A stretch of DNA of 64,000 nucleotides, from positions 62,001 through 126,000 of the forward strand of contig NZ_JAGQBU010000003.1 of assembly GCF_024345795.1 (NCBI RefSeq), written 5' to 3'. This stretch comes from Synechococcus sp. J7-Johnson (GTDB lineage: Bacteria > Cyanobacteriota > Cyanobacteriia > PCC-6307 > Cyanobiaceae). The notes beneath the pieces were generated by a model. That model did no database searches. It saw only the letters and a list, made by a program, of their open reading frames with translations, and was not told the origin of the DNA. Positions 1-64,000 of this stretch are shown here, piece after piece (position 1 is the first letter of the stretch; the number at the start of each line of letters is the position of its first letter). The translations under genes were made by a program, and so were the position numbers.

Positions 1-43
1 GCGCAGCCCGATCACACTCCATGAATGGGGGTCGATGACTTGT

Positions 44-77
44 ATCCCCAAGGGTGACTGCATCCCTGGGGTGACTG
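44..77. repeat. Two-copy 17-base direct repeat in the apcD-distal spacer
   Basis: The stretch carries two near-identical units of the form ATCCC-(3-4 bases)-GGGTGACTG, at 44-60 and 62-77. Bases 1-153 otherwise hold no gene I can support. An operator with two half-sites on one DNA face is possible, because the spacing is 17 bases, but the neighbouring gene to the left is outside the window. Function unknown. Confidence 0.3.
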
Positions 78-153
78 GGTGCCCATCATCAAGAAGTCAG
101 CCCAAATCGACTGACTGACCTTGAGCTTTTTAGCCGGCCGTGGGAAAGCCCTT

Positions 154-197
154 GAAAAAAAGATGCTGCTGACCCCAGGCTCAGAGAGGGGTCTGCA
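154..197 (-). terminator. Possible terminator of apcD
   Basis: Read on the minus strand, GACCCC and GGGGTC flank the apcD stop codon and can form a 6-bp stem. About nine bases later there is a run of seven T. The gap between stem and T-run is long for an intrinsic terminator, so this is a weak call. Confidence 0.35.
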
Positions 198-675
198 TAC
201 CCTGGATCAGGTAGTCGAAGTAAGGGGAAGCGCTGGCGGCGTCATCGGTGCCGAGCAGGGCCAGGGAAGCTTCCTTCAGGGCTCGCATGCTCTCGACCAT
301 GCCGGCCATGGGCACACCGAGGCTGTTGTACATCTCACGAGCCCCGTTGAGGCCGATCTCCTGGATCTTCTCGGTGCTACCAGCCAGTACGCCGTAGGTG
401 ACCAGTCGCAGATACCAGCTGAAATCGCGCAGGCACTGGGCCCGCTGTTTCTGGCCGTAGGCATTGCCGCCCTGGGCCACGTACTCAGGCTTGCGGGAGA
501 AAAGGAGGCGCGCGGCCTCGTCGACGATCTTTTTCTCGTTCTCCGTCAAGGCCCTGGCCACGCGGATGCGCTGGGGACCTCCTGAGAGGTAATGCGCCAT
601 CGAGCGGAGCTCTCCGCCGCTGGGATACCGCAGCTGATCATCGGCTTGGAGGATCAGATCCCGAACGACGCTCAT
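181..675 (-). CDS. apcD: Allophycocyanin-B alpha subunit (phycobilisome terminal emitter)
   Basis: 164 aa, the usual size for a phycobilisome core subunit. ApcD is the red-shifted alpha-type allophycocyanin in the core that passes excitation energy to the photosystems. The whole chain reads as a phycobiliprotein: the motif [13 protein letters not shown] contains the bilin-attachment cysteine (Cys81), and the tail has [10 protein letters not shown]. The diagnostic features favour ApcD over ApcA: it starts [20 protein letters not shown] and carries [22 protein letters not shown], as AP-B alpha does. The start is taken at the ATG at 673-675; the frame stays open upstream to 759, but the extra residues do not resemble the family. 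No other phycobilisome gene is adjacent, which is normal for apcD. Confidence 0.93.
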
Positions 676-796
676 CGAGGACACCAGGCGCCAGATCACT
701 TTATCGATCCGGGAACCCCCTTGCAGGAGGACGTCTTCAGATGTAACGCCCCTTTGCATCTAGGGTTTGCTCAACGTCCAAAGCGCTCCGATCCCG

Positions 797-2197
797 ATGG
801 GACTTCCCTTGCCGGTCCCAGGAACGGAACTGGATCTGTGCATTTCCGGCCTCAACCATCACGGCCAGGGTGTGGCGCGCATCGCCTCCGATGAAGGGAC
901 GGCTCCCGACCTGGTGGTCTTCGTGCCCGATGCCTTACCGGGGGAGCGGGTGCGTGCCCGGGTGCACCACAAGGCCCAGCGCCATCTGGTGGCCCATCCT
1001 CTGGAGCGACACAACGATGCCCCCGAGCGGCGTCAGCCCCCCTGCATCCTTGCTTCCGACTGCGGCGGCTGCGGCGTGCAGCACCTCAGCGACCAGGCCC
1101 AGCTGGCCTGGAAGCAGGAACTGGTCCAGCAGGCCCTGCGCCGCATCGGCGGTCAGACGCTTGAGGTGGAGCCCATCCTGGCCTCAGCCACCCCCCTGGG
1201 GTATCGCAACCGCACCACGATCCCCCTGGAGCGCTGTCCCGATGGGCAACTGCGGGCGGGTTTCTACCGCAGCGGCACTCACCGGATCGTGAACATGAAC
1301 CGCTGCCCGGTGCTCGATCCCCGCATCGATTGCCTGATCGCTCCGCTCAAGCGCGATCTGGAGCAGAGCGACTGGCCTGTGGATGTGGATCTGACTGAGG
1401 GCGGCGGCCTTCGCCACCTGGCCCTGCGAGTCGGGCACCACAGCGGTGAAGTGCTGCTCACTCTGATCAGCAGCCACAGTGACCTGCCCGACCTGGCGGC
1501 CATGGCGGAAATCTGGATGGAGCGCTGGCCTGAGCTGGTGGGCGTCGGCCTCAACATCCAGCCCCTGCCCACCAACACTCTGATGGGACCGCGCACCCTG
1601 GAGATCGCCGGTCGTCCCTGGCTGAACGACAGCTTCGCGGGCCTCGAGCTCCGGATCGGTCCCGACACCTTCTTCCAGGTGCACACCGCCCAGGCCGAGC
1701 GCCTGGTGCCCCTGCTGATCGAGGCCCTCCTCCCGGCCCCTGGCCGCCGCCTCGTCGATGCCTACTGCGGCATCGGCACGTTCAGCCTGCCCCTGGCCGC
1801 CGCCGGTGCTCGGGTGCTGGGCCTGGAGCAGCACCCCTCCAGCGTGGAGCAGGCCCGGCTGAATGCCGGACTCAATGGGCTCAATGGTCTGACCCTCGAA
1901 GCCGCTGATGTGGCTCTGGCCCTGCCCGAAGCCCTGGAGGGAGCCCACGGGCTGCTGCTGGATCCGCCACGCAAGGGTTTGCCGGAGCGGGTCTGCGAAG
2001 CGATCCTGGCCGCACCGCCCGAGCGGGTGGCTTACCTGAGCTGCAACCCGGCCACCCTGGCGCGCGACCTGGCCAGGCTCACGGCCCCGGGAACGCTGCG
2101 TCTCCTGCGGGTTCAGCCGATCGACTTCTTTCCCCAGACCCAGCACGTGGAGGCCCTCGCCGTGCTGGAACGCACCTGGGAAACCCCCGCTGACTGA
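797..2197 (+). CDS. rlmD: 23S rRNA (uracil-5-)-methyltransferase, RlmD/RumA family
   Basis: About 466 aa. This family transfers a methyl group from SAM to C5 of a uracil in 23S rRNA. An N-terminal TRAM-like RNA-binding domain (ISGLNHHGQGVARI...) is followed by an iron-sulfur cluster site (Cys83, Cys89, Cys92, with a further Cys near NRCPVLD), a SAM-binding segment (DAYCGIGTFSLPLA), a LLLDPPRKG motif and the catalytic YLSCNPATLARD motif with Cys416. The frame extends to a TTG at 767, but the ATG at 797 is the more natural start. Family membership is sure; the exact uracil (U1939-like, or TrmA-like on tRNA) is not decidable from sequence alone. Confidence 0.9.
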   Translation: MGLPLPVPGTELDLCISGLNHHGQGVARIASDEGTAPDLVVFVPDALPGERVRARVHHKAQRHLVAHPLERHNDAPERRQPPCILASDCGGCGVQHLSDQAQLAWKQELVQQALRRIGGQTLEVEPILASATPLGYRNRTTIPLERCPDGQLRAGFYRSGTHRIVNMNRCPVLDPRIDCLIAPLKRDLEQSDWPVDVDLTEGGGLRHLALRVGHHSGEVLLTLISSHSDLPDLAAMAEIWMERWPELVGVGLNIQPLPTNTLMGPRTLEIAGRPWLNDSFAGLELRIGPDTFFQVHTAQAERLVPLLIEALLPAPGRRLVDAYCGIGTFSLPLAAAGARVLGLEQHPSSVEQARLNAGLNGLNGLTLEAADVALALPEALEGAHGLLLDPPRKGLPERVCEAILAAPPERVAYLSCNPATLARDLARLTAPGTLRLLRVQPIDFFPQTQHVEALAVLERTWETPAD

Positions 2198-2233
2198 GCC
2201 ATTGGGGTGCAGTGGTATGGACGGACCCCGGGC

Positions 2234-4720
2234 CTAGGAACGCCTGGCGGCTCCGAACTGCTTCTGAAGGGCGCCCAGGATCTTCGTGTGGGCCTGCTCC
2301 ACCTCCGACTCGGTGAGGGTGCGGCGGGCGTCGCGGTAGCGCAGGCGGAAAGCCTGGCTGGCGTTCCCTGCCTCCACCTGGCTGCCCTGGTAGCGATCGA
2401 TCAGCTCCGCTGATTCCAGCAGGGGTTTGCCCGCCTTGCGGATCGCGCCCAGCAGCTGGGCGGCGGTGACGCTGTCGGGCACCACCAAGGCCAGGTCGCG
2501 CTCGGAGGCCGGCACGGTGGCGAAGGAAGCGAAGGCAGGCTGCCAGCGGTTGCGCCGGGTGGCGGCGCTGAGCAGCGGTGTCAGGGCGAGCTGGAACAGA
2601 TGGGTGGCCTCCGGCAGATCAAGGGCCTCCGCCCGCTCAGGATGGAGTTGGCCGAACCAACCGGCCACCCGGCCCTCCACCAGCAGCTCGGCGGCCCGAC
2701 CGGGGTGGAGCAGGGGATGGTGGCTGGTGGCGCGGTCCTCGCAGGGAATCTTCAAGGCGGCCAGGGCCTGCTGCAGAACACCGCGGGCTTCGAAGTAGTC
2801 GGGGCTGCGCCCCTTGCCGGCGCTGCTCCAGAGTTCCGAGCGCCGCTCGCCGCAGAGCACCCCGGCCAGCTCGCTGCGCTCGATCAGGTTGCTCGGCTCG
2901 ATCTGGAAGACACGGCCGATCTCGAAGGCCCAGAAACCGGGCATCGAGGCCTGCAGGTTTCGGCGGGCCGCCAGCAACAATTCATCCAGAAGGCTGTCGC
3001 GCAGATGGCCGTAGTCGGTGAGCAGGGGATTGGTGAGCCCCAGCCGTGGCGAATGCTCAACCAAACCCTGGGCAGGCACCAGCGAAAAGGCACAGGTTTC
3101 CTGCAGCCCGGCGTGACAGAGCGCTTGCCTCAGCCACCGCTCCGCCTGCTGGCCGGCCTCGAGTCCGCCAGGTTCGATCGGGTCGGGCAGGTGGCTGGCG
3201 AAGTGGTCGTAGCCCACGAGCCTGGCCACCTCTTCGATCAGATCCACCTCCCTGGTGAGGTCCATCGATCGTGACGGGGGCACCGTCACCAGCCAGCCCT
3301 CTTCATCGGCCTGCAGGTTGCAGCCCAGGGCGGTGAGGGTCTGCTCGATGCGGCCGTCGGCCAGATCTTCTTCCTGGCCGTCGACCAGCACCGGACCGAG
3401 CAGGTTGTGCAGGGCATCGCGGCGCAGGCGCAGGGGATCGGCCGGCTGATGGGGGCGCTGGTGCAGCCAGCGGCCCTGCACCCGGGCGCCCGCCAGGTTC
3501 TGGAGCAGCTGCACGGCCCGGTCGGCGGCCAACAGGGTGACTTCGACCGGGAGTCCTTTCTCGAAGCGGGCGCTGGCGTCGGTGCGCAGGCCCACGCTGC
3601 GGGCACTGCGGCGGACGGCCTCGGCGCTGAACATCGCGGCTTCCAGCCACAGGGTCTCGGTGTCTGATTGCACCGCCGATCCGGCGCCGCCGATCACCCC
3701 GGCCAGGGCGATCGGCTGGTTGGCGTAGGTCACCACCAGCGCTTCGGGGCTGAGCTGGTGGCTGGAGCCATCAAGGGCATCAAAGGCCTCAGCTGCATGG
3801 GCGCAGCGCAGCCCGAGATCCGCCGGATCGGCCACCAAATCAGCTGCTGCATCGGCCGGACGCCCCCCCAGCACCGCCAGCCGGCCCTGATCGAAGGCAT
3901 GCAGGGGCTGACCTGTTTCCAGCATCACCAGGTTGGTGATGTCGACCACGTTGTTGATCGGCCGCAGGCCGGCCCGCTCCAGGCGACGTTGTAGCCAGGC
4001 GGGGGAGGGCTCCACACGCACTCCTGTGAGGGCCGTGAGGCTGAACAGGCCGCCAGTTTCGATCGCCGCCGCGCTGGCCGGCTCCACCGGCAGCGGCTCA
4101 GCGGCGATCACCGGCGCGGCGGGGGGCAGGCTGAGCTGGCCGCCGGTGAGGGCGGCCACTTCACGGGCGATGCCCAGCATCGAGAGCCCATCGGGGCGGT
4201 TGGCTGTGATCGCCAGCTCCAGCACCTGGTCGTCGAGGCCGAGGGCCGCCGCCACCGGGGTTCCCAGCGGGGGCACTGCCTCCAGCAGCTCATCGAGCAC
4301 GGCGATGCCATCGGAGCTGTCGGCCAGACCCAGTTCCTTGAGGGAGCAGATCATTCCAGTGCTGGCAACGCCCCGAAGTTCGCTGGCCTGGATGGTCAGA
4401 TCCACGGCACTGAGATGGGCCCCCACCAGGGCCACGGGCACATGGATTCCGGTGCGCACGTTGGCGGCCCCGCAGACCACCTGGAGCAGCGGTTCGTCCG
4501 AGCCCGGAGGGCTCACCCGCAGCTGACAGACGCTCAGCCGGTCGGCATCGGGGTGGGGCTGCCTGTCCTCCACATAGCCGACCACCACTCCTTCAGCCTG
4601 ACTGGCGAGGTCGTCGATCGCCTCCACCTCGAAGCCGGCGATCGAGAGGCGCTCGGCGAGCTCCTGAACCGGTCCATCACAGGAGACAAGTTCCCGCAAC
4701 CACTGGAGCGAGACCCGCAT
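2234..4720 (-). CDS. pheT: Phenylalanyl-tRNA synthetase beta subunit
   Basis: 828 aa, normal length for bacterial PheT. It forms the alpha2-beta2 enzyme that charges tRNA-Phe; the alpha subunit (pheS) is not in this window, as is common in cyanobacteria. The N-terminus ([12 protein letters not shown]) leads into a tRNA-binding EMAP-like domain ([20 protein letters not shown]). The B3/B4 editing domain ([25 protein letters not shown]) follows, then B5, and a C-terminal ferredoxin-like anticodon domain ([17 protein letters not shown]). It is transcribed divergently from rpmG. A palindromic GATCCTAAGGATC at 4744-4756 lies between them. Confidence 0.97.
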
Positions 4721-4743
4721 TCGCCTGCATCAATCAAGGACCA

Positions 4744-4756
4744 GATCCTAAGGATC
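4744..4756. promoter_or_regulatory. Palindromic bidirectional -10 candidate between pheT and rpmG
   Basis: GATCCTAAGGATC is a 13-base palindrome in the 110-base divergent spacer. Read leftward it gives TAGGATC 23 bases before the pheT start, the same hexamer seen ahead of metG and thrS. Read rightward it gives TAAGGATC about 75 bases before rpmG. A second rightward -10-like hexamer, TAAGGT, lies at 4779-4784. No clear -35 is visible. Confidence 0.35.
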
Positions 4757-4830
4757 GGAATGCCGGAGCCCGGCGGGGTAAGGTGTCGGATTGTCATTAC
4801 GCCTCGCATCAAGCGGCGCACGTCCTTCCT

Positions 4831-5025
4831 ATGGCCAAGAACAAGGGCGTCCGGATCGTGATCACTCTCGAGTGCACCGAATGCCGGTCCAATCCCGCCA
4901 AGCGCTCTCCTGGGGTGTCCCGTTACACCTCCCAGAAGAATCGCCGCAACACCACTGAACGGCTGGAGCTGAAGAAATTCTGCCCTCACTGCAACAAGAG
5001 CACGGTCCACAAAGAGATCAAGTGA
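4831..5025 (+). CDS. rpmG: 50S ribosomal protein L33
   Basis: 64 aa. Large-subunit ribosomal protein L33 begins [20 protein letters not shown] and ends with [14 protein letters not shown]. Two CxxC pairs (CTEC and CPHC) form the zinc ribbon, so this is the zinc-containing C+ type. The ATG at 4831 is chosen because the longer frame upstream does not resemble L33. It sits 74 bases before rpsR; the rpmG-rpsR pairing is conserved in cyanobacteria and plastids and is probably one transcript. Confidence 0.97.
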
Positions 5026-5099
5026 GGTCACCGGGTCATAGCCCTCGGCACTGACCCCAGCAGCTCGTCCTTCCGTTCCCCGTCCGTTTCCGCCAACCC

Positions 5100-5321
5100 A
5101 TGTCCAGTTCCTTTTTCAAGAAGCGCCTTTCACCGATCAAGCCCGGTGATCCGATCGACTACAAGGACGTCGATCTGCTCAAGAAGTTCATCACCGAGCG
5201 CGGCAAGATCCTTCCCCGTCGCCTTTCCGGTCTCACTGCCAAGCAGCAGCGCGATCTCACCAATTCCGTCAAGCGGGCCAGGATTGTGGCGCTGCTCCCC
5301 TTCGTGAATCCCGAAGGCTGA
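5100..5321 (+). CDS. rpsR: 30S ribosomal protein S18
   Basis: 73 aa, standard S18 length for cyanobacteria. The chain contains the family core [32 protein letters not shown] followed by a basic tail ending [15 protein letters not shown]18 binds 16S rRNA with S6 in the platform of the small subunit. It follows rpmG and precedes an RNase II/R gene by 34 bases, so all three may be cotranscribed. Confidence 0.97.
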
Positions 5322-5355
5322 GCGGCCCTTCCCCTGCCCTTGCGGAGCACGGAGT

Positions 5356-7380
5356 TTGCAACCGGGTGATCTGGTCGGTCTGATCGGCTCGAAGGGACCT
5401 GAACTGGCCCTGATCGAGGCCATAACTGGCAGCCGTGCCCGCCTCAGGGCCGGCTGGGACGCGAAGTCCCAGACCATCCCGATGCGGCAGATCGATCTGC
5501 TGGCTGCCTTGCCAGGGGTCCACGAGCCGCCGACACGGCTGGATCAGCCGCCCTGGCAGCTGGTGCCCGCCGCCTTGGCGGCTGCATCACCGGGCCGCCG
5601 TGATCTCGGCGCGGCCTGGCTTTTGCTTGTCGAGGCACCCCCTGCGGAGGGGATCGGCCTTGACGAATTCACTGAGCTGGTGGCAGGCGCTGACAGTCCA
5701 GCTGTGCGGGCCGCCTGCTGGTGCTGGTTGCAGCAGGGCGAGCAGCACCTGTTCCGCTGGCGTCAGGGCAGGGTGCACCCCCGTTCGCTGCACGATCTGC
5801 GCCAGCTTCGCCACGATCGGCGCCTTCAGGTTCTGGAGGAGCGGCGCCTGCAGCAGTGGCACGACCTGCTGCGCCAGCGCACCCCCCTTAATCCTGCTGA
5901 GCTCGATCCCGCCCAGACCAGGCAGCTGCAGCAGTTGCTTGCCTTCGCCGGCGGCGAGATCGAGGAGCTGCCCGATCCGGAGCTGCGCCGCGCTCTCCAG
6001 GCGGCCCAATGCGCCATCGAACCCGGTTCGGTGCGCCGCCTGCTGGTTGACCTGGGCCAGTGGCAGCCCCATGCCCTGCCCTCCCTGCGCAGCAGCGTCT
6101 GGGAGCAGGGGTTTGATTCGGCCCTGCTGGAGGACGCCGAGAGGCTGCTGGCCCAGGCCGAGCTGGAGCAGCCCGGAGATGAGAGCCGCCGGGATCTCAC
6201 CGCCCTGCGGAGCTACACCATCGATGACGCCGATACCGAGGAGATCGATGACGCCGTTGCGCTGGAGTCGCTGGCTGGCGGCGGCTGGCGAATGTGGGTT
6301 CACATCGCCGATCCGGGGCGGCTGGTGGCGAGCGGCTCCCCTCTCGATCTGGAGGCCCGTCGTCGGGCCTCCAGCCTCTATCTGGCTTCCGGGGTGGTGC
6401 CGATGTTCCCCTTGCCCCTGGCGGTGGGTCCCTTCAGCCTGCGCCAGGGGCAGCGCTGCGCCGCCTGGAGCTGTGCGATGGAGCTGGCAGAAGACGGCAG
6501 CGTGGCCCGCCATGAGCTGGTTCGCAGCTGGATTCGTCCCACCTACCGCCTCACCTACAACGATGGCGATGCCCTGATCGATCTGGCCCCGCCCGAGGAA
6601 CCCGACCTGGCCCAGCTGCAGCGCCTGCTCGAGCGCCGCCGCCGCTGGCGTGAGGCCCAGGGGGCTCTCTCGATGGAGCAGAGCGAAGGACGGATCCGCT
6701 GCACGGGTGACGACGCCGAACTGGAGATCACCGATCCCTCGCCGGCGCGGGCCCTGGTGGCCGAAGCGATGATCCTCACGGGTTCGGTGGTGGCTTCTCA
6801 TGCCGCCGAGCTGGGCCTGGCCATGCCGTTCCGTGGCCAACCGGTGAGTGAGTTGCCGCCCGAGAGTGAACTCCAGGCCCTTCCGGATGGACCCGTCCGC
6901 CACGCGGCCCTGCGCCGCTGCCTCAGCCGCGGCAGTACCAGCGCAGCGGTCAGCCCCCATTTCAGCCTGGGGCTGCCGGCCTATGTGCAGGTCACCTCGC
7001 CGATTCGTCGCTACGCCGATCTGGTGGCCCAGCGGCAGCTGGCCGCCAGATCGGCCGGTCAGGAGCCCCTTGAGGCAACCCAGATGGAGGAGCTGCTGAA
7101 GGAGCTCGATCCGGTGATTCGCGAAGGGATCCAGATCAGTCGAGAGGACCAGCGCCACTGGCAGCAGGTCTGGTTCGAGCAGCACCGGAGTGAGCGCTGG
7201 CAGGCGATCTTCCTGCGCTGGTTGCGGCCCCAGGATCGCCTGGCCCTGGTGCACCTGGAGGCCCTGGCGATGGATCAGCCCGTGCGGGCTCCGGAGTCGT
7301 GTCAGCCAGGGGATGCGCTCACGGTTCAAGTCCAGCAGGTGGATTCCCTCTCCGATCTGCTGCGGCTGGAGGCCCGTTAG
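5356..7380 (+). CDS. rnb: RNase II/R-family 3'-5' exoribonuclease (RNB domain)
   Basis: 674 aa. It degrades RNA from the 3' end. The RNB catalytic domain is recognised by RSYTIDDADTEEIDDAVALE (metal-binding aspartates), MWVHIADPGRLV, and YVQVTSPIRRYADLVAQRQL. The C-terminus looks like a reduced S1-type RNA-binding segment. At this length it is nearer RNase II than the longer RNase R. The start is a TTG at 5356 with GGAG almost touching it; no better upstream codon exists because rpsR ends at 5321, and the first ATG inside the frame would cut conserved sequence. The stop (TAG) overlaps the convergent FAD oxidoreductase stop by four bases (TTAG). Confidence 0.9.
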   Translation: MQPGDLVGLIGSKGPELALIEAITGSRARLRAGWDAKSQTIPMRQIDLLAALPGVHEPPTRLDQPPWQLVPAALAAASPGRRDLGAAWLLLVEAPPAEGIGLDEFTELVAGADSPAVRAACWCWLQQGEQHLFRWRQGRVHPRSLHDLRQLRHDRRLQVLEERRLQQWHDLLRQRTPLNPAELDPAQTRQLQQLLAFAGGEIEELPDPELRRALQAAQCAIEPGSVRRLLVDLGQWQPHALPSLRSSVWEQGFDSALLEDAERLLAQAELEQPGDESRRDLTALRSYTIDDADTEEIDDAVALESLAGGGWRMWVHIADPGRLVASGSPLDLEARRRASSLYLASGVVPMFPLPLAVGPFSLRQGQRCAAWSCAMELAEDGSVARHELVRSWIRPTYRLTYNDGDALIDLAPPEEPDLAQLQRLLERRRRWREAQGALSMEQSEGRIRCTGDDAELEITDPSPARALVAEAMILTGSVVASHAAELGLAMPFRGQPVSELPPESELQALPDGPVRHAALRRCLSRGSTSAAVSPHFSLGLPAYVQVTSPIRRYADLVAQRQLAARSAGQEPLEATQMEELLKELDPVIREGIQISREDQRHWQQVWFEQHRSERWQAIFLRWLRPQDRLALVHLEALAMDQPVRAPESCQPGDALTVQVQQVDSLSDLLRLEAR

Positions 7381-9215
7381 GGCGGCGCCGATCCTGCCTC
7401 CAGCCGCGATACCCGCAGCCAGGGCCCCCAGGGATTGGCCACACCGATCAGGCGCACCGGCCGGGGAGCTTCCTGCCGATGCAGCCAATGGTGCAGACCC
7501 GGCTCCAGGGTGATCAGCGGCCAGGGGCGACCATCGCCCATGAGGGTGTAGCCCCCGGCTCCATCAGGCACCAGGGTGCCGGCGAAGACTTGTTCATGGG
7601 GTTCGCCCGGCGCCTGGAAGGGGCTGGGCGGTTGGCTGCCTGCCAGGTTTCCCCGTGGCTGCAGCTGCCCGGGTTCCTGCAGAGCGCGACGCTGGCGCCC
7701 CTTCCAGTCGGGATGGTGCCAGGGGGTGTCCCAGAGGGGCATGGGCCCGGCCGGGGCCACCGGGTCGCTGATCAGTGCCTCCTGCAGAAGCCGCACGTCG
7801 AGGGCGGCTGCCGCCGTGCCGGAGGCGACGCAGAGGGCCGCCGCCGCCCCGGCGGCCTGGCCGATGTTGAGGATCAGCGGCTGCAGCCGGGTGGCGCCGT
7901 TGGCCATGTGACTGCAGCTGATGGCCTTGTCGGCCGCCAGCAGGTTGTCGAGATCGGCGCTCACCAGCGCCCCGTAGGGAACCATGAACGGAGTGCCGCT
8001 CCAGCGGCCACCCCAGCGGCAGCTCTTGGCGGCCAGGGGCCAATCTTCGCCGGGGTAGTGGTGATCGTTGGCGTAGTTGCCCACCGCAATGGCGCTGCAG
8101 CGGCCATCTCCATCGACAGGGATCGGCCCGATCCAGGCCCCGTCGTCGTCGGAGCTGCCCTTGGCGCCGGCCGGGATCAGGGGCAACAGATCCTGCTCCA
8201 GCACCAGGCTGTGGCCCACCATTCGCCGCCCTTCCCGCCAGTAGGGCATCAGGGCAAGGGCTGAGGGGCCTGCCAGCTCTGAGCCGGCCCCGGCGGCCTT
8301 GGGGAACACACGGGCCGGCTGCAACCAACCGCCGGAGGCCTCCCGCAGGGCGCCCAGAAACTCCAGGCTGTGCTGCTGCATGGCTTGCTCCAGTTCCGCC
8401 TGGTCGCTGGGATCGGCGCTGAAAGCCCGCTCCAGGCCGTCGTGCCAGTCGTTGCCATGCAGCGGCCAGTTGAGCATCACCAAGCCCCCAGGCAGGCGGC
8501 CGTAACTGAGGGTGCGCTCCAGGCCGAATGTCTGGGTGGCCCGCTCGAACGGGGGAGCTGGGGTGCCAACTGCAGGGCAGGGCCCATCCGACTCCTGCGC
8601 CAGCACCACCCAGGTGGGGGACTGCACCGGCTGGCGCTGGAAAAAGGGATCTTCCTCCAATCGCTCCTGGCTGGGGGCGCTGGGTTCATTCCAGTCGTCG
8701 CTGGCCTCCCAGCCCATGCGAAAGCGTGCCTCCGCCAGTGGCAGCAGATCTCCGCGATCGCTGCCGTCGATGGCGAGCTGCAGGGCCAGCCGCACCAGCT
8801 CACCCCGGTGCTCCAGAACCAGGGCCGTGAGCCGGGGGCCGGAGCGCTCCAGCTGCTGCAGCCGGCAGCCGCTCCACCAGCGCAGCCGGGGCTCGGCGTC
8901 CACCCAGCCACGCAGCACCCGCTCGGCGCTGGCGGGCCGCCAGCCGAAACAGCTCACCCAGTTCTGGTCGAGGCCTTCGGTCTCCTCCCGCTGCAGGGCT
9001 CGCAGCAGCGCTCCCCAGAGCCCGCTCTGCCAGGGGCTGAGTTCGTTCCCATCCGGAGCGCAGACCCCCGCCGCACTCACCATGCCCCCCAGCCAGGGTC
9101 CTGGCGTCAGCAGGAGGGTGTCGGCGCCGCCCCTGGCGGCCTGGAGAGCAGCGGCCACCCCGCCGCTGCCGCCACCCCAGACCACCACGGCCGCCTGATC
9201 GTCTCGTGTTCGCAT
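7377..9215 (-). CDS. FAD-dependent oxidoreductase (PF12831-like)
   Basis: About 612 aa. The N-terminus has a Rossmann FAD-binding fold with VVVWGGGSGGVAAALQAARG (residues about 8-27) and then LLLTPGPWLGGMVSAAGVC, typical of the FAD_oxidored family found beside sugar or secreted-enzyme genes in other bacteria. A second dinucleotide-type stretch (LALQLAIDGSDRGDLL) matches the redox-active segment. A C-terminal part is family-specific. Substrate is unknown. The ATG at 9213-9215 is chosen; the frame extends upstream to 9296 without family-like sequence. It is convergent with the RNase gene and divergent from metG. Confidence 0.8.
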   Translation of the reverse strand: MRTRDDQAAVVVWGGGSGGVAAALQAARGGADTLLLTPGPWLGGMVSAAGVCAPDGNELSPWQSGLWGALLRALQREETEGLDQNWVSCFGWRPASAERVLRGWVDAEPRLRWWSGCRLQQLERSGPRLTALVLEHRGELVRLALQLAIDGSDRGDLLPLAEARFRMGWEASDDWNEPSAPSQERLEEDPFFQRQPVQSPTWVVLAQESDGPCPAVGTPAPPFERATQTFGLERTLSYGRLPGGLVMLNWPLHGNDWHDGLERAFSADPSDQAELEQAMQQHSLEFLGALREASGGWLQPARVFPKAAGAGSELAGPSALALMPYWREGRRMVGHSLVLEQDLLPLIPAGAKGSSDDDGAWIGPIPVDGDGRCSAIAVGNYANDHHYPGEDWPLAAKSCRWGGRWSGTPFMVPYGALVSADLDNLLAADKAISCSHMANGATRLQPLILNIGQAAGAAAALCVASGTAAAALDVRLLQEALISDPVAPAGPMPLWDTPWHHPDWKGRQRRALQEPGQLQPRGNLAGSQPPSPFQAPGEPHEQVFAGTLVPDGAGGYTLMGDGRPWPLITLEPGLHHWLHRQEAPRPVRLIGVANPWGPWLRVSRLEAGSAPP

Positions 9216-9300
9216 CGGGGTGGTGGCGTACTCCACGACCCCGATTGTGCCGATGCATGGGTTGCCCCTCCACTGGAGAGAGCCCTGGAGTGGCACTCGG

Positions 9301-9306
9301 TAGGAT
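9301..9306 (+). promoter_or_regulatory. Candidate -10 element of metG
   Basis: TAGGAT lies 54 bases before the metG start in the 145-base divergent spacer. The same TAGGATC string precedes thrS and (on the minus strand) pheT. No convincing -35 is visible. Confidence 0.4.
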
Positions 9307-9360
9307 CCGGCCCCGGCGCAGGGTCGCTCTGGCGGCGCAGCGGGCCCTTCACCACCGCCG

Positions 9361-10950
9361 ATGACTTACACCCTCACCACTCCGCTCTATTACGTCAACG
9401 ACAAGCCCCATCTCGGCAGCGCCTACACCACGCTCGCCTGTGATGCCCTGGCCCGCTTCCAGCGGTTGATGGGGCGGCCGGTGCTGTTCATCACGGGCTG
9501 TGACGAGCACGGCCTCAAGATCCAGCGCACCGCCGAGGCGGCCGGGCTCACCCCCCAGGCCCACTGCGATCAGGTGAGCGATCAATACCGCAACCTGTGG
9601 CAGCGCTGGCAGATCAGCCACGACCGCTTCATCCGCACCACCGAGCCCCGTCACCACCTGCTGGTGGAGCAGTTTTTCCGGCGGGTGGAAGCGGCCGGCG
9701 ACGTGGTGGAAGGGCGCCAGCGGGGCTGGTACTGCGTGGCCTGCGAGGAATTCAAGGACGATCCGCCTGAGGCCCGCGCGCCCGAGTGCAGTACCCACCA
9801 GCGGCCGCTGGAATGGCGTGACGAGCTCAATCTCTTCTTTCGGCTCTCCCGCTACCAGCAGGCCATCGAGGAGCTGATCCAGCGACCCGGTTTCATCGCT
9901 CCGGCCAGTCGTCGGCGGGAAGTGGAGAACTTCGTGGCCCAGGGGCTGCGCGACTTTTCAATGTCACGACTGGATCTGCCCTGGGGCATCCCGGTGCCCG
10001 GCCATGAGGGCCACACCTTTTACGTCTGGTTTGACGCCCTGCTCGGCTACCTCACGGCTCTGCTGGAGCCTGGCGATCCGCCCGACCTGGCTCTGCTGAG
10101 TCAGCGGGGCTGGCCGGCGAGTATCCACGTGATCGGCAAGGACATCCTGCGCTTCCATGCGGTCTACTGGCCGGCGATGCTGCTCTCGGCAGGGCTGGAG
10201 CTGCCGGAGCGGGTGTTCGGCCATGGCTTTCTCACCCGGGAGGGGCAGAAGATGGGCAAATCCCTGGGCAATGTGCTCGATCCGGGGGAGCTCCTGGAGC
10301 GCTGCGGCCCCGATGCCGTGCGCTGGTATCTGCTGCGCGACATCCCCTTCGGTGACGATGGCGACGTGCAGCAGCAGCGCTTCAGCGACCTGGTCAACAA
10401 CGACCTGGCCAACACGATCGGCAACCTGCTCAACCGCACCTCCTCGATGGCCCGCCGCTGGTTCGATCAGGCGGTTCCTTTCCCCAGTGAGGACGTGGGC
10501 AGCAGCCATCCGCTGGCCCAGGCGGCCCTGGTGGCGCGCGAGCAGGTGATCGATGGCATGGAGCGGCTGGATTTCCGCCAGGCCGCCGCAGCGGCCCTGC
10601 AGCTCGCCATCAGCGCCAATGGCTACCTCAACGACCAGGCACCCTGGAGCCGGATGAAGCAGGAGGGCCAGCGACAGCAGGTGGCCGACGACCTCTACGC
10701 GGTGCTGGAGGCAGCCAGGCACGTGGCGCTGCTACTGGTCCCGATCCTGCCCGATCTCTCCGCCCGCATGCTGCTTCAGCTGAATCAGCCCCTGGCGCCC
10801 AGTGGTGCCGCGCCTGGAGGCCAGAGCAGCCCCACTGGCGTGCAGGTCCCCTGGCAGGAGCGTCTGAGCTGGGGTGCCCTGGTGGCGGGCACCCTCCTGC
10901 CGGAGCCGGAACCTGTGATGGCACGCCTTGAACTGGATGGCTCGCTGTGA
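9361..10950 (+). CDS. metG: Methionyl-tRNA synthetase
   Basis: 529 aa. It charges tRNA-Met; a tRNA-Met(CAT) gene lies 6 kb downstream. Class I signatures are present: the HIGH-type motif PHLGS (His17) and the KMSKS-type motif KMGKSLGN near residue 300. A short zinc knuckle is seen as CVAC followed by CSTH, so the last ligand is a His rather than a Cys. There is no C-terminal tRNA-binding EMAP domain, as in many cyanobacterial enzymes. The last four bases (GTGA) overlap the lptC start, so the two are translationally coupled. Confidence 0.96.
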   Translation: MTYTLTTPLYYVNDKPHLGSAYTTLACDALARFQRLMGRPVLFITGCDEHGLKIQRTAEAAGLTPQAHCDQVSDQYRNLWQRWQISHDRFIRTTEPRHHLLVEQFFRRVEAAGDVVEGRQRGWYCVACEEFKDDPPEARAPECSTHQRPLEWRDELNLFFRLSRYQQAIEELIQRPGFIAPASRRREVENFVAQGLRDFSMSRLDLPWGIPVPGHEGHTFYVWFDALLGYLTALLEPGDPPDLALLSQRGWPASIHVIGKDILRFHAVYWPAMLLSAGLELPERVFGHGFLTREGQKMGKSLGNVLDPGELLERCGPDAVRWYLLRDIPFGDDGDVQQQRFSDLVNNDLANTIGNLLNRTSSMARRWFDQAVPFPSEDVGSSHPLAQAALVAREQVIDGMERLDFRQAAAAALQLAISANGYLNDQAPWSRMKQEGQRQQVADDLYAVLEAARHVALLLVPILPDLSARMLLQLNQPLAPSGAAPGGQSSPTGVQVPWQERLSWGALVAGTLLPEPEPVMARLELDGSL

Positions 10951-12083
10951 GGGCCGTGCTGGCGGCTGCCCTGATCCTCGGACTGCCGCTGGTGGCCTTG
11001 CTGGGCTGCGAGCGCAAGGCCATCAAACCCAAGGAAACTCAACCCTTCGTGTTCCGTTCGCTCAACCTCCGCCAGCAGGATGGCAAGGGTCGGCCGGCCT
11101 GGGAGCTCACCAGCCCCCAGGCCCGCTACGACCTGCAGCGGCGGGTCGCCCGCGCCACGCAACCCCGCGGGGTGATCTACGCCGCCGGCAAGCCCCGCTA
11201 CAAGGTGGAGGCCACCAGCGGCCTGGTGATCAATGACGGCGAGGTGATTCAGCTGGAAGGCAAGGTGCGCATCCTGGTGCTCGGTCCCAGAGGCTCTCTG
11301 ATCAGCGGTGATCGGGTGCGTTGGACGCCAAGTCGGCAGGTGATGGAGATCGAGGGGAAGCCCCTGCTCACGGAGGGTCGGAGCCGCCTGAGTGCCACCA
11401 AGGCCAAGTTCCTGCTCGACAAAGCCAAGCTGGAGTTGCGCGGCAAGACCCGCCTGCAGCAGCCGGAGCTCGATCTGCGCGCCAGCCAGGCCGACTGGCT
11501 GGCTGACACCGGTGCCCTGGTGGCGGCGGGTCCGGTGAAGGGGGAGCGGCGCCCCGCCGGCGAGAAGGGCACCGTCCAGACCGTCACCGGTTCGGCGCTG
11601 GAAGGGAACACTCGCGAGGAGGTGGTGGATCTCCTGGCGCCGGTGCGCTTCGCCGATTCCTCCCGGAAGGCGGTGCTGGATGCCCAGCGCACCCGTTGGA
11701 ACTCCAAGGAGCAGGTGCTCAGCACGGCCCTGCCCTTCACCGGCGTAGTCGATCAGCTGCACGTGGCCGGCGACTCGCTGCGGCTGGTTCTGAACCAGAA
11801 AACGGCGATCATCCCCAGCGGTTGCCGCCTGCGCCAGCCCGGCGAGCGTCTCCAGGCCAGGGAATGCCTCTGGCGCTGGGACAACCAGGCCATCGAAGCC
11901 CGTGGGGGCGTTCAGCTGGAGAGGGATCAGAACCATCAGATAACCCGCAGCGAGCAGCTGTTCGGAAAGGTCGGAGCCAAGGGCCAGGCTGAGTTCATGA
12001 CCCCGGGGGGACGGGTGCGCTCGGAGCTGAAGGTGCCTCCTCCCTCGAAGGGAAAACGCCCTCCTGCTCCAGTGACGTTCTGA
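10947..12083 (+). CDS. lptC: LptC-family lipopolysaccharide export lipoprotein
   Basis: 378 aa. LptC links the inner-membrane LptBFG transporter to periplasmic LptA in LPS export. The N-terminus is a lipoprotein signal (LVALLGC, lipobox Cys21). Then come repeated beta-rich OstA/LptC-like stretches (GVIYAAGKPRYKVEATSGLVIND, GDRVRWTPSRQVMEIEGKPLL). The length, about double the E. coli protein, is usual in cyanobacteria. The GTG start overlaps the metG stop. The last 89 bases overlap the convergent complex C assembly gene, so the C-terminal end of one of the two reading frames is under dual constraint. Confidence 0.8.
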   Translation: MRAVLAAALILGLPLVALLGCERKAIKPKETQPFVFRSLNLRQQDGKGRPAWELTSPQARYDLQRRVARATQPRGVIYAAGKPRYKVEATSGLVINDGEVIQLEGKVRILVLGPRGSLISGDRVRWTPSRQVMEIEGKPLLTEGRSRLSATKAKFLLDKAKLELRGKTRLQQPELDLRASQADWLADTGALVAAGPVKGERRPAGEKGTVQTVTGSALEGNTREEVVDLLAPVRFADSSRKAVLDAQRTRWNSKEQVLSTALPFTGVVDQLHVAGDSLRLVLNQKTAIIPSGCRLRQPGERLQARECLWRWDNQAIEARGGVQLERDQNHQITRSEQLFGKVGAKGQAEFMTPGGRVRSELKVPPPSKGKRPPAPVTF

Positions 12084-12678
12084 GCTTCTCGGCCCAGCCC
12101 TCTACCCAGAGCTCGTCGCTGCGGCTGAAGCAGCGCGGCGACCAGCCGCCAGCCAGCAGCCAGCCCTCACTGCCGATGGGTTGCACCAGCACAGCGGGCG
12201 TTCCCTCCGGCAGGCAGCGGAACTCGTCGCGGCCTGGGTAGAGCTTCAGGTTCACCAGGGAGATGGCCCGGGCGGTTGTGGTGGCCCGACGGCAGATCTC
12301 CCCCGGCTCGAAGGGGCTGGTCCCCAGCAGACCCCGCCGCAGCAGGGTCCTGCCCCTCCAGTGGATCAGCAGGCTGGCGGCCGGGGTGGCGGTGAGCAGC
12401 AGGCGGCTCCCCCAGGCCAGCTCAAGCCCCAGCTCCTGGGGCAGCAGGGAATCCAGCTCCAGCCCCTGCTCCCCCTGCAGCTCCACCCGCTCCGGGGTGA
12501 GCGGCACGGCCCGGGTCCAGAGCACGGCCACCAGCATCAGCCCCACCGCCATCAGGCTGGCAAGCACCCCGGCGCGCTCCAGGGCGGGGTTGAGCTCAGC
12601 AGCGGTGAGTTGATTGAGCAGGCAGAGCCCCAGCCCCAGCAACCCTGTGGCCAGGGTGAAACGGGCCGGGGTGGGCAT
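11995..12678 (-). CDS. Cofactor assembly of complex C subunit B (CCB2/CCB4-like)
   Basis: About 227 aa. The chain opens with two hydrophobic segments (FTLATGLLGLGLCLLNQL and AGVLASLMAVGLMLVAVLW) and continues with a soluble part containing LLTATPAASLLIHWRGRTLLRRG. This matches the cyanobacterial and chloroplast CCB2/CCB4 family, which helps attach heme ci to cytochrome b6 of the cytochrome b6f complex. The ATG at 12676-12678 (MPTPARF) is preferred to an in-frame ATG at 12720. A 16-base palindrome sits 24 bases upstream. Assignment rests on recalled family pattern rather than a single diagnostic motif. Confidence 0.65.
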   Translation of the reverse strand: MPTPARFTLATGLLGLGLCLLNQLTAAELNPALERAGVLASLMAVGLMLVAVLWTRAVPLTPERVELQGEQGLELDSLLPQELGLELAWGSRLLLTATPAASLLIHWRGRTLLRRGLLGTSPFEPGEICRRATTTARAISLVNLKLYPGRDEFRCLPEGTPAVLVQPIGSEGWLLAGGWSPRCFSRSDELWVEGWAEKLRTSLEQEGVFPSREEAPSAPSAPVPPGS

Positions 12679-12701
12679 GGTCGACACGGAACGGCTGAGG
12701 T

Positions 12702-12717
12702 TCAGCGTGAACGCTGA
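12702..12717. promoter_or_regulatory. 16-base palindrome in the divergent spacer before psb32
   Basis: TCAGCGT-GA-ACGCTGA is a perfect 7-bp dyad with a 2-base centre. It lies 24 bases upstream of the complex C assembly start and about 137 bases before psb32. The short centre suits a dimeric regulator better than an RNA hairpin. It does not match the cyanobacterial LexA consensus. The rest of the 175-base spacer shows no other clear signal. Confidence 0.4.
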
Positions 12718-12853
12718 CACGGATTCGAGCCGCCAGCCTGGCCACTCCCAGGCGACATTGCTGGCTGAGCGGAGGCAGGGCTGGAGAGATCCTCGATGCT
12801 GTGGAGGCCCTCAAACGCGACAGGCTGGCCAGCTGAAGGCAAACTGTGGAGCA

Positions 12854-13549
12854 ATGATCCGTCCTCCGCTGCCCGTGCGTCTGATAACCCGATCGATGGC
12901 AGTGATCACCGCCCTGGTGATTGCCCTGCTGGCTGCGGCTCCCGCTGTCTGGGCCGTGGGGATCCGTGACCTGCCCACGCCGCCAGGCTCGCAGCATCTG
13001 ATCGACACCGCCGGGTTGTTCAGCCGCGCCACCTCTGCGGAGCTGGAGCGTCGCCTGGCCGACCTTGAGAGCGATCACGTCCAGGCGCGATTGCTCACCG
13101 TTCCCCGCCTTGACTACGGCCTGGAACTCGATGCCCTCGGCCAGCAGGCATTGGAGTCGTGGTCGGCCTCCGAGCCCAGCTCCGGTGCTTCGCTGCTGCT
13201 GTTGATCGATGCCCAGACCAACACCGCTGCGGTGGTGGCCAGCCCCGAGCTGCTGGAGCAGCTGCCGGCCTCGCTTCTGCGCGACACCGCCGACAGCACC
13301 ATGGCTGTTCCGCTGCGGCTGGGGGGCCGCTACCGCCAGGCCTCCCTCACTGCCTTGGATCGTCTGGGAACGGTGCTCCAGGGAGGAGAAGATCCTGGCC
13401 CACCCCTGGAGGAGACAGCCGCCCCGGTGGTGAGCAACATCCCCACCCGGGAGGAGACGGCCAACAGCAAAGGCTTCCAGTGGGTGATCGTGCTGCTGGT
13501 GGTGGGAACGATCGTGCCGATGCTCACCTGGTGGGTTTTCTCCCGCTGA
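12854..13549 (+). CDS. psb32: Psb32-like TPM-domain thylakoid protein
   Basis: 231 aa. Psb32 is a TPM-fold protein that protects photosystem II and speeds its repair. An N-terminal signal or anchor segment (ITRSMAVITALVIALLAAAPAVWAV) is followed by the TPM domain (LPTPPGSQHLIDTAGLFSRATSAELERRLADLE... ASLLLLIDAQTNTAAVVAS). A C-terminal membrane span (WVIVLLVVGTIVPMLTWWVF) closes the chain. That layout, lumenal TPM domain plus C-terminal anchor, is what Psb32 shows. The ATG at 12854 is used because the upstream extension (to 12614) overlaps the divergent gene. pxcA starts 6 bases later. Confidence 0.8.
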   Translation: MIRPPLPVRLITRSMAVITALVIALLAAAPAVWAVGIRDLPTPPGSQHLIDTAGLFSRATSAELERRLADLESDHVQARLLTVPRLDYGLELDALGQQALESWSASEPSSGASLLLLIDAQTNTAAVVASPELLEQLPASLLRDTADSTMAVPLRLGGRYRQASLTALDRLGTVLQGGEDPGPPLEETAAPVVSNIPTREETANSKGFQWVIVLLVVGTIVPMLTWWVFSR

Positions 13550-13555
13550 TCACCG

Positions 13556-14698
13556 ATGGCCCTGCGCGACTGGATGGGTACGTTCGGCAAGGCACGCTCC
13601 AGCGATCTTGTTCAGCAGCTTGAGCGCGCCTATGAGGCCGCCCTGCTGATCCAGAGCATCGAGATCGAGTTCTTCGCCGATCGGCCCGTCCGCACGGACC
13701 TGGAGCTGAGCGTGCCCCGGCAGGTGCGCAACCAGATGTTGCGCCGGTTCCGGGCGGCCCTGCAGCTATGCCGCGAGAGCCTCGAGGAGCTCAAGCCCCG
13801 CCGCCATGAACTGGATTCCCAGCAACAGCGGCAGCTGCAGCTGATCGAGTCCGTCGAAGCCCGCTACAGCTCGCGTTCAGGCTCGGCCAGCCTCAGTCGC
13901 AGCCCCGAGCTGCTGCCCCGCAGCCTGATGGGTGCCGTCGAGCGGGTGCGCCAGCAGCTGGATCCGGAAGCCGAGGCCACCGTGGTGGCGGGCTTTCGCC
14001 GCCGCCGCGACACCACGCTGGTGTCCCTGCGCGTCTTGCTGTTGCTGGTGCTGGTGCCTCTGTTGATGCAGCAGGCCAGCCGCTCCTTCGTGATCTCCCC
14101 CCTGGTGGATCGCTTTGCTCCCGATGTGCCTTTTCTGAGTTACACCAAGCCCCAGCTGGAGGAGGCGGCTGTGGAGAAACTGCGGATCTACAAGGCCGAG
14201 ATCGAGTTCGCCGCCCTGCTCAAGGGCTCTGTCCTGCCGACCAATGAGGAGCTGCACCAGGCGCTTGCGCTCCGGGCCGAAGAGCTCAAACAGGAGGCGG
14301 ACAGTCAGAGCACCCGCGCCATCAAGAACGTGCTTTCCGATCTGTTTGCCATGGCGGGCTTCGTTCTGGTCTGTTTCTTCGGTCAGGAGGAAATTCGCGT
14401 GCTGCGCGGGTTCCTTGATGAGCTCGTTTATGGACTGAGCGACAGTGCCAAAGCTTTTGCCATCATCCTGTTCACCGATATCTTTGTTGGCTTTCATAGT
14501 CCAGAGGGCTGGACCGTTCTGCTCGATGGTGTAGCCAATCACCTGGGACTGCCGCAACGGGAGAATTTTATACTTTTGTTTATAGCCACATTTCCGGTGA
14601 TACTAGCAACTATATTCAAGTATTGGATCTTCCGTTATCTCAACCGTGTTTCGCCATCTTCGGTGGCCACTCTGCGAAACATGAATGGGGGTGGTTGA
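13556..14698 (+). CDS. pxcA: Proton extrusion protein PxcA (CemA family)
   Basis: 380 aa. PxcA/CemA is a membrane protein needed for light-induced proton extrusion and, through pH, for inorganic carbon uptake. A soluble N-terminal half is followed by four hydrophobic segments (SLRVLLLLVLVPLLM; LSDLFAMAGFVLVCFF; AKAFAIILFTDIFVGF; FILLFIATFPVILATIF) and the conserved FGQEEIRVLRGFLDELVYGLSD and HSPEGW motifs. The last 25 or so codons (about 14564-14640) are strikingly AT-rich with four ATA codons, unlike the rest of the gene. It overlaps cobU by 14 bases. Confidence 0.9.
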   Translation: MALRDWMGTFGKARSSDLVQQLERAYEAALLIQSIEIEFFADRPVRTDLELSVPRQVRNQMLRRFRAALQLCRESLEELKPRRHELDSQQQRQLQLIESVEARYSSRSGSASLSRSPELLPRSLMGAVERVRQQLDPEAEATVVAGFRRRRDTTLVSLRVLLLLVLVPLLMQQASRSFVISPLVDRFAPDVPFLSYTKPQLEEAAVEKLRIYKAEIEFAALLKGSVLPTNEELHQALALRAEELKQEADSQSTRAIKNVLSDLFAMAGFVLVCFFGQEEIRVLRGFLDELVYGLSDSAKAFAIILFTDIFVGFHSPEGWTVLLDGVANHLGLPQRENFILLFIATFPVILATIFKYWIFRYLNRVSPSSVATLRNMNGGG

Positions 14699-15251
14699 GC
14701 AACGTGCCGGGGCTGGGCTCACCCTGGTGAGTGGTCCCAGTCGCAGTGGCAAGAGCCGCTGGGCCGAGCATCTGGTCGCCAACAGTGGCCGTCCGGTGCT
14801 CTACATCGCCACCGGAGCTGTTGCTGCGGATGATCCGGCCTGGCAGCAGCGCCTGCAATTGCACCGGCGCCGGCGACCCGGTCACTGGGCCACCTGGGAG
14901 GTGGAGGGGGAGCTGGAGTCGGCCCTGGGGCGTGCCCCCGCCGATCACCACCTGCTGATCGATTCCCTCGGCACCTGGCTTGCCCATCACCTCGATCTCA
15001 ACGCCGATGCCTGGGAGCGACGGCAGCTGGGCCTGCTGGAGGCGCTCTTGAGCTGCTGCGCGCCTCAGCTGATCGTGACGGAGGAGACCGGCTGGGGGGT
15101 GGTGCCTCCCACCGTGATCGGCGGCCGTTTCCGGGATCGGCTGGGGGGGCTGCAGCAACGGTTGCAGCCCCTGGCCCAGGCCAGCTGGCTGGTGATCCAG
15201 GGCCGTGCCATGGATCTGCATGCTCTCAGCCAGCCGGTGCCGGACCCGTGA
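14685..15251 (+). CDS. cobU: Adenosylcobinamide kinase / guanylyltransferase
   Basis: 188 aa, full length. CobU phosphorylates adenosylcobinamide and attaches GMP, a late step in (pseudo)cobalamin assembly. A P-loop GPSRSGKS (residues 17-24) near the N-terminus and the family motif LIDSLGTWLAHHL identify it, with IVTEETGWGVVPP in the C-terminal half. The ATG at 14685 lies inside the end of pxcA; a GTG at 14691 is an alternative. It is not under the cobalamin riboswitch seen at 21.6 kb. The stop overlaps the trmL GTG by four bases. Confidence 0.93.
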   Translation: MGVVEQRAGAGLTLVSGPSRSGKSRWAEHLVANSGRPVLYIATGAVAADDPAWQQRLQLHRRRRPGHWATWEVEGELESALGRAPADHHLLIDSLGTWLAHHLDLNADAWERRQLGLLEALLSCCAPQLIVTEETGWGVVPPTVIGGRFRDRLGGLQQRLQPLAQASWLVIQGRAMDLHALSQPVPDP

Positions 15252-15733
15252 GCGACCTTCCCCGGGTGGTGCTGTTTCAGCCCCAGATACCGCCCAACAC
15301 CGGCAATGTGGCCCGCACCTGTGCGGCCACCGGGGCGGAGCTGCACCTGATCGAACCCCTGGGGTTCAGCCTCGACGACCGCCAACTCAAGCGTGCGGGG
15401 CTCGACTACTGGCCCTGGGTGCCCTTGCACCTCCATCCCACGTTCGAGGCCCTCCGAGCGGAGCAGCAGCGGCGTGGAGGGCGGCTGCTGGCGTTGAGCA
15501 GCCAGGCCGATCAGCCATACCACCAATGCCGCTTCCGCAGCGACGACTGGCTGCTGTTCGGGCGGGAGAGCGACGGTCTGCCGCCGGAGCTGCTGGAGCT
15601 GGCCGAACTGCGGCTGATGATCCCCATGGCCGGCTCGGTTCGACACGGTGGTGGGGTGCGCAGCTTGAATCTCTCGGTCTCGGTGGCCGTGGTCTTGTTC
15701 GAGGCCTTGCGCCAGTTGGAGACTGGTGTCTGA
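15248..15733 (+). CDS. trmL: tRNA (cytidine/uridine(34)-2'-O)-methyltransferase TrmL
   Basis: 161 aa, typical for this small SPOUT enzyme. It methylates the ribose of the wobble base in tRNA-Leu. Family motifs are clear: VLFQPQIPPNTGNVARTCAA at the N-terminus, LLFGRESDGLPPE, and the trefoil-knot motif IPMAGSVRHGGGVRSLNLSVS (canonical form NxxxSLNLS). The GTG start shares bases with the cobU stop, so psb32-pxcA-cobU-trmL read as one run of coupled genes. Confidence 0.94.
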   Translation: MSDLPRVVLFQPQIPPNTGNVARTCAATGAELHLIEPLGFSLDDRQLKRAGLDYWPWVPLHLHPTFEALRAEQQRRGGRLLALSSQADQPYHQCRFRSDDWLLFGRESDGLPPELLELAELRLMIPMAGSVRHGGGVRSLNLSVSVAVVLFEALRQLETGV

Positions 15734-15877
15734 GCGATCAGCCGCTTCCTGGATCGTCCATGACGATTTATGCGCTGACCCCAGAGGCTTGTGCCGGATG
15801 GTTCATGCCGCTACCCTCGGCGCGGCTCGGGGATGGTGGCTTCTCCACCGGGCCTTGTCCAACGGGTGAATTTCTGC

Positions 15878-16969
15878 ATGAAGCCTTCGCATCTGATCTT
15901 GCCGCTGCTGGGAACCATGCCGGTTCTCTCCCTCGTGGCTGTCGGCGCCATCCCAGGCATCGCCGACGCGCGCCGGCCCGGTTTCGAATCGATGCCCGAG
16001 CGGCTGGAGTCCGATCCATCGATGGCTGCTCTGCCTCCGATCGGCGAACCCCAACTGCTCGCCTCCCTGCCGAGCTCGTTCCGCGACAAGCTCTGGGTTC
16101 GAACCCGCGACGACATCAGCCTTGAGCAGCTGGCCAGCCAGTTGCGGGTTCAGGAAACCCCCCTGGCCAAGCTCAACGATGTCAATGAAGATCACTCCTT
16201 CAGTCGGGGCGACTGGGTGGTCCTCCCGTCCAACAAAGCTTCGACGGCTAAGCAGCTTGCCTCCCTCGACACCAGTGAGCTGCGTCGCTCGGCTCCCCGC
16301 ACTGAGCCCCCCCCTCTTGAGAGCACCGGTGTGGTGCGCTTCGGCGACAACCTGGTGAAGCTTTCCCAGCGTTACAGGCTCAGCATCCAGGATCTGCTGC
16401 GGCTCAATCCTGGGCTGGAAGCGGCTCGCCTGGTGGAAGGAAGCCAGATCCGTGTGTCGAGGGCCGGTGTCTCCCGCTCGCGCATGGTGCTCGGACTCAA
16501 GCCCACCGGCAGTGGTGGCCTGAGCTGGCCAGACCTTCCCGGTTTCAACCGCCCGGGTGAGCAGCAAACGACTCCTTCCCAGCTCGGCAGTGGTTGGATC
16601 TGGCCAGCCCGCGGTGTGTTCAGCTCTGGCTACGGCTGGCGCTGGGGACGGATGCACAAGGGCATCGACATCGCCAGCAATGTGGGTACGCCGATCGTGG
16701 CGGCCCAGGGTGGTCAGGTGTCCTATGCCGGCTGGCACGACGGCGGCTACGGCTACCTGGTGGAGATCCAGCACCCTGACGGCAGCAAATCGCTCTACGG
16801 TCACAACAGTCGGGTGCTGGTACGTGTGGGACAGCAGGTCTCCCAGGGCACCCAGATCGCGGCGATGGGCAGCACCGGCCGCAGCACCGGCCCTCACCTC
16901 CACTTCGAGATCCACCCCGCTGGCCGTGGCGCCGTAAATCCGCTTCAATTCCTCCCCGGCAGGGCCTGA
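15878..16969 (+). CDS. Secreted M23 metallopeptidase with two LysM-like domains
   Basis: 363 aa. It should cleave peptidoglycan cross-bridges in the periplasm. A signal peptide (residues about 1-30, ending near IPGIADA) is followed by two LysM-like segments: DDISLEQLASQLRVQETPLAKLN and VRFGDNLVKLSQRYRLSIQDLLRLNPG. The C-terminal M23 domain contains HKGIDIASNVGTPIVAA, with zinc ligands His260 and Asp264, and GPHLHFEI with His340 and His342, so it looks catalytically intact. The start is the ATG at 15878; the upstream frame to 15791 lacks signal-like sequence. It stands alone 144 bases after trmL and is followed by a stem-loop and tRNA-Met. Confidence 0.9.
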   Translation: MKPSHLILPLLGTMPVLSLVAVGAIPGIADARRPGFESMPERLESDPSMAALPPIGEPQLLASLPSSFRDKLWVRTRDDISLEQLASQLRVQETPLAKLNDVNEDHSFSRGDWVVLPSNKASTAKQLASLDTSELRRSAPRTEPPPLESTGVVRFGDNLVKLSQRYRLSIQDLLRLNPGLEAARLVEGSQIRVSRAGVSRSRMVLGLKPTGSGGLSWPDLPGFNRPGEQQTTPSQLGSGWIWPARGVFSSGYGWRWGRMHKGIDIASNVGTPIVAAQGGQVSYAGWHDGGYGYLVEIQHPDGSKSLYGHNSRVLVRVGQQVSQGTQIAAMGSTGRSTGPHLHFEIHPAGRGAVNPLQFLPGRA

Positions 16970-16983
16970 TCTCCATCCTTGCC

Positions 16984-17015
16984 ACCTCCCCCTTCCCCGG
17001 TCGGGAGAGGGAGGT
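16984..17015 (+). terminator. Stem-loop after the M23 peptidase gene
   Basis: ACCTCCC (16984-16990) pairs with GGGAGGT (17009-17015), and an inner TCCC/GGGA adds four pairs. It begins 14 bases after the stop codon. Only a weak T-rich tract follows, so termination may be inefficient, and the tRNA gene begins 26 bases further on. Confidence 0.45.
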
Positions 17016-17040
17016 CGATCGTTTAAAGTCCTTACAACCG

Positions 17041-17114
17041 GGCTCGGTAGCTCAGCTGGTTAGAGCGTGGGATTCATAACCCCAAGGCCGGGAGTTCAAG
17101 TCTCCCCCGAGCCA
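17041..17114 (+). tRNA. tRNA-Met(CAT), elongator type
   Basis: 74 nt cloverleaf. Acceptor GGCTCGG pairs with CCGAGCC (17107-17113), the discriminator is A, and CCA is not encoded. The D stem is GCTC/GAGC and the T arm is GGGAG-TTCAAGT-CTCCC. Anticodon CAT is at 17075-17077. The anticodon stem is TGGGA/CCCCA, leaving an A-C mismatch next to the loop. The paired first acceptor base argues against the initiator tRNA. A CAT anticodon could also belong to tRNA-Ile2 (lysidine), but the loop TTCATAA fits elongator Met better. Confidence 0.9.
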
Positions 17115-17147
17115 TTTATGGCGTCTAATTGAGGCGCAGTCGATGTC
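17103..17147. other. See entry 17147-17203
   Basis: Placeholder for a coordinate correction: the inverted repeat downstream of tRNA-Met is described in the following entry; this line adds no separate feature. Confidence 0.01.
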
Positions 17148-17203
17148 AAACCAAGCGGATCAGACGAATCAAAGTTCAGGGTTCGTCTGATCAATTCGGT
17201 TTG
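17147..17203. repeat. Long imperfect inverted repeat after tRNA-Met
   Basis: GATCAGACGAA (17158-17168) and TTCGTCTGATC (17182-17192) form a perfect 11-bp stem with a 13-base loop. Outside it, CAAACC (17147-17152) pairs with GGTTTG (17198-17203) across a symmetric 5x5 internal loop. No U-tract follows on either strand. The element occupies the 185-base spacer between tRNA-Met and the convergent unknown gene at 17300. The rest of the spacer holds several GGTCAG/GATCAG-like words but no gene. Confidence 0.65.
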
Positions 17204-17299
17204 TTTGGAGCCACGGAGCGATGGGGCCTTTAGCCATCAGCTCCATGCTGAGCTCCAGATCAGTGCGGGTCAGCTCCGGTCAGTTCGGATCTGTTGGGG

Positions 17300-17665
17300 T
17301 CAGCGCATCTCGATGGCGTTGAGGCGCTCGCGGAAGCTGGCGGAGGCCGAGCCCCCTTCTGAGCCGGCGCTGGCCGGAGGCAGGTTGGGTGCCGGCGCTG
17401 GACCCGCATAGCGCCGGGCACGGCCATAAACCTGGGGCCGCACATCCACGGCACGCACCAGGGTGCCGGTGCGTGAACGACCGCCTCCGTCACTGTCGCC
17501 GGGTTCCTCCCGGTTGAGGGGGCTGGCTTTCAGCTCGCTGCGCAGCTGGTTGAGCAGGCGGAAGTGGCCGGTGTTGTTGTATTTGCGAAGCAGGACAGGG
17601 TCCCAGGACATCAGGTCAAGGCTGTGGAACGGGGGCGGGGCATCAGCCGTCGTCGCCTCCTTCAT
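17300..17665 (-). CDS. Conserved small protein of unknown function
   Basis: About 121 aa from the ATG at 17665. I do not recognise a named family. The N-terminal half holds SLDLMSWDPVLLRKYNNTGH and RLLNQLRSELKASPL, a compact helical-looking segment that looks like the conserved core. The C-terminal half is low-complexity, rich in Gly, Pro, Ala and Ser, and ends SFRERLNAIEMR. There is no signal peptide or membrane span. A later start at the MSWDP methionine is possible. It is divergent from the peroxiredoxin gene with 114 bases between, and that spacer carries a -10-like TAAATT at 17697-17702. Confidence 0.6.
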   Translation of the reverse strand: MKEATTADAPPPFHSLDLMSWDPVLLRKYNNTGHFRLLNQLRSELKASPLNREEPGDSDGGGRSRTGTLVRAVDVRPQVYGRARRYAGPAPAPNLPPASAGSEGGSASASFRERLNAIEMR

Positions 17666-17696
17666 CGTAAGGGCCGCTCTTGCCAGGGTTCCGTGA

Positions 17697-17702
17697 TAAA
17701 TT
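17697..17702 (+). promoter_or_regulatory. Candidate -10 element of the peroxiredoxin gene
   Basis: TAAATT sits 78 bases before the peroxiredoxin start in the divergent spacer, within a locally AT-rich patch. A TTGCCA at 17680-17685 is too close to be its -35. Confidence 0.3.
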
Positions 17703-17779
17703 GTTGCGGTCGCAAGTGGTAGTCGGTCCGAGTTCGGACTGAGTTCCCTGCTTTCCCGTTCGTCACCCACTTTTCAAGC

Positions 17780-18370
17780 ATGTCCCGGCTCGTCGGTCTG
17801 CAGGCCCCTGAATTCACAGCCACCGCAGTGGTGGATCAGGAGTTCCAGACGGTCACCCTCTCCCAGTACCGCGGCAAGTACGTGGTGCTGTTCTTCTACC
17901 CGCTCGATTTCACTTTCGTCTGCCCCACGGAGATCACCGCCTTCAGCGACCGCTACGGCGATTTCTCCAGCCGCAACACCGAGGTGCTGGGCGTGTCGGT
18001 GGACAGCCAGTTCTCCCACCTGGCCTGGATCCAGACGGATCGGAAGCAGGGTGGCATCGGCGACATCGCCTATCCGCTGGTGGCTGACCTCAAGAAAGAG
18101 ATCGCTTCCGCCTACAACGTGCTCGATGAAGATGCCGGCGTGGCCCTGCGCGGCCTGTTCATCATCGATCCCGAGGGTGTGATCCAGCACGCCACCATCA
18201 ACAACCTGGCGGTGGGCCGCAACGTTGATGAGACCCTGCGGGTTCTACAGGCCTTCCAGCATGTCAAGGCCAACCCCGATGAGGTCTGCCCCGCCAACTG
18301 GACACCGGGCGAGAAGACCATGAACCCTGATCCCGTCGGCAGCAAGGAGTTCTTCGCCGCGGTCAACTGA
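17780..18370 (+). CDS. Typical 2-Cys peroxiredoxin
   Basis: 196 aa, full length. It reduces hydrogen peroxide and organic peroxides using thioredoxin. The peroxidatic cysteine (Cys48) is in FTFVCPTEI and the resolving cysteine (Cys170) is in [21 protein letters not shown] and the YF-type C-terminal tail (KEFFAAVN rather than YF) are both visible, and the former is the GGLG-like motif linked to overoxidation sensitivity in eukaryotic enzymes. Chloroplast and cyanobacterial 2-Cys Prx protects the photosynthetic apparatus. It is monocistronic, ending in a strong intrinsic terminator. Confidence 0.95.
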
Positions 18371-18400
18371 TCAATCTGCCTTCGGGCACCGGATGCAGGG

Positions 18401-18425
18401 AAGGGGGCCAGTGGCCCCTTTTTTT
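18401..18425 (+). terminator. Intrinsic terminator of the peroxiredoxin gene
   Basis: GGGGCC-AGT-GGCCCC (18404-18418) is followed directly by seven T. It starts about 30 bases after the stop and shields the convergent purS-purQ unit. Confidence 0.85.
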
Positions 18426-18445
18426 GCGCTCTGATCGGGGAGCGT

Positions 18446-19099
18446 TCAGCCCAGCAGGCTGGCGAACAGCCGCTGACCATCGAGGCCGCCGGTGCGGGGG
18501 TCGCAGGCCCGCTCCGGGTGGGGCATCAGTCCGAGCACGTTTCCGGCCGGATTACATAACCCAGCCACATCGCCCACGGAGCCGTTGGGATTGTTCTGGT
18601 AGCGCAGGACCACCTGGCCGGACTGCTCCATGGCCTCGAGGGTGGACGGCTCGCACTGATAGCGCCCTTCGCCATTGGCAATCGGCAGGTTGATCTCTTC
18701 GTCCTCCCCGTAGCCTGAGAGCCAGAGGCAGCTGCCAGGGCGCACCGTCAGGGCGGTGGGCTCACAGATGAAGTGGAGACGGCTGTTGCGGGTAAGGGCA
18801 CCGGGGAGCAGGCCGAGTTCGGTGAGCATCTGGAAGCCATTGCAGATCCCCAGCACCGGGCCACCCCTGGCGGCAAACTCCGCCACTTCCTCCAGCACCG
18901 GAGCGAAACGGGCGATCGCGCCGCAGCGGAGGTAGTCGCCATAGCTGAAGCCGCCGGGCAACACCACGGCATCCAGGCCGTTCAGGTCGCGCTCCTCATG
19001 CCAGAGGAAGCGGGTCGGAATTCCCAGGCAGCCCTCGGCCGCCCAGCCCACGTCCCGGTCGCAGTTGGAGCCGGGGAACACCACCACACCGATCGTCAT
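18446..19099 (-). CDS. purQ: Phosphoribosylformylglycinamidine synthase subunit PurQ
   Basis: 217 aa. It is the glutaminase subunit that feeds ammonia to PurL in the fourth step of purine synthesis. The class I glutamine amidotransferase nucleophile is Cys86 in [12 protein letters not shown], with the N-terminal [12 protein letters not shown] motif and a C-terminal [11 protein letters not shown] holding the catalytic His and Glu. The ATG overlaps the purS TGA (ATGA), as expected for subunits made in fixed ratio. purL is not in the window. Confidence 0.96.
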
Positions 19100-19377
19100 G
19101 CCGGCAGGTCCGCTCCGTTGGCGGCGATCTCGTGGAGTTCCAGTTCCCAGTTCTCGATCACGGGATTGGCCAGCAGCCGGTCGCTGAGCAACTCCACTCG
19201 CGAGCGGGCGGTGTCGGCATCGGGAGCTTCGATCTCCAGCTCCACCGCCTTGCCGATGCGCAGTCGGCTGACCCCCTCCACCCCCAGGCGGCTGGTGGCG
19301 GCGCGGGTGGCCTCACCGGCTGGATCGAGAACCGAGGGCCTCAGGGAGACCAGCACACGGGCGTGAAAGCGGGGCAC
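19096..19377 (-). CDS. purS: Phosphoribosylformylglycinamidine synthase subunit PurS
   Basis: 93 aa from a GTG at 19377. PurS is the small structural subunit of the three-part FGAM synthase. The chain [20 protein letters not shown]...[19 protein letters not shown] matches PurS throughout (VxLKxxVLDPxGxAV, RxGKxxEL). No ATG exists near the conserved N-terminus; the GTG gives [12 protein letters not shown], which fits the family length. It overlaps purQ by four bases. Confidence 0.88.
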
Positions 19378-19475
19378 CAGGCAGCCGGAGCGTTTGTTAA
19401 ATCTTGGCAGCCCATGTTCCCCCTTCGCCAGGGCCAGATCCAGCTTGAAAGGGTGAGACGGAGGAGACCCCAGCC

Positions 19476-19817
19476 ATGCACGGCCCATCTCCGGCGCTGA
19501 CCATGGCGGCTGCCCTGGTGGCAGTGCTGGGCTGGGTCTGGCAACCGGCGCTGGGGGCCGAGCCACCGACCTACACGGTCGAATGCCGCCTGGAGAACGG
19601 CCCCTGGCACCCCTGCGTGATGACGGTGCAAGCGGTGGGGGAGCGATGGCAGATCGACCTTGATGGCCTGCGGGTCCTGTTCCGCCACGACGGGCGCGGC
19701 ACCGTCGAGATGAGTCGTTCCAGCGGTCCCTGGCAGCCGGTGAGCGGCCGCTGGCAGGAGGACCATGCCCTCTGCTGGGACGGGATCTGTGCCAAGGGGG
19801 CCTTTCCGCTGGATTGA
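19476..19817 (+). CDS. Small secreted protein with four cysteines, unknown function
   Basis: 113 aa. A clear signal peptide (residues 1-28, ending PALGA before EPPTY) leads to a short mature domain of about 85 aa. Four cysteines (Cys37, Cys47, Cys100, Cys105) could make two disulfides in the periplasm or lumen. Tryptophans are frequent in GPWHP, ERWQI, GPWQP and GRWQE. I do not recognise a named family. It lies divergent from purS, and its stop is 8 bases from the convergent cobW stop. Confidence 0.65.
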   Translation: MHGPSPALTMAAALVAVLGWVWQPALGAEPPTYTVECRLENGPWHPCVMTVQAVGERWQIDLDGLRVLFRHDGRGTVEMSRSSGPWQPVSGRWQEDHALCWDGICAKGAFPLD

Positions 19818-19825
19818 GGGCCGTT

Positions 19826-20911
19826 TCAGGCCAGTGGGCTGAGAGCCGCGCTGCCCAGGACCTGCTCCAGCCGGGCTTTGTCGAGGCGCAGGCCCAGCAC
19901 CACCAGCTCCAGGCCAGGGCTTGCTGCGGCATTGGGCTCGACGGGCTGACGGTCGTACCAGCTGTCGAGCCGTGGACCGACCGCCTGGATCTGCAGGGGC
20001 CTTGGCTTGCCGCTCTGGTGCAACCAGCCCTTTAGCCGCAGAATTCCCTGCTCCACGATCTGCTCGATCAACAGGCGTTCCAGGGCCTGGCGGTCGAAGT
20101 GGCCGGGCAGCTTCAGAGCCAGTGACTGCATCGGCACATGGCTGTGGTCATGGCCGTGATGATCTTCGTGGAGTGGCCTGGCCGGCTCAACCCTCTCCAG
20201 GCCCAGCATCAGCTCGGCAGGCACCTCGCCACGGACCATGGGCAGCACCTGAACTCCGCGGCGGCAGAGCGGCGCCAGCTTTTGCTGGATGGCCGCGCTC
20301 TGGGCGGCATCGAGTCGATCGGCCCGGCTCATCAGCACCAGATCGGCCGCCGCCAGCTGGTCGCGGAAGAGATCTTCAAGGTCGCTGAGGTGGTCGAGGC
20401 TGGGGTCCGCCGCCCGCTGGCGTTCCAGGGCAGCCGGATCGCCCACCACGCTGCCCTGGGCGAGGGCTTCGCCATCGACCACCGCCACTACGCCATTGAC
20501 GCGGGTGCGGGTGCGGATCTCCGGCCACTGAAAGGCCTGGACCAGCGGTTCGGGCAGGGCCAGACCGCTGGTTTCGACCACGATGCCGTCGAGGCGATCG
20601 GCCTTGGCCAGCAGGATCTGCATGGTGGGCAGGAACTCGTCCTGGACGGTGCAGCAGAGGCAGCCATTGGCCAGCTCCACCAGCCGACCCTCCAGCTCGT
20701 CTTCGGGGCAGAAGCCGCAGCTGCGCAGCAGGGATCCATCAATGCCCACTTCGCCGAACTCGTTCACCAGGACCGCCAGGCGCTGACCACTGTTGAGCAG
20801 CAGATGGCGCAGCAGAGTGGTCTTGCCGGCGCCCAGAAATCCAGTCACGACGGTGACCGGCAGCCTCCGGTTGGCGAGCGGCGCCAGCGGGGCTGAGGTT
20901 GGAACTGCCAT
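19826..20911 (-). CDS. cobW: CobW/ZNG1-type G3E GTPase metallochaperone
   Basis: 361 aa. The N-terminal GTPase has a P-loop GFLGAGKTT (residues 24-32), the metal-binding GCLCC motif (83-87), a switch VVETSGLALP and the SRADRLD base-recognition motif. A His-rich patch HEDHHGHDHSH (248-258) and a C-terminal CobW_C domain follow. G3E proteins deliver Co, Zn or other metals to target enzymes using GTP. It starts 2 bases after the hupE stop and shares the cobalamin riboswitch upstream of hupE, which favours a cobalt role here over zinc. Confidence 0.88.
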   Translation of the reverse strand: MAVPTSAPLAPLANRRLPVTVVTGFLGAGKTTLLRHLLLNSGQRLAVLVNEFGEVGIDGSLLRSCGFCPEDELEGRLVELANGCLCCTVQDEFLPTMQILLAKADRLDGIVVETSGLALPEPLVQAFQWPEIRTRTRVNGVVAVVDGEALAQGSVVGDPAALERQRAADPSLDHLSDLEDLFRDQLAAADLVLMSRADRLDAAQSAAIQQKLAPLCRRGVQVLPMVRGEVPAELMLGLERVEPARPLHEDHHGHDHSHVPMQSLALKLPGHFDRQALERLLIEQIVEQGILRLKGWLHQSGKPRPLQIQAVGPRLDSWYDRQPVEPNAAASPGLELVVLGLRLDKARLEQVLGSAALSPLA

Positions 20912-20913
20912 CG

Positions 20914-21624
20914 TCAGGGCACCAGCTGAGTCCAGGCGAACGTGGCGCCGATACCGATCAGCAGCCCCGCCAGCAAGCGCAGGTTGGCGGCTTGAAGCCC
21001 CCGGGCCCAGGAGCGCACCAGGGTGACGGCTGTGATCAGCAGAGCCCCTTGGCTGAGCAGCAGGCCAAGCAGGTAAACCATCTGGGCCGAGATCGACCAG
21101 CCGAGCACCGGCTGGCTCAGCACGCTGCCGTGCAGGGCGATGGCGGGCAGCAGGATCCAGCGGGGCCAGCGGCCGAGCACCACCAGACCGGTGGCCACGA
21201 GTGAAAGAGCCACCAGCAGCTCGCTGCCGGGCAGCACCGGCAGCACCAGGCCGAGGGCGGTGGAGCCCAGGCCGATCGTCAGCAGGGCAATCACCCAGCG
21301 CAGCGGTTGCTGCAGCCCCACCAGCCCCAGGCTGAGCAGGAACAGCAGATGGTCAGGACCGAGCAGGGGATGGCCGAGTCCACTGAGGAAACCAGCCAAG
21401 GCCCCTTCCCTCAGCCCGAAAACCTCCATCAGATGGTGGGCCGAAGCCGGAGCCGTCAACAGCGAAACCAACAGCAGAGGCACCAGTCCCACCAGGGCGA
21501 TGGGTCCTGCAGTGATGCGCCGGGAGCCGGAGGTGGCAGAGGTGGATTGGGGAAATCGGTGAGCGAGCTGGGTTGGCCGTGCTGGCTGCCGCAGCCGAGC
21601 CGGATCCCCTGATAGGGAAGTCAT
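20914..21624 (-). CDS. hupE: HupE/UreJ-family metal permease, probable cobalt importer
   Basis: 236 aa. HupE/UreJ proteins import Ni or Co. After a long basic N-terminus and a signal-like hydrophobic span ending PASAHH, the chain has about six membrane segments. The signature HPLLGPDHLLF near residue 85 (HPxxGxDH) is intact, and the mature N-terminus begins with HH, as in HupE. The start ATG at 21622-21624 lies 8 bases beyond a complete cobalamin riboswitch, so uptake of cobalt (the B12 metal) is more likely than nickel. It is directly followed by cobW. Confidence 0.85.
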   Translation of the reverse strand: MTSLSGDPARLRQPARPTQLAHRFPQSTSATSGSRRITAGPIALVGLVPLLLVSLLTAPASAHHLMEVFGLREGALAGFLSGLGHPLLGPDHLLFLLSLGLVGLQQPLRWVIALLTIGLGSTALGLVLPVLPGSELLVALSLVATGLVVLGRWPRWILLPAIALHGSVLSQPVLGWSISAQMVYLLGLLLSQGALLITAVTLVRSWARGLQAANLRLLAGLLIGIGATFAWTQLVP

Positions 21625-21631
21625 GGTCTGG

Positions 21632-21797
21632 AAATCCGGTCCGCGCCGGCATGAGAGGGAGCACCGGCGGGTGTTCTGACTGGCTCGTGCGGCGGCGATT
21701 GACCGGAGCACGGGCTGCACAGCTGCGGGACAGCGCCGGATTTGCACCGGACTTTCCCCCTTGCCCCCGGTGGCTGATCCCCACCGGAACCGGATTC
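21632..21797 (-). ncRNA. Cobalamin (AdoCbl-type) riboswitch upstream of hupE-cobW
   Basis: Read leftward, the conserved blocks appear in order: a GGGGAAAG-type box, GGTGCAAATCCGGCGCTG, CCCGCAGCTGTG, then AGCCAGTCAGAACACCCGCC at about 21666-21686. The closing helix P1 is AATCCGGT (21789-21796) with ACCGGATT (21633-21640), 8 perfect pairs. The 3' strand of P1 ends 8 bases before the hupE ATG and no purine-rich ribosome site is free, so ligand binding should mask the translation start. The 5' edge is only about 5 bases after the stop of the upstream pentapeptide gene. Confidence 0.93.
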
Positions 21798-21802
21798 AGA
21801 TG

Positions 21803-22360
21803 CTACCGGCAGCCCAGGCTTTCGACCGTGGAGGCCCCGGTGGTGGGGTTGAAGCCATCGGCGCGGGAACAGAGGGCCTTGAGCTGGGAGAGGTCCAGGA
21901 CAGCGTCGCTGAAATCAGCTCCCTCGATCTGTGCGCCTGTGAAGCGGCTCTGCATGAGCATGGCGTTACGCAGCACGGCTCCGCTCAGATCGGCCCCGTC
22001 GAAGCGGGTGGCGAAGGCCACGGCGTCTTCGAGGTTGGCCCCGCTCAGATTGCTGTTGGTGAGGTCGCTGGAGTTGAACACGGCCCCGCGCAGATCGCTG
22101 CCGCTGAGGTCGAAGCCGCTCATCGAGGCTTTGAGGAACTCCTGCTGGTGCAGGTCACGGCCATGCATGTCGGGCTGCAGATCCTGCAGGGACCGCTGGC
22201 CCCGCAGCTCCGGTGCTGTGATCGCCGAGGCACTCCCCACCCCCACGAGCAGCGAGCTGCCCACCAGCATGATCAGGCCCGCAAGCAGCGAAAACCAACG
22301 CCGGAGGACGCGGCGCCGACGAGACGGGTGAGGCCTTGAAACCCGAAGAGCAGACGGCAA
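21803..22360 (-). CDS. Pentapeptide-repeat protein, probably lumenal
   Basis: About 185 aa. A twin-basic-rich N-terminus (SRRRRVLRRW) and a hydrophobic segment (FSLLAGLIMLVGSSLLVG) end in SASAITA, a likely signal cleavage site. The mature part has A(D/N)LxG-type pentapeptide units: FDLSGSDLRGAVFNSSDLTNSNLSG and following, which fold into a right-handed beta-helix. Cyanobacterial proteins of this layout lie in the thylakoid lumen; function is unknown. The start is uncertain: a TTG at 22360 gives a tidy signal peptide, while ATGs at 22396 and 22402 would overlap the divergent upp start. Confidence 0.75.
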   Translation of the reverse strand: MPSALRVSRPHPSRRRRVLRRWFSLLAGLIMLVGSSLLVGVGSASAITAPELRGQRSLQDLQPDMHGRDLHQQEFLKASMSGFDLSGSDLRGAVFNSSDLTNSNLSGANLEDAVAFATRFDGADLSGAVLRNAMLMQSRFTGAQIEGADFSDAVLDLSQLKALCSRADGFNPTTGASTVESLGCR

Positions 22361-22394
22361 AGCGCACGTAGCGTGACAGCTCAAGCTATGGCAC

Positions 22395-23078
22395 ATGACC
22401 ATGTCGTTGCGGGTGGTTGTTCCACCCCATCCCCTGATCGCCCACTGGCTGACCGTGCTGCGGGATCGGGAGACCCCCTCGCCGCTGTTCGCCACCGCCA
22501 TGACCGAGCTGGGCCGCTGGCTCACCTACGAAGCTGTGCGCGACTGGTTGCCCCAGCTATCCCTGCAGGTACAGACCCCCCTGGCTGTCACGGAGGGGAT
22601 GGTGGTTGACCCGTCAGTGCCGGTGCTGGCGGTGCCGGTGCTGCGCGCTGGGCTGGGGCTCTGGGCCGGTGCCCAGACGGTGTTGCCCTCCGCCCGGGTG
22701 GCCCATATCGGTCTGGTGCGGGATGAGCGCACGGGCGAAGCTCACTGCTACCTCGACACGCTGCCGGAGCGCATCGGCGAGCGGGTGGGGGTGATGGTCT
22801 TCGACCCGATGCTGGCCACTGGCGGCAGCCTGATCCAGGTGCTGGAGCGCCTGGAGGCCCTGGGAGTGAGCGGGCAGCGCCTGCGGGTGGTCACAGCCCT
22901 GGCGGCCAGTCCCGGGCTGGGGGCACTTGGCAAGCGCTTCCCGGATCTCACGGTGTACACCGCCTGCATCGATCCCGAGCTGGATGAGGCCTTTCGCATC
23001 GTTCCCGGCCTGGGGGATGCCGGTGATCGGCTCCATGGCTCCCAGTCACCTGTGTTTCCAGAAGAAGCTCAGCCCTAG
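22395..23078 (+). CDS. upp: Uracil phosphoribosyltransferase
   Basis: 227 aa (225 if the second ATG at 22401 is used). It salvages uracil to UMP with PRPP. The PRPP-binding loop is seen in [14 protein letters not shown], the flexible N-terminal region in [13 protein letters not shown], and the uracil site in GLGDAGDR near the C-terminus. Length and order of motifs match Upp. It is divergent from the pentapeptide gene, and aroA begins 37 bases after its stop. Confidence 0.94.
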
Positions 23079-23115
23079 GCTCGCCCGATTCCCGTTCCAT
23101 CCCACTCCCGATCGC

Positions 23116-24480
23116 ATGGCCGTTGCCCCCGCCTCCGGTAGCCCCCTGACCCTGGGCTCCACCGCCGGCGCTGGCCGGGGGCGCAGCCTGCGCGGCACGG
23201 TGCGGGTGCCGGGTGACAAATCGATTTCCCACCGGGCCCTGCTCTTCGGTGCCATCGCCGAAGGCGAAACCCGTATCGAGGGTCTGCTGCCCGCCGAGGA
23301 TCCCCTCAGCACAGCGGCCTGCCTGCGGGCCATGGGGGTCACGATCAGCCCGATCCATGCCGGCGAACCGGTGCTGGTGCAGGGGGTCGGCCTTGATGGC
23401 CTGATGGAGCCCGACGACGTGCTCGACTGCGGCAATTCCGGCACCACCATGCGCCTCATGCTGGGGCTGCTGGCGGGCCGCAGCGGCCGTCATTTCGTGC
23501 TCAATGGCGATGCATCCCTGCGCGGGCGGCCCATGGCCCGGGTGAGCCAGCCGTTGGCCGGCATGGGGGCCATGATCCGTGGCCGGGCGGGGGGCAACCT
23601 CGCTCCGCTGGCGATCGAAGGCTGCCAGCTCCATGGCGCCATGATCGGCACCCCCGTGGCCTCGGCCCAGGTGAAATCCGCACTGCTGCTGGCAGCTCTC
23701 ACGGCCAGTGGCTCCACCACCGTGATCGAGCCGGCCCGTTCCCGCGATCACACTGAGCGCATGCTCCGTGCCTTTGGTGCCGATCTCGAGGTCGGTGGCG
23801 ACATGGGCCGCATGATCTGTCTTCATCCCGGGGCCAGCCTGCGCGGTCTGCCGGTGGTGGTGCCGGGAGATATCAGCTCGGCGGCCTTCTGGCTGGTGGC
23901 CGCCGCCATCACCCCCGGGGCCGAGATCACCGTCCAGAACGTGGGCCTCAACCCCACCCGCACCGGCATCCTCGAGGCGCTGGAGCAGATGGAAGCCAGG
24001 CTGGAGGTGCTCAATCCGCGCGATGTGGCCGGTGAGCCGGTGGGGGACGTGCGCGTCAGCCATGGCCCGCTGAAGGCGTTCGAGATCGGTGGCGATCTCA
24101 TCCCTCGGCTGGTGGATGAGATCCCGATCCTGGCGGTGGCGGCCTGTTGCGCCGAGGGGGTGAGTCGAATCCGGGATGCAGAGGAACTGCGCGTCAAGGA
24201 AACGGACCGCCTGGCCGTGATGGCCCGCCAGCTGAGGCTGCTGGGAGCAAGCCTGGAGGAGACCGGCGACGGCCTGGTGATCGAGGGTGGCCGCCCGCTC
24301 CATGGCGCCGAGGTTGACAGCGAAACCGATCACCGGGTGGCCATGAGCCTGGGGGTGGCGGCCCAGGTGGCCGGCGGCACCACCCGGCTGCACCGCAGCG
24401 AGGCGGCGGCGGTGTCCTATCCAGGCTTCTGGGAGGATCTGGCGCGCCTGCAGGCTGAACCCAGTGGCCAGGGTGGGTGA
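23116..24480 (+). CDS. aroA: 3-phosphoshikimate 1-carboxyvinyltransferase (EPSP synthase)
   Basis: 454 aa. It makes EPSP in the shikimate pathway. The N-terminal signature [20 protein letters not shown] is complete, followed by [19 protein letters not shown] and the C-terminal signature [10 protein letters not shown]. The segment with Ala in the glyphosate-contacting GNSGTT/GNAGTA position reads GNSGTT, which places it with the class II-like enzymes. The ATG at 23116 is used; the open frame to 22927 overlaps upp. Its stop overlaps the GTG of the next gene (GTGA). Confidence 0.95.
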
Positions 24481-25418
24481 ACCCCGGGGTTCCTGTGGCG
24501 GCCCATCTCAGCCCCCGCGTCACCGAGGACGGCAGCTTCAGCCTGCACAGCGCTGAGTTCGGCGAGGGTTTTCACTGCCGCAGTGGCGCCCTGCTCGAGG
24601 CGCGGCGCACCTATGTGCAGCCGGCCCAGCTGCAGCGCTTCAGCGCCGGGGAGGAGCTCCTGGTGGTGGATGTCTGCGTGGGGCTGGGCACCAACAGCGC
24701 CGCCCTGCTTGAAGCGGCGGCCCCCCTGGGGCTTCGCCTGCGCTGGTTCGGCCTGGAGATCGATCCGGCCCCCCTGGCCCTGGCCCTGGCTGAGCCCTCC
24801 TTCCGCCGGCAGTGGCAGCCAGCGCTCGGGTTGGATCTGCTCCAGCAGCTGCGGGACACCAGCCAGTGGCTGAGCCCCCACGGCTGGGGGCAGATGTGCT
24901 GGGGCGATGCCCGCCAGCAGATCGATTTGGTGTTGCTCCAGGCCGCTGGGCGCTGCGATCTGGTGCTGCTCGATGCCTTTTCGCCGCGCCATTGCCCCCA
25001 GCTCTGGAGCCAGGAGTTCCTGGCTGCGCTGGTTGCGCTGCTGGCCCCCCGGGGGCGTCTGCTCACCTACTGCTCGGCCGCCGCCCCACGCCGCAGCCTG
25101 GTGGAGGCCGGCCTGCAGCTGGCGGCGCTGCGTTCCGAAGATGGTGCAGCCGCTGCCCAGGGCGGTCCCGGTCAGGTCTGGAGCCATGGCACGGTGGCGG
25201 CCCCGGCTCTGGAGGCGTCTTCGCCCTGGTGGCGACCCCTTTCGCTGATGGAGCGGGAGCACCTGGCCAGCCGGGCCGGCGAGCCCTACCGCGACCCCGG
25301 TGGACAGGCAGAAAGCTCCGTGATCCTGGACCAGCGCCAGAGGGCCCAGGCCCTCAGTGGGGGGGAGCCTGCCAGTGCCTGGCGGCGGCGCTGGGGGCTG
25401 CATGGAGGAGACCGGTAG
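24477..25418 (+). CDS. MnmC-type methyltransferase domain protein (DUF752)
   Basis: 313 aa. The SAM-binding fold is recognised by [17 protein letters not shown] and [25 protein letters not shown], which match the MnmC methyltransferase domain that completes mnm5 on wobble U34. The FAD-dependent oxidase half of E. coli MnmC is absent, so this is a stand-alone MnmD-like enzyme. The N-terminal stretch LTxDGSxTLxSxxFGExFHS-like ([20 protein letters not shown]) is diagnostic. The GTG start overlaps aroA by four bases. Confidence 0.82.
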
Positions 25419-25421
25419 ATT
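25416..25421 (+). promoter_or_regulatory. Candidate -10 element of glmU
   Basis: TAGATT overlaps the stop codon of the preceding methyltransferase gene and lies 27 bases before the glmU ATG. It would let glmU be transcribed apart from aroA. Confidence 0.3.
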
Positions 25422-25447
25422 CCGTGCCCAGCCGCCTTGATCCGCCG

Positions 25448-26800
25448 ATGCTCGCCGTTGCCGTGCTGGCCGCTGGAAAGGGCACTCGGATGAAGAGTGA
25501 ATGGCCCAAGGTGCTGCAATCCCTGGCGGGCTCCACCCTGGTGGAGCGGGTGCTGGCCAGTTGCCGCCACCTCGATCCCCAGCGGCAGGTGTTGATAGTT
25601 GGCCACCATGCCGAGCGGGTGCGCTCGGCCCTGGCCGATCTGGAGGGCCTGGAGTTCGTGCTGCAGGAACCGCAGAACGGCACGGGCCATGCTGTGCAAC
25701 AGCTGCTCGGCCCCCTGGCGGAGTTCGAGGGGGAGCTGCTGGTGCTCAATGGCGATGTGCCACTGCTGCGCCCCGCCACCCTGGAGGCGCTGCTGGAGCG
25801 GCACCGGGCCTCCGGGGCCGCGGTAAGCCTGCTCACGGCCCGGCTGGCTGATCCCAGTGGCTATGGCCGGGTGTTCACCGATGAGCGGGGCCAGGTGGAG
25901 GCGATCGTGGAACACCGTGACTGCAGCAAGGAGCAGCTTCAGAACGATCTCACCAACGCCGGGATCTATTGCTTCAACTGGCGCGCACTGGCCGAGGTGC
26001 TGCCGAAGCTGAGCACCGACAACGACCAGGGGGAGCTCTACCTCACCGACACCGTGGCGCTGCTCAGCCCTGCCGTGCACTTGGAGGTGGCTGACACCGC
26101 CGAAATCGCCGGCATCAACGACCGCCTGCAGCTGGCCCAGTGTGAGGCCGCCCTGCAGGAGCGGCTCCGCCGTCATTGGATGGCGGAGGGGGTGAGCTTC
26201 GTGGACCCCGCCAGCTGCACCCTCAGCGAGGGCACCCGCTTCGGTCGTGACGTGCTCGTTGAGCCCCAGTGCCATTTCCGGGGCAGCACCAGCATCGGCA
26301 GTGGCTGCCGCATCGGCCCCGGTTGCCTGATCGAGGACAGCCAGCTCGATGACGGGGTGGAGGTTCTCTATTCCGTCCTGCGCGACGTGAGCGTGGCCGG
26401 TGGCTGCATGGTGGGCCCCTTCGCCCAGCTCCGTGCAGGCACCCGGCTGGAGAGTGGCTGCCGCATCGGCAATTTCGTTGAGATCAAGAACAGCCATCTG
26501 GCCGCTGGCTGCAAGGCCAACCACCTCAGTTATCTCGGTGACGCCGATCTGGGGGCGGAGGTGAATGTGGGGGCGGGCACGATCACCGCCAACTACGACG
26601 GTGTGCGTAAGCACCGCACAGTGATAGGTGCCGGCAGCAAGACGGGCGCCAACTCGGTGCTGGTGGCACCGATCACGCTGGGGGCCGGCGTGATCGTGGG
26701 GGCGGGCTCCACCCTCACCCGCGACGTGCCGGCTGGTGCCCTGGCCCTGGGCCGCGCCCGTCAGCAGATCAAGCTCGACTGGAGCCCGCCGCAGGGCTGA
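25448..26800 (+). CDS. glmU: Bifunctional UDP-N-acetylglucosamine pyrophosphorylase / GlcN-1-P acetyltransferase
   Basis: 450 aa. It acetylates glucosamine-1-phosphate and makes UDP-GlcNAc for peptidoglycan and LPS. The N-terminal uridyltransferase has [30 protein letters not shown] and LNGDVPLL. The C-terminal left-handed beta-helix has hexapeptide repeats, [14 protein letters not shown] and [19 protein letters not shown], including the acetyltransferase active site. The ATG at 25448 fits the family start exactly. Its last 32 bases overlap the convergent murF. Confidence 0.96.
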
Positions 26801-28205
26801 GTCCCTGCTCCAGCAGCGGCAGCAGCCGTTCCAGGGCCACCCCACGGCTGGCCTTGAGCAGCAGGTGGTCGCCGGCCTCCAGCCAGCCCAGCAGCGTCCG
26901 GGCGGCTTCGGCGGGTGAATCGAGCCGCTCCAGACGCGGCAGGCCTGCGGCCCCCGCCAGCAGGGCCTCCCCTTCAGTGCCGCTCGCCACGATCACCAGG
27001 CCATCGAGCCCGAGGGCCCTGGCCCGCTCTCCCACCCGGCGGTGCAGCTCGCTGCTCCGCTCGCCCAGCTCGAGCATGGTGCCCAGCGCCGCGAAGCGTC
27101 GGCCCGGCTGGGCCGCCAGCAGATCCAGCGCCGCCAGCATCGCTTCGGGGGAGGCGTTGTAGGTCTCATCGAGCACCTCGATCCCCCCCAGGCTGATTCG
27201 CCGGCTGCGCCCGCCCGGCAGGGCCACTTCCAGGCGGCGCAACTGCAGTGGATCCACCCCCAGTTCGCTGGCCACGGCCAGGGCCAGCAGCAGGTTGCGG
27301 GCATTGTGGCGGCCCGGTAAGGGCAACTCGGTGCTGTGCTCCGCCGCCCCCGGCTCCGCCAGCCCCCAGATCAGCCGCTCGCCGTCGGCGCCGGCCTGGA
27401 TCCGGCCCAGCAGCTGGGCCGGATCTGGCCCCGGCGGGTCGTCGTGGAGGGCAACGCGGATCACCCGGCCGCTCCAGACGGCGGTGAGGCTGGTGTCGAG
27501 CAGGGGGTCACCGGCCGGGATCACCACCAGCCCATCGGGGCGCAGGGCCGAGACGATCTCGCACTTGGCCGTGGCGATCGCCTCGCGGCTGCCCAGCCGG
27601 CCGATGTGGGCCGTGCCGATGTTGGTGATCACGGTGATGTCGGGCTCGGCGCAGCGGCTCAGCCGCTCGATCTCCCCCAGGCCGCGCATGCCCATCTCCA
27701 CCACCACGGCCCGATGCTCCCCGCCGGCCTTGAGCAGGGTGAGCGGCACGCCGATGTCGTTGTTTTCGTTGCCCACACTCGCGAGCACCGGACCGAGGGG
27801 GGCCAGCACAGCGCGGATCAGCTCGCGGGTGGTGGTCTTGCCGGCTGAGCCGGTCACTGCGATCACCGGAGCGCTGCCCTGGCGGCGCCAGAGACGCCCC
27901 AGCTCCTGGTATGCAGCCTGGGTGTCGTCCACCAGCCAGATCCGGCCGCCTCTGGCGCCCACCAGGGCTTCGGCCTGCTCGGAGCTGAGGCGGTCTCGCT
28001 GGGCCAGGGCGGCCAGCGCCCCCTGCTCCAGGGCCGCCTCCAGAAAGCGATGGCCATCAAAGCGCTCCCCCACCAGCGGCACGAACAGGCAGCCGGGCTC
28101 CAGCTCACGGCTGTCGGTGCCGATGCGGCTGAAGCTGGCCGCCGGATCGGCGGGAGCCGCTTCGATCGGCTTTCCCCACAGCTCCACCAGGTTCGCCAGC
28201 CGCAT
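26769..28205 (-). CDS. murF: UDP-N-acetylmuramoyl-tripeptide--D-alanyl-D-alanine ligase
   Basis: About 478 aa. MurF adds D-Ala-D-Ala to the UDP-MurNAc-tripeptide. The Mur ligase ATP loop is [17 protein letters not shown], with [21 protein letters not shown] in the central domain and [12 protein letters not shown] and [11 protein letters not shown] in the C-terminal parts. The ATG at 28205 has a purine-rich GGCGGAAG ahead of it and gives [11 protein letters not shown]; an ATG at 28220 is the alternative. It follows an unknown membrane protein gene and overlaps glmU tail to tail, pairing two peptidoglycan precursor enzymes. Confidence 0.95.
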
Positions 28206-28224
28206 CGCTTCCGCCCGCATCGGA

Positions 28225-28947
28225 TCAATCGAGCAGAATCATGCCCCCGCCCACGACGGCATTCCGGCCCAGTTCTGCGTCACTGGGGTCGAGCAGCCGC
28301 AATTGCTCGTAGCCCAGGCCAAGGGATTGCTGCCACCACTGCTGCGCCAGCCGTTGCCGCTCGCTCTCCGGGAGAGCCTTGAAGGCCTCTGAGATCCGCA
28401 GCCTCAGCACGACGGCGCCCCCGCCTGTGGGGGCCGCCACCACCAGACCCAAGTCATCGCTGAATCCCGGTGGTAACTGGATTGGGGAGTCGCCTGCGCT
28501 GGGGGTGGCCTGAGGCGGGGGCACCGGCTCAGGGGAGGTGCCAACAGTCTCAGTGGGCGACTCCCGTCGGCCTTCTGTGGCTTCAACCGGGGCCTGTGCA
28601 GGGTCAAAGGCCGGATCAATCGATAACGGAGGCGATACAACCGATGCTGATGGCCCTGACCCATCCATCTCCACCGTCCTCTCCCCACTCGGTGGGTGCA
28701 GCTGCCCAATCGCGAATCTCCCCGCCAGCGCCAGCAGGAGTAGAGCCAGCAGTAGCGCGGCAGGCCAGAACAGGGTTGCCTGGCGCCGGGGCCAGAACGG
28801 TGGCGTGGGCAGATCCCCCTGCCACTGGCGCCGCCACATCCGCCTCAGGGCGAGAGCGCAGCTGGCGGCCACGGCGCGCAGATCCCGCCCCAGTGCCCGC
28901 CAGGGGCTTTCGTAAACGACCGGCAGCTCGGAGCCGGAGCGTTCCAC
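28225..28947 (-). CDS. Single-span membrane protein of unknown function
   Basis: 240 aa. Residues 1-58 are cytoplasmic and basic, residues 59-80 form one membrane span (FWPAALLLALLLLALAGRFAIG), and residues 85-160 are a Pro/Ser/Glu-rich linker. The C-terminal 80 residues (GLVVAAPTGGGAVVLRLRISEAFKALPESERQRL) look folded and should lie outside the membrane. I do not recognise a family. It is sandwiched between glgA (2-base gap) and murF (20-base gap to its ATG) on the same strand, so it is probably part of a glgA-murF transcript. Confidence 0.65.
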   Translation of the reverse strand: MERSGSELPVVYESPWRALGRDLRAVAASCALALRRMWRRQWQGDLPTPPFWPRRQATLFWPAALLLALLLLALAGRFAIGQLHPPSGERTVEMDGSGPSASVVSPPLSIDPAFDPAQAPVEATEGRRESPTETVGTSPEPVPPPQATPSAGDSPIQLPPGFSDDLGLVVAAPTGGGAVVLRLRISEAFKALPESERQRLAQQWWQQSLGLGYEQLRLLDPSDAELGRNAVVGGGMILLD

Positions 28948-28949
28948 GC

Positions 28950-30524
28950 TCAGCTCTGGCTGCGGCGCAGGAGGGCGGAGAAGGGATTGCGGGGACCACC
29001 GCTCCCTTCTGGCCTGCGGGGTTGGGCCTCGGTTTCAGCCGATGTCACGGCTGCAGCCGCCTTGGCAGAGCCACCGGCCTGGACGAGGCTGGGATCGGCA
29101 TCCTGGCCGAGGGAGAACTGTTCCACATCGGCGGCCAAGGGGGTGGGCTGCTTCACCCCACGCACATCGCGGTACATGGCGTCGTACTCCAGGGCTGAGC
29201 GGGTCCAGCTGTGGTCGACGGCCATGGCGCGCAACTGCAGTTCCCGCCAGCTGTGGCTGTGGCGGTAGGCCTCCCAGGAACGAACGATCGCGGTGTAGAA
29301 GTCGACCGGCTCATAGCGATCGAAGCAGAAGCCGGTGCCGCTGTGGTCGGCTGGCACATGGGGCTGGACGGTGTCGACCAGGCCGCCCACCTTGCGCACG
29401 ACCGGGATGCAGCCGTAGCGCATCGCCAGCATCTGACTGATGCCGCACGGCTCGAATCGGCTGGGCATCAGGAAGGCATCGGCACCTGCATAGATCAGAC
29501 GTGCCAGGGCATCGTCGTAGGTGAGGAAGACGGAGAAGCGGCCGGGATGGCGTGCGGCCATCTGCCAGAGGCCCGATTCGTAGTTCCGGTCGCCTGTGCC
29601 CAGCACCACGATCTGGCTGTCGGAATAGGCCAGTACCCGGTCGGCCACCTGCAGCAGCAGATCCACCCCCTTCTGGTCCACCAGGCGGCTCACCATCCCC
29701 ATCAGATAGGTGTTGGGGCTGACCCCCAGCCCCATGCGCTCCTGCAGCACCCGTTTGTTGGTTGCCCTCGGGGCCATGTCGGTGGCGCTGTAGCAGGCGG
29801 GCAGGAGGCTGTCGGTGGCCGGGTTCCAGGCTTCGGTGTCGATGCCGTTGAGGATGCCCCGCAATTTGCCGCTGATGAAATTCAGCAGGCCATCGAGGCG
29901 TTCGCCGTATTCGGGCGTGCGGATTTCCTGGGCATAGGTGGGGGAAACGGCGTTGACCCGATCGGCATAGAGCAGGGCGGCGGCCATGGTGTGATCCCCC
30001 TGCATGTACCAGGGGATCCAGGTCATGCGCTCGAGCTTCCAGCGCCAGGGACCCTGGTATTCAAGGTTGTGGATGGTGAAGACCGTGCTGATCTCGGGGT
30101 CCTGGTGCATCCAGACCGGGATCATGCCGGTGTGCCAGTCGTGGCAGTGAAACACCTCCGGTTTCCAGTGATTCCAGGCGAATTCAGCGGCGGCATTGGC
30201 GAAGAATGTGAAGCGCCAATCCTCATCTTCTCCGCCGTAGATGCGCTCCGGATCGAACACCGGATGGCCGACCAGATAGAGCGGCAGCCCATTGCTGGGG
30301 TGGCGGGTTTCGTAAACGGCGAAGTCGTTACCCATCGCCTGTCCTCGCCAGACCGGCTCTCTGGGGATCTCCAGGCGGCTCCAGAGCTTGCTGTAGCCCG
30401 GCATGATCGTGCGCACGTCATGACCAAGTGCCGCCACTGCCGGCGGCAGGGACCCCACCACATCTCCCATGCCCCCCACTTTGATCATCGGGGCGCACTC
30501 GGCGGCGGCGAACAACACGCGCAT
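28950..30524 (-). CDS. glgA: Glycogen synthase (ADP-glucose)
   Basis: 524 aa. GlgA extends alpha-1,4-glucan from ADP-glucose. The GT5 N-terminal motif is [27 protein letters not shown], with the cyanobacterial KVGGMGD form in place of KTGGLAD. A central [10 protein letters not shown] and the C-terminal acceptor motif [18 protein letters not shown] with [13 protein letters not shown] are all present. The tail (about residues 470-524) is an Ala/Pro-rich extension not needed for catalysis. The ATG follows a GGGGAGAA-like ribosome site. An L,D-transpeptidase gene lies 73 bases upstream on the same strand. Confidence 0.95.
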
Positions 30525-30597
30525 GGGGAGAACCCAAGGGAGGGCCGAACTCTACGTTTGCTGCCCCGCTGGGCCAGCCGGGCTGCAGCCCAGGGGA

Positions 30598-31278
30598 TCA
30601 GGGAAGCACTGTCACCACCGTGCCCATGCGCACCAGCTCGAAGAGGTCGCGCACGTTCTCGTCGTACATGCGAACGCAGCCGTGGGAGACCGCCTGACCG
30701 ATGCTCTCCCGCTGGGGTGTGCCGTGGAAGCCTGCACTGACACAGCCCTTCACTTCGAGGTGCTGCTGACCATTGAAACCGCGCTTGCCGGCGCAGTCGC
30801 GGTGGAAGCCGATCCAGCGGCTACCCAGGGGATTGTTAGGGCCGGGAGGGTAGATCTTGCCGCTCACCGGGTGCTTCCAGGCCGGATCGGGCGCCATCTC
30901 GATCACCTGGAAGCGGCCCAGGGGGGTTTCCCAGCCGGGCATGCCCACCCCCACAGGGAACCGGCGCAGTTCACGGCCGTTCTCCACCACCACCACCAGT
31001 CGCTTGCCGCGGTGAAGCACCAGGCTGCGCTCAGGCAGCGGCGAGACAATCGCAACTGCGGCGTCTGGTTCTGGCTTGGCCTGCGCTTGACGTTGCTGCG
31101 GGGTTGGGCTCTGGGGCAGAGGCTGCAGAGCCGGGGTATGGGGGAGCGCGATCGGGGGATGCCATGGCCTGGGCGTCGAGCCCTTGGGCTGCTGCACCTC
31201 GGCCAGGGCACCGGCTGGTGTGAGCAGGCCGCCACCAACCAGCAGGGTCACCAGGGGGAAGAGGAAGCGGGGAGGCAC
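30598..31278 (-). CDS. L,D-transpeptidase (YkuD domain), secreted
   Basis: 226 aa. It should form 3-3 cross-links in peptidoglycan or attach proteins to it. A signal peptide (LFPLVTLLVGGGLLTPAGALA) is followed by a Pro/Gln-rich linker and the YkuD domain: LVLHRGKRLVVVVENGRELRRFPVGVG, IGFHRDCAG and the catalytic SHGCVRMYDENV with His199 and Cys201. All catalytic residues are present. It stands between a 319-base spacer and glgA. Confidence 0.92.
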   Translation of the reverse strand: MPPRFLFPLVTLLVGGGLLTPAGALAEVQQPKGSTPRPWHPPIALPHTPALQPLPQSPTPQQRQAQAKPEPDAAVAIVSPLPERSLVLHRGKRLVVVVENGRELRRFPVGVGMPGWETPLGRFQVIEMAPDPAWKHPVSGKIYPPGPNNPLGSRWIGFHRDCAGKRGFNGQQHLEVKGCVSAGFHGTPQRESIGQAVSHGCVRMYDENVRDLFELVRMGTVVTVLP

Positions 31279-31393
31279 GGCCAGGTGAACGTTGAAATGC
31301 TCTTGACACTTACGTTAACGAAGTGGCCCCTGAGCAGCCTGTCAGTGGAAGGCCATGAATCCTGGAGCGGTGCCATGAACGGCCCACGAAGAA

Positions 31394-31422
31394 CTCCTGT
31401 GAATCTTGATGATTCACAGGAG
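31394..31422. terminator. Perfect 12-bp hairpin between menB and the L,D-transpeptidase gene
   Basis: CTCCTGTGAATC-TTGAT-GATTCACAGGAG is a perfect 12-bp stem with a 5-base loop. Leftward it is followed by TTCTTC, a weak U-tract, so it may end menD-menB transcripts. The surrounding spacer (31279-31597, 319 bases) holds no other supported feature; a 62-codon rightward frame there has no recognisable content. Confidence 0.55.
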
Positions 31423-31597
31423 TAAGAAAGCCGCATTCAATCGGCCTGAGATCACTGCAGGCAGGGATCTACAGTCGACTTTGTTGTACTCCCGACAACC
31501 CATGATGGTTAGTCGTGATCTGGCGAGCCTGCCGCGATCAGTGGCCCATGGCTGCTGCGGGCGATGCCGCTGCTGCTGGAGTTGCCGATCGTGATCT

Positions 31598-32494
<897 letters not shown>

Positions 32495-32516
32495 CGCGGC
32501 GGGAGCTGAGGGGGAT

Positions 32517-34334
32517 TCATTCTGAGCCGCGGGCGGGGGCCTCCTGACGCAAGCGCTGGCGCAACAGAGCATCGGCCTGTCGATCGGTCCTTAACTCCAG
32601 CAGGGCCACCGGCTGCTCAAGGGCCCAGGCCAGGGCGCCGCCCAGCTCCGCCAGAGACCCGACCCGGCGAGAGGGCACTCCATGGGCGGCGGCCAGGACG
32701 GTGTGGTCCAGGGGCTGGCCCATGGCGAAGAGGCGCTCGAAATCCAGGGAAGCTGGTGCCCGGATCGGCAGTTGTTCGAAGATGCCGCCGCCGCCGTTCT
32801 CGATCAGCACCACGGTGAGTCGGCCCCGCAGCTGGTGGTGCCAGAGCCAGCCGTTGGCGTCGTGGAGCAGGGCCAGGTCGCCGCAGAGCAGCACCAGCTC
32901 ACCGAGGCTCTCCGCCAGCCCGGCCGCCAAGGAGAGCGTGCCATCGATGCCGGAGGCCCCCCGGAAGCCATAGACGGGTCTGGCTGGGCCGCCGGGATCG
33001 CCAAAACTCTCCCAGTCGCGCACGGGGCTGCTGCTGGCCAGCATCACCGCCAGGCCTGACGGCAACAGCTGGCTGAGAGCCCTGGCCAGGCTCGGTTCAT
33101 CGGGTCGGCTGCCGGCCGACTGGTGCGTCAGCTGGGCGTTCAGCCAGGTCTGGGTGCGGCTCTCGGCGACTTGCCAGCGGGCCAGAAAGGCCTGGCTGGC
33201 CTTGGCGGTGGGCCCTGCCTGCCAGTGGGTGTCCGGCAGGGCAGAGCACCAGGCCGAGAGGCCGTCATTGCGGCTGGCCTGGACCGTGCGCAGGGGATCA
33301 AGCGGGCGCGGATCACCTTCGCTGATCAGCACCTGATGTCCCCCGCAGCTCTCCAGCCAGCGCTGCAGCCGTCGGCTGGCGGGCAGGGGACCAAGCCTCA
33401 GCATCTGGGGGGGGACCAGAGCGGGGTCGGGGTCCTCCAGGATCAGGTCATAGCCCGCCACCAGCTCCAGAGCGGCCTGGCCCCGCAGGCCGGAGAGCCC
33501 ATCCGCCAGCAGCGGCCAGCCACAGCGCTGCTGCCAGCGCCCCAGCGCCGCGGCAAAAGCGGGCCATTGCCCAGGTCTGCCCCGCCAGGGGCCCGCCACG
33601 ATCACGCCGGGTTTGTCGGGATCCAGCCCGAGCAGGTCAGCGCTGATGGTCGTCTGGCTGGTGCAGGCTTCGGGCTCCCGGCTGGAACGTTGGCTTTGTC
33701 CGGCTGGGCACCCACCCATGGCGCCAAGCTCATGGGCCAGGCGCTGCAGGGCGTCCGTCCCGGCATGCAGCGGCTCCTCGAAGGGCAGATTCAGGTGCAC
33801 CGGACCCATCGGAGCGGCCAGGGTCATCCGGTGGGCCCGCCGGGCCAGGGCCTGAAGGGAAGGGCGGTCCACCACTGCCAGACCGCGGCTGTCAGCCTGG
33901 GCGAACCAGCGGCAGCAGGGGGCGAGGAAGTCCTCCTGGTTCACGGTCTGGTTGGCGCCGCAGTTCTTGAGACTCTGCGGACGGTCGGCGCTGAGCAGAA
34001 GCAGCGGAATGGCGCCCCTGTCGGCCTCCACCACAGCTGGCAGCAGGTTGGCCACGGCGGTGCCGGAGGTGGTGATCACCACGGCCGGTTCGCCCTCGGC
34101 CCTGGCCAGGCCGAGAGCGAAGAACCCCGCCGAGCGCTCATCTATGCCCGTGTGCAGCTTCAGTCCCCGTGGCAGCAGCAGCCCTGCCGCTGCTGCCAGC
34201 GGTCCTGAGCGGCTTCCCGGGCAGAGCACGACCCGCTCCATGCCAAGGGCCATCAACTCCAGCAGCAGGCAAACCGCCGCCCTGAGGTTGGCCTCAGCCC
34301 GATCCCCCTGCCGGGGGGGCAGCTCCTGGCTCAC
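32517..34334 (-). CDS. menD: 2-succinyl-5-enolpyruvyl-6-hydroxy-3-cyclohexene-1-carboxylate synthase
   Basis: 605 aa. This ThDP enzyme couples isochorismate and 2-oxoglutarate in phylloquinone synthesis, upstream of MenB. Motifs include [52 protein letters not shown] and a C-terminal ThDP-binding [19 protein letters not shown]. The start is a GTG at 34332-34334 in a spacer of 32 bases shared with divergent lepB. menD-menB form the only phylloquinone genes in view. Confidence 0.95.
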
Positions 34335-34366
34335 TGGGTCCGCCGCCGCTTCAGGATGGAGCGATC

Positions 34367-34972
34367 ATGCCCAATCCCGCTCCAGCCCCTTCGGCTCCGA
34401 ACCCAGCCGCCGCCAACCGCCGCCGGGGGATGGCCCGCCAGCTGATTCCCCTGTTGCTCTGGGTGGGGCTGGCCCTGCTGCTGCGCTGGCAGGTGATGGA
34501 ACCCCGCTGGATCCCCTCCGGCTCCATGCTCCCCACCCTCCAGCTGGAGGACCGGATCCTGGTGGAGAAACTCAGGCCCCGGCTGGCTCAGGTTCTGCCG
34601 CGCGGGGCGATCGTGGTGTTTCGCCCGCCCGATCCCCTGCTCGCCGCCGGCTACGACCCCCGGGCCGCCCTGATCAAACGGGTGGTCGGGGTGCCTGGTG
34701 ATGTGATCGAGGTGGCCGCTGGTGAACTGCTGCGCAATGGCGCGGCGGTGAGCGAACCATGGCGGCTCGAGCCCATCAACTATGAGCTTCCACCCCTCAC
34801 CGTTCCGCCAGGCCACCTGCTGGTGATGGGGGATAACCGTAATGCCAGTCTCGATTCACACCTCTGGGGACCCCTGCCAGTCGACCATGTGATCGGCACC
34901 GCCGTGTTCCGTTACTGGCCCCTGCGCCAACTCGGCCCGATACGGTTCCCACCCATCGCCAGCCGGGGATGA
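34367..34972 (+). CDS. lepB: Signal peptidase I
   Basis: 201 aa. It removes signal peptides at the membrane. One N-terminal span (QLIPLLLWVGLALLLRW) precedes the catalytic serine motif PRWIPSGSMLPTL (Ser53). The general base lysine is in AALIKRVVGVPGD (Lys104), and VMGDNRNASLDSHLWGPL is the box E motif. All catalytic parts are present. A strong ribosome site GGATGGAG sits six bases before the ATG. Confidence 0.95.
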   Translation: MPNPAPAPSAPNPAAANRRRGMARQLIPLLLWVGLALLLRWQVMEPRWIPSGSMLPTLQLEDRILVEKLRPRLAQVLPRGAIVVFRPPDPLLAAGYDPRAALIKRVVGVPGDVIEVAAGELLRNGAAVSEPWRLEPINYELPPLTVPPGHLLVMGDNRNASLDSHLWGPLPVDHVIGTAVFRYWPLRQLGPIRFPPIASRG

Positions 34973-35025
34973 TCTGAAACCTTGCGTTAAGGTGCATCAC
35001 CAGAAACGGATCACGCCGGAGGGGC

Positions 35026-35373
35026 ATGTTCAACCCGGAGTTCCTGACCACCGACAGCGAATCGATCAGCGGGAATTCCCTGATTCAATACCTGCAGGAC
35101 CAGTCACCCGATGTGCTTCACAGGGTCGCTCGCTCCGCCAGCGATGACATCCAGGACATCATTCGCCACAACGTTCAGGGATTGCTGGGGATGCTCCCCG
35201 GAGAGCAGTTCGAAGTGAAGATTCAGACCAGTCGCGACAACCTCGCCGGTCTGCTTGCTTCCGCGATGATGACTGGATACTTTCTGCGCCAGATGGAGCA
35301 GCGGATGGAGCTGGAAACCACGCTCTTCGGTGAGGGTGGTCTTGATGCCGATCCGGGTGAACTCAAGCTCTGA
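35026..35373 (+). CDS. DUF760 family protein
   Basis: 115 aa. The chain LIQYLQDQSPDVLHRVARSASDDIQDIIRHNVQGLLGMLP is the hallmark of DUF760, found in cyanobacteria and chloroplasts; the rest, VKIQTSRDNLAGLLASAMMTGYFLRQMEQRMELE, completes the domain. It is small, soluble and helical; a plastid relative has been linked to protein turnover or chaperone work, but no function can be read here. A good ribosome site GGAGGGG precedes the ATG. It is convergent with the DUF4336 gene. Confidence 0.85.
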   Translation: MFNPEFLTTDSESISGNSLIQYLQDQSPDVLHRVARSASDDIQDIIRHNVQGLLGMLPGEQFEVKIQTSRDNLAGLLASAMMTGYFLRQMEQRMELETTLFGEGGLDADPGELKL

Positions 35374-35384
35374 GCACCATCCCC

Positions 35385-35411
35385 GCTGATCAGGAATCCA
35401 TTCTGATCAGC
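35385..35411. terminator. Perfect 9-bp hairpin between convergent DUF760 and DUF4336 genes
   Basis: GCTGATCAG-GAATCCATT-CTGATCAGC fills the 33-base gap between two convergent genes and contains the DUF4336 stop codon. There is no U-tract on either side. It may stop or stabilise 3' ends in both directions. Confidence 0.5.
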
Positions 35412-36585
35412 CTCCTGGCTCGCTTGGCACCACGCCCCAGCGCAGCAGGGTTTTATCGATGCTCGCCAGGTAGGACCAGGAGCCATCGGAGCTGGCCCAG
35501 GCCCGTTGCCTGATGCTTCCGGCCAGGCTCAGCAGATCATCGTTGGAGCAGGCCACTGGGGCGTGGTAATGGGCAGGCACAAGCCAGCGCAGTGGCTCCA
35601 GCTCGGCGAGGCTCTCCAGCCAGCTGAGCAAGGCTTCCTGGCAGCGGGGGAACACCAGCCGCTCCAACACCGGTGCCACCTGTAACCGGGCTTCGCCGCG
35701 GGAGCCCAGCAGAGCCTTGAACTCCGCCTCCCAGCCTGGCGACCAGCGAAAGGGGTACAGGCCGAAATAGGACCTGGACTGGCGCAGCCCCGGTTGCCAC
35801 GCCTGGCTGAGCACTTCCCTTAGACCTGGAACCTGCACCGAACCGGGGCGCAGGTAGGAGGCGAACAGCACCATCCGCCACCAGCCTCGTCGCCGTTGCT
35901 CAGGGGTGTCGATCAACGGCTGGTCGCCTCGGTCGCGGCCATGGAAAAGCAGCGGTGTGGGATCGGCCTCGAACAGCTGGGGAGGCGCCGGTGGGATCGC
36001 CACCAGGGCGTCGGTGACCAGCAGGGCCCCGCTGAGCTGATGCAGGCAGGCCACTTCCATGAAGGTGCCGGTCCCCAGGTCGAGGGGGCCGAGGGGATGC
36101 CAGCTGAGCTCGTCACCATGGGGCACCCCATCCGCAAACAGCACCCGGGTACGGGAGCGGGGAAACCCCAGCCATGGCAGCGGCAGCTGCAGCGGAAAGC
36201 TCCACTGCTGCGGACTCACCCATACCTCGGCCTCGGGGAAGGCCCGGGCCATGGCCGGCACCGGCAGCTTGTGCTCCAGGCCCGAGCTGGTGGGCAGCAC
36301 GATCGTGCGCACCGCTCCATGCAGCCGCTCAAGTGTCCGCAGCTCCGCCAGAAGCTCCTCGGTGGGGGGCACCGGCGCGTAGAGCAGCAGCCCCTCGCGC
36401 AGACGCAGCACCGTCATGCGGATCGGCACCGCCACGTAGAAAATTCCCTGCAGTTGCTCGAAGCTCCACACCTGCCCGGGAATGAGCATGCGCACCAGGG
36501 TGCGACGGCGGCCGTAGGGGTAGAGGGGCAGCAGGGGCCACCAGGGCCAGCTCTGGCTGGGCCTTGGCTGCTCCACAGATGTCAA
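35407..36585 (-). CDS. DUF4336 protein, metallo-beta-lactamase-like fold, in the Mn/Zn transporter operon
   Basis: 392 aa. The core VAVPIRMTVLRLREGLLLYAPVPPTEELLAEL resembles the beta-rich N-terminal half of metallo-hydrolases, and VRTIVLPTSSGLEHKLPVPAMARAFPEAEVWVSP fits DUF4336, a cyanobacterial and plant family without a proven activity. The usual HxHxDH zinc motif of metallo-beta-lactamases is not visible. The start is a TTG whose last bases overlap the mntB stop (TTGA), so its translation is coupled to the Mn/Zn permease. A GTG at 36576 is the alternative start. It is the last gene of the mntC-A-B run. Confidence 0.75.
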   Translation of the reverse strand: MTSVEQPRPSQSWPWWPLLPLYPYGRRRTLVRMLIPGQVWSFEQLQGIFYVAVPIRMTVLRLREGLLLYAPVPPTEELLAELRTLERLHGAVRTIVLPTSSGLEHKLPVPAMARAFPEAEVWVSPQQWSFPLQLPLPWLGFPRSRTRVLFADGVPHGDELSWHPLGPLDLGTGTFMEVACLHQLSGALLVTDALVAIPPAPPQLFEADPTPLLFHGRDRGDQPLIDTPEQRRRGWWRMVLFASYLRPGSVQVPGLREVLSQAWQPGLRQSRSYFGLYPFRWSPGWEAEFKALLGSRGEARLQVAPVLERLVFPRCQEALLSWLESLAELEPLRWLVPAHYHAPVACSNDDLLSLAGSIRQRAWASSDGSWSYLASIDKTLLRWGVVPSEPGG

Positions 36586-37421
36586 CGACGCTGCTGGGCC
36601 AGCAGGCCATGTCGTGGTGCGAACAGGAAACTGAGCAGAAACAGCCCCGTCTGAACCAGCACGATGCAGCCAGCGGTTGAGGCATCCATCCAGTAGCTCC
36701 AGTAGATGCCCAGCACACTGGAGAGCACCGCCGAGCCGATCGCGATCCAGGTCATGCGGTCAAAGCGGTCGGTTAGCAGGTAGGCGGTGGCTCCCGGTGT
36801 CACCAGCATCGCCACCACCAGGATGATGCCCACGGTCTGCAGTCCGGCCACCGCCGCCAGGGAGAGAGCCGAGAGCAGCAGGTAGTGGAGGAAGCCGGTG
36901 TTCACGCCGATCGAGCGGGCGTGAGTGGGGTCGAAGCAGAACAGGATCAGGTCGCGGCGGAACAGCAGCAGAACCAGCAGCACCAGCAGGCTGATCAACA
37001 CTGTCTGGCGGATGTCCTCGCCGCTGATCCCCAGCACGTTGCCGAAGAGGATGTGGGTGAGGTCGATGGTGCTGCGCACCTTCGAGACCAGGGTGAGGCC
37101 GAGCGCGAAGAATCCCGTGAACACCAGCCCGATCACCGTGTCTTCCTTGATCCGGGTCATCTGCTTGATGTAGCCGATCGCCGCCACTGAGCCCACCCCG
37201 AAGACAAAGGCGCCCAGGGCGAAAGGCAGGTTGAGCGCATAGGCGATCACCACGCCCGGCATCACCGCGTGCGATACCGCATCCCCCATCAGGGCCCAGC
37301 CCTTGAGGGTCATGAAGCAGGAGAGCAGCCCGCAGACGCCAGCCACCAGCGCACTCACCAGCAGGGCCCGCACCATGAAGTCTTGCCGCAGGGGCTCCAG
37401 CAGCCAGAGCAGGGGATCCAT
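36582..37421 (-). CDS. mntB: Mn/Zn ABC transporter permease
   Basis: 279 aa. It has about eight hydrophobic segments and the ABC-3 permease pattern (FMVRALLVSALVAGVCGLLSCFMTLKGWALMGDAVSHAVMPG; FALGLTLVSKVRSTIDLTHILFGNVLGI). It forms the membrane channel for the substrate delivered by the MntC-like protein. The ATG at 37421 shares one base with the mntA stop (TGATG). The Mn versus Zn choice rests on MntC (see there). Confidence 0.9.
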   Translation of the reverse strand: MDPLLWLLEPLRQDFMVRALLVSALVAGVCGLLSCFMTLKGWALMGDAVSHAVMPGVVIAYALNLPFALGAFVFGVGSVAAIGYIKQMTRIKEDTVIGLVFTGFFALGLTLVSKVRSTIDLTHILFGNVLGISGEDIRQTVLISLLVLLVLLLFRRDLILFCFDPTHARSIGVNTGFLHYLLLSALSLAAVAGLQTVGIILVVAMLVTPGATAYLLTDRFDRMTWIAIGSAVLSSVLGIYWSYWMDASTAGCIVLVQTGLFLLSFLFAPRHGLLAQQRR

Positions 37422-38239
37422 CAGGGCTCGCTCCTCCAGGGCTCGCGTCCCGGCTCCGGGAGCGGCTCGAGGCCAGGGCTGGTGAGCAGCTGTGCCGGGC
37501 TGCCACCGAAGGTACGCGCCAGGTTCTCCTCGGTGAACACCTCGGAGGTGTCGCCGTAGGCCAGAACGGTCTTGTTGATCAGCACCACCTCATCACAGAA
37601 GCCTGTGATATGGGAGAGGTCATGGGTGGAGATCAGCAGGCTGCGGCCCTCGGCGCGGAACTGCTGGAACAGCTCGATCATCAGTCGCTCCGTGCGGATG
37701 TCGACGCCGGCGAAAGGTTCATCGAGCAGCAGCACGGATGCACCCTGGGCCAGGGCCCGCGCCAGGAAGGCCCGCTTGCGCTGACCGCCTGAGAGTTCAC
37801 CGATCTGACGGTGGCGCAGGGGCCAGAGCTCCACCCGCTCGAGGCTCTCACGCACGGCCCGGTGGTCGTCGCGGCCAGGAATGCGCAGCATGTTCATGCC
37901 GCCGTAGCGACCCATCATCACCACGTTGGCCACGTGGATCGGGAAGTTCCAGTCCACACTCTCCATCTGGGGCACGTAGGCCACCGCCTGGCGGCGCAGC
38001 GCCTGGCGCAACGGCAGGCCGTTGATGCTGATTTCCCCCTGGGAGGGCCGCACGAAGCCCATCAGCGCCTTGAAAAGAGTTGATTTCCCGGCGCCGTTGG
38101 TACCCACCAGGCCACAGATGCTGCCGGCATTCACCCGCAGGGACACCTCATGCAGGGCAACGACCCCGTGGTAACTCACACAGAGGTGGCTGACGCGGAT
38201 GCGCTCGGCGTTGGGGGCCAGATCCGGGTGGGTGGCCAT
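37421..38239 (-). CDS. mntA: Mn/Zn ABC transporter ATP-binding protein
   Basis: 272 aa from the ATG at 38239. Walker A is GLVGTNGAGKSTLFKALMG, the ABC signature is IGELSGGQRKRAFLARALAQGA, and Walker B is VLLLDEPFAGVD. These are typical of the family feeding ZnuB/MntB permeases. A longer frame reaches 38356 but runs through the mntC gene. It lies 4 bases after mntC and is coupled to mntB. Confidence 0.93.
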   Translation of the reverse strand: MATHPDLAPNAERIRVSHLCVSYHGVVALHEVSLRVNAGSICGLVGTNGAGKSTLFKALMGFVRPSQGEISINGLPLRQALRRQAVAYVPQMESVDWNFPIHVANVVMMGRYGGMNMLRIPGRDDHRAVRESLERVELWPLRHRQIGELSGGQRKRAFLARALAQGASVLLLDEPFAGVDIRTERLMIELFQQFRAEGRSLLISTHDLSHITGFCDEVVLINKTVLAYGDTSEVFTEENLARTFGGSPAQLLTSPGLEPLPEPGREPWRSEP

Positions 38240-38243
38240 GGCT

Positions 38244-39227
38244 TCAGCTCCCTCCCTTGAGGCCCTGGATAAGGGTGCGGACGTTGTGGCGCTGCAGCTG
38301 CAGCAGGGTCGGCGCTTCCCCCTGGGGCGAGGAGAGCGAATCGACGTAAAACACACCGCCGAAGCGGGCGCCCGTCTGCTCGGCCACCTGGCGCTGCACC
38401 TTGTCGCTGACGGTGCTCTCGCAGAACACCGCCGGCACCTGACGCTGGCGCACGGTGGCGATCAGCCGCGCCATCCGCTGGGGGGTGACCTGGGATTCGG
38501 AGTTCACCGGCCAGAGGTAGGCCTCATCGAGGCCGTAGTCCTTCGCCAGGTAGGTGAAGGCCCCTTCGCAACTGGCCAGCACCCGCCTGGGCGGCGGGAT
38601 AGTGGCCAGTTCCCGGCGCAACTCCTGGTCGAGGGCCCGGAGCTGGCCGCGGTAGGCCTCGGCGCGGCGGCGGTAATCCTCGGCGTTGGCCGGATCGAGC
38701 TGGCTGAAGGCCTGGCTGATGTTCTCCACGTAGATCTCTGCGAGGCGGGGGGACATCCAGGCATGGGGATTGGGTTTTCCCTGATAGGCATCCTCGGCGA
38801 TCGGCAGGGGGGTGATCCCAGCGGTGAGGGTGGCTCGTTTCAGTTCTGGCATCCCCGCCAGGAAGCGATCACTCCAGCGCTCCAGGTTCAGGCCGTTCTC
38901 CAGCAGAAGATCTGCCCCCTCAACCCGGCGCAGATCGCCGGGGGTGGGTTCGTAGCCGTGGATCTCCGTCCCCTGCTTGGTGATTGACTCCACCCGCAGG
39001 TGATCGCCGGCCACGTTGCGGGCCATGTCGGCCAGCACGGTGAAGGTGGTGATCACCAGCGGACGGTCCTGGGCGTCAGCCCCGTTGCCGGGGGGGGAGG
39101 CCGCGGGGCCTGTGCCGCGGCAACTGGGCAGGGCCGCCAGCACCGTGGCGGTGACCATCAGCACCAGGGAGCCATAGGAACGGTGCCGGCTTATGGCCCT
39201 TCCGTCAGCGCCGATCCGAGCGACCAA
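38244..39227 (-). CDS. mntC: Mn (or Zn) ABC transporter substrate-binding lipoprotein
   Basis: About 327 aa. The N-terminus carries a lipoprotein-like signal ending AALPSC. The cluster A-I fold is seen in TFTVLADMARNVAGDHLRVESI, GTEIHGYEPTPGD and PNPHAWMSP, which supply the metal-binding histidines. Two cysteines, in VLASCEGAFTYLAKDYGL and AVFCESTVS, match the disulfide of cyanobacterial MntC, and the His-rich loop of ZnuA is absent; both favour manganese. The start is a TTG at 39227; an ATG at 39158 is possible but would shorten the signal. The downstream genes follow at 4 bases or less. Confidence 0.88.
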   Translation of the reverse strand: MVARIGADGRAISRHRSYGSLVLMVTATVLAALPSCRGTGPAASPPGNGADAQDRPLVITTFTVLADMARNVAGDHLRVESITKQGTEIHGYEPTPGDLRRVEGADLLLENGLNLERWSDRFLAGMPELKRATLTAGITPLPIAEDAYQGKPNPHAWMSPRLAEIYVENISQAFSQLDPANAEDYRRRAEAYRGQLRALDQELRRELATIPPPRRVLASCEGAFTYLAKDYGLDEAYLWPVNSESQVTPQRMARLIATVRQRQVPAVFCESTVSDKVQRQVAEQTGARFGGVFYVDSLSSPQGEAPTLLQLQRHNVRTLIQGLKGGS

Positions 39228-39276
39228 ACACTCTTCTCATCAGAAAGTGAATCTACAAGCCACGGATGCAGCAACT

Positions 39277-39284
39277 GCGATCGC
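39277..39284. repeat. HIP1 octamer (GCGATCGC)
   Basis: One copy of the highly iterated palindrome of many cyanobacterial genomes lies in the 173-base spacer between mntC and psbA. Other copies I found are in purQ (18912) and murF (about 27572). At this low density it is a lineage marker only. Confidence 0.6.
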
Positions 39285-39332
39285 AATCACGTCGATCGCG
39301 GCAGCGGTACGGCAGCCAGATCGTCCGGCAAT

Positions 39333-39358
39333 AAAAAGCCCCCGCTGGTGGCAGGGGC
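39333..39358 (-). terminator. Intrinsic terminator of psbA
   Basis: On the minus strand GCCCC...GGGGC closes a hairpin and is followed by TTTTTA, about 45 bases after the psbA stop. It separates psbA from the mntCAB unit, which lies further along the same strand. Confidence 0.85.
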
Positions 39359-39400
39359 CGAGCTGAACCTGGCTGTGGAGCCGAGGGGCTGAGCTTGGGA

Positions 39401-40477
39401 TCAGCCGATGGAGGGGGCGATAAGCGCCAGGGGCACGATCTCGCTGGCGGCCAGATCCAGCGGGAAGTTGTGGGCGTTGCGCTCGTGCATCACCTCGAAC
39501 CCGAGGTTGGCACGGTTGAGCACATCAGCCCAGGTGTTGAGCACCCGGCCCTGGGAATCCAGAATCGACTGGTTGAAGTTGAAGCCGTTCAGGTTGAAGG
39601 CCATCGTGCTCACGCCAAGGGAGGTGAACCAGATGCCGACCACGGGCCAGGCAGCCAGGAAGAAGTGCAGGCTGCGGCTGTTGTTGAACGAGGCGTATTG
39701 GAAGATCAGGCGGCCGAAGTAACCGTGAGCAGCCACGATGTTGTAGGTCTCTTCTTCCTGGCCGAACTTATAGCCGTAGTTCTGGCTCTCGCTCTCGGTG
39801 GTTTCACGCACCAAGCTGCTGGTGACCAGCGAACCGTGCATGGCGGAGAACAAGGAGCCGCCGAACACACCAGCCACACCCAGCATGTGGAAGGGGTGCA
39901 TCAGGATGTTGTGCTCTGCCTGGAACACCAGCATGAAGTTGAAGGTGCCGGAGATGCCGAGGGGCATGCCGTCGGAGAAGGAGCCCTGACCGAAGGGGTA
40001 GATCAGGAACACGGCGAAAGCCGCCGAGAGGGGTGCCGAATAGGCAACGCAGATCCAGGGGCGCATGCCGAGGCGGTAGGAGAGTTCCCACTGGCGGCCC
40101 ATGTAGCAGGAGATGCCGATCAGGAAGTGGAAGACAACCAGCTGGTAGGGCCCGCCGTTGTAGAGCCACTCGTCGAGGCTGGCGGCTTCCCAGATCGGGT
40201 AGAAGTGCAGGCCGATGGCGTTGCTGGAAGGAACAACGGCGCCGGAGATGATGTTGTTGCCGTACAGGAATGATCCTGCGACCGGCTCCCGGATGCCATC
40301 GATGTCGACGGGGGGAGCGGCGATGAAGGCGATGATGAAGCAGATGGTGGCTGCGAGGAGGCAGGGGATCATCAGCACACCGAACCAACCGACATAAATT
40401 CGGTTATCGGTGGAGGTGACCCACTGACAGAAGCTTTCCCAGTTGCCAGCGCGTCCGCTGCGAACGGCCGTGGTCAT
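39401..40477 (-). CDS. psbA: Photosystem II reaction centre protein D1, D1:1 (Gln130) type
   Basis: 358 aa. D1 binds P680, the Mn4CaO5 cluster and QB. The chain is a full D1, with [51 protein letters not shown] and the cluster ligands at the C-terminal [13 protein letters not shown]. Residue 129 here equals canonical 130 and is Gln (GRQWELSY), which marks the normal-light D1:1 form in picocyanobacteria; D1:2 has Glu. A 15-residue C-terminal extension ([15 protein letters not shown]) is removed by CtpA. The 5' leader of about 200 bases is AT-rich and has the repeat block at 40638-40668. Codons look like those of a very highly expressed gene. Confidence 0.98.
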
Positions 40478-40637
40478 TGGAGGAATGAGGACGGGATGGA
40501 TTAACCCAGTTGATCAGTTCCAGATCAGGCTCAGGGCGCTGATTCTGGGACTGGCCATTGTGGGCACCCATTGACGTTAAGCAAAGCCTTCCATCTGGCC
40601 AGCGAAAGCCTTGAAACGTTTCCCGCTTAAAAAGAAC

Positions 40638-40668
40638 TTCATGAACATCTTCATCAAGGCTTCATGAA
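40638..40668. promoter_or_regulatory. Triple TTCAT(G/C)AA repeat upstream of psbA
   Basis: TTCATGAA (40638), TTCATCAA (40650) and TTCATGAA (40661) repeat at 12- and 11-base spacing, close to one helical turn. They lie 160-190 bases upstream of the psbA start, in the only strongly AT-rich part of the 211-base spacer. Spacing suits binding by an OmpR/PhoB-type regulator; the word does not match the RpaB HLR1 box as I know it. The remaining spacer holds the psbA leader and promoter, with no assignable -10. Confidence 0.5.
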
Positions 40669-40688
40669 GAAATTTTTAATTGCGGGCT

Positions 40689-42122
40689 TCAGCCTGCTGC
40701 TTCCAGTCCCCGGCTCGCCTGGCTGCGCCACCAGGTCTGCCCCTGGCTGAGGAACCCCATCCAGTCGAGCCGCTCCGCTTCCGCGGCCCTGGCCACCAGC
40801 AGGGGGGCCTGCTGCCTGACGGCCTGCAGATCCATTTCGGGCACACCGCAGGAGAGGGCAAGCACGTCGGCCATGGCATGGGCCACCACACGGGTGAGAT
40901 AGGCGGCGCTCAGGGCCTGGAGCGCCCCCCCCACCAGCCAGGTGGTGCCCTCCAGGCGCATGGCCGAGAGCAAGGCCTGGCTGGTCCACTCCGTCACCCC
41001 CAGGGCCAGGGCCGCCTTGGCCAGCTCGGTCGCGGCCTCGCGCAACTGGGCCAGTTGCCAGGGGCAATCCCAGAGCTCGGCCATCTCCTTGAGCATCAGT
41101 CCATTGGCCACCGCCAGCACCAGCACATCAACGCTGGGCATGGGAGCCGCGAACACCCCGGCGGCCACCAGCCACTGGGTACGTCGCACCAGGCCATCGA
41201 GACGCCCCCGGCGCAGGACCTCCAGCCTGGCTTGCCAGTCGCCGTGCAGGCTCTCGAGGCAGCGCAGCTCGGTCTGCAGCAGCAGGGCCCGGCCGTTGGC
41301 GCGCAGCATCCGGCTGCAGGGTTCAAGAACACGGCTGAGTTGGTTCTCCTCGCCGCTCCAGAGGATGACCTGATCGGCCAGTGTCGCGGGCAGCTGGGCG
41401 CGCAATTCCTGCTCGAGTTCCTGCTGCGGCCCCGGGCTGGGGCTCGTCACCAGCAAGAACACGGCCTGGCCCCTGGGCAGGGATTCGAGCCAGCGCAGAT
41501 CCGCCGCCCTCAGGGGGGTCTCCAGGTGAATGAGCAGCAGGTCGCACTGCTGGAACAGCAGGGGCCAGCGCCAATCGGGGCTGTGGCTCGGCAGTGGATG
41601 GCCCCAGTGCAGGCAGAGGGGCAGGGGGGGCTTGAGAGCACGGATCAGCTGCGGCTGCAGGCTCTCCGGTGGCAGAGTGACGCCGGCGAGACCCACCTGC
41701 AGCCGCTGTCGCGGCTGACGTTCGCGCAACTGCTGCAGCTGCTGCCGCCGGCTCTCCTGTTCGGCGCCGGCGGCAGGATCGTTCTGCGTGGGCTGGAGCT
41801 GCTCGAACTGATTCAGCAGCCCGTCGCAGCGCTCGATCCAGCCGCTGCAGCTGGAGGGAAGCCTTGGTTGGATTTTGGCCTTGCCACGGCTGAGCCACCA
41901 CAGGCCCCCAGCCGCCGCGGCAACCACCACGGCACCGGAAACGCTGCCGTGCAGGCTGTCGCCCAGAAGCAGACCCCCGGCCAGCACCAGTGCCGCCGGC
42001 ATCCAGGGCATCCCAGGCCGCCAGCTCCGCAACTTGTCCCCGGCGTCGCTCGCCGAGGCATGAGCGTCGGTGGCGGCAGCAGCGGTGCAGGTGGCAGCGG
42101 TGGAGTCGGCTGGGGTTGTCAA
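40689..42122 (-). CDS. DUF697 / YcjF-type GTPase-like membrane protein with degenerate GTPase motifs
   Basis: 477 aa. Two hydrophobic segments near residues 40-78 (MPAALVLAGGLLLG; SGAVVVAAAAGGLWWL) precede a GTPase-like middle region and a C-terminal DUF697 domain (VDVLVLAVANGLMLKEMAELWDCPWQLAQLREAA; ALSAAYLTRVVAHAMADVL). In the middle, the expected P-loop position reads VGLAGVTLPPESLQ, without GxxxxGKS/T, and no DxxG is visible in the DLLLIHLETPL segment. It is therefore probably a non-hydrolysing pseudo-GTPase. The start is a TTG at 42122; no better codon is evident. It lies upstream of psbA on the same strand. Confidence 0.7.
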   Translation of the reverse strand: MTTPADSTAATCTAAAATDAHASASDAGDKLRSWRPGMPWMPAALVLAGGLLLGDSLHGSVSGAVVVAAAAGGLWWLSRGKAKIQPRLPSSCSGWIERCDGLLNQFEQLQPTQNDPAAGAEQESRRQQLQQLRERQPRQRLQVGLAGVTLPPESLQPQLIRALKPPLPLCLHWGHPLPSHSPDWRWPLLFQQCDLLLIHLETPLRAADLRWLESLPRGQAVFLLVTSPSPGPQQELEQELRAQLPATLADQVILWSGEENQLSRVLEPCSRMLRANGRALLLQTELRCLESLHGDWQARLEVLRRGRLDGLVRRTQWLVAAGVFAAPMPSVDVLVLAVANGLMLKEMAELWDCPWQLAQLREAATELAKAALALGVTEWTSQALLSAMRLEGTTWLVGGALQALSAAYLTRVVAHAMADVLALSCGVPEMDLQAVRQQAPLLVARAAEAERLDWMGFLSQGQTWWRSQASRGLEAAG

Positions 42123-42226
42123 GGGCGGTGCGGCGCTGCCGAAGCAGTGCCTCTCTAGCTCAGCCGCCCACTCCTGCCCAGGCCGCCCGGATCACCCCCA
42201 GACTGGTCAGGTTGAGCTGGCTTGCC

Positions 42227-42724
42227 ATGGTTAAAACGGCCCCGGCCGCCAGTCTGAAGCTCACTCCCCGGCTGGAGCAGGAGCTGGCCCGGTTCCTGCA
42301 ACTGCAGCAACTGGAGCAGCACTGGCACGGGGGGCTGCCGGTGCTGCTCCTGGATCGCTGCTGGCTGCGGCTTCAGGCGTTGGCGGTGGAGCGGCTGGCG
42401 GCGGAGTTGCCGCCGGATTGCACGGCTGCGGCCCCCGAGCTGGAGTCCTTCCGCCGCTGTTGCAGGGATGGCCTGAGCCCGGCGGCGGCTGAGGCCCACT
42501 GCTGGCGCGAGTTTGGTGAGGAGTCCTGCCGGCTGGCCCTGAAACGCCACTGGCAGGCCCAGGAGCGGGGCCACCACGGCTGGACCCTGCAGGCCTACCT
42601 CGCGTTTCTCGACCGTTACCGGCACGCTTTCGCCATGGCAGGCCCAAGGCCGTTGCCGTTGCTGGTTCTCGCCCGCTCCGGCAGCGCCGAAGCCCACCGC
42701 ATCCTCTGGCTGGTGGCCCCATGA
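42227..42724 (+). CDS. Conserved protein of unknown function
   Basis: 165 aa from the ATG at 42227. It is soluble, rich in Leu, Arg, His and Trp, with helical character throughout (LEQELARFLQLQQLEQHWHGGLPVLLLDRCWLRLQALAVERLAAELPP). Cys, Trp and His clusters (RRCCRDGLSPAAAEAHCWREFGEESCRLALKRHW) could bind metal or make contacts, but no zinc-finger spacing is clear. No family recognised. It is divergent from the DUF697 gene (104 bases), and the next gene on its strand starts 44 bases downstream, with trpS following. Confidence 0.6.
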   Translation: MVKTAPAASLKLTPRLEQELARFLQLQQLEQHWHGGLPVLLLDRCWLRLQALAVERLAAELPPDCTAAAPELESFRRCCRDGLSPAAAEAHCWREFGEESCRLALKRHWQAQERGHHGWTLQAYLAFLDRYRHAFAMAGPRPLPLLVLARSGSAEAHRILWLVAP

Positions 42725-42768
42725 ACCGTTGATGCGGCACACTTGCCCCCTGATTGAAGGCTCCGGCG

Positions 42769-43380
42769 ATGGCCGACGAGAACACAGCAGTAGTGCCCCA
42801 GCCTGAGCAGGACCAGCCCGCCCGTGCCCGTCGCATCGAGACCGGACGCAGTGGCGGCGGCGGCGGTGGTGGCGGCCGTGAGCGGGAGACCGGAGGCTTT
42901 CGCATCCGCCTGAGCGACAACGAGCTGCGGGCTGCCCAGGCCGTTCAGGAGGCCTTCCAGCTTCGCTCCACCGTGGCGGCTCTCGGTTTCTCGATCCGCA
43001 CCGTGGCCCAGCTGCTGGAGCAGGGTCAACTGGACGCCCTGCTGGCGGAGCACCGCGCCCAGGGCGGTGCTCCCCGAAACGAGGCAGCCACCCGCGGCGA
43101 CGGGCAACGGGCCAAGCGAGCCCCCGCTGAGGGCCGTGGTGAGCGTCGCTCCAGCCGTCCGGATCCATTCGCGCGGCCCAGCCGTCCCCAGGCCCCTGCC
43201 CCCGAGCTGGAGGCCGAGGCCCCCGAGCTCGTTGCCGAGGAGGCTGCCGAGCCTTCTGAACAGGTTCTCGAGGTGGTGATCTCGGAACCGGAGCAGGCCA
43301 CCAGCCAGGCCGAAGTCGTCAGTCAGGACAGCCCGGATCCGTCTGTTCCTCCCGCCGAATCGGCTGAGACGCAACCGTGA
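42769..43380 (+). CDS. Gly-rich protein of unknown function, coupled to trpS
   Basis: 203 aa from the ATG at 42769. It has an eight-glycine run (residues about 31-38) in an Arg-rich context, a short folded core FRIRLSDNELRAAQAVQEAFQLRSTVAALGFSIRTVAQLLEQGQLDALLAEH, a basic Arg/Gly/Ser region and an acidic Glu/Val/Ala tail. A basic-then-acidic disordered layout suggests RNA or protein partners, but this is only a guess. Its TGA overlaps the trpS GTG, so it is translated with trpS. A slightly longer start at 42754 exists. Confidence 0.6.
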   Translation: MADENTAVVPQPEQDQPARARRIETGRSGGGGGGGGRERETGGFRIRLSDNELRAAQAVQEAFQLRSTVAALGFSIRTVAQLLEQGQLDALLAEHRAQGGAPRNEAATRGDGQRAKRAPAEGRGERRSSRPDPFARPSRPQAPAPELEAEAPELVAEEAAEPSEQVLEVVISEPEQATSQAEVVSQDSPDPSVPPAESAETQP

Positions 43381-44393
43381 GCGGCAGGCCCAGGGTTCTC
43401 TCCGGTGTCCAACCCACCGGTGCACTGCACCTGGGCAACTGGCTCGGAGCCATCCGCAACTGGGTCAGCCTTCAGCACGACCACGACACGTTTTTCTGTG
43501 TGGTGGATCTGCATGCCATCACTGTTCCCCACGATCCGGCGCAGCTGGCGGAGAACACGCGCCGCACAGCTGCGCTCTACCTGGCCAGCGGCATCGATCC
43601 TGAGCGCTCCAGCGTCTTTGTGCAGAGCCAGGTCCCGGCCCACAGTGAGCTCACCTGGCTGCTGAACTGCGTCACGCCTCTGAACTGGCTGGAGCGGATG
43701 ATCCAGTTCAAGGAGAAGGCGCGCAAGCAGGGCGAGAACGTCTCCGTGGGCCTGCTGGATTACCCCGTGCTGATGGCGGCAGACATCCTGCTCTACGACG
43801 CCGATCTGGTGCCGGTGGGCGAAGACCAGAAGCAGCATCTGGAGCTGGCTCGCGACATCGCCCAGCAACGGGTCAACGCCCGCTTCGCACCCGAAGAGCG
43901 GCCGCTGCTGAAGGTGCCCGAGCCATTGATCCTGGCTGAAGGGGCCCGGGTGATGAGCCTGGTGGATGGTCGCAGCAAGATGAGCAAGAGCGACCCCAAT
44001 GAGGGTTCTCGCATCAACCTGCTCGATCCCCCCGAGTTGATCACCCGCAAGATCAAACGGGCCAAGACCGATCCGGTGATGGGGTTGGAGTTCGGCAACC
44101 CTGAGCGCCCTGAGGCTGACAATCTGCTGGGGCTGTATGCGCTGCTGAGTGGGGTGGGCCGGGAGGCCGCTGCCCGGCAGTGCGCCCAAATGGGCTGGGG
44201 CCAGTTCAAACCCCTGCTGGCGGAGGCGGCCGTGGAGGCCCTTCGCCCCCTGCAGGAGCGCTACGAAGAGATCCTCGCCGAGCCGGGCTACCTCGATCAG
44301 GTCCTGCGCAGTGGTCGGGAGCGTGCCAGCGCGGTGGCCGAGGCATCCCTGGAGCGGGTGCGTACGGCGATGGGATTTCTGCCGGCACGCTGA
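43377..44393 (+). CDS. trpS: Tryptophanyl-tRNA synthetase
   Basis: 338 aa, standard length. It charges tRNA-Trp. The HIGH-type motif is PTGALHLGNWLGA and the KMSKS motif is DGRSKMSKSDPN. LTWLLNCVTPLNWLERMIQFKEKARKQ and LYDADLVPVGEDQKQHLELARD are strongly conserved in the family. The GTG start overlaps the upstream gene by four bases. Confidence 0.97.
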   Translation: MSGRPRVLSGVQPTGALHLGNWLGAIRNWVSLQHDHDTFFCVVDLHAITVPHDPAQLAENTRRTAALYLASGIDPERSSVFVQSQVPAHSELTWLLNCVTPLNWLERMIQFKEKARKQGENVSVGLLDYPVLMAADILLYDADLVPVGEDQKQHLELARDIAQQRVNARFAPEERPLLKVPEPLILAEGARVMSLVDGRSKMSKSDPNEGSRINLLDPPELITRKIKRAKTDPVMGLEFGNPERPEADNLLGLYALLSGVGREAAARQCAQMGWGQFKPLLAEAAVEALRPLQERYEEILAEPGYLDQVLRSGRERASAVAEASLERVRTAMGFLPAR

Positions 44394-44640
44394 TCACTGC
44401 CCTGAACCGGATCAGTGCCACTGATCATTCAAGCCGTCAGCGGGGGCTTGTCGATCCAGGCGGGTGTGGTAGCTGAGGGAATGGGGGCTCCTGTGGTGGC
44501 GCCTGCTTCGGCGCGTGATGACCTGGCGGATGGGTGGGAAAGCACGGCGGCACTCCTGTTGTCCAGCCCGCCAGGCAGTTAGCGCCGGATAGGTGTTTCA
44601 ACCGTCACAATTTTGCGAACTTTAAGAATTTTGATACGGC
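44394..44640 (+). other. 247-base leader before the lysozyme-like gene, with hairpins
   Basis: No gene is visible. GATCAGT-GCC-ACTGATC (44410-44426) is a perfect 7-bp hairpin just after trpS and may be its 3' end. GCGCC-TGCTTC-GGCGC follows further on at about 44504-44519, in a G-rich region. The last 50 bases are AT-rich (AATTTTGCGAACTTTAAGAATTT...) and probably hold the promoter; no Shine-Dalgarno sequence precedes the ATG at 44641. Parts of the G-rich section vaguely recall a ydaO-type leader, but the conserved blocks are not in order. Confidence 0.4.
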
Positions 44641-45363
44641 ATGGTTGGCAAAGGAACATCAGCAACCCGCGGGACCATTCAGGCCCTCGGCAGCACAGCG
44701 GTGCTGCTGGCCCTGCCTTCGCTGATCTCCAGCCGCTATGGCGCTGCTCTGGCTGCCGTTCCGCCGACGCTGCCCACACCCCCTCCGCTTGCCTCCAAGC
44801 CGGCAACAGCTGCGCAATCGCGGCCTGCAGCTGCCACTGCCGCGGTCCGAGCCCCTGCCCCGACTGCAGTTCGCTATCCCCTCACCCGCCAACGGCGGGC
44901 CCTGCTGGCCACGATCCGCTACGCCGAGGGCACCTGGGCGAATGGTTCCCCCGATGGCTACCGCACCCTCTACGGCGGCGAGCTGGTGTCCTCCCTGGAG
45001 CGTCACCCGGACATCGTGGTGGTGAACCGCTACGCCAGTGCCGCCGCCGGGGCCTACCAGATGCTGCCAGCCACCTGGGAGGCGGCCAGTCGCCGTCTCG
45101 GTCTGCGCGGCTTCGGGCCCGCCAACCAGGACCAGGCAGCCCTCTATCTGGCTGATCAGCGTGGCGCCCTGGCGGCGATCGATAGAGGCCAGCTCTGTGA
45201 TGATTCGTTGGCGCGCCTGGCTGGTGAATGGGCGTCCTTCCCCTTGCACCACGGCGGCAGTGCCTACGGCCAACCGGTGAAGGCCGCCGGCCAGCTGCGC
45301 CGCTTCTTCAACGAGCAGCTCAAGCGGCCGACTCTGCGACTGGCTGACGGCCAGCTCGTCTGA
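44641..45363 (+). CDS. Secreted lambda-lysozyme-like muramidase / lytic enzyme (GH104-type)
   Basis: 240 aa. A signal or anchor (STAVLLALPSLISSRYGAALAAV) is followed by a Pro/Ala-rich linker (residues 40-75) and a domain resembling phage lambda endolysin: ATIRYAEGTWANG with the catalytic Glu96, DGYRTLYGGELV, HPDIVVVNRYASAAAGAYQMLPATWE, and a tail AGEWASFPLHHGGSAYGQ. These match the order in lambda gpR. As it has a signal peptide, no holin neighbour and a chromosomal setting next to TM2 and trpS genes, it is likely a cell's own wall enzyme. Its stop abuts the convergent TM2 gene. Confidence 0.8.
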   Translation: MVGKGTSATRGTIQALGSTAVLLALPSLISSRYGAALAAVPPTLPTPPPLASKPATAAQSRPAAATAAVRAPAPTAVRYPLTRQRRALLATIRYAEGTWANGSPDGYRTLYGGELVSSLERHPDIVVVNRYASAAAGAYQMLPATWEAASRRLGLRGFGPANQDQAALYLADQRGALAAIDRGQLCDDSLARLAGEWASFPLHHGGSAYGQPVKAAGQLRRFFNEQLKRPTLRLADGQLV

Positions 45364-45849
45364 TCAGGGCTCCCGGTAGACCACCCGGCCCCGTTCGTCG
45401 TTGCCCACGTCCAGCAGATCGTCGTGGAGGAGCCGCTCGATTTCTTCGCGCACCCTCTCACGGGGCGTGTCACGGCGAAGCCGGCACTCCAGCAAGGCGT
45501 CGTTGTAAGTGAAGCCAGCGGCGCCGGCACGTCTGGCCAGGGCCAGCAGTTGGCGATCCAGCGGCGGCAGGGCATCCGCGGGGTCGTCGGCCTCGAGGGC
45601 CTCCAGCGCTTCCTGCAGCTGGAGCGGCTGGTTGGCCTGATCCACCAGTTCAGGGATCAGGAACAGATCCACCAGCTGACCGATGTAGCAGAGGCCGAAG
45701 GTGAGTAACCAGAGCGTGCCGCTCAGGGGTTTGCGGGCATAGAAGCGCTGCAGGCCGCAGACCCCGAAGAGGCCCAGGGCCCAGAGCAGGTAGCCGGGTG
45801 CCACCTGACGCCGCTGCTGGCGAATCCCAAGGGCTGCAGGACGTTTCAA
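45364..45849 (-). CDS. TM2 domain-containing membrane protein
   Basis: 161 aa. Two adjacent hydrophobic segments, APGYLLWALGLFGVCGLQRFYARKPLSGTLWLLTFGLCYIGQLVDLFLIP, form the TM2 domain (GxHRFY-like ...QxxxxGxCGIWxLIDLF). The C-terminal 80 residues are a cytoplasmic winged-helix-like region (LLALARRAGAAGFTYNDALLECRL...). Function unknown. The ATG overlaps the DUF2605 stop by four bases, so the two are coupled. Confidence 0.8.
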   Translation of the reverse strand: MKRPAALGIRQQRRQVAPGYLLWALGLFGVCGLQRFYARKPLSGTLWLLTFGLCYIGQLVDLFLIPELVDQANQPLQLQEALEALEADDPADALPPLDRQLLALARRAGAAGFTYNDALLECRLRRDTPRERVREEIERLLHDDLLDVGNDERGRVVYREP

Positions 45850-46220
45850 GGTTGGGTCGCTGAAGGCAGCTCAGGCAGCACCACTCCGGCCTGGCGCAGT
45901 TCCGCCGACAGGGTCCAGACCTTCAGCACCAGGCGGTGCCAGGGAGCCATGGCATGCATGTCGAGGGCCATGCTCACCGGGGCGGCTGAGCGCAGGGTCC
46001 TGGCGGCAATCAGCTCCTTGCGGGCGTCGACCAGGCGCTGGGCGAGAGCATCCTGCTCGCCGGCTGCCAGCACGTTTTCCGGGCAGTGCTGGAGCAAGAG
46101 CAGCCCCCGATCGAACCAGAAGTCAAAATCCAGCAGCAGCGACCCCAGCAGCTGGTCGAGCAGCTCGCCCGCGGCGCCCGGCATGGGGGTCGAATCCGGT
46201 GTGGAGGGAAGATCACTCAC
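45846..46220 (-). CDS. DUF2605 family protein
   Basis: 124 aa. The chain ELLDQLLGSLLLDFDFWFDRGLLLLQHC and MAPWHRLVLKVWTLSAELRQAGV fits DUF2605, a cyanobacterial family of unknown role, commonly next to TM2 or DUF2973 genes. It is soluble and helical. It is divergent from thrS, with 76 bases between them. Confidence 0.75.
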   Translation of the reverse strand: MSDLPSTPDSTPMPGAAGELLDQLLGSLLLDFDFWFDRGLLLLQHCPENVLAAGEQDALAQRLVDARKELIAARTLRSAAPVSMALDMHAMAPWHRLVLKVWTLSAELRQAGVVLPELPSATQP

Positions 46221-46267
46221 CAGCCAACCTTAGGAATTGATCGGGCGGCAGGGCTGAAACCGATGCG

Positions 46268-46273
46268 TAGGAT
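46268..46273 (+). promoter_or_regulatory. Candidate -10 element of thrS
   Basis: TAGGAT (in GTAGGATC) lies 23 bases before the thrS GTG. It is identical to the candidate element of metG and to the leftward pheT element. Confidence 0.35.
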
Positions 46274-46296
46274 CGACCCTGGCCTGGCCCGATTCC

Positions 46297-48123
46297 GTGT
46301 CCCCATCTCCGTCGACACTCCCGGCAGGCGAAGTCACCCGGATGCGCCTGCCGCGCACGAGCGAGAGCCCGGAGCTGCTGAGGATTCGCCATTCCATGAG
46401 CCATGTGCTGGCCATGGCGGTGCAGAAGCTCTTCCCCAGTGCCCAGGTCACGATCGGCCCCTGGACCGAGACCGGCTTCTACTACGACTTCGACAATCCC
46501 GAGCCCTTCACTGAGGCCGATCTCAAGGCGATCAAGAAGGAGATGGGCAAGATCATTGCCCGCAAGTTGCCGCTGCAGCGCCTTGAGGTGAGCCGCGAGG
46601 AAGCGGAGGCGCGCATCGGGTGGCAGAACGAGCCCTACAAACTCGAGATCCTGGCGGGGATCCAGGAGCCCATCACCCTCTACACCCTGGGCGAGGAGTG
46701 GTGGGACCTCTGCGCCGGGCCCCACGTGGCCAACACCAGCGAACTCAATCCCAAAGCCTTCGAACTGGAGAGCGTGGCCGGGGCCTACTGGCGCGGCGAT
46801 GAAAACAGGGCACAGCTGCAGCGCATCTACGGCACCGCCTGGCAGACGCCGGAGCAGCTGGCCGAATACAAGCACCGCAAGCAGGAAGCCCTGCGCCGCG
46901 ATCACCGCCGCCTCGGCACCGACCTGCAGCTGTTCTCGATCGAAGATGAGGCCGGCGCTGGTCTGGTGTTCTGGCATCCCCGCGGCGCCCGCATGCGCCT
47001 GCTGATTGAGGATTACTGGCGCCAGGCACACTTCGCGGCTGGCTACGACCTGCTCTACACCCCACACGTGGCCGACCTGAGCCTGTGGAAAACCTCAGGC
47101 CACCTCGACTTCTACAGCGAGAGCATGTTCGGGCCGATGGCAGTGGATGAGCGTCAGTATCAGCTCAAGCCGATGAACTGCCCGTTCCACGTGCTCACCT
47201 ATGCCAGCACCCTGCGCTCCTACCGCGAGCTGCCGATCCGCTGGGCCGAGCTGGGCACGGTGTACCGCTATGAGCGCCCGGGCGTGATGCACGGGCTGAT
47301 GCGCGTGCGCGGTTTCACCCAGGACGACGCCCACATCTTCTGCCTGCCCGAGCAGATCGGCGATGAGATTCTAGGAGTGCTCAACCTCACTGAAACGATC
47401 CTCTCCAGCTTCGACTTTTACACCTATGAGGTGAATCTCTCCACCCGTCCGCCGAAATCGATCGGTGAAGATGCCGTCTGGGATCTGGCCACTGCCGGCC
47501 TGATCGAGGCTCTCGAGCGCAAGGGCTGGCCATACAAGTTGGATGAGGGGGGCGGGGCGTTCTACGGCCCCAAGATCGACATCAAGATCGAGGATGCCAT
47601 CGGCAGGATGTGGCAGTGCTCCACGATCCAGCTCGATTTCAACCTGCCCGAGCGCTTCGATCTCCAATATGTAGCGGCCGATGGCAGCCGCCAGCGGCCG
47701 ATCATGATTCACCGGGCCATCTTCGGCTCGCTGGAGCGGTTCTTCGGGATCATGGTGGAGAACTACGCCGGCGATTTCCCCTTCTGGCTTGCCCCCGAGC
47801 AGGTGCGCTTGCTGCCGGTCACCGATGAGGTGATTCCCTATGCCGAAGAGGTGCAGGCCCAGCTCCGCTCCGCGGGGGTGCGTGCCGTTGTCGATCGCAG
47901 CGGCGAACGCCTCGGCAAGTTGATTCGCCAGGGGGAGCAGCAGAAGATTCCCGTGCTGGCTGTGATCGGCGCCAAGGAGGCGGAGCAGGGCAGCGTCAGC
48001 CTCCGCTCCCGCCGCGACGGTGACCTCGGCAGCGTGGCGGTCGCAACCCTGGTGGCTGCGGCCCGATCCGCCGGCGAGACCCGTGCGGCTGGCCTTGGCC
48101 TGGAGCCGGCGACGGCATCTTGA
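46297..48123 (+). CDS. thrS: Threonyl-tRNA synthetase lacking the TGS domain
   Basis: 608 aa. It charges tRNA-Thr. The chain begins directly with the editing domain: HSMSH (His32, His36) and DLCAGPHVANTSEL are the N2 zinc-site motifs. The catalytic core has LKPMNCPFHVLTYAS and RVRGFTQDDAHIFC, and the anticodon domain ends the chain (VRLLPVTDEVIPYAEEV). The TGS domain at the N-terminus of the E. coli enzyme is absent, which explains the shorter length. The start is a GTG at 46297; an ATG at 46342 also would keep the editing domain. The stop overlaps the glk TTG. Confidence 0.95.
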   Translation: MSPSPSTLPAGEVTRMRLPRTSESPELLRIRHSMSHVLAMAVQKLFPSAQVTIGPWTETGFYYDFDNPEPFTEADLKAIKKEMGKIIARKLPLQRLEVSREEAEARIGWQNEPYKLEILAGIQEPITLYTLGEEWWDLCAGPHVANTSELNPKAFELESVAGAYWRGDENRAQLQRIYGTAWQTPEQLAEYKHRKQEALRRDHRRLGTDLQLFSIEDEAGAGLVFWHPRGARMRLLIEDYWRQAHFAAGYDLLYTPHVADLSLWKTSGHLDFYSESMFGPMAVDERQYQLKPMNCPFHVLTYASTLRSYRELPIRWAELGTVYRYERPGVMHGLMRVRGFTQDDAHIFCLPEQIGDEILGVLNLTETILSSFDFYTYEVNLSTRPPKSIGEDAVWDLATAGLIEALERKGWPYKLDEGGGAFYGPKIDIKIEDAIGRMWQCSTIQLDFNLPERFDLQYVAADGSRQRPIMIHRAIFGSLERFFGIMVENYAGDFPFWLAPEQVRLLPVTDEVIPYAEEVQAQLRSAGVRAVVDRSGERLGKLIRQGEQQKIPVLAVIGAKEAEQGSVSLRSRRDGDLGSVAVATLVAAARSAGETRAAGLGLEPATAS

Positions 48124-49151
48124 CCACCCTGCTGGCTGGCGACATCGGTGGCACCAAGACCCTGCTGGCCACCTACCGGCTGGAGACGGGAGAGCTGGTT
48201 CAGCTCCGCTGTGAGCGCTTCGTCTCCGCCGCCTGGGACGACTTCCCGGCCCTGGTACGCCAGTTCTTAGCCGGCGGCGCAGCCGGATCCGAGGCCCCCA
48301 GTCATGGCTGTCTGGCGATTGCCGGGCCGGTGCAGGACGGCCTGGTGCGGCTGACCAACCTGCCCTGGGAGCTGGACGAGCTGGAGCTGACGGCTGAGTG
48401 CGGGCTCAGGCGCCTGGAGCTGGTCAACGACTTCGCCGTGTTGATTTACGGGCTGCCACACCTGGGGGAGCAGCAGCAGGCGGTGGTGCGAGAAGGAGTG
48501 GCCCAGCCGGGGCCCCTGGCGATCCTCGGGGCGGGCACGGGCCTTGGCGTGGCCATCGGGGTGCCTGGAGCCCAGGGCCTGATCGCGCTGGCCAGTGAGG
48601 CTGCACATGCTGAGTTCGCGCCGCGGCTGGAGCGGGAGTGGCGGCTGAAGCAGTGGCTGCAGCACGATCTGTCTCTGGAGCGGGTCTCGATCGAGCGGAT
48701 CGTCAGTGGCACCGGCCTGGGCCATGTCTTCCGCTGGTTCCTGCACGAGGCCGGGTCCGGCGCTCCCCATGGGCTGGCGGAGGCGGCAGGGGCCTGGGCC
48801 CTGGCGGAGCTCCACGGCGAGGCGGAGCGCCCCGATCTGCCGGCACTGGTGGCCGCCGCTGCCGCCAGCGACGATCCAACCGCCGCTGCGGCTCTCGATC
48901 TCTGGCTGGGTGCCTACGGCTGCGTGGCGGGGGATCTGGCCCTGCAGAGCCTGTGCCGCGGTGGGCTCTGGCTGGGGGGTGGCACCGCCGCCAAGCTGCT
49001 GCCCCAGCTGCGCTCCCAGGCCTTTCTCGGCCCCTTGGCGGCCAAGGGGCGGCTGACGCCGGTGCTGCAGCAGATCCCGCTGCGGGCCCTGATCGATCCA
49101 GAGGCTGGCCTGTTCAGTGCCGCTTGCAGGGCGCGGATGCTGCTGGACTGA
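48120..49151 (+). CDS. glk: Glucokinase (Glk family)
   Basis: 343 aa. It phosphorylates glucose with ATP. The ATP loop is LLAGDIGGTKTLLATYRLE. SHGCLAIAGPVQDG, RLELVNDFAVLIYGLP and AILGAGTGLGVAIGV complete the Glk (PF02685) pattern, with SEAAHAEFAPR in the middle. The start is a TTG that overlaps the thrS stop (TTGA). A second sugar kinase of the ROK family is found at 56.4 kb. Confidence 0.92.
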   Translation: MTTLLAGDIGGTKTLLATYRLETGELVQLRCERFVSAAWDDFPALVRQFLAGGAAGSEAPSHGCLAIAGPVQDGLVRLTNLPWELDELELTAECGLRRLELVNDFAVLIYGLPHLGEQQQAVVREGVAQPGPLAILGAGTGLGVAIGVPGAQGLIALASEAAHAEFAPRLEREWRLKQWLQHDLSLERVSIERIVSGTGLGHVFRWFLHEAGSGAPHGLAEAAGAWALAELHGEAERPDLPALVAAAAASDDPTAAAALDLWLGAYGCVAGDLALQSLCRGGLWLGGGTAAKLLPQLRSQAFLGPLAAKGRLTPVLQQIPLRALIDPEAGLFSAACRARMLLD

Positions 49152-49196
49152 GGCTGGTCGGGCGGATGGGACACTGACCCGAGCAGAAAGGTTGTG

Positions 49197-50147
49197 ATGG
49201 TGAGGCCCCGCATCGGGCAGGGTGTGCAGGTGGATGTGCCGGCGACCACCGCCAACCTTGGTCCAGGGTTCGATTGCCTCGGGGCGGCCCTGGAGCTGAA
49301 CAACCGCTTTGAGCTGCGCTGCATCGAGGGGGATGGTGAACGCTTCGATCTGCTGATCGAAGGCACCGAGGGGGCTCACCTGCGCGGTGGACCGGACAAC
49401 CTCGTCTACCGCTCGGCCCAGCGGGTGTGGAAGGAGGCAGGCCAGCAGCCGGTGGCGCTCGAGGCCCGGGTGCGGCTGGCGGTTCCACCGGCCCGGGGGC
49501 TGGGCAGCAGCGCCACGGCGATCGTGGCCGGCCTGATCGGCGCCAACGCTTTGGTGGGGGAACCCCTGAGCAAGGAGAAGCTGCTGGAGCTGGCCATCGA
49601 CATCGAGGGGCATCCCGACAATGTCGTTCCTTCGCTGCTGGGTGGTCTCTGCATGACCGCACGAGCGGCCTCGCACCGTTGGCGGGTGGTGCGCTGTGAA
49701 TGGCAGGAGAGTGTCAAGGCGGTGGTGGTGATTCCGGCCATCCGGCTCTCCACCAGCGAGGCGAGGCGGGTGATGCCCAAGCTGATTCCGATTGCCGACG
49801 CCGTGGTCAACCTGGGCTCGCTCACCCTGCTGCTGCAGGGGCTGCGCACCGGCAATGGCGATCTGATCGCCGACGGCATGCACGACCGGTTACATGAGCC
49901 CTACCGCTGGGGTTTGATCCAGGGGGGACGCCAGGTGCGCCAGGCGGCGCTCGACGCCGGAGCCTGGGGCTGCGTGATCAGTGGCGCCGGGCCGAGCCTG
50001 CTGGCTCTGGCCAGCGCCGACCATGCCCCTGCCGTGAGCCGGGCGATGGTGTCGGCCTGGGAGCGGGAGGGGGTCGCCTCCCGGGCCGAAGTACTGCGGG
50101 TGCAGCTGAGCGGCAGCCGCTGGAACGACCTCCCAGACCGCCCCTGA
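49197..50147 (+). CDS. thrB: Homoserine kinase
   Basis: 316 aa. It makes O-phosphohomoserine for threonine. The GHMP motif PPARGLGSSATAIVAGL is intact, after VDVPATTANLGPGFDCLGAALEL at the N-terminus; CVISGAGPSLLAL is motif 3. The ATG at 49197 is chosen, six bases after a GAAAGG ribosome site; GTG codons at 49194 and 49200 are alternatives. It is 45 bases after glk. Confidence 0.95.
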   Translation: MVRPRIGQGVQVDVPATTANLGPGFDCLGAALELNNRFELRCIEGDGERFDLLIEGTEGAHLRGGPDNLVYRSAQRVWKEAGQQPVALEARVRLAVPPARGLGSSATAIVAGLIGANALVGEPLSKEKLLELAIDIEGHPDNVVPSLLGGLCMTARAASHRWRVVRCEWQESVKAVVVIPAIRLSTSEARRVMPKLIPIADAVVNLGSLTLLLQGLRTGNGDLIADGMHDRLHEPYRWGLIQGGRQVRQAALDAGAWGCVISGAGPSLLALASADHAPAVSRAMVSAWEREGVASRAEVLRVQLSGSRWNDLPDRP

Positions 50148-50238
50148 GCAGGTGCTAGTGAGTACAACTACCTAACTGATACATTCAGTGCCCGAAAGCC
50201 GGTTCATCCGGCTACAACCGACCCTTCCGCAATCTCGA

Positions 50239-51813
50239 ATGGACGCCACTCTGCCCCTCACAGTTGCGTCCGACTTGCCTGCTTCCTTTCCCTGGCTCAG
50301 CCTGATAGCTCTGTTGCCGGCGGCAGGCGCCCTGCTGATGCCGCTGCTCCCCGGCGACGGCACCGATCCCCGCGCGCCCCGCACCATCGCCCTGGTGGTG
50401 CTGCTGGCCGATCTGCTGCTGATGATGTGGGTGTTCAGCCAGCGTTTTGACGGTGGACTGAGCGGCCTGCAGCTGGTGGAGCGGGTGCCATGGGTCCCCC
50501 TGCTCGGTCTGGAGTGGTCGCTCGGAGCTGATGGCCTCTCGGCGCCCCTGGTGGTGCTCAGCGGATTGGTCACCCTGCTGGCGGTGGCGGCCAGCTGGAA
50601 CGTGAACCGCAAGACCCAGCTCTATTTCGGCCTGCTGCTGCTGCAGGCCTCGGCCCAGTCGCTGGTGTTTCTGTCCCAGGACTTTCTGCTTTTCTTCCTG
50701 GCCTGGGAACTGGAGCTGGTGCCTGTCTACCTGCTGATCGCGATCTGGGGCGGAACCCAGCGCCAGTACGCAGCCACCAAATTCATTCTCTACACCGCCA
50801 CCGCCTCGCTGTTGATCCTGATCAGCGGGCTGGCCCTGGCCCTGGGCGGCGATGGCTTCACCCTCAACCTGCAGGAACTCAGCCAGCGCTCCTATGGCGG
50901 CAGTTTCGGACTGCTCTGTTATCTGGGCTTCCTGATCGGCTTCGGGGTGAAGTTGCCGATGTTCCCCCTCCACACCTGGCTGCCCGATGCCCATGGTGAG
51001 GCCAATGCCCCGGTGTCGATGTTGCTGGCGGGGGTGCTGCTGAAGATGGGTGGCTATGCCCTGTTGCGCTTCAACGTGCAGATGCTGCCCGACGCCCATG
51101 TCCAGCTGGCGCCGGCCCTGGTGGTCCTGGGCATCGTCAACATCATCTATGGGGCACTGAATGCCTTTGCCCAGGACAACGTCAAACGAAGGATCGCCTG
51201 CAGCTCGGTGAGTCACATGGGCTTCGTGTTGCTCGGCATCGGTGCCATTGACAGCCTCGGCATGAGCGGAGCGATGCTGCAGATGATCAGCCACGGACTG
51301 ATCGCCGCCTCGATGTTCTTCGTTACGGGGGTGTTCTACGAGCGCACCAAGACCCTCTCGATCCCGAACATGGGGGGGCTCGCGAAGGTGCTGCCGATCA
51401 CCTTCGCCTTCTTCCTGGCCAGTTCGCTCGCCTCCCTGGCTCTGCCTGGCATGAGCGGCTTCATCAGTGAGATCACCGTCTTCCTGGGAATCACCGCCAA
51501 CGATGGCTTCACCGTGCCCTTCAGGGTGGTCACGATCGTGCTGGCGGCCATCGGCCTGGTGCTCACCCCCGTCTACCTGCTCTCGCTCTGCCGGAGGGTG
51601 TTCTTCGGACCCAGGATTCCGGCGCTGGCTGTGGTGGGCGACATGAAGCCCAGGGAGCTGGTGATCGGCCTCTGCCTGCTGGTGCCCACCCTGGCGATCG
51701 GCTTCTGGCCCCGCCTGGCGATCGATTTTTACGGGGCCACCACCAACGCCCTGGCGGAAGGGCTCAGCAGCCCCAGCGCGATTGCGATCGGGCGGATTTC
51801 CGCTCTCGGTTGA
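50239..51813 (+). CDS. ndhD: NAD(P)H-quinone oxidoreductase chain 4 (NdhD)
   Basis: 524 aa, many transmembrane segments. NdhD is a proton-pumping subunit of the photosynthetic complex I (NDH-1), which takes part in cyclic electron flow and respiration. [22 protein letters not shown] with Glu in a membrane span, [19 protein letters not shown] and [36 protein letters not shown] are the conserved pump signatures. Without the partner ndhF I cannot tell whether it is NdhD1 (respiratory) or a CO2-uptake paralogue, though the form is like NdhD1. The ATG at 50239 is used; a -10-like TACATT lies at 50180-50185. Confidence 0.93.
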
Positions 51814-51868
51814 ACCGCCGTAGTGGCGCTGATCAGCTGGAATGAGCCCATTGACGCGGTTCACGTCC

Positions 51869-54004
51869 ATGAGCGCCTCCCTGCTTGCGCCCCCGCTGCT
51901 TCGCGGCGAAGGCCTTCCCGACTTCTCGGCCATCACTGCCGAGCAGGTGAGCCAGCAGATCCCTGGCCTGCTCGACGAGCTCAACGCCGGCCTGAGCGAG
52001 CTGGAGCAGCGCCTGGAGCTGGCCCTGGCCTCGGCTGAACCCCTTGGCTGGGCTGAGGTGATGGATCCGCTGCAGCGGCTGGGGGAGCGCCTGCGCTGGA
52101 GCTGGGGTGTTGTCACCCATCTCAATGGCGTCTGCAACAGCCCCGAGCTGCGGGAGGCGCACCAGAGTCAGCAAGTGGCCGTGGTGGCCTTCGGCAACCG
52201 CGCCGGTCAGAGCCGCACTGTGTACCGGGCCCTGGAGCAGCTCCAGGAGCAGCACAGGGCTGGCCGCCTGCCCCTCGATGCAACCCAGGAGAGGATCCTC
52301 GCGGCCGAACTGCTTGAGATGCAGCTGCGGGGCGTGGCCCTGGAGGGGGAGGCCCAGGCGGCCTTCAATGCCGCCAGTGAGCAGCTCGCCCAGCTCGCCA
52401 CCCGTTTCGGCAACCACGTGCTTGATGCCACCAACGGCTGGACCCTGGCCCTGAGCACGTCGGACGAGGTGGAGGGACTGCCTGAAAGCCTGCGCCAACT
52501 GCTGGCCCAGGCGGCACGGGAGGCGGGGCTGAACGGGCCCGATGGCAGCCAGGCCAGCGCCGAGGCCGGTCCCTGGCTGGTGGGGCTGGACATGCCCCGG
52601 GCCATGCCCTTTCTCAAATACAGCCGCTGCCGCGACCTGCGCGAGCAGCTGTACAAGGCCCAGGTGAGCCGTGCCTCATCCGGTGATCTCGACAACCGCC
52701 CCTTGATCGAGCGCATCCTCACCCTCAAGCGCGAGCAGGCCGTGCGGCTGGGTTACGCCAACTGGGCCGAGGTGAGCCTGGCTTCGAAGATGGCCGAGTC
52801 TGTGGACGCGGTGGAACGCCTGCTGGAGGATCTGCGCGCGGCCTCCTACCCGGCTGCTGAACGGGAGCTGCAGGCACTGGCCGCCTGCGCCGAGCGTCAG
52901 GGCGCCCCTGAAGCCAGCGAGCTCAAACCATGGGACGTGAGCTTCTGGGCCGAGGTGCTGCGCCGCGAGAGCTTCGATCTGCACGGGGAGGCCCTGCGCC
53001 CCTGGTTCCCCCTGCCGCGGGTGCTCGATGGCCTGTTCGCCCTCTGCGGCCGCCTATTCGGCATCCGCATCGAAGCTGCCGATGGCGAGGCACCGATCTG
53101 GCAAGCCGATGTGCATTTCTTTCGGGTCTTCGATGCCGGCAGCGGTAAGCCCATCGCCGGGTTCTATCTCGATCCCTACAGCCGCCCCGGCAGCAAGCGC
53201 GGTGGAGCCTGGATGGACGATTGCCTCGGTCGCTCCATTGATGCCGCCGGAAATCCGGTGCTGCCGGTGGCCTACCTGATCTGCAACCAGAGCCCGCCGG
53301 TGGGGGACACCCCCAGCCTGATGACCTTCGAGGAGGTGGAGACCCTCTTCCATGAATTCGGTCATGGGCTCCAGCACATGCTCACCACCGTGGAGCGGCC
53401 CCAGGCGGCGGGCATCAACCATGTGGAGTGGGACGCGGTGGAACTGCCCAGCCAGTTCATGGAGAACTGGTGCTACGACCGGTCCACGCTGCTTGGCATG
53501 GCCCGGCACTTGCAGTCCGGTGAGCCCCTGCCCGAGGCGGAGTTCGCCAAGCTGCTGGCGGCGCGCACCTTCATGGGCGGCAGCGCCACCCTGCGCCAGG
53601 TGCATTTCGCCCTGGTGGATCTGCGCCTGCACAGCGCCTGGACTCCCGGTTCAGGCCAGAGCCCCGAGGATCTGCGCCGGCAGATCGCCCGCACCACCAC
53701 GGTGCTGCCCCCCATCCCGGAAGACTGCTTCCTCTGCGCCTTCAGCCACATCTTCGCGGGGGGCTACTCCGCCGGCTACTACTCCTACAAGTGGGCCGAG
53801 GTGCTCAGTGCCGATGCCTTCAGCGCCTTCGAGGAGGTGGGTCTGGGGAATGAGCCAGCCGTTCAGAGCACGGGCCGCCGTTTCCGCGACACGGTGCTCA
53901 GCCTCGGGGGCAGCCGCAGCCCCGCCGAGGTGTTTGAGGCCTTCCGCGGCCGGGCTCCCTCGGCGGAGGCCCTGATCCGCCACTCGGGTCTGGTGGCCGC
54001 CTGA
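51869..54004 (+). CDS. prlC: M3-family oligopeptidase (oligopeptidase A type)
   Basis: 711 aa (720 if the ATG at 51842 is used). This zinc peptidase degrades short peptides in the cytoplasm, including signal-peptide remnants. The zinc motif TLFHEFGHGLQHML has His495 and His499, with the downstream glutamate in the NHVEWDAVELPSQFMENW segment. GFYLDPYSRPGSKRGGAWMDDC and AGYYSYKWAEVLSADAF are hallmarks of PrlC/OpdA. It stands alone 55 bases after ndhD and is convergent with the lipase gene. Confidence 0.93.
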   Translation: MSASLLAPPLLRGEGLPDFSAITAEQVSQQIPGLLDELNAGLSELEQRLELALASAEPLGWAEVMDPLQRLGERLRWSWGVVTHLNGVCNSPELREAHQSQQVAVVAFGNRAGQSRTVYRALEQLQEQHRAGRLPLDATQERILAAELLEMQLRGVALEGEAQAAFNAASEQLAQLATRFGNHVLDATNGWTLALSTSDEVEGLPESLRQLLAQAAREAGLNGPDGSQASAEAGPWLVGLDMPRAMPFLKYSRCRDLREQLYKAQVSRASSGDLDNRPLIERILTLKREQAVRLGYANWAEVSLASKMAESVDAVERLLEDLRAASYPAAERELQALAACAERQGAPEASELKPWDVSFWAEVLRRESFDLHGEALRPWFPLPRVLDGLFALCGRLFGIRIEAADGEAPIWQADVHFFRVFDAGSGKPIAGFYLDPYSRPGSKRGGAWMDDCLGRSIDAAGNPVLPVAYLICNQSPPVGDTPSLMTFEEVETLFHEFGHGLQHMLTTVERPQAAGINHVEWDAVELPSQFMENWCYDRSTLLGMARHLQSGEPLPEAEFAKLLAARTFMGGSATLRQVHFALVDLRLHSAWTPGSGQSPEDLRRQIARTTTVLPPIPEDCFLCAFSHIFAGGYSAGYYSYKWAEVLSADAFSAFEEVGLGNEPAVQSTGRRFRDTVLSLGGSRSPAEVFEAFRGRAPSAEALIRHSGLVAA

Positions 54005-54023
54005 TCAGTGTCGCTGGAGGTGG

Positions 54024-54617
54024 TCAGGGGCGCAGCAATTCCCGATGGATCACCTCCAGTGACGCTGGCGCGCTGAGCACGTTCTGGTGCAGCAATACCG
54101 GCAGGGTCCTGGCGGGTCCGAATGGCAGTACCCCCTTCCAGGCCGGCACCACCACCTGGTCGGTGGGGGTGTAGAGGCTCAGGCACTCCACCCCGGCCAG
54201 GGCGTGGGGATCGTCGTTGAGTCGGCGCAGCAGCGGACTGCCCGGTTTCATGTCGGCGATTCCCCCCAGCAGGAACGCCGGCCAGGGCTGGGCCGTGAGC
54301 GTGCCCTGCTGCGGGCTGGCCACGCTGATGAAGCGACGGGTGCGCTTCTCGCCGCTCAGCAGCTGCAACCAGCAACGGGCGATCACCCCGCCCATCGAGA
54401 AGCCGAGCAGATCGATCGGTTCCTCGGCTCCGAACCTTGCTTCGATGGCCTTGCCCAGCCGCTCGGCCAGGTCCAGCAGGGGGGTGGCACCGAGCCGGTG
54501 ACTCAGGTGGGGAACCAGCAGCGGATCGCGGGCTCCCGCCAGTTGCTGCTCAAGGCGCCGGAACAGGCGGGGCGAATCCCAGAGCCCATGCACCAGCACC
54601 AGAGGCGGGACGGTCAT
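54024..54617 (-). CDS. Alpha/beta hydrolase, lipase-like
   Basis: 197 aa. The chain starts with VPPLVLVHGLWDSPRLFRRL, the beta-strand and oxyanion HG motif. The nucleophile elbow is DLLGFSMGGVIARCWLQ with Ser74, and a C-terminal PTDQVVVP and LLHQNVLSAPASLEVIH supply the Asp and His of a triad. It resembles bacterial triacylglycerol lipase / PGAP1-like proteins, cytosolic without a signal. The ATG at 54617 is preferred to an in-frame ATG at 54641 inside folB. It follows folB by 4 bases. Confidence 0.8.
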   Translation of the reverse strand: MTVPPLVLVHGLWDSPRLFRRLEQQLAGARDPLLVPHLSHRLGATPLLDLAERLGKAIEARFGAEEPIDLLGFSMGGVIARCWLQLLSGEKRTRRFISVASPQQGTLTAQPWPAFLLGGIADMKPGSPLLRRLNDDPHALAGVECLSLYTPTDQVVVPAWKGVLPFGPARTLPVLLHQNVLSAPASLEVIHRELLRP

Positions 54618-54621
54618 CGGC

Positions 54622-55032
54622 TCAGCTTGCCGCGGGCGCATGGCGCCAGCGCTCCACCTGCACCAGGCCGCTGAAGCCGCTCACCGGGGCTGCGCATTTG
54701 GTCAGGATCACCCGCTGGGTCACGGGGCCGTAGAGCTGCTCGATCCGCTCCATGATCCGCTCGGCGTAGTGCTCGAGGGTGAGACAGCGGACTAGCCGCG
54801 CCTGCTCCTGCAGGGCCTGGATCGCCAGGCCGTAATCAAGGCTGAGGGCCAGATCATCGCTTCGGCCTGCGGGGCCGAGGTCGTGGAAGAGGCTGAAGGC
54901 CAGCTCGAACCATTGGCCCAGGTCCCTCTCCTGCTCCAGCACACCCACGTGCGCCCAGAGCCGCAGCCCGTTCACGTGAATCGCCTCACGGCCAGGCAGG
55001 GATGGGGGCAGTGGCTTGGCCGGAAGGCTCAT
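54622..55032 (-). CDS. folB: Dihydroneopterin aldolase
   Basis: 136 aa. It converts dihydroneopterin to the hydroxymethyl pterin for folate. The family pattern is [37 protein letters not shown] with the GV-E catalytic region, then [34 protein letters not shown] and [19 protein letters not shown]. The ATG overlaps the proA stop (ATGA), so the two are translationally coupled, and the lipase gene follows. Confidence 0.88.
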
Positions 55033-56348
55033 CGGGGCAGGCTGCGGTGTGTGAATCGGCTTTTGCCGCTGGCGTAGTCGGCCACGATGTGGCCTTCACC
55101 GCGCAGGTGATAGCGGTAGGTGACCAGCCCCTCCAGCCCCACCGGCCCACGCGGTGGCAGGGTCTGGGTGCTGATGCCCACTTCGGCGCCGAAGCCGTAG
55201 CGGAAGCCATCGGCGAAGCGGGTGGAACAGTTGAGGAACACCCCGGCGCTGTCGACGGCGGCGAGGAAGCGCCGGGCCGCCTCGGGATCGTTCGTGCAGA
55301 TGGCGTCGGTGTGGCGGGACCCGTGGCGGGCTATGTGCTCCAGGGCCTCATCGAGGCTGTTCACCACTTTCACCGCCAGGATCCGATCGGAGAATTCCCG
55401 GCCCCAGTCGTCGTCGCTGGCGGCGATGGCAACTCCCAGCCCACAGGCCAAGGGGCAGCCCCGCAGTTCCACCGCCGCCGCCGCGAAGGCGGCGATGGCC
55501 AGCGGCAGGAAGACGGCAGCCGCATCGCGATGCACCAGCAGGGTTTCGATCGCGTTGCAGGCGGCCGGGTACTGGGTCTTGCTGTCGATGGCCAGGCGGA
55601 GGGCCTGGTAAAGGTCCGCGGCGCGGTCGACCAGCAGGTGGCAGACCCCATCGGCATGGCCGAGCACGGGAATGCGGGTGTGGTCCTGGATGAAGCGCAC
55701 CAGCTCGTTCGAGCCCCTGGGGATGATCAGATCCACCAGGCCATCGAGTTTGAGCAGTCCCAGGCTCTCCTGGCGGGTGGTGAGCAGGGCGAGGGCCGCC
55801 GGATCCACCGCGCTTGCCGCCAGGCCTTTCTGCAGGGCCGTGAAGATCGCCGCGCAGCTGCGGCTGGCCTCGCGCCCTCCCTTGAGCAGGGCACCGTTAC
55901 CGGAGCGGATCGCCAGGGCCGCTATCTGGATCAGGGCATCGGGGCGCGCCTCGAAGATCACCCCCACCACCCCCAGGGGCACCGTGATCCGCTCGAGCAC
56001 CAGGCCCTGATCCAGTTCGGTGTGGAGCTGGCGGCGGCCGACCGGATCGGGCAGGTCCACCAGCTGGCGGACTCCGTCGATGGCGCCTGACAGCTTCGCC
56101 GCGTCGAGCCTGAGGCGCGCCACCAGGGCCGGTGCCAGCTGCTCGGCCGCCGCTGCTTCCAGGTCGGCAGCGTTGGCGGCCACGATCGTGCCGGTGGCCT
56201 GCTCCAGCGCCTGGGCCATGGCGCTCAGGGCCTGGCGCCGCTGATCATCCGAGGCCTGGCCAAGTGCCATGGCGGCACGGCGAACGGCTCCGGCCCGGCT
56301 GAGCAGCTCGGGACTGGGATCGGGGACGCCGGATGGAGTGGAAGCCAT
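55029..56348 (-). CDS. proA: Glutamate-5-semialdehyde dehydrogenase
   Basis: 439 aa. It reduces gamma-glutamyl phosphate in proline synthesis. The catalytic cysteine is in [16 protein letters not shown], with [35 protein letters not shown] in the NADPH domain and [34 protein letters not shown] at the end. This is the ProA version of the aldehyde dehydrogenase fold. It is first in proA-folB-lipase. proB is not in view. Confidence 0.96.
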
Positions 56349-56397
56349 CGACCCATCATTTCAGCCGCACCGGCTGTTCCAGTCGCACCGGCCTGGC

Positions 56398-57282
56398 TCA
56401 GGTCGGCAGAGCATCTATGGCCAGCCGCACGGCCCCCAGCCGGCCGGCGCCGTTGCCGAGGGCGCAGCGGCGAATCTCCAGGTCCCGGCGGCTCTCCGGC
56501 AGCACCCGCTCCTCCACCTCCCGCCACACCGCCGGCAGGAAGTGGTCGCTGGCGGCACTGAGGCCGCCGCCGATCAACACCAGCTCCGGAGTGAGCACAT
56601 AGAGCAGCGAACTCAGGCCGATCCCCAGCCAGCGGCCGTAGCAATCCCACACCGCCTGGGCCTCGCCATCCCCGGCATCGGCGCGGCGGCAGAGCTCGGC
56701 GGGATCCAGCGGGCTCAGCCGCCCCAGCCCCGTGATGCTGCAGAACTGCTCGAGTGAGCCGCGGTTGCCGCTGCGGCAGGGCGGACCGTCCGGATCGACG
56801 CCGATCAGACCGGGCTCGATCGCCGCTCCGTCGCGGCCGGTGAACAGCTGGCCTTCCAGCAGGGCCGCGCCGCCCACGCCCGTGCCCAGGGTGAGCAGCA
56901 GCACGTCGCTCCGGCCGCGGGCAGCGCCCAGCCAGGCCTCCCCCAGCAGGGCGCAGTTGGCGTCGTTGGCCAGGACGACCCGCCGGCCCAGCTGGGGCTC
57001 CAGCCAGTCGGCCAGGGGAACGTTGTGCCAGCCGGGCAGGTTGATCGAGACCCGTGCCACCCGGCCGCTGCGGTCCATCGGTCCAGGGAGGCCGATCCCC
57101 ACCCGATCGGCCAGGCCCGCCGGGTCCACGGCCGTGATCGCCTCCACCAGTGCCGTGCAGACCGCACCGGGCAGGGCTGGCCGGGGGGTGGGGCATTCCA
57201 GTTCGGCCAGGCAGGCGCCGCTGGCATCGAAGCGGCCGAGCTTGATGGCGGTGCCCCCCAGATCCACGCCGATCAGTTCCAT
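56398..57282 (-). CDS. ROK-family sugar kinase lacking the zinc site
   Basis: 294 aa. ROK kinases phosphorylate hexoses. The ATP loop GVDLGGTAIKLG (residues 5-16) and the catalytic LANDANCALLGE (Asp107) with LGTGVGGAALLEG are intact. The usual zinc motif GExGH...CxCGxxGCxE is degraded: the His is Leu159, and only Cys169 remains of the three cysteines (others Ser171 and Ser176). Polyphosphate glucokinases also lack this site, so a glucokinase role is possible; the sequence does not decide. The ATG at 57282 is used. tamB precedes it by 16 bases on the same strand. Confidence 0.82.
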   Translation of the reverse strand: MELIGVDLGGTAIKLGRFDASGACLAELECPTPRPALPGAVCTALVEAITAVDPAGLADRVGIGLPGPMDRSGRVARVSINLPGWHNVPLADWLEPQLGRRVVLANDANCALLGEAWLGAARGRSDVLLLTLGTGVGGAALLEGQLFTGRDGAAIEPGLIGVDPDGPPCRSGNRGSLEQFCSITGLGRLSPLDPAELCRRADAGDGEAQAVWDCYGRWLGIGLSSLLYVLTPELVLIGGGLSAASDHFLPAVWREVEERVLPESRRDLEIRRCALGNGAGRLGAVRLAIDALPT

Positions 57283-57298
57283 CCTTGAGTGGGCTCCT

Positions 57299-60200
57299 TC
57301 AGAAGCGGAAGAACAACTGCAGCTGGCCCTGCCAGCGCCCTTCGGTGTCGAAGGATCCCTGCAGGCCCAGGGTGTCACTGGCCTGGTAGCGCAGGGTGAG
57401 CTGGGGGGGGATGTCGGTGCGGTTCGGGGCCGCCAGCACGGAGAAGTTGAAGCGTTCGGTGATGTCGAGGCCCAGCTCCGAGCCCAGCACCAGCTGGGCC
57501 GGCGCGCGCCGCGACTCCCCCCGGGAACCCGAGGCGTTACTGCCCACCTCGTTCACGGAAGGGGAGAAGAAGGTGGGGAACAGGGAGAAGCTCACCCGCT
57601 GGCCGAAGGCGTTGCTCAGGGTTCCCACCAGGGGGGAGAGCAGCGACTGGCCAAAGACCGTGGCCAGGGCCGCCGTGGCATTGCCGCCGCTCAGTCCGGC
57701 CAGGGAATTGCCGCCGATCAGGGCCACCAGCCGCTCCTCCGGCAGGGGAGGGGAGCTGCGGATCGTGAGCGTTTCGGCGATCCGGTCGGCCGGGCCGCTG
57801 ACGGTCACCACCACCCTGACCAGGTTGAGCTGATCGAGCGGGGTGTAACCGCCACGCAGGTCGAAGTCGTTGACGGCTTCGCGGCCCTGGCCCACGTTGA
57901 GCGTGTTCGATACCCGGGTGCGCAAGGCGATGTCCACGTAGGGGATCAGGCCGAGGCTCGGGGTGAACACCGCCACGTTGGGGGCGTCGGGATCGAGGGT
58001 GAAGTTGGTGGTGAACAGGCTCAGACGACCACCGAGCAGCCGCACCACGCCGCTGGCGCTGAGGCTGGGGTCGATGCGGCCGTTGAGGGTGAGGGTGCCG
58101 CCCGTCTTGAAGCTGGCCACCGGCGGCACCACCACCTCCAGATCGGGGCCGAGCTTGAGGCGCAGGTTGCTCAGGCGCAGCAGGGGGACCCGGGGGATCG
58201 AATCGCGCAGGTCAAGGGCGGTTTTGCTCTCCACCTCCGGCCCCAGCAGCACCAGGGGCTTCTCGAAGTTCCACGACTCCTCCACCAGCCGCCGGGCCTG
58301 CTTCGGCTGGAGGACGCCGCTCTCATCCTCCTGGGCCAGGGTGCCGGGCTGGCCGTTGATCGTGCCTTTGCTCAGGCTCAGCTCGCCGCTGAGCAGCGGC
58401 CGCAGCAGGCTGCCGCGCAGGGCCAGGCTGCCATTGGTGAGGGCGTTGAGGCGGGGCGCCTTGATCCGCGCATCTTTCACGGTGAGGTTGAGGGGTTGGG
58501 GCTGGGGTATGTCACGGAACAGGCCGAGACCACCGCTGCCATCGAGCTCCCCCTGGCTGCCTATGCGGGCCTTGAATTCCTGCACCAGCAGCTCCTCGAA
58601 ATCGAAAAGCACCGTGGCCTGGAGCTGGCTGATCTCCTGACCGGCCACCACCAGTTCGCCGTCGCGGAAGCGCAGGAAGCCATTGGCCAGGGGCTTGAGC
58701 AGGCTGCCCCGCATCAGCAGCTCCAGATCGGCGCTGCCTTTGCGCCAGTCCAGCCCACGCCCCACCAGGGTGCTGATGAAGCGCAGGCCGTCGCCGCGGC
58801 TGGAGAGCCTCAGCTTCATCCCCTCCTGAGCGGGATCGAGGGGGACGCTGCCGCTGAGGGCGACGCGGCTGTCGGCCCCTTCGCTGCTGAGGGAGGCCGA
58901 CAGAGCCAGGGCATCCCCATCCAGGCTCACTGTGGCGTCCTCAAGCCGCAGCGGAATCCCGTTCAGGCTGGCGTCGATCAGGCTCAGGCTGGTGCGGAAG
59001 GCGCTCTTGCGCAGAGCCGATCCCAACTGGTAGGAGCCCTCCAGATTCAGCCCCCCCCGCAGGCTGCTGGGCACCGGCGTGGCCAGGGCCAGCAGGGCAA
59101 GAGGAAGGTTCTCGAGGCTGAAGCTCCCTTTCCCGCCCCGGATCGGTCCTTCCAGCCGCACCTGGAACGGATCGAGCCGCAGCGCTTCGTCGCGGTCATC
59201 GGCCCGCAGCCAGAGGTGGCCCTTGGCGCCCAGATCCAGGTTTAGGCGCTCCAGATCGGGCCCGGCCAGGCTGATGTCGAGATCCACCAGACCGCGCAGG
59301 TCCTCGAGCCGTGTCCGTGATCCGGCGGTCGTCGGACCCCGGAATTCAGCCAGCCGTGCCTGGGCCGCGCGGAGAGCCTGGAGCTGGCCATCGATCGTGC
59401 CGCCGAGGGTGTCGATCACGAGGGTGCCCAGGTCGCTGGCCCTGCCCCTGGCCAGGGGGCTGCCGCCCCTCCAGATCGTCAGTGCCTGGGCCAGCTCCTG
59501 GAAGAGTTGCAGCGGCAGTCCTCGCCCCTCGAGGCGGCTGCGCAGGCGGCCCTTCCGCTCGCCATCGGCGCTGAGGGCCACCGTTCCACCGGCCAGGGGC
59601 GTGAGCTCTCCCTTGAAGCGGAACTGGCCTGCCGTATAGCGGCCTGAGGCGGTGAGACGCTGCCCGCGCACCCCCAGCAGCAGCGGACGCTCCACGGCCA
59701 CGCTGCCCTCCATCGCCAGGGGCTGCAGATCGAGAATTCCCTTGCCGCTGAGCAGTCCGTCGAGGGCCCTGGGCCTGGAGGAACCACCAATGGCGAGCTG
59801 CAGGCCCACGAGGGGAAAGCGGCTCGCCTGCCAGCGGTAGCGGCGCGCATCGCCGTTGAAGCTCAGAACCCCTTGCTGGCGGCGCAGCTCCACCTGGCTG
59901 GGCAGCCAGGACCGGTTCAGCCTGGCCTTGAGGCTGCCCTGCTGGGCAGGGGTCAATGCCGTCATGGCCAGATCGCCGCCACCGCCGCTGCGGGCAGTGA
60001 GCCGCCCTTCCCAGGTTTCCAGCAGTTGCAGGGGGCCGCCACCGGGCTGCCGCACCGACAGCCAGAAGTCGGGGCGCAGGGCTGCCAGGGGGCCACTGAG
60101 GCGGCCCCTGGCGCTGAGATCTCCCTGGAGCGTGCTGCCCAGCAGGGGGCCGAGCCGGGCCAGGGCGTAGGGCCTGAGCTGCAGGTTCAGGCCCAGATCG

Positions 60201-61843
60201 CCTGCCACCAGGCCCCGCCGGCGCTGCCAGCGCAGCGGAAGGCTGCCATCGGCGCTGAGCTCCGGACTCTCGAAGCGGACCAGCCGCAGCTGGTCATCGG
60301 ACCAGGCCAGATCGGCGCTGGCGGTGCCCAGCAGCAGGGTGTCCTGCAGGCGCAGACCGGAGGGGGCCGTCAGCCGCGCCTGCAGGCGGCCGAGGGGACC
60401 AGCCCGGCTCTCGCTCGGCCACGCACTGGCCTGGACGTTCAGCAGGGTGCTCCCCTGCCTCTGAAAGCTGGCGCTCAGGGTCGGCTGCCGCAGGGTTCCA
60501 GCCAGGAGCAGGCCGCCTTCCAGCCAGGAACTGCTACCCAGCAGGGCCTGGGCCGCGGCTCCGGCCGGCTGCCAGAGGGAGGGATGGAGCCGCAGCCGCT
60601 CGCTGCGCACATTGAGCTGGGGCCAGATCTGACCCCTGGCCGTGATCTCGGAGCGGCCGGAGCGCAGGCGCAGGCTGTCGAGCCGCAACTGGAGGTGGCT
60701 GCGCCAGTCGGAGCGGATCAGGGCGTTGAGCTTGAGCGGTTGGGGGCTGGTGGGGGTGCCCTTGCCGAGGGGGATGTGGCCATCGAGTGCCAGCAGCGGC
60801 TGGCGCCAGGGCCCGCTCACCCCCAGGCCGAGCCGGTCGCCGCGCTGGGGATCGCTGGCGCTGAAGCGCAGATCGAAGCGGCTTCCAGGCACCAGGGAGC
60901 CCTTGACCGTGCCGCGCCAGTTCGCCATCCGCCAGGGATCCCCCTCCAGCTGGATCTCCTGCCCGCGGCAACCAACGGCCAGGCGTCTGGCCTGAAGCGG
61001 CGCCGGCAACAGCGGATCCCGCAGCTCCAGCTCCCCAATGCGCAGCGAACCCCGGCAGCTGGTGCTGCCACGGCGGCGATCCAGCTCCAGGCGGCCATCG
61101 GCGGTTCCCTTCAGCGACTGCTGGCGCGGAGGACTGGCACGGGGAATCAAGGAGACCAGTGGCGCCAGGTCCCAGCGCCGCAGGTCGAGGCCGAGCTTCA
61201 CCGCGCCACTGCGCCAGTTGGCCGAGCCGCGCGCCAGCGCACGGCCGTTGCCGGCCCTTGCCCTGGCGGTGGCGCGCCAGTCGACGCTGCGGTTGTGGAT
61301 CCTCACCCCGGCTCTGCCCTGCAGCTTCAGGTCGAGAGCGCTGGAGCCCAGCTGCAGGCGGGCGGGCTGCTCCAGCAGGATCTTGAGAGTGAGTCTTGGC
61401 GGGGGCCTGTCTCCAGCCGGCCCGAACACCCATAGCTGCCCCTGGGCATTGGGGATCAGGCTGAGCTGGGTGCCCCTGGGCCGCAGCTCCAGCACCGGCG
61501 CCCGCTCCACCAGGCTGGCCAGGGGATCCAGGTTCACCCCAATCCCGTCGAGGCGCAGGTTGGAGCTGTCGGTAGGCCCGCTCAGGACACGGCTGGGGCC
61601 GATGCTCAGCCCCCAGGGCCTGAGGCCTTTGTAGGGACCGAGCTGGACGGGGTGGCCCAGCCCCCGTCCGATCAGCACCTGCAGCCTTGGCCGCCAGCTT
61701 TCATAAACCCGGCGAGCCAGGTGATCGGACCCCCACCAGGCTCCGGCCAGCCCTGCGCTTCCACCGAGGGCGGCAGCCAGCAGAAGTCGTTGGCGGCGGC
61801 TCCGGGACTGGGTTCCCGTTTCAGGCGAAGGCGGGGACCCCAT
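57299..61843 (-). CDS. tamB: TamB-like translocation/assembly protein (DUF490)
   Basis: 1514 aa. TamB-type proteins span the periplasm as a long hydrophobic beta-groove and help outer-membrane assembly or lipid transport; TIC236 is the plastid relative. One N-terminal membrane anchor (residues about 18-38, LLLAAALGGSAGLAGAWWG) precedes a very long repetitive beta-rich region. The C-terminal DUF490 domain contains RVVVTVSGPADRIAETLTIRSSPPLPEERLVALIGGNS and a terminal LQLFFRF, as in family members. The last gene on this strand is the ROK kinase. The region opposite it has long open frames that are shadows. Confidence 0.92.
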   Translation of the reverse strand: MGSPPSPETGTQSRSRRQRLLLAAALGGSAGLAGAWWGSDHLARRVYESWRPRLQVLIGRGLGHPVQLGPYKGLRPWGLSIGPSRVLSGPTDSSNLRLDGIGVNLDPLASLVERAPVLELRPRGTQLSLIPNAQGQLWVFGPAGDRPPPRLTLKILLEQPARLQLGSSALDLKLQGRAGVRIHNRSVDWRATARARAGNGRALARGSANWRSGAVKLGLDLRRWDLAPLVSLIPRASPPRQQSLKGTADGRLELDRRRGSTSCRGSLRIGELELRDPLLPAPLQARRLAVGCRGQEIQLEGDPWRMANWRGTVKGSLVPGSRFDLRFSASDPQRGDRLGLGVSGPWRQPLLALDGHIPLGKGTPTSPQPLKLNALIRSDWRSHLQLRLDSLRLRSGRSEITARGQIWPQLNVRSERLRLHPSLWQPAGAAAQALLGSSSWLEGGLLLAGTLRQPTLSASFQRQGSTLLNVQASAWPSESRAGPLGRLQARLTAPSGLRLQDTLLLGTASADLAWSDDQLRLVRFESPELSADGSLPLRWQRRRGLVAGDLGLNLQLRPYALARLGPLLGSTLQGDLSARGRLSGPLAALRPDFWLSVRQPGGGPLQLLETWEGRLTARSGGGGDLAMTALTPAQQGSLKARLNRSWLPSQVELRRQQGVLSFNGDARRYRWQASRFPLVGLQLAIGGSSRPRALDGLLSGKGILDLQPLAMEGSVAVERPLLLGVRGQRLTASGRYTAGQFRFKGELTPLAGGTVALSADGERKGRLRSRLEGRGLPLQLFQELAQALTIWRGGSPLARGRASDLGTLVIDTLGGTIDGQLQALRAAQARLAEFRGPTTAGSRTRLEDLRGLVDLDISLAGPDLERLNLDLGAKGHLWLRADDRDEALRLDPFQVRLEGPIRGGKGSFSLENLPLALLALATPVPSSLRGGLNLEGSYQLGSALRKSAFRTSLSLIDASLNGIPLRLEDATVSLDGDALALSASLSSEGADSRVALSGSVPLDPAQEGMKLRLSSRGDGLRFISTLVGRGLDWRKGSADLELLMRGSLLKPLANGFLRFRDGELVVAGQEISQLQATVLFDFEELLVQEFKARIGSQGELDGSGGLGLFRDIPQPQPLNLTVKDARIKAPRLNALTNGSLALRGSLLRPLLSGELSLSKGTINGQPGTLAQEDESGVLQPKQARRLVEESWNFEKPLVLLGPEVESKTALDLRDSIPRVPLLRLSNLRLKLGPDLEVVVPPVASFKTGGTLTLNGRIDPSLSASGVVRLLGGRLSLFTTNFTLDPDAPNVAVFTPSLGLIPYVDIALRTRVSNTLNVGQGREAVNDFDLRGGYTPLDQLNLVRVVVTVSGPADRIAETLTIRSSPPLPEERLVALIGGNSLAGLSGGNATAALATVFGQSLLSPLVGTLSNAFGQRVSFSLFPTFFSPSVNEVGSNASGSRGESRRAPAQLVLGSELGLDITERFNFSVLAAPNRTDIPPQLTLRYQASDTLGLQGSFDTEGRWQGQLQLFFRF

Positions 61844-61878
61844 CGGCTCGTCGCTGTCACCGCCTGAGGTCGCCGCAA

Positions 61879-61884
61879 TATAAA
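61879..61884 (+). promoter_or_regulatory. Candidate -10 element of ycf51
   Basis: TATAAA lies 28 bases before the ycf51 ATG in the 68-base spacer shared with divergent tamB. It is a good match to a cyanobacterial -10, in an otherwise GC-rich region. Confidence 0.45.
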
Positions 61885-61911
61885 GGGGTTTCCGCTCCTG
61901 CTCTGGCCGCC

Positions 61912-62379
61912 ATGCCCGTCGATCCGTTGTCGCTCAAAGCCGGGCTCTGGCTGGGGGCCGCCAGCGGCGCGCTGGCGGTGTGGATGGTGCTGGCCTTTGT
62001 CATGGGCTGGGGCTTCCGCTTCCGGCTGGTGGGGGTCACCAGCTTCACGGCCCTGCTCTCGCTCTCCTGTCTGGCCTTCGCCATCAGCTACTCGCCACGC
62101 ACCCAGGTGGAGGGGGCTGTGACCGTGCCGGTGGTGTTCGACAACGGCAGCAACCTGGTGATCGCCGCTGCGACGGCTGATCTTTCCGCTGAGGCCTATG
62201 CCCCCACGGTGGAGCAGCTGGCTCTGAACCTGCGCAGCAGCGGCCGCAGCAGTGCCGATGGGCTGGTGCATGTGCGCCTGCGGCGGGTCGAGTCAGCCAG
62301 CGCCGGCGTCAGTCGGCCGGTGGTGCTGGCGGAGGCCACCCGCAGCCTCGATGACGGCGCGGTGAAGGTGCTGCGTTGA
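61912..62379 (+). CDS. ycf51: Ycf51-like membrane protein (DUF2518)
   Basis: 155 aa. Two hydrophobic segments, LKAGLWLGAASGALAVWMVLAFVMGWGFRF and VGVTSFTALLSLSCLAFAISY, are followed by a soluble domain with SPRTQVEGAVTVPVVFDNGSNLVIAAATADLS. This matches Ycf51, conserved in cyanobacteria and some algal plastids, with unknown function. The ATG at 61912 is used although the frame is open upstream. Its stop (TGA) overlaps the next ATG (TGATG). Confidence 0.75.
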   Translation: MPVDPLSLKAGLWLGAASGALAVWMVLAFVMGWGFRFRLVGVTSFTALLSLSCLAFAISYSPRTQVEGAVTVPVVFDNGSNLVIAAATADLSAEAYAPTVEQLALNLRSSGRSSADGLVHVRLRRVESASAGVSRPVVLAEATRSLDDGAVKVLR

Positions 62380-62768
62380 TGCTGGTTCTTCCCTCCCACT
62401 TCCGCGCTGAGCAGAGCCAGCTGAGCCTGGCCGGTCTTAAAGACTGGCCGTCGCTGGCAGCCCAGAGCGATCTGGCCCTGCGGCGCCTGGCCCGCTGCGG
62501 CGCTTCGGAGCAGCGACTGATCAAGCTGCGGGGCCAGGCACGCCTGATCAGTGAGCTGGGTCTGGCGCCTGAGCATGCCGCTCTGCTCCTCTATGCGGGC
62601 ATCGCCAGTTCGGCCGGGCTGGCCGAGGCATCGCCCCAGCAACTGCTGCGTCAGCTGGGCCGGCTGCAGCGCTCTTTGACCGGATCCGCGCTGCCGGCGC
62701 CCGATGCCACCCAGGTGCGCGCCTGGATCGCCGCGGCACGGCGGGCCACCGGTCGCCCACCAAACTGA
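62379..62768 (+). CDS. DUF4332 family helix-hairpin-helix-like protein
   Basis: 129 aa. The chain DLALRRLARCGASEQRLIKLRGQARLISELGLAPEHAALLLYAGIASSAGLAEASPQQLLRQL resembles DUF4332, which has helix-hairpin-helix motifs; the GIASSAGLAEAS part fits a HhH loop. The role is unknown, possibly nucleic acid contact. Start is the ATG at 62379 in TGATG with the ycf51 stop; a TTG at 62376 is the alternative. Coupled translation with ycf51 is likely. Confidence 0.75.
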   Translation: MLVLPSHFRAEQSQLSLAGLKDWPSLAAQSDLALRRLARCGASEQRLIKLRGQARLISELGLAPEHAALLLYAGIASSAGLAEASPQQLLRQLGRLQRSLTGSALPAPDATQVRAWIAAARRATGRPPN

Positions 62769-62809
62769 CCAGGACTGCTCCAACCGGTCTCACGGAGACC
62801 GTCAAATGG

Positions 62810-63163
62810 ATGGATCACCCCTGCGGTGGACGGTCCTTGCCTGTTCTCTCCCTTTTTTCTCAACCACGTAAACGGCTGCCGGTCCTCAGTCAGCTCGCCC
62901 TGGTTGCTCTGGCCGCGCTGATCGGAGCCGGGCTGCCGCTCACCCCCCTCCAGGCGGCCTCACCGCTGCTGGAGTCGGTCAAGCAGAACCCGCAGCAGGC
63001 CAAACGGATCTGCGCCGACCTGCGCCAGCTCAACAGCCGCGGCGTCAGTTCAAATTCGCCGGAAGCGGTTGCCATGGTGGCCCAGAGCCAGGGGCTGAGC
63101 TCAACCGACGCCGAAATTCTCACCACCTATGTGGTCGGGCTTCACTGCCCTGACGTGCGCTGA
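62810..63163 (+). CDS. Small secreted protein of unknown function
   Basis: 117 aa. The N-terminus has basic residues then a hydrophobic segment (LSQLALVALAALIGAGLPLTPLQA) that ends near residue 49, a likely signal peptide. The mature 68 residues (ASPLLESVKQNPQQAKRICADLRQLNSRGVSSNSPEAVAMVAQ) are helical with two cysteines (Cys68, Cys113) that could pair. The ATG at 62810 gives a somewhat long N-region. I recognise no family, though a similar short secreted protein is common in Synechococcus. The next gene is in the same frame, 36 bases on. Confidence 0.65.
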   Translation: MDHPCGGRSLPVLSLFSQPRKRLPVLSQLALVALAALIGAGLPLTPLQAASPLLESVKQNPQQAKRICADLRQLNSRGVSSNSPEAVAMVAQSQGLSSTDAEILTTYVVGLHCPDVR

Positions 63164-63199
63164 GTCGCTGCGCTGGAAACCGAGCTTCTCGAGGAGTGG

Positions 63200-64000
63200 A
63201 TGCCCTGCCCCGACGGGGTACGGCTGGCCACCAGGGTCTGGAAACCGACGCGGCCCGGACGCTGGCCGCTGCTGCTGATGCGCCAGCCCTACGGGCGGGC
63301 CATCGCGTCCACCGTCACCTATGCCCATCCGCGCTGGTACGCCAGCCAGGGCTATGCGGTGGCCGTGCAGGACGTGCGCGGCCGGGGAGATTCCACAGGC
63401 GAGTTCAGGGGCTTTGCCCAGGAGGCGGCCGATGGCGCGGTGGCCCTGGCCTGGGTGCGCAGCCTCGCCTACGTCAACGGCCGGGTTGGTACCTACGGCT
63501 TTTCCTATCAGGGACTCACACAGTTGCTGCTGAGCCCCGGCAGCCCCCTGCCCGATGCCCTGGCTCCGGCGATGGCGGGCCTGGATGAGCAGCTGCACTG
63601 GGCCAGCGAAGGGGGCGCCCACTGGTGGGCCTTGGGCCTGGGCTGGGCGCTGCAGCTGGCGGCTGAAACGGTGCGCCGCGCCGGGGATGAGAACGCCTGG
63701 CGTCGCCTGCGCCTGAGCCTGGAGGGGGGCACGTTCCTGCGGGATGGCCTGGCGTTGCTGGAGCAGCACGATCCAGGCGGGATGGGGTTGGGCTGGTTGC
63801 GGCTGGATCCCGCCAGCCCCGCTGGCTGGAGGCGCCATCAGCCGCCGGAGGGTCTGTTGCGCAAGCCGATGCTGCTGGTGGGCGGCTGGCACGACCCCCA
63901 CCTGGGCGGGGTGCTCGATCTGCGGTCCCGCGCCCAGGCCGCCGGCGCCGATCCCTGGCTGCGCATCGGCGCCTGGAGTCATCTGAACTGGGGCGGAGGC
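63200..64000 (+). CDS. CocE/NonD-type X-Pro dipeptidyl-peptidase-like hydrolase, cut by the window end
   Basis: At least 267 residues are visible; the frame is open to the last base. The sequence MPCPDGVRLATRVWKP, RWYASQGYAVAVQDVRGRGDS and GTYGFSYQGLTQLLLS is the S15/CocE family, with the nucleophile Ser102 in GxSYxG. LLVGGWHDPHLGGVLDL is the later GGWxD motif. Such enzymes cleave X-Pro dipeptides, cephalosporin-type or ester substrates. The ATG at 63200 with GAGGAG just upstream is used; a CTG further up would add nine residues. The C-terminal domain is outside the window. Confidence 0.82.
   Translation, partial: MPCPDGVRLATRVWKPTRPGRWPLLLMRQPYGRAIASTVTYAHPRWYASQGYAVAVQDVRGRGDSTGEFRGFAQEAADGAVALAWVRSLAYVNGRVGTYGFSYQGLTQLLLSPGSPLPDALAPAMAGLDEQLHWASEGGAHWWALGLGWALQLAAETVRRAGDENAWRRLRLSLEGGTFLRDGLALLEQHDPGGMGLGWLRLDPASPAGWRRHQPPEGLLRKPMLLVGGWHDPHLGGVLDLRSRAQAAGADPWLRIGAWSHLNWGGG

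Follow-up and report, generated by a model that had tools for sequence, protein, structure and literature searches.

Gene order and the cobalamin aptamer

Within the window, by which we mean the whole stretch of 64,000 nucleotides that was analysed, a pentapeptide-repeat protein gene, a cobalamin riboswitch, hupE and cobW follow one another on the minus strand. The pentapeptide gene (21803..22387; Pfam Pentapeptide, 66 bits) encodes a protein with a signal-peptide-like N terminus, whose exact start is uncertain and whose top matches cover residues 1-194 within the genus. Its stop codon, TAG, occupies 21805-21803, and the first base of aptamer helix P2 (21793) is found 9 bases downstream. hupE (20914..21624), with its ATG at 21624, codes for a HupE/UreJ-family permease and predicted cobalt importer (Pfam PF04955, HupE_UreJ, 62.3 bits; motif HPLLGPDH). 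cobW (19826..20911) begins 2 nt past the end of hupE and encodes a G3E GTPase/cobalt chaperone that matches Pfam cobW and CobW_C, scores 375 bits against NCBIfam TIGR02475 (cut-off 332) and carries the CxCC motif as CLCC. On the other side, a divergent uracil phosphoribosyltransferase-family gene (22395..23078, plus strand; Pfam UPRTase) is a conserved neighbour, adjoining the pentapeptide gene in riboswitch-bearing pentapeptide loci of relatives. The original prediction had described this order and placement, with a cobalt importer and a G3E chaperone as the targets of control, and both the coordinates and the protein family matches bear it out.

The aptamer covers 21649..21809 on the minus strand and aligns to the full length of Rfam model RF00174 (1-189) with 52.5 bits (cmscan, E 3.3e-10), compared to a gathering score of 31.5 bits. 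An Infernal search with the Rfam models had been suggested as a check on the claim that the riboswitch is complete, and it confirms that claim. Judged by this match, the element is a genuine cobalamin riboswitch, which would be expected to bind its ligand. In the RF00174 consensus, the unpaired first columns read uauaauua, which is -10-like; the seed may include promoter sequence. The sole other Rfam match in the window is an ordinary tRNA gene at 17041-17114.

The genome holds three cobalamin riboswitches, each ahead of a hupE-type gene (a call made by Pfam for the gene in the window and by sequences and relatives for the other two). Because metH is present and metE is not, B12 supply is of importance to this organism, and for B12-dependent picocyanobacteria the supply of cobalt is a limit of ecological relevance. 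That riboswitches precede hupE in cyanobacteria had been noted from the outset as known, in agreement with the literature on riboswitch-controlled hupE in marine cyanobacteria (PMC4284471, PMC7689651). Compared with RF00174 elements ahead of hupE in other cyanobacteria, aptamer, B12 box and target gene are alike, and the window differs in detail only, its putative -10 element being fused to the pentapeptide stop and cobW being predicted to be co-controlled. The riboswitch design is already known; the overlap of promoter and stop codon and the conserved P13 platform are useful additions.

Comparative structure of the aptamer and the P13 hairpin

About 130 riboswitch loci were retrieved from relatives and oriented. 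For 115 sequences we compared the number of times a pair is formed with the number found after shuffling columns, keeping in mind that the shuffles ignore relatedness and that covariation is partly inherited. By this measure P2 covaries, its pairs 3 and 4 being formed in 106/115 and 97/115 sequences when shuffle maxima are 73 and 66. In the window P2 closes the aptamer, the 5' strand CCGG (21790..21793, minus strand) pairing with the CCGG (21664..21667, minus strand) that ends the B12 box GTCAGAACACCCGCCGG, with 21793-21790 opposite 21667-21664; the helix links the 5' edge of the aptamer to the end of that box. Loop L5 (21726..21730, minus strand), the putative aptamer half of a kissing loop, reads UCCCG in 114/115 sequences, which is also the published L5 consensus (PMC10653944), and together with the inner pairs of P5 it is near invariant across the 115.

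The partner of L5 would be provided by hairpin P13, CCGG[CGCGGA]CCGG (21636..21649, minus strand), which follows the B12 box and is the candidate expression platform. Its stem covaries as well: pairs 1, 3 and 4 are formed in 110, 108 and 95 of the 115 sequences (shuffle maxima 91, 103 and 75), pair 2 hardly varies, and the stem types encountered are CCGG/CCGG, TCGA/TCGA, CTGG/CCAG, TCGG/CCGA and others. Loop L13 (21645-21640) contains a Shine-Dalgarno-like GGA and has the form CG[ACT]GGA in 108/115 sequences, with CGCGGA in the window. Its five constant bases are complementary to the UCCCG of L5 once the variable base is bulged out, and this third base, the only one not needed for pairing with UCCCG, is never G in the 108. 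Other cyanobacterial families follow the same plan, ATCTG[CGAGGTA]CAGAT, with a -10-like box upstream. P13 and L13 offer a testable expression platform that Rfam's aptamer model leaves out. A comparison of folding energy with shuffled sequence gave z -0.29, that is, no extra stability, and is uninformative.

Promoter, level of control and competing explanations

The hexamer TAGCAT (21800..21805, minus strand) is a candidate -10 element with four of the six consensus bases, the first three of its bases (21805-21803) being the pentapeptide stop codon. Its position relative to the aptamer is conserved. Focusing on genomes where the riboswitch is linked to the pentapeptide gene, we find TANNNT 13-19 nt before the 'GG' of P2 in 29/31 (shuffle mean 1.4, maximum 6), mostly beginning 14-15 nt upstream of it, and none in the neighbouring intervals of these loci. 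By locus, the hexamer was found in 34 of 36; the remaining pair, for which the anchor had been set wrongly, show TAGATT on inspection by eye. The pentapeptide stop falls at the hexamer in 11 loci (12 with G051) and 11-16 nt upstream in 16, the rest ranging up to 321 nt. Because the distance to the stop varies from 0 to 321 nt and the position of the hexamer is fixed, the hexamer tracks the aptamer, not the reading frame.

These patterns suggest that the riboswitch has its own promoter, the -10 element of which takes in the pentapeptide stop codon; the transcription start region is then predicted at 21791..21795 (minus strand), giving a leader of ~167-171 nt. No -35 element was found and a promoter scan of the region gave nothing; any -35 would lie in the pentapeptide coding sequence. 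By comparison, the transporter mRNA that carries a cobalamin riboswitch in S. elongatus PCC 7942 (Synpcc7942_1373) has a 5' UTR of 153 nt (PMC3219970), a length that fits a start at the aptamer edge. The predicted leader of one relative, G149, measures 151-153 nt; we do not claim that it is the S. elongatus leader, an exact search having returned no S. elongatus match. Transcription has likewise been proposed to start inside a neighbouring gene, iacT, for the alr4027-btuB2 riboswitch of Anabaena 7120 (PMC10878165), which differs from the window in serving B12 uptake rather than hupE and in its gene order. A promoter of this kind would explain how a riboswitch lying only a few bases from the coding sequence on either side can keep transcription of its own.

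Taking promoter and platform together, we propose, with a probability of roughly 0.7, that the riboswitch governs hupE and cobW as an autonomous unit, which combines its own promoter at the stop codon with translational repression through L5 and L13. RNA synthesis would be directed by the -10 box at the pentapeptide stop and begin at about 21791-21795, at the edge of the aptamer. Once cobalamin or pseudocobalamin is bound, L5 (UCCCG) would pair with L13 (CG-C-GGA, one bulge) and keep P13 and the ribosome-entry region shut, so that less hupE and less cobW would be translated; when the ligand is absent, P13 would open and hupE-cobW would be translated. A role for the L5-L13 kissing loop is established in both translational and transcriptional cobalamin riboswitches, where it is needed for regulation (PMC10653944). 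In E. coli btuB and env8HyCbl, as we suggest for the window, L5-L13 complementarity governs access to the ribosome-binding site, and the env8HyCbl kissing loop is reported to contain a mismatch and a bulge where the pairing in the window has one bulge (PMC10653944). The window places Shine-Dalgarno-like bases in L13 itself, whereas PMC10653944 describes a separate ribosome-binding-site hairpin driven by P13.

Since the L5-L13 design is known and the loop holds Shine-Dalgarno-like bases, translational repression is likely the best reading of the platform, its direction and level being deduced from the sequence. The translational control that had been predicted for the locus stands in part: the lack of a terminator, the L5-L13 plan and the GGA in L13 speak for it, but this GGA is 15 nt from the ATG. 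CGCGGA would be a weak Shine-Dalgarno sequence, and 15 nt is long for the spacing of one; the same distance is 7 nt in most Prochlorococcus-like loci and mostly 7-15 nt elsewhere ('Prochlorococcus-like' and 'freshwater-like' being our own readings of genome size and base composition). A check against the anti-Shine-Dalgarno of the genome itself gave no result, the 16S tail pattern not having been found in the fragmented assembly.

There are other scenarios that might explain parts of this picture. Control could be exerted through transcription (by pausing, or by Rho-dependent or intrinsic termination) or through mRNA decay instead of translation. Some published work points that way: a peak of RNA polymerase lies close to the riboswitch in S. 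elongatus (PMC3219970), termination has been postulated for Synechococcus 7002, and in Anabaena the transcript of a riboswitch operon rose strongly under cobalt starvation (both PMC10878165). However, no hairpin with a U-run or other terminator-like site is present between the pentapeptide stop and hupE, the interval from aptamer to hupE included, and intrinsic termination was rejected for want of such a site. P13, moreover, has only 3-5 bp with the start codon close behind, and its conserved loop holds the Shine-Dalgarno-like bases, so that we regard control at these other levels as unlikely. Similarly improbable, in our estimation, is a scenario in which most riboswitch RNA arises by read-through from the promoter of the pentapeptide gene and, within a pentapeptide-hupE-cobW operon, only the genes behind the riboswitch are under its control. 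Pentapeptide gene and riboswitch do share a strand, with the stop 9 nt before P2 and no terminator, and the pentapeptide gene and cobW are adjacent or overlapping, operon-like, in 65 genomes. Yet the -10 box keeps a constant distance to the aptamer regardless of where the stop lies, including across gaps of 68-316 nt, and it recurs, less clearly, in hupE-linked riboswitches mostly away from a pentapeptide gene (29/45; shuffles 8.5); the S. elongatus 5' UTR, too, is too short to reach an upstream gene (PMC3219970). The original prediction had left the choice between a shared transcript and a promoter inside the pentapeptide gene; the fixed -10 favours the promoter, and some read-through could still occur as a terminator is lacking.

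A further scenario concerns the structure itself. The aptamer had been predicted to be closed by an 8-bp P1 helix, GAATCCGG with ACCGGATT, and the window can indeed pair GAATCCGGT with ACCGGATTT over 9 bp. Were this helix real in the genus, it might either close the aptamer or disrupt P13 when no ligand is bound. It reaches 9-10 bp in three relatives (G024, G097 and G119), and most of it is drawn in the minimum-energy fold predicted for the naked RNA, a fold without P13. Against this, across the 115 sequences the pairs of the helix form no more often than in shuffles, one outer pair excepted, and among the three closest relatives the congeners G076 and G102 break it beyond 6 bp. What had been taken for the 3' strand belongs to P13 as its 3' arm, and the predicted transcript start falls inside the 5' strand. 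A functional P1 is accordingly very improbable, and as a closing stem it was dropped on these comparisons, whereas P2 and P13 do covary; membership of RF00174 is unaffected.

Distribution and history of the riboswitch-hupE insert

A cobalamin riboswitch is present in 88/121 genomes of the family, mostly before a hupE-type gene. Of the 106 genomes that have both the pentapeptide gene and cobW, 105 have them next to each other, 65 directly and 40 at a separation of 0.7-1.2 kb. This insert consists of riboswitch and hupE in 36/40. The other four, from genus g9 (G008, G091, G063, G114; L133, L336-L338), have kept hupE, and no riboswitch was detected between it and the pentapeptide gene. In most of the 36 the stop lies within ~30 nt of the riboswitch. 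The tight placement, which had been put forward as the new part, is not peculiar to the window: the order pentapeptide-riboswitch-hupE-cobW is common to 36 sampled genomes.

In a quick CobW tree rooted with an outgroup, the riboswitch-hupE insert is found on the deepest branches and about 8 changes are needed, although change counts give no direction by themselves. A clade of 36 genomes lacks the insert and is probably the marine one. Riboswitch-hupE-cobW occurs in 6/20 outgroup loci, near none of which a pentapeptide gene was found. Because pentapeptide-hupE-cobW is basal on the CobW tree and riboswitch-hupE-cobW exists in other families, loss is likelier than repeated insertion; by the same token, entry of riboswitch and hupE into an older pentapeptide-cobW operon was judged less likely. 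From these comparisons, the order pentapeptide-hupE-cobW was probably ancestral to the family.

Apparent traces of loss exist. One genome (G083; L244/L335) contains a relic ahead of cobW, made up of the pentapeptide stop/-10 TAGATT, the initial portion of the aptamer, a P13 (CCGGCGCGGACCGG) and a short remnant of hupE. Among freshwater-like genomes of the tree, TAGnnT is retained before cobW at seven pentapeptide-cobW loci that have no working riboswitch-hupE between the two genes. On balance we lean towards a history in which the block made up of promoter, riboswitch and hupE is ancient and sits between the pentapeptide gene and cobW, the stop doubling as the -10 in some lineages. Several losses of this block from its place would each have brought the pentapeptide gene up against cobW and released cobW from B12 control, in some cases with the promoter left behind. 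Such natural losses allow one to ask what happens when a cobalt chaperone gene escapes B12 control.

Two further arrangements were encountered among relatives. At three loci (L087, L094 and L100, in G005, G113 and G090) two cobalamin riboswitches stand back to back on opposite strands, ~50 bp apart, each preceding a different hupE paralogue. At five others (L060, L091, L112, L113 and L121) the riboswitch in front of a further hupE paralogue is itself preceded, at a distance of ~42-49 nt, by the end of a second COG0523-like gene with 27-30% identity to CobW.
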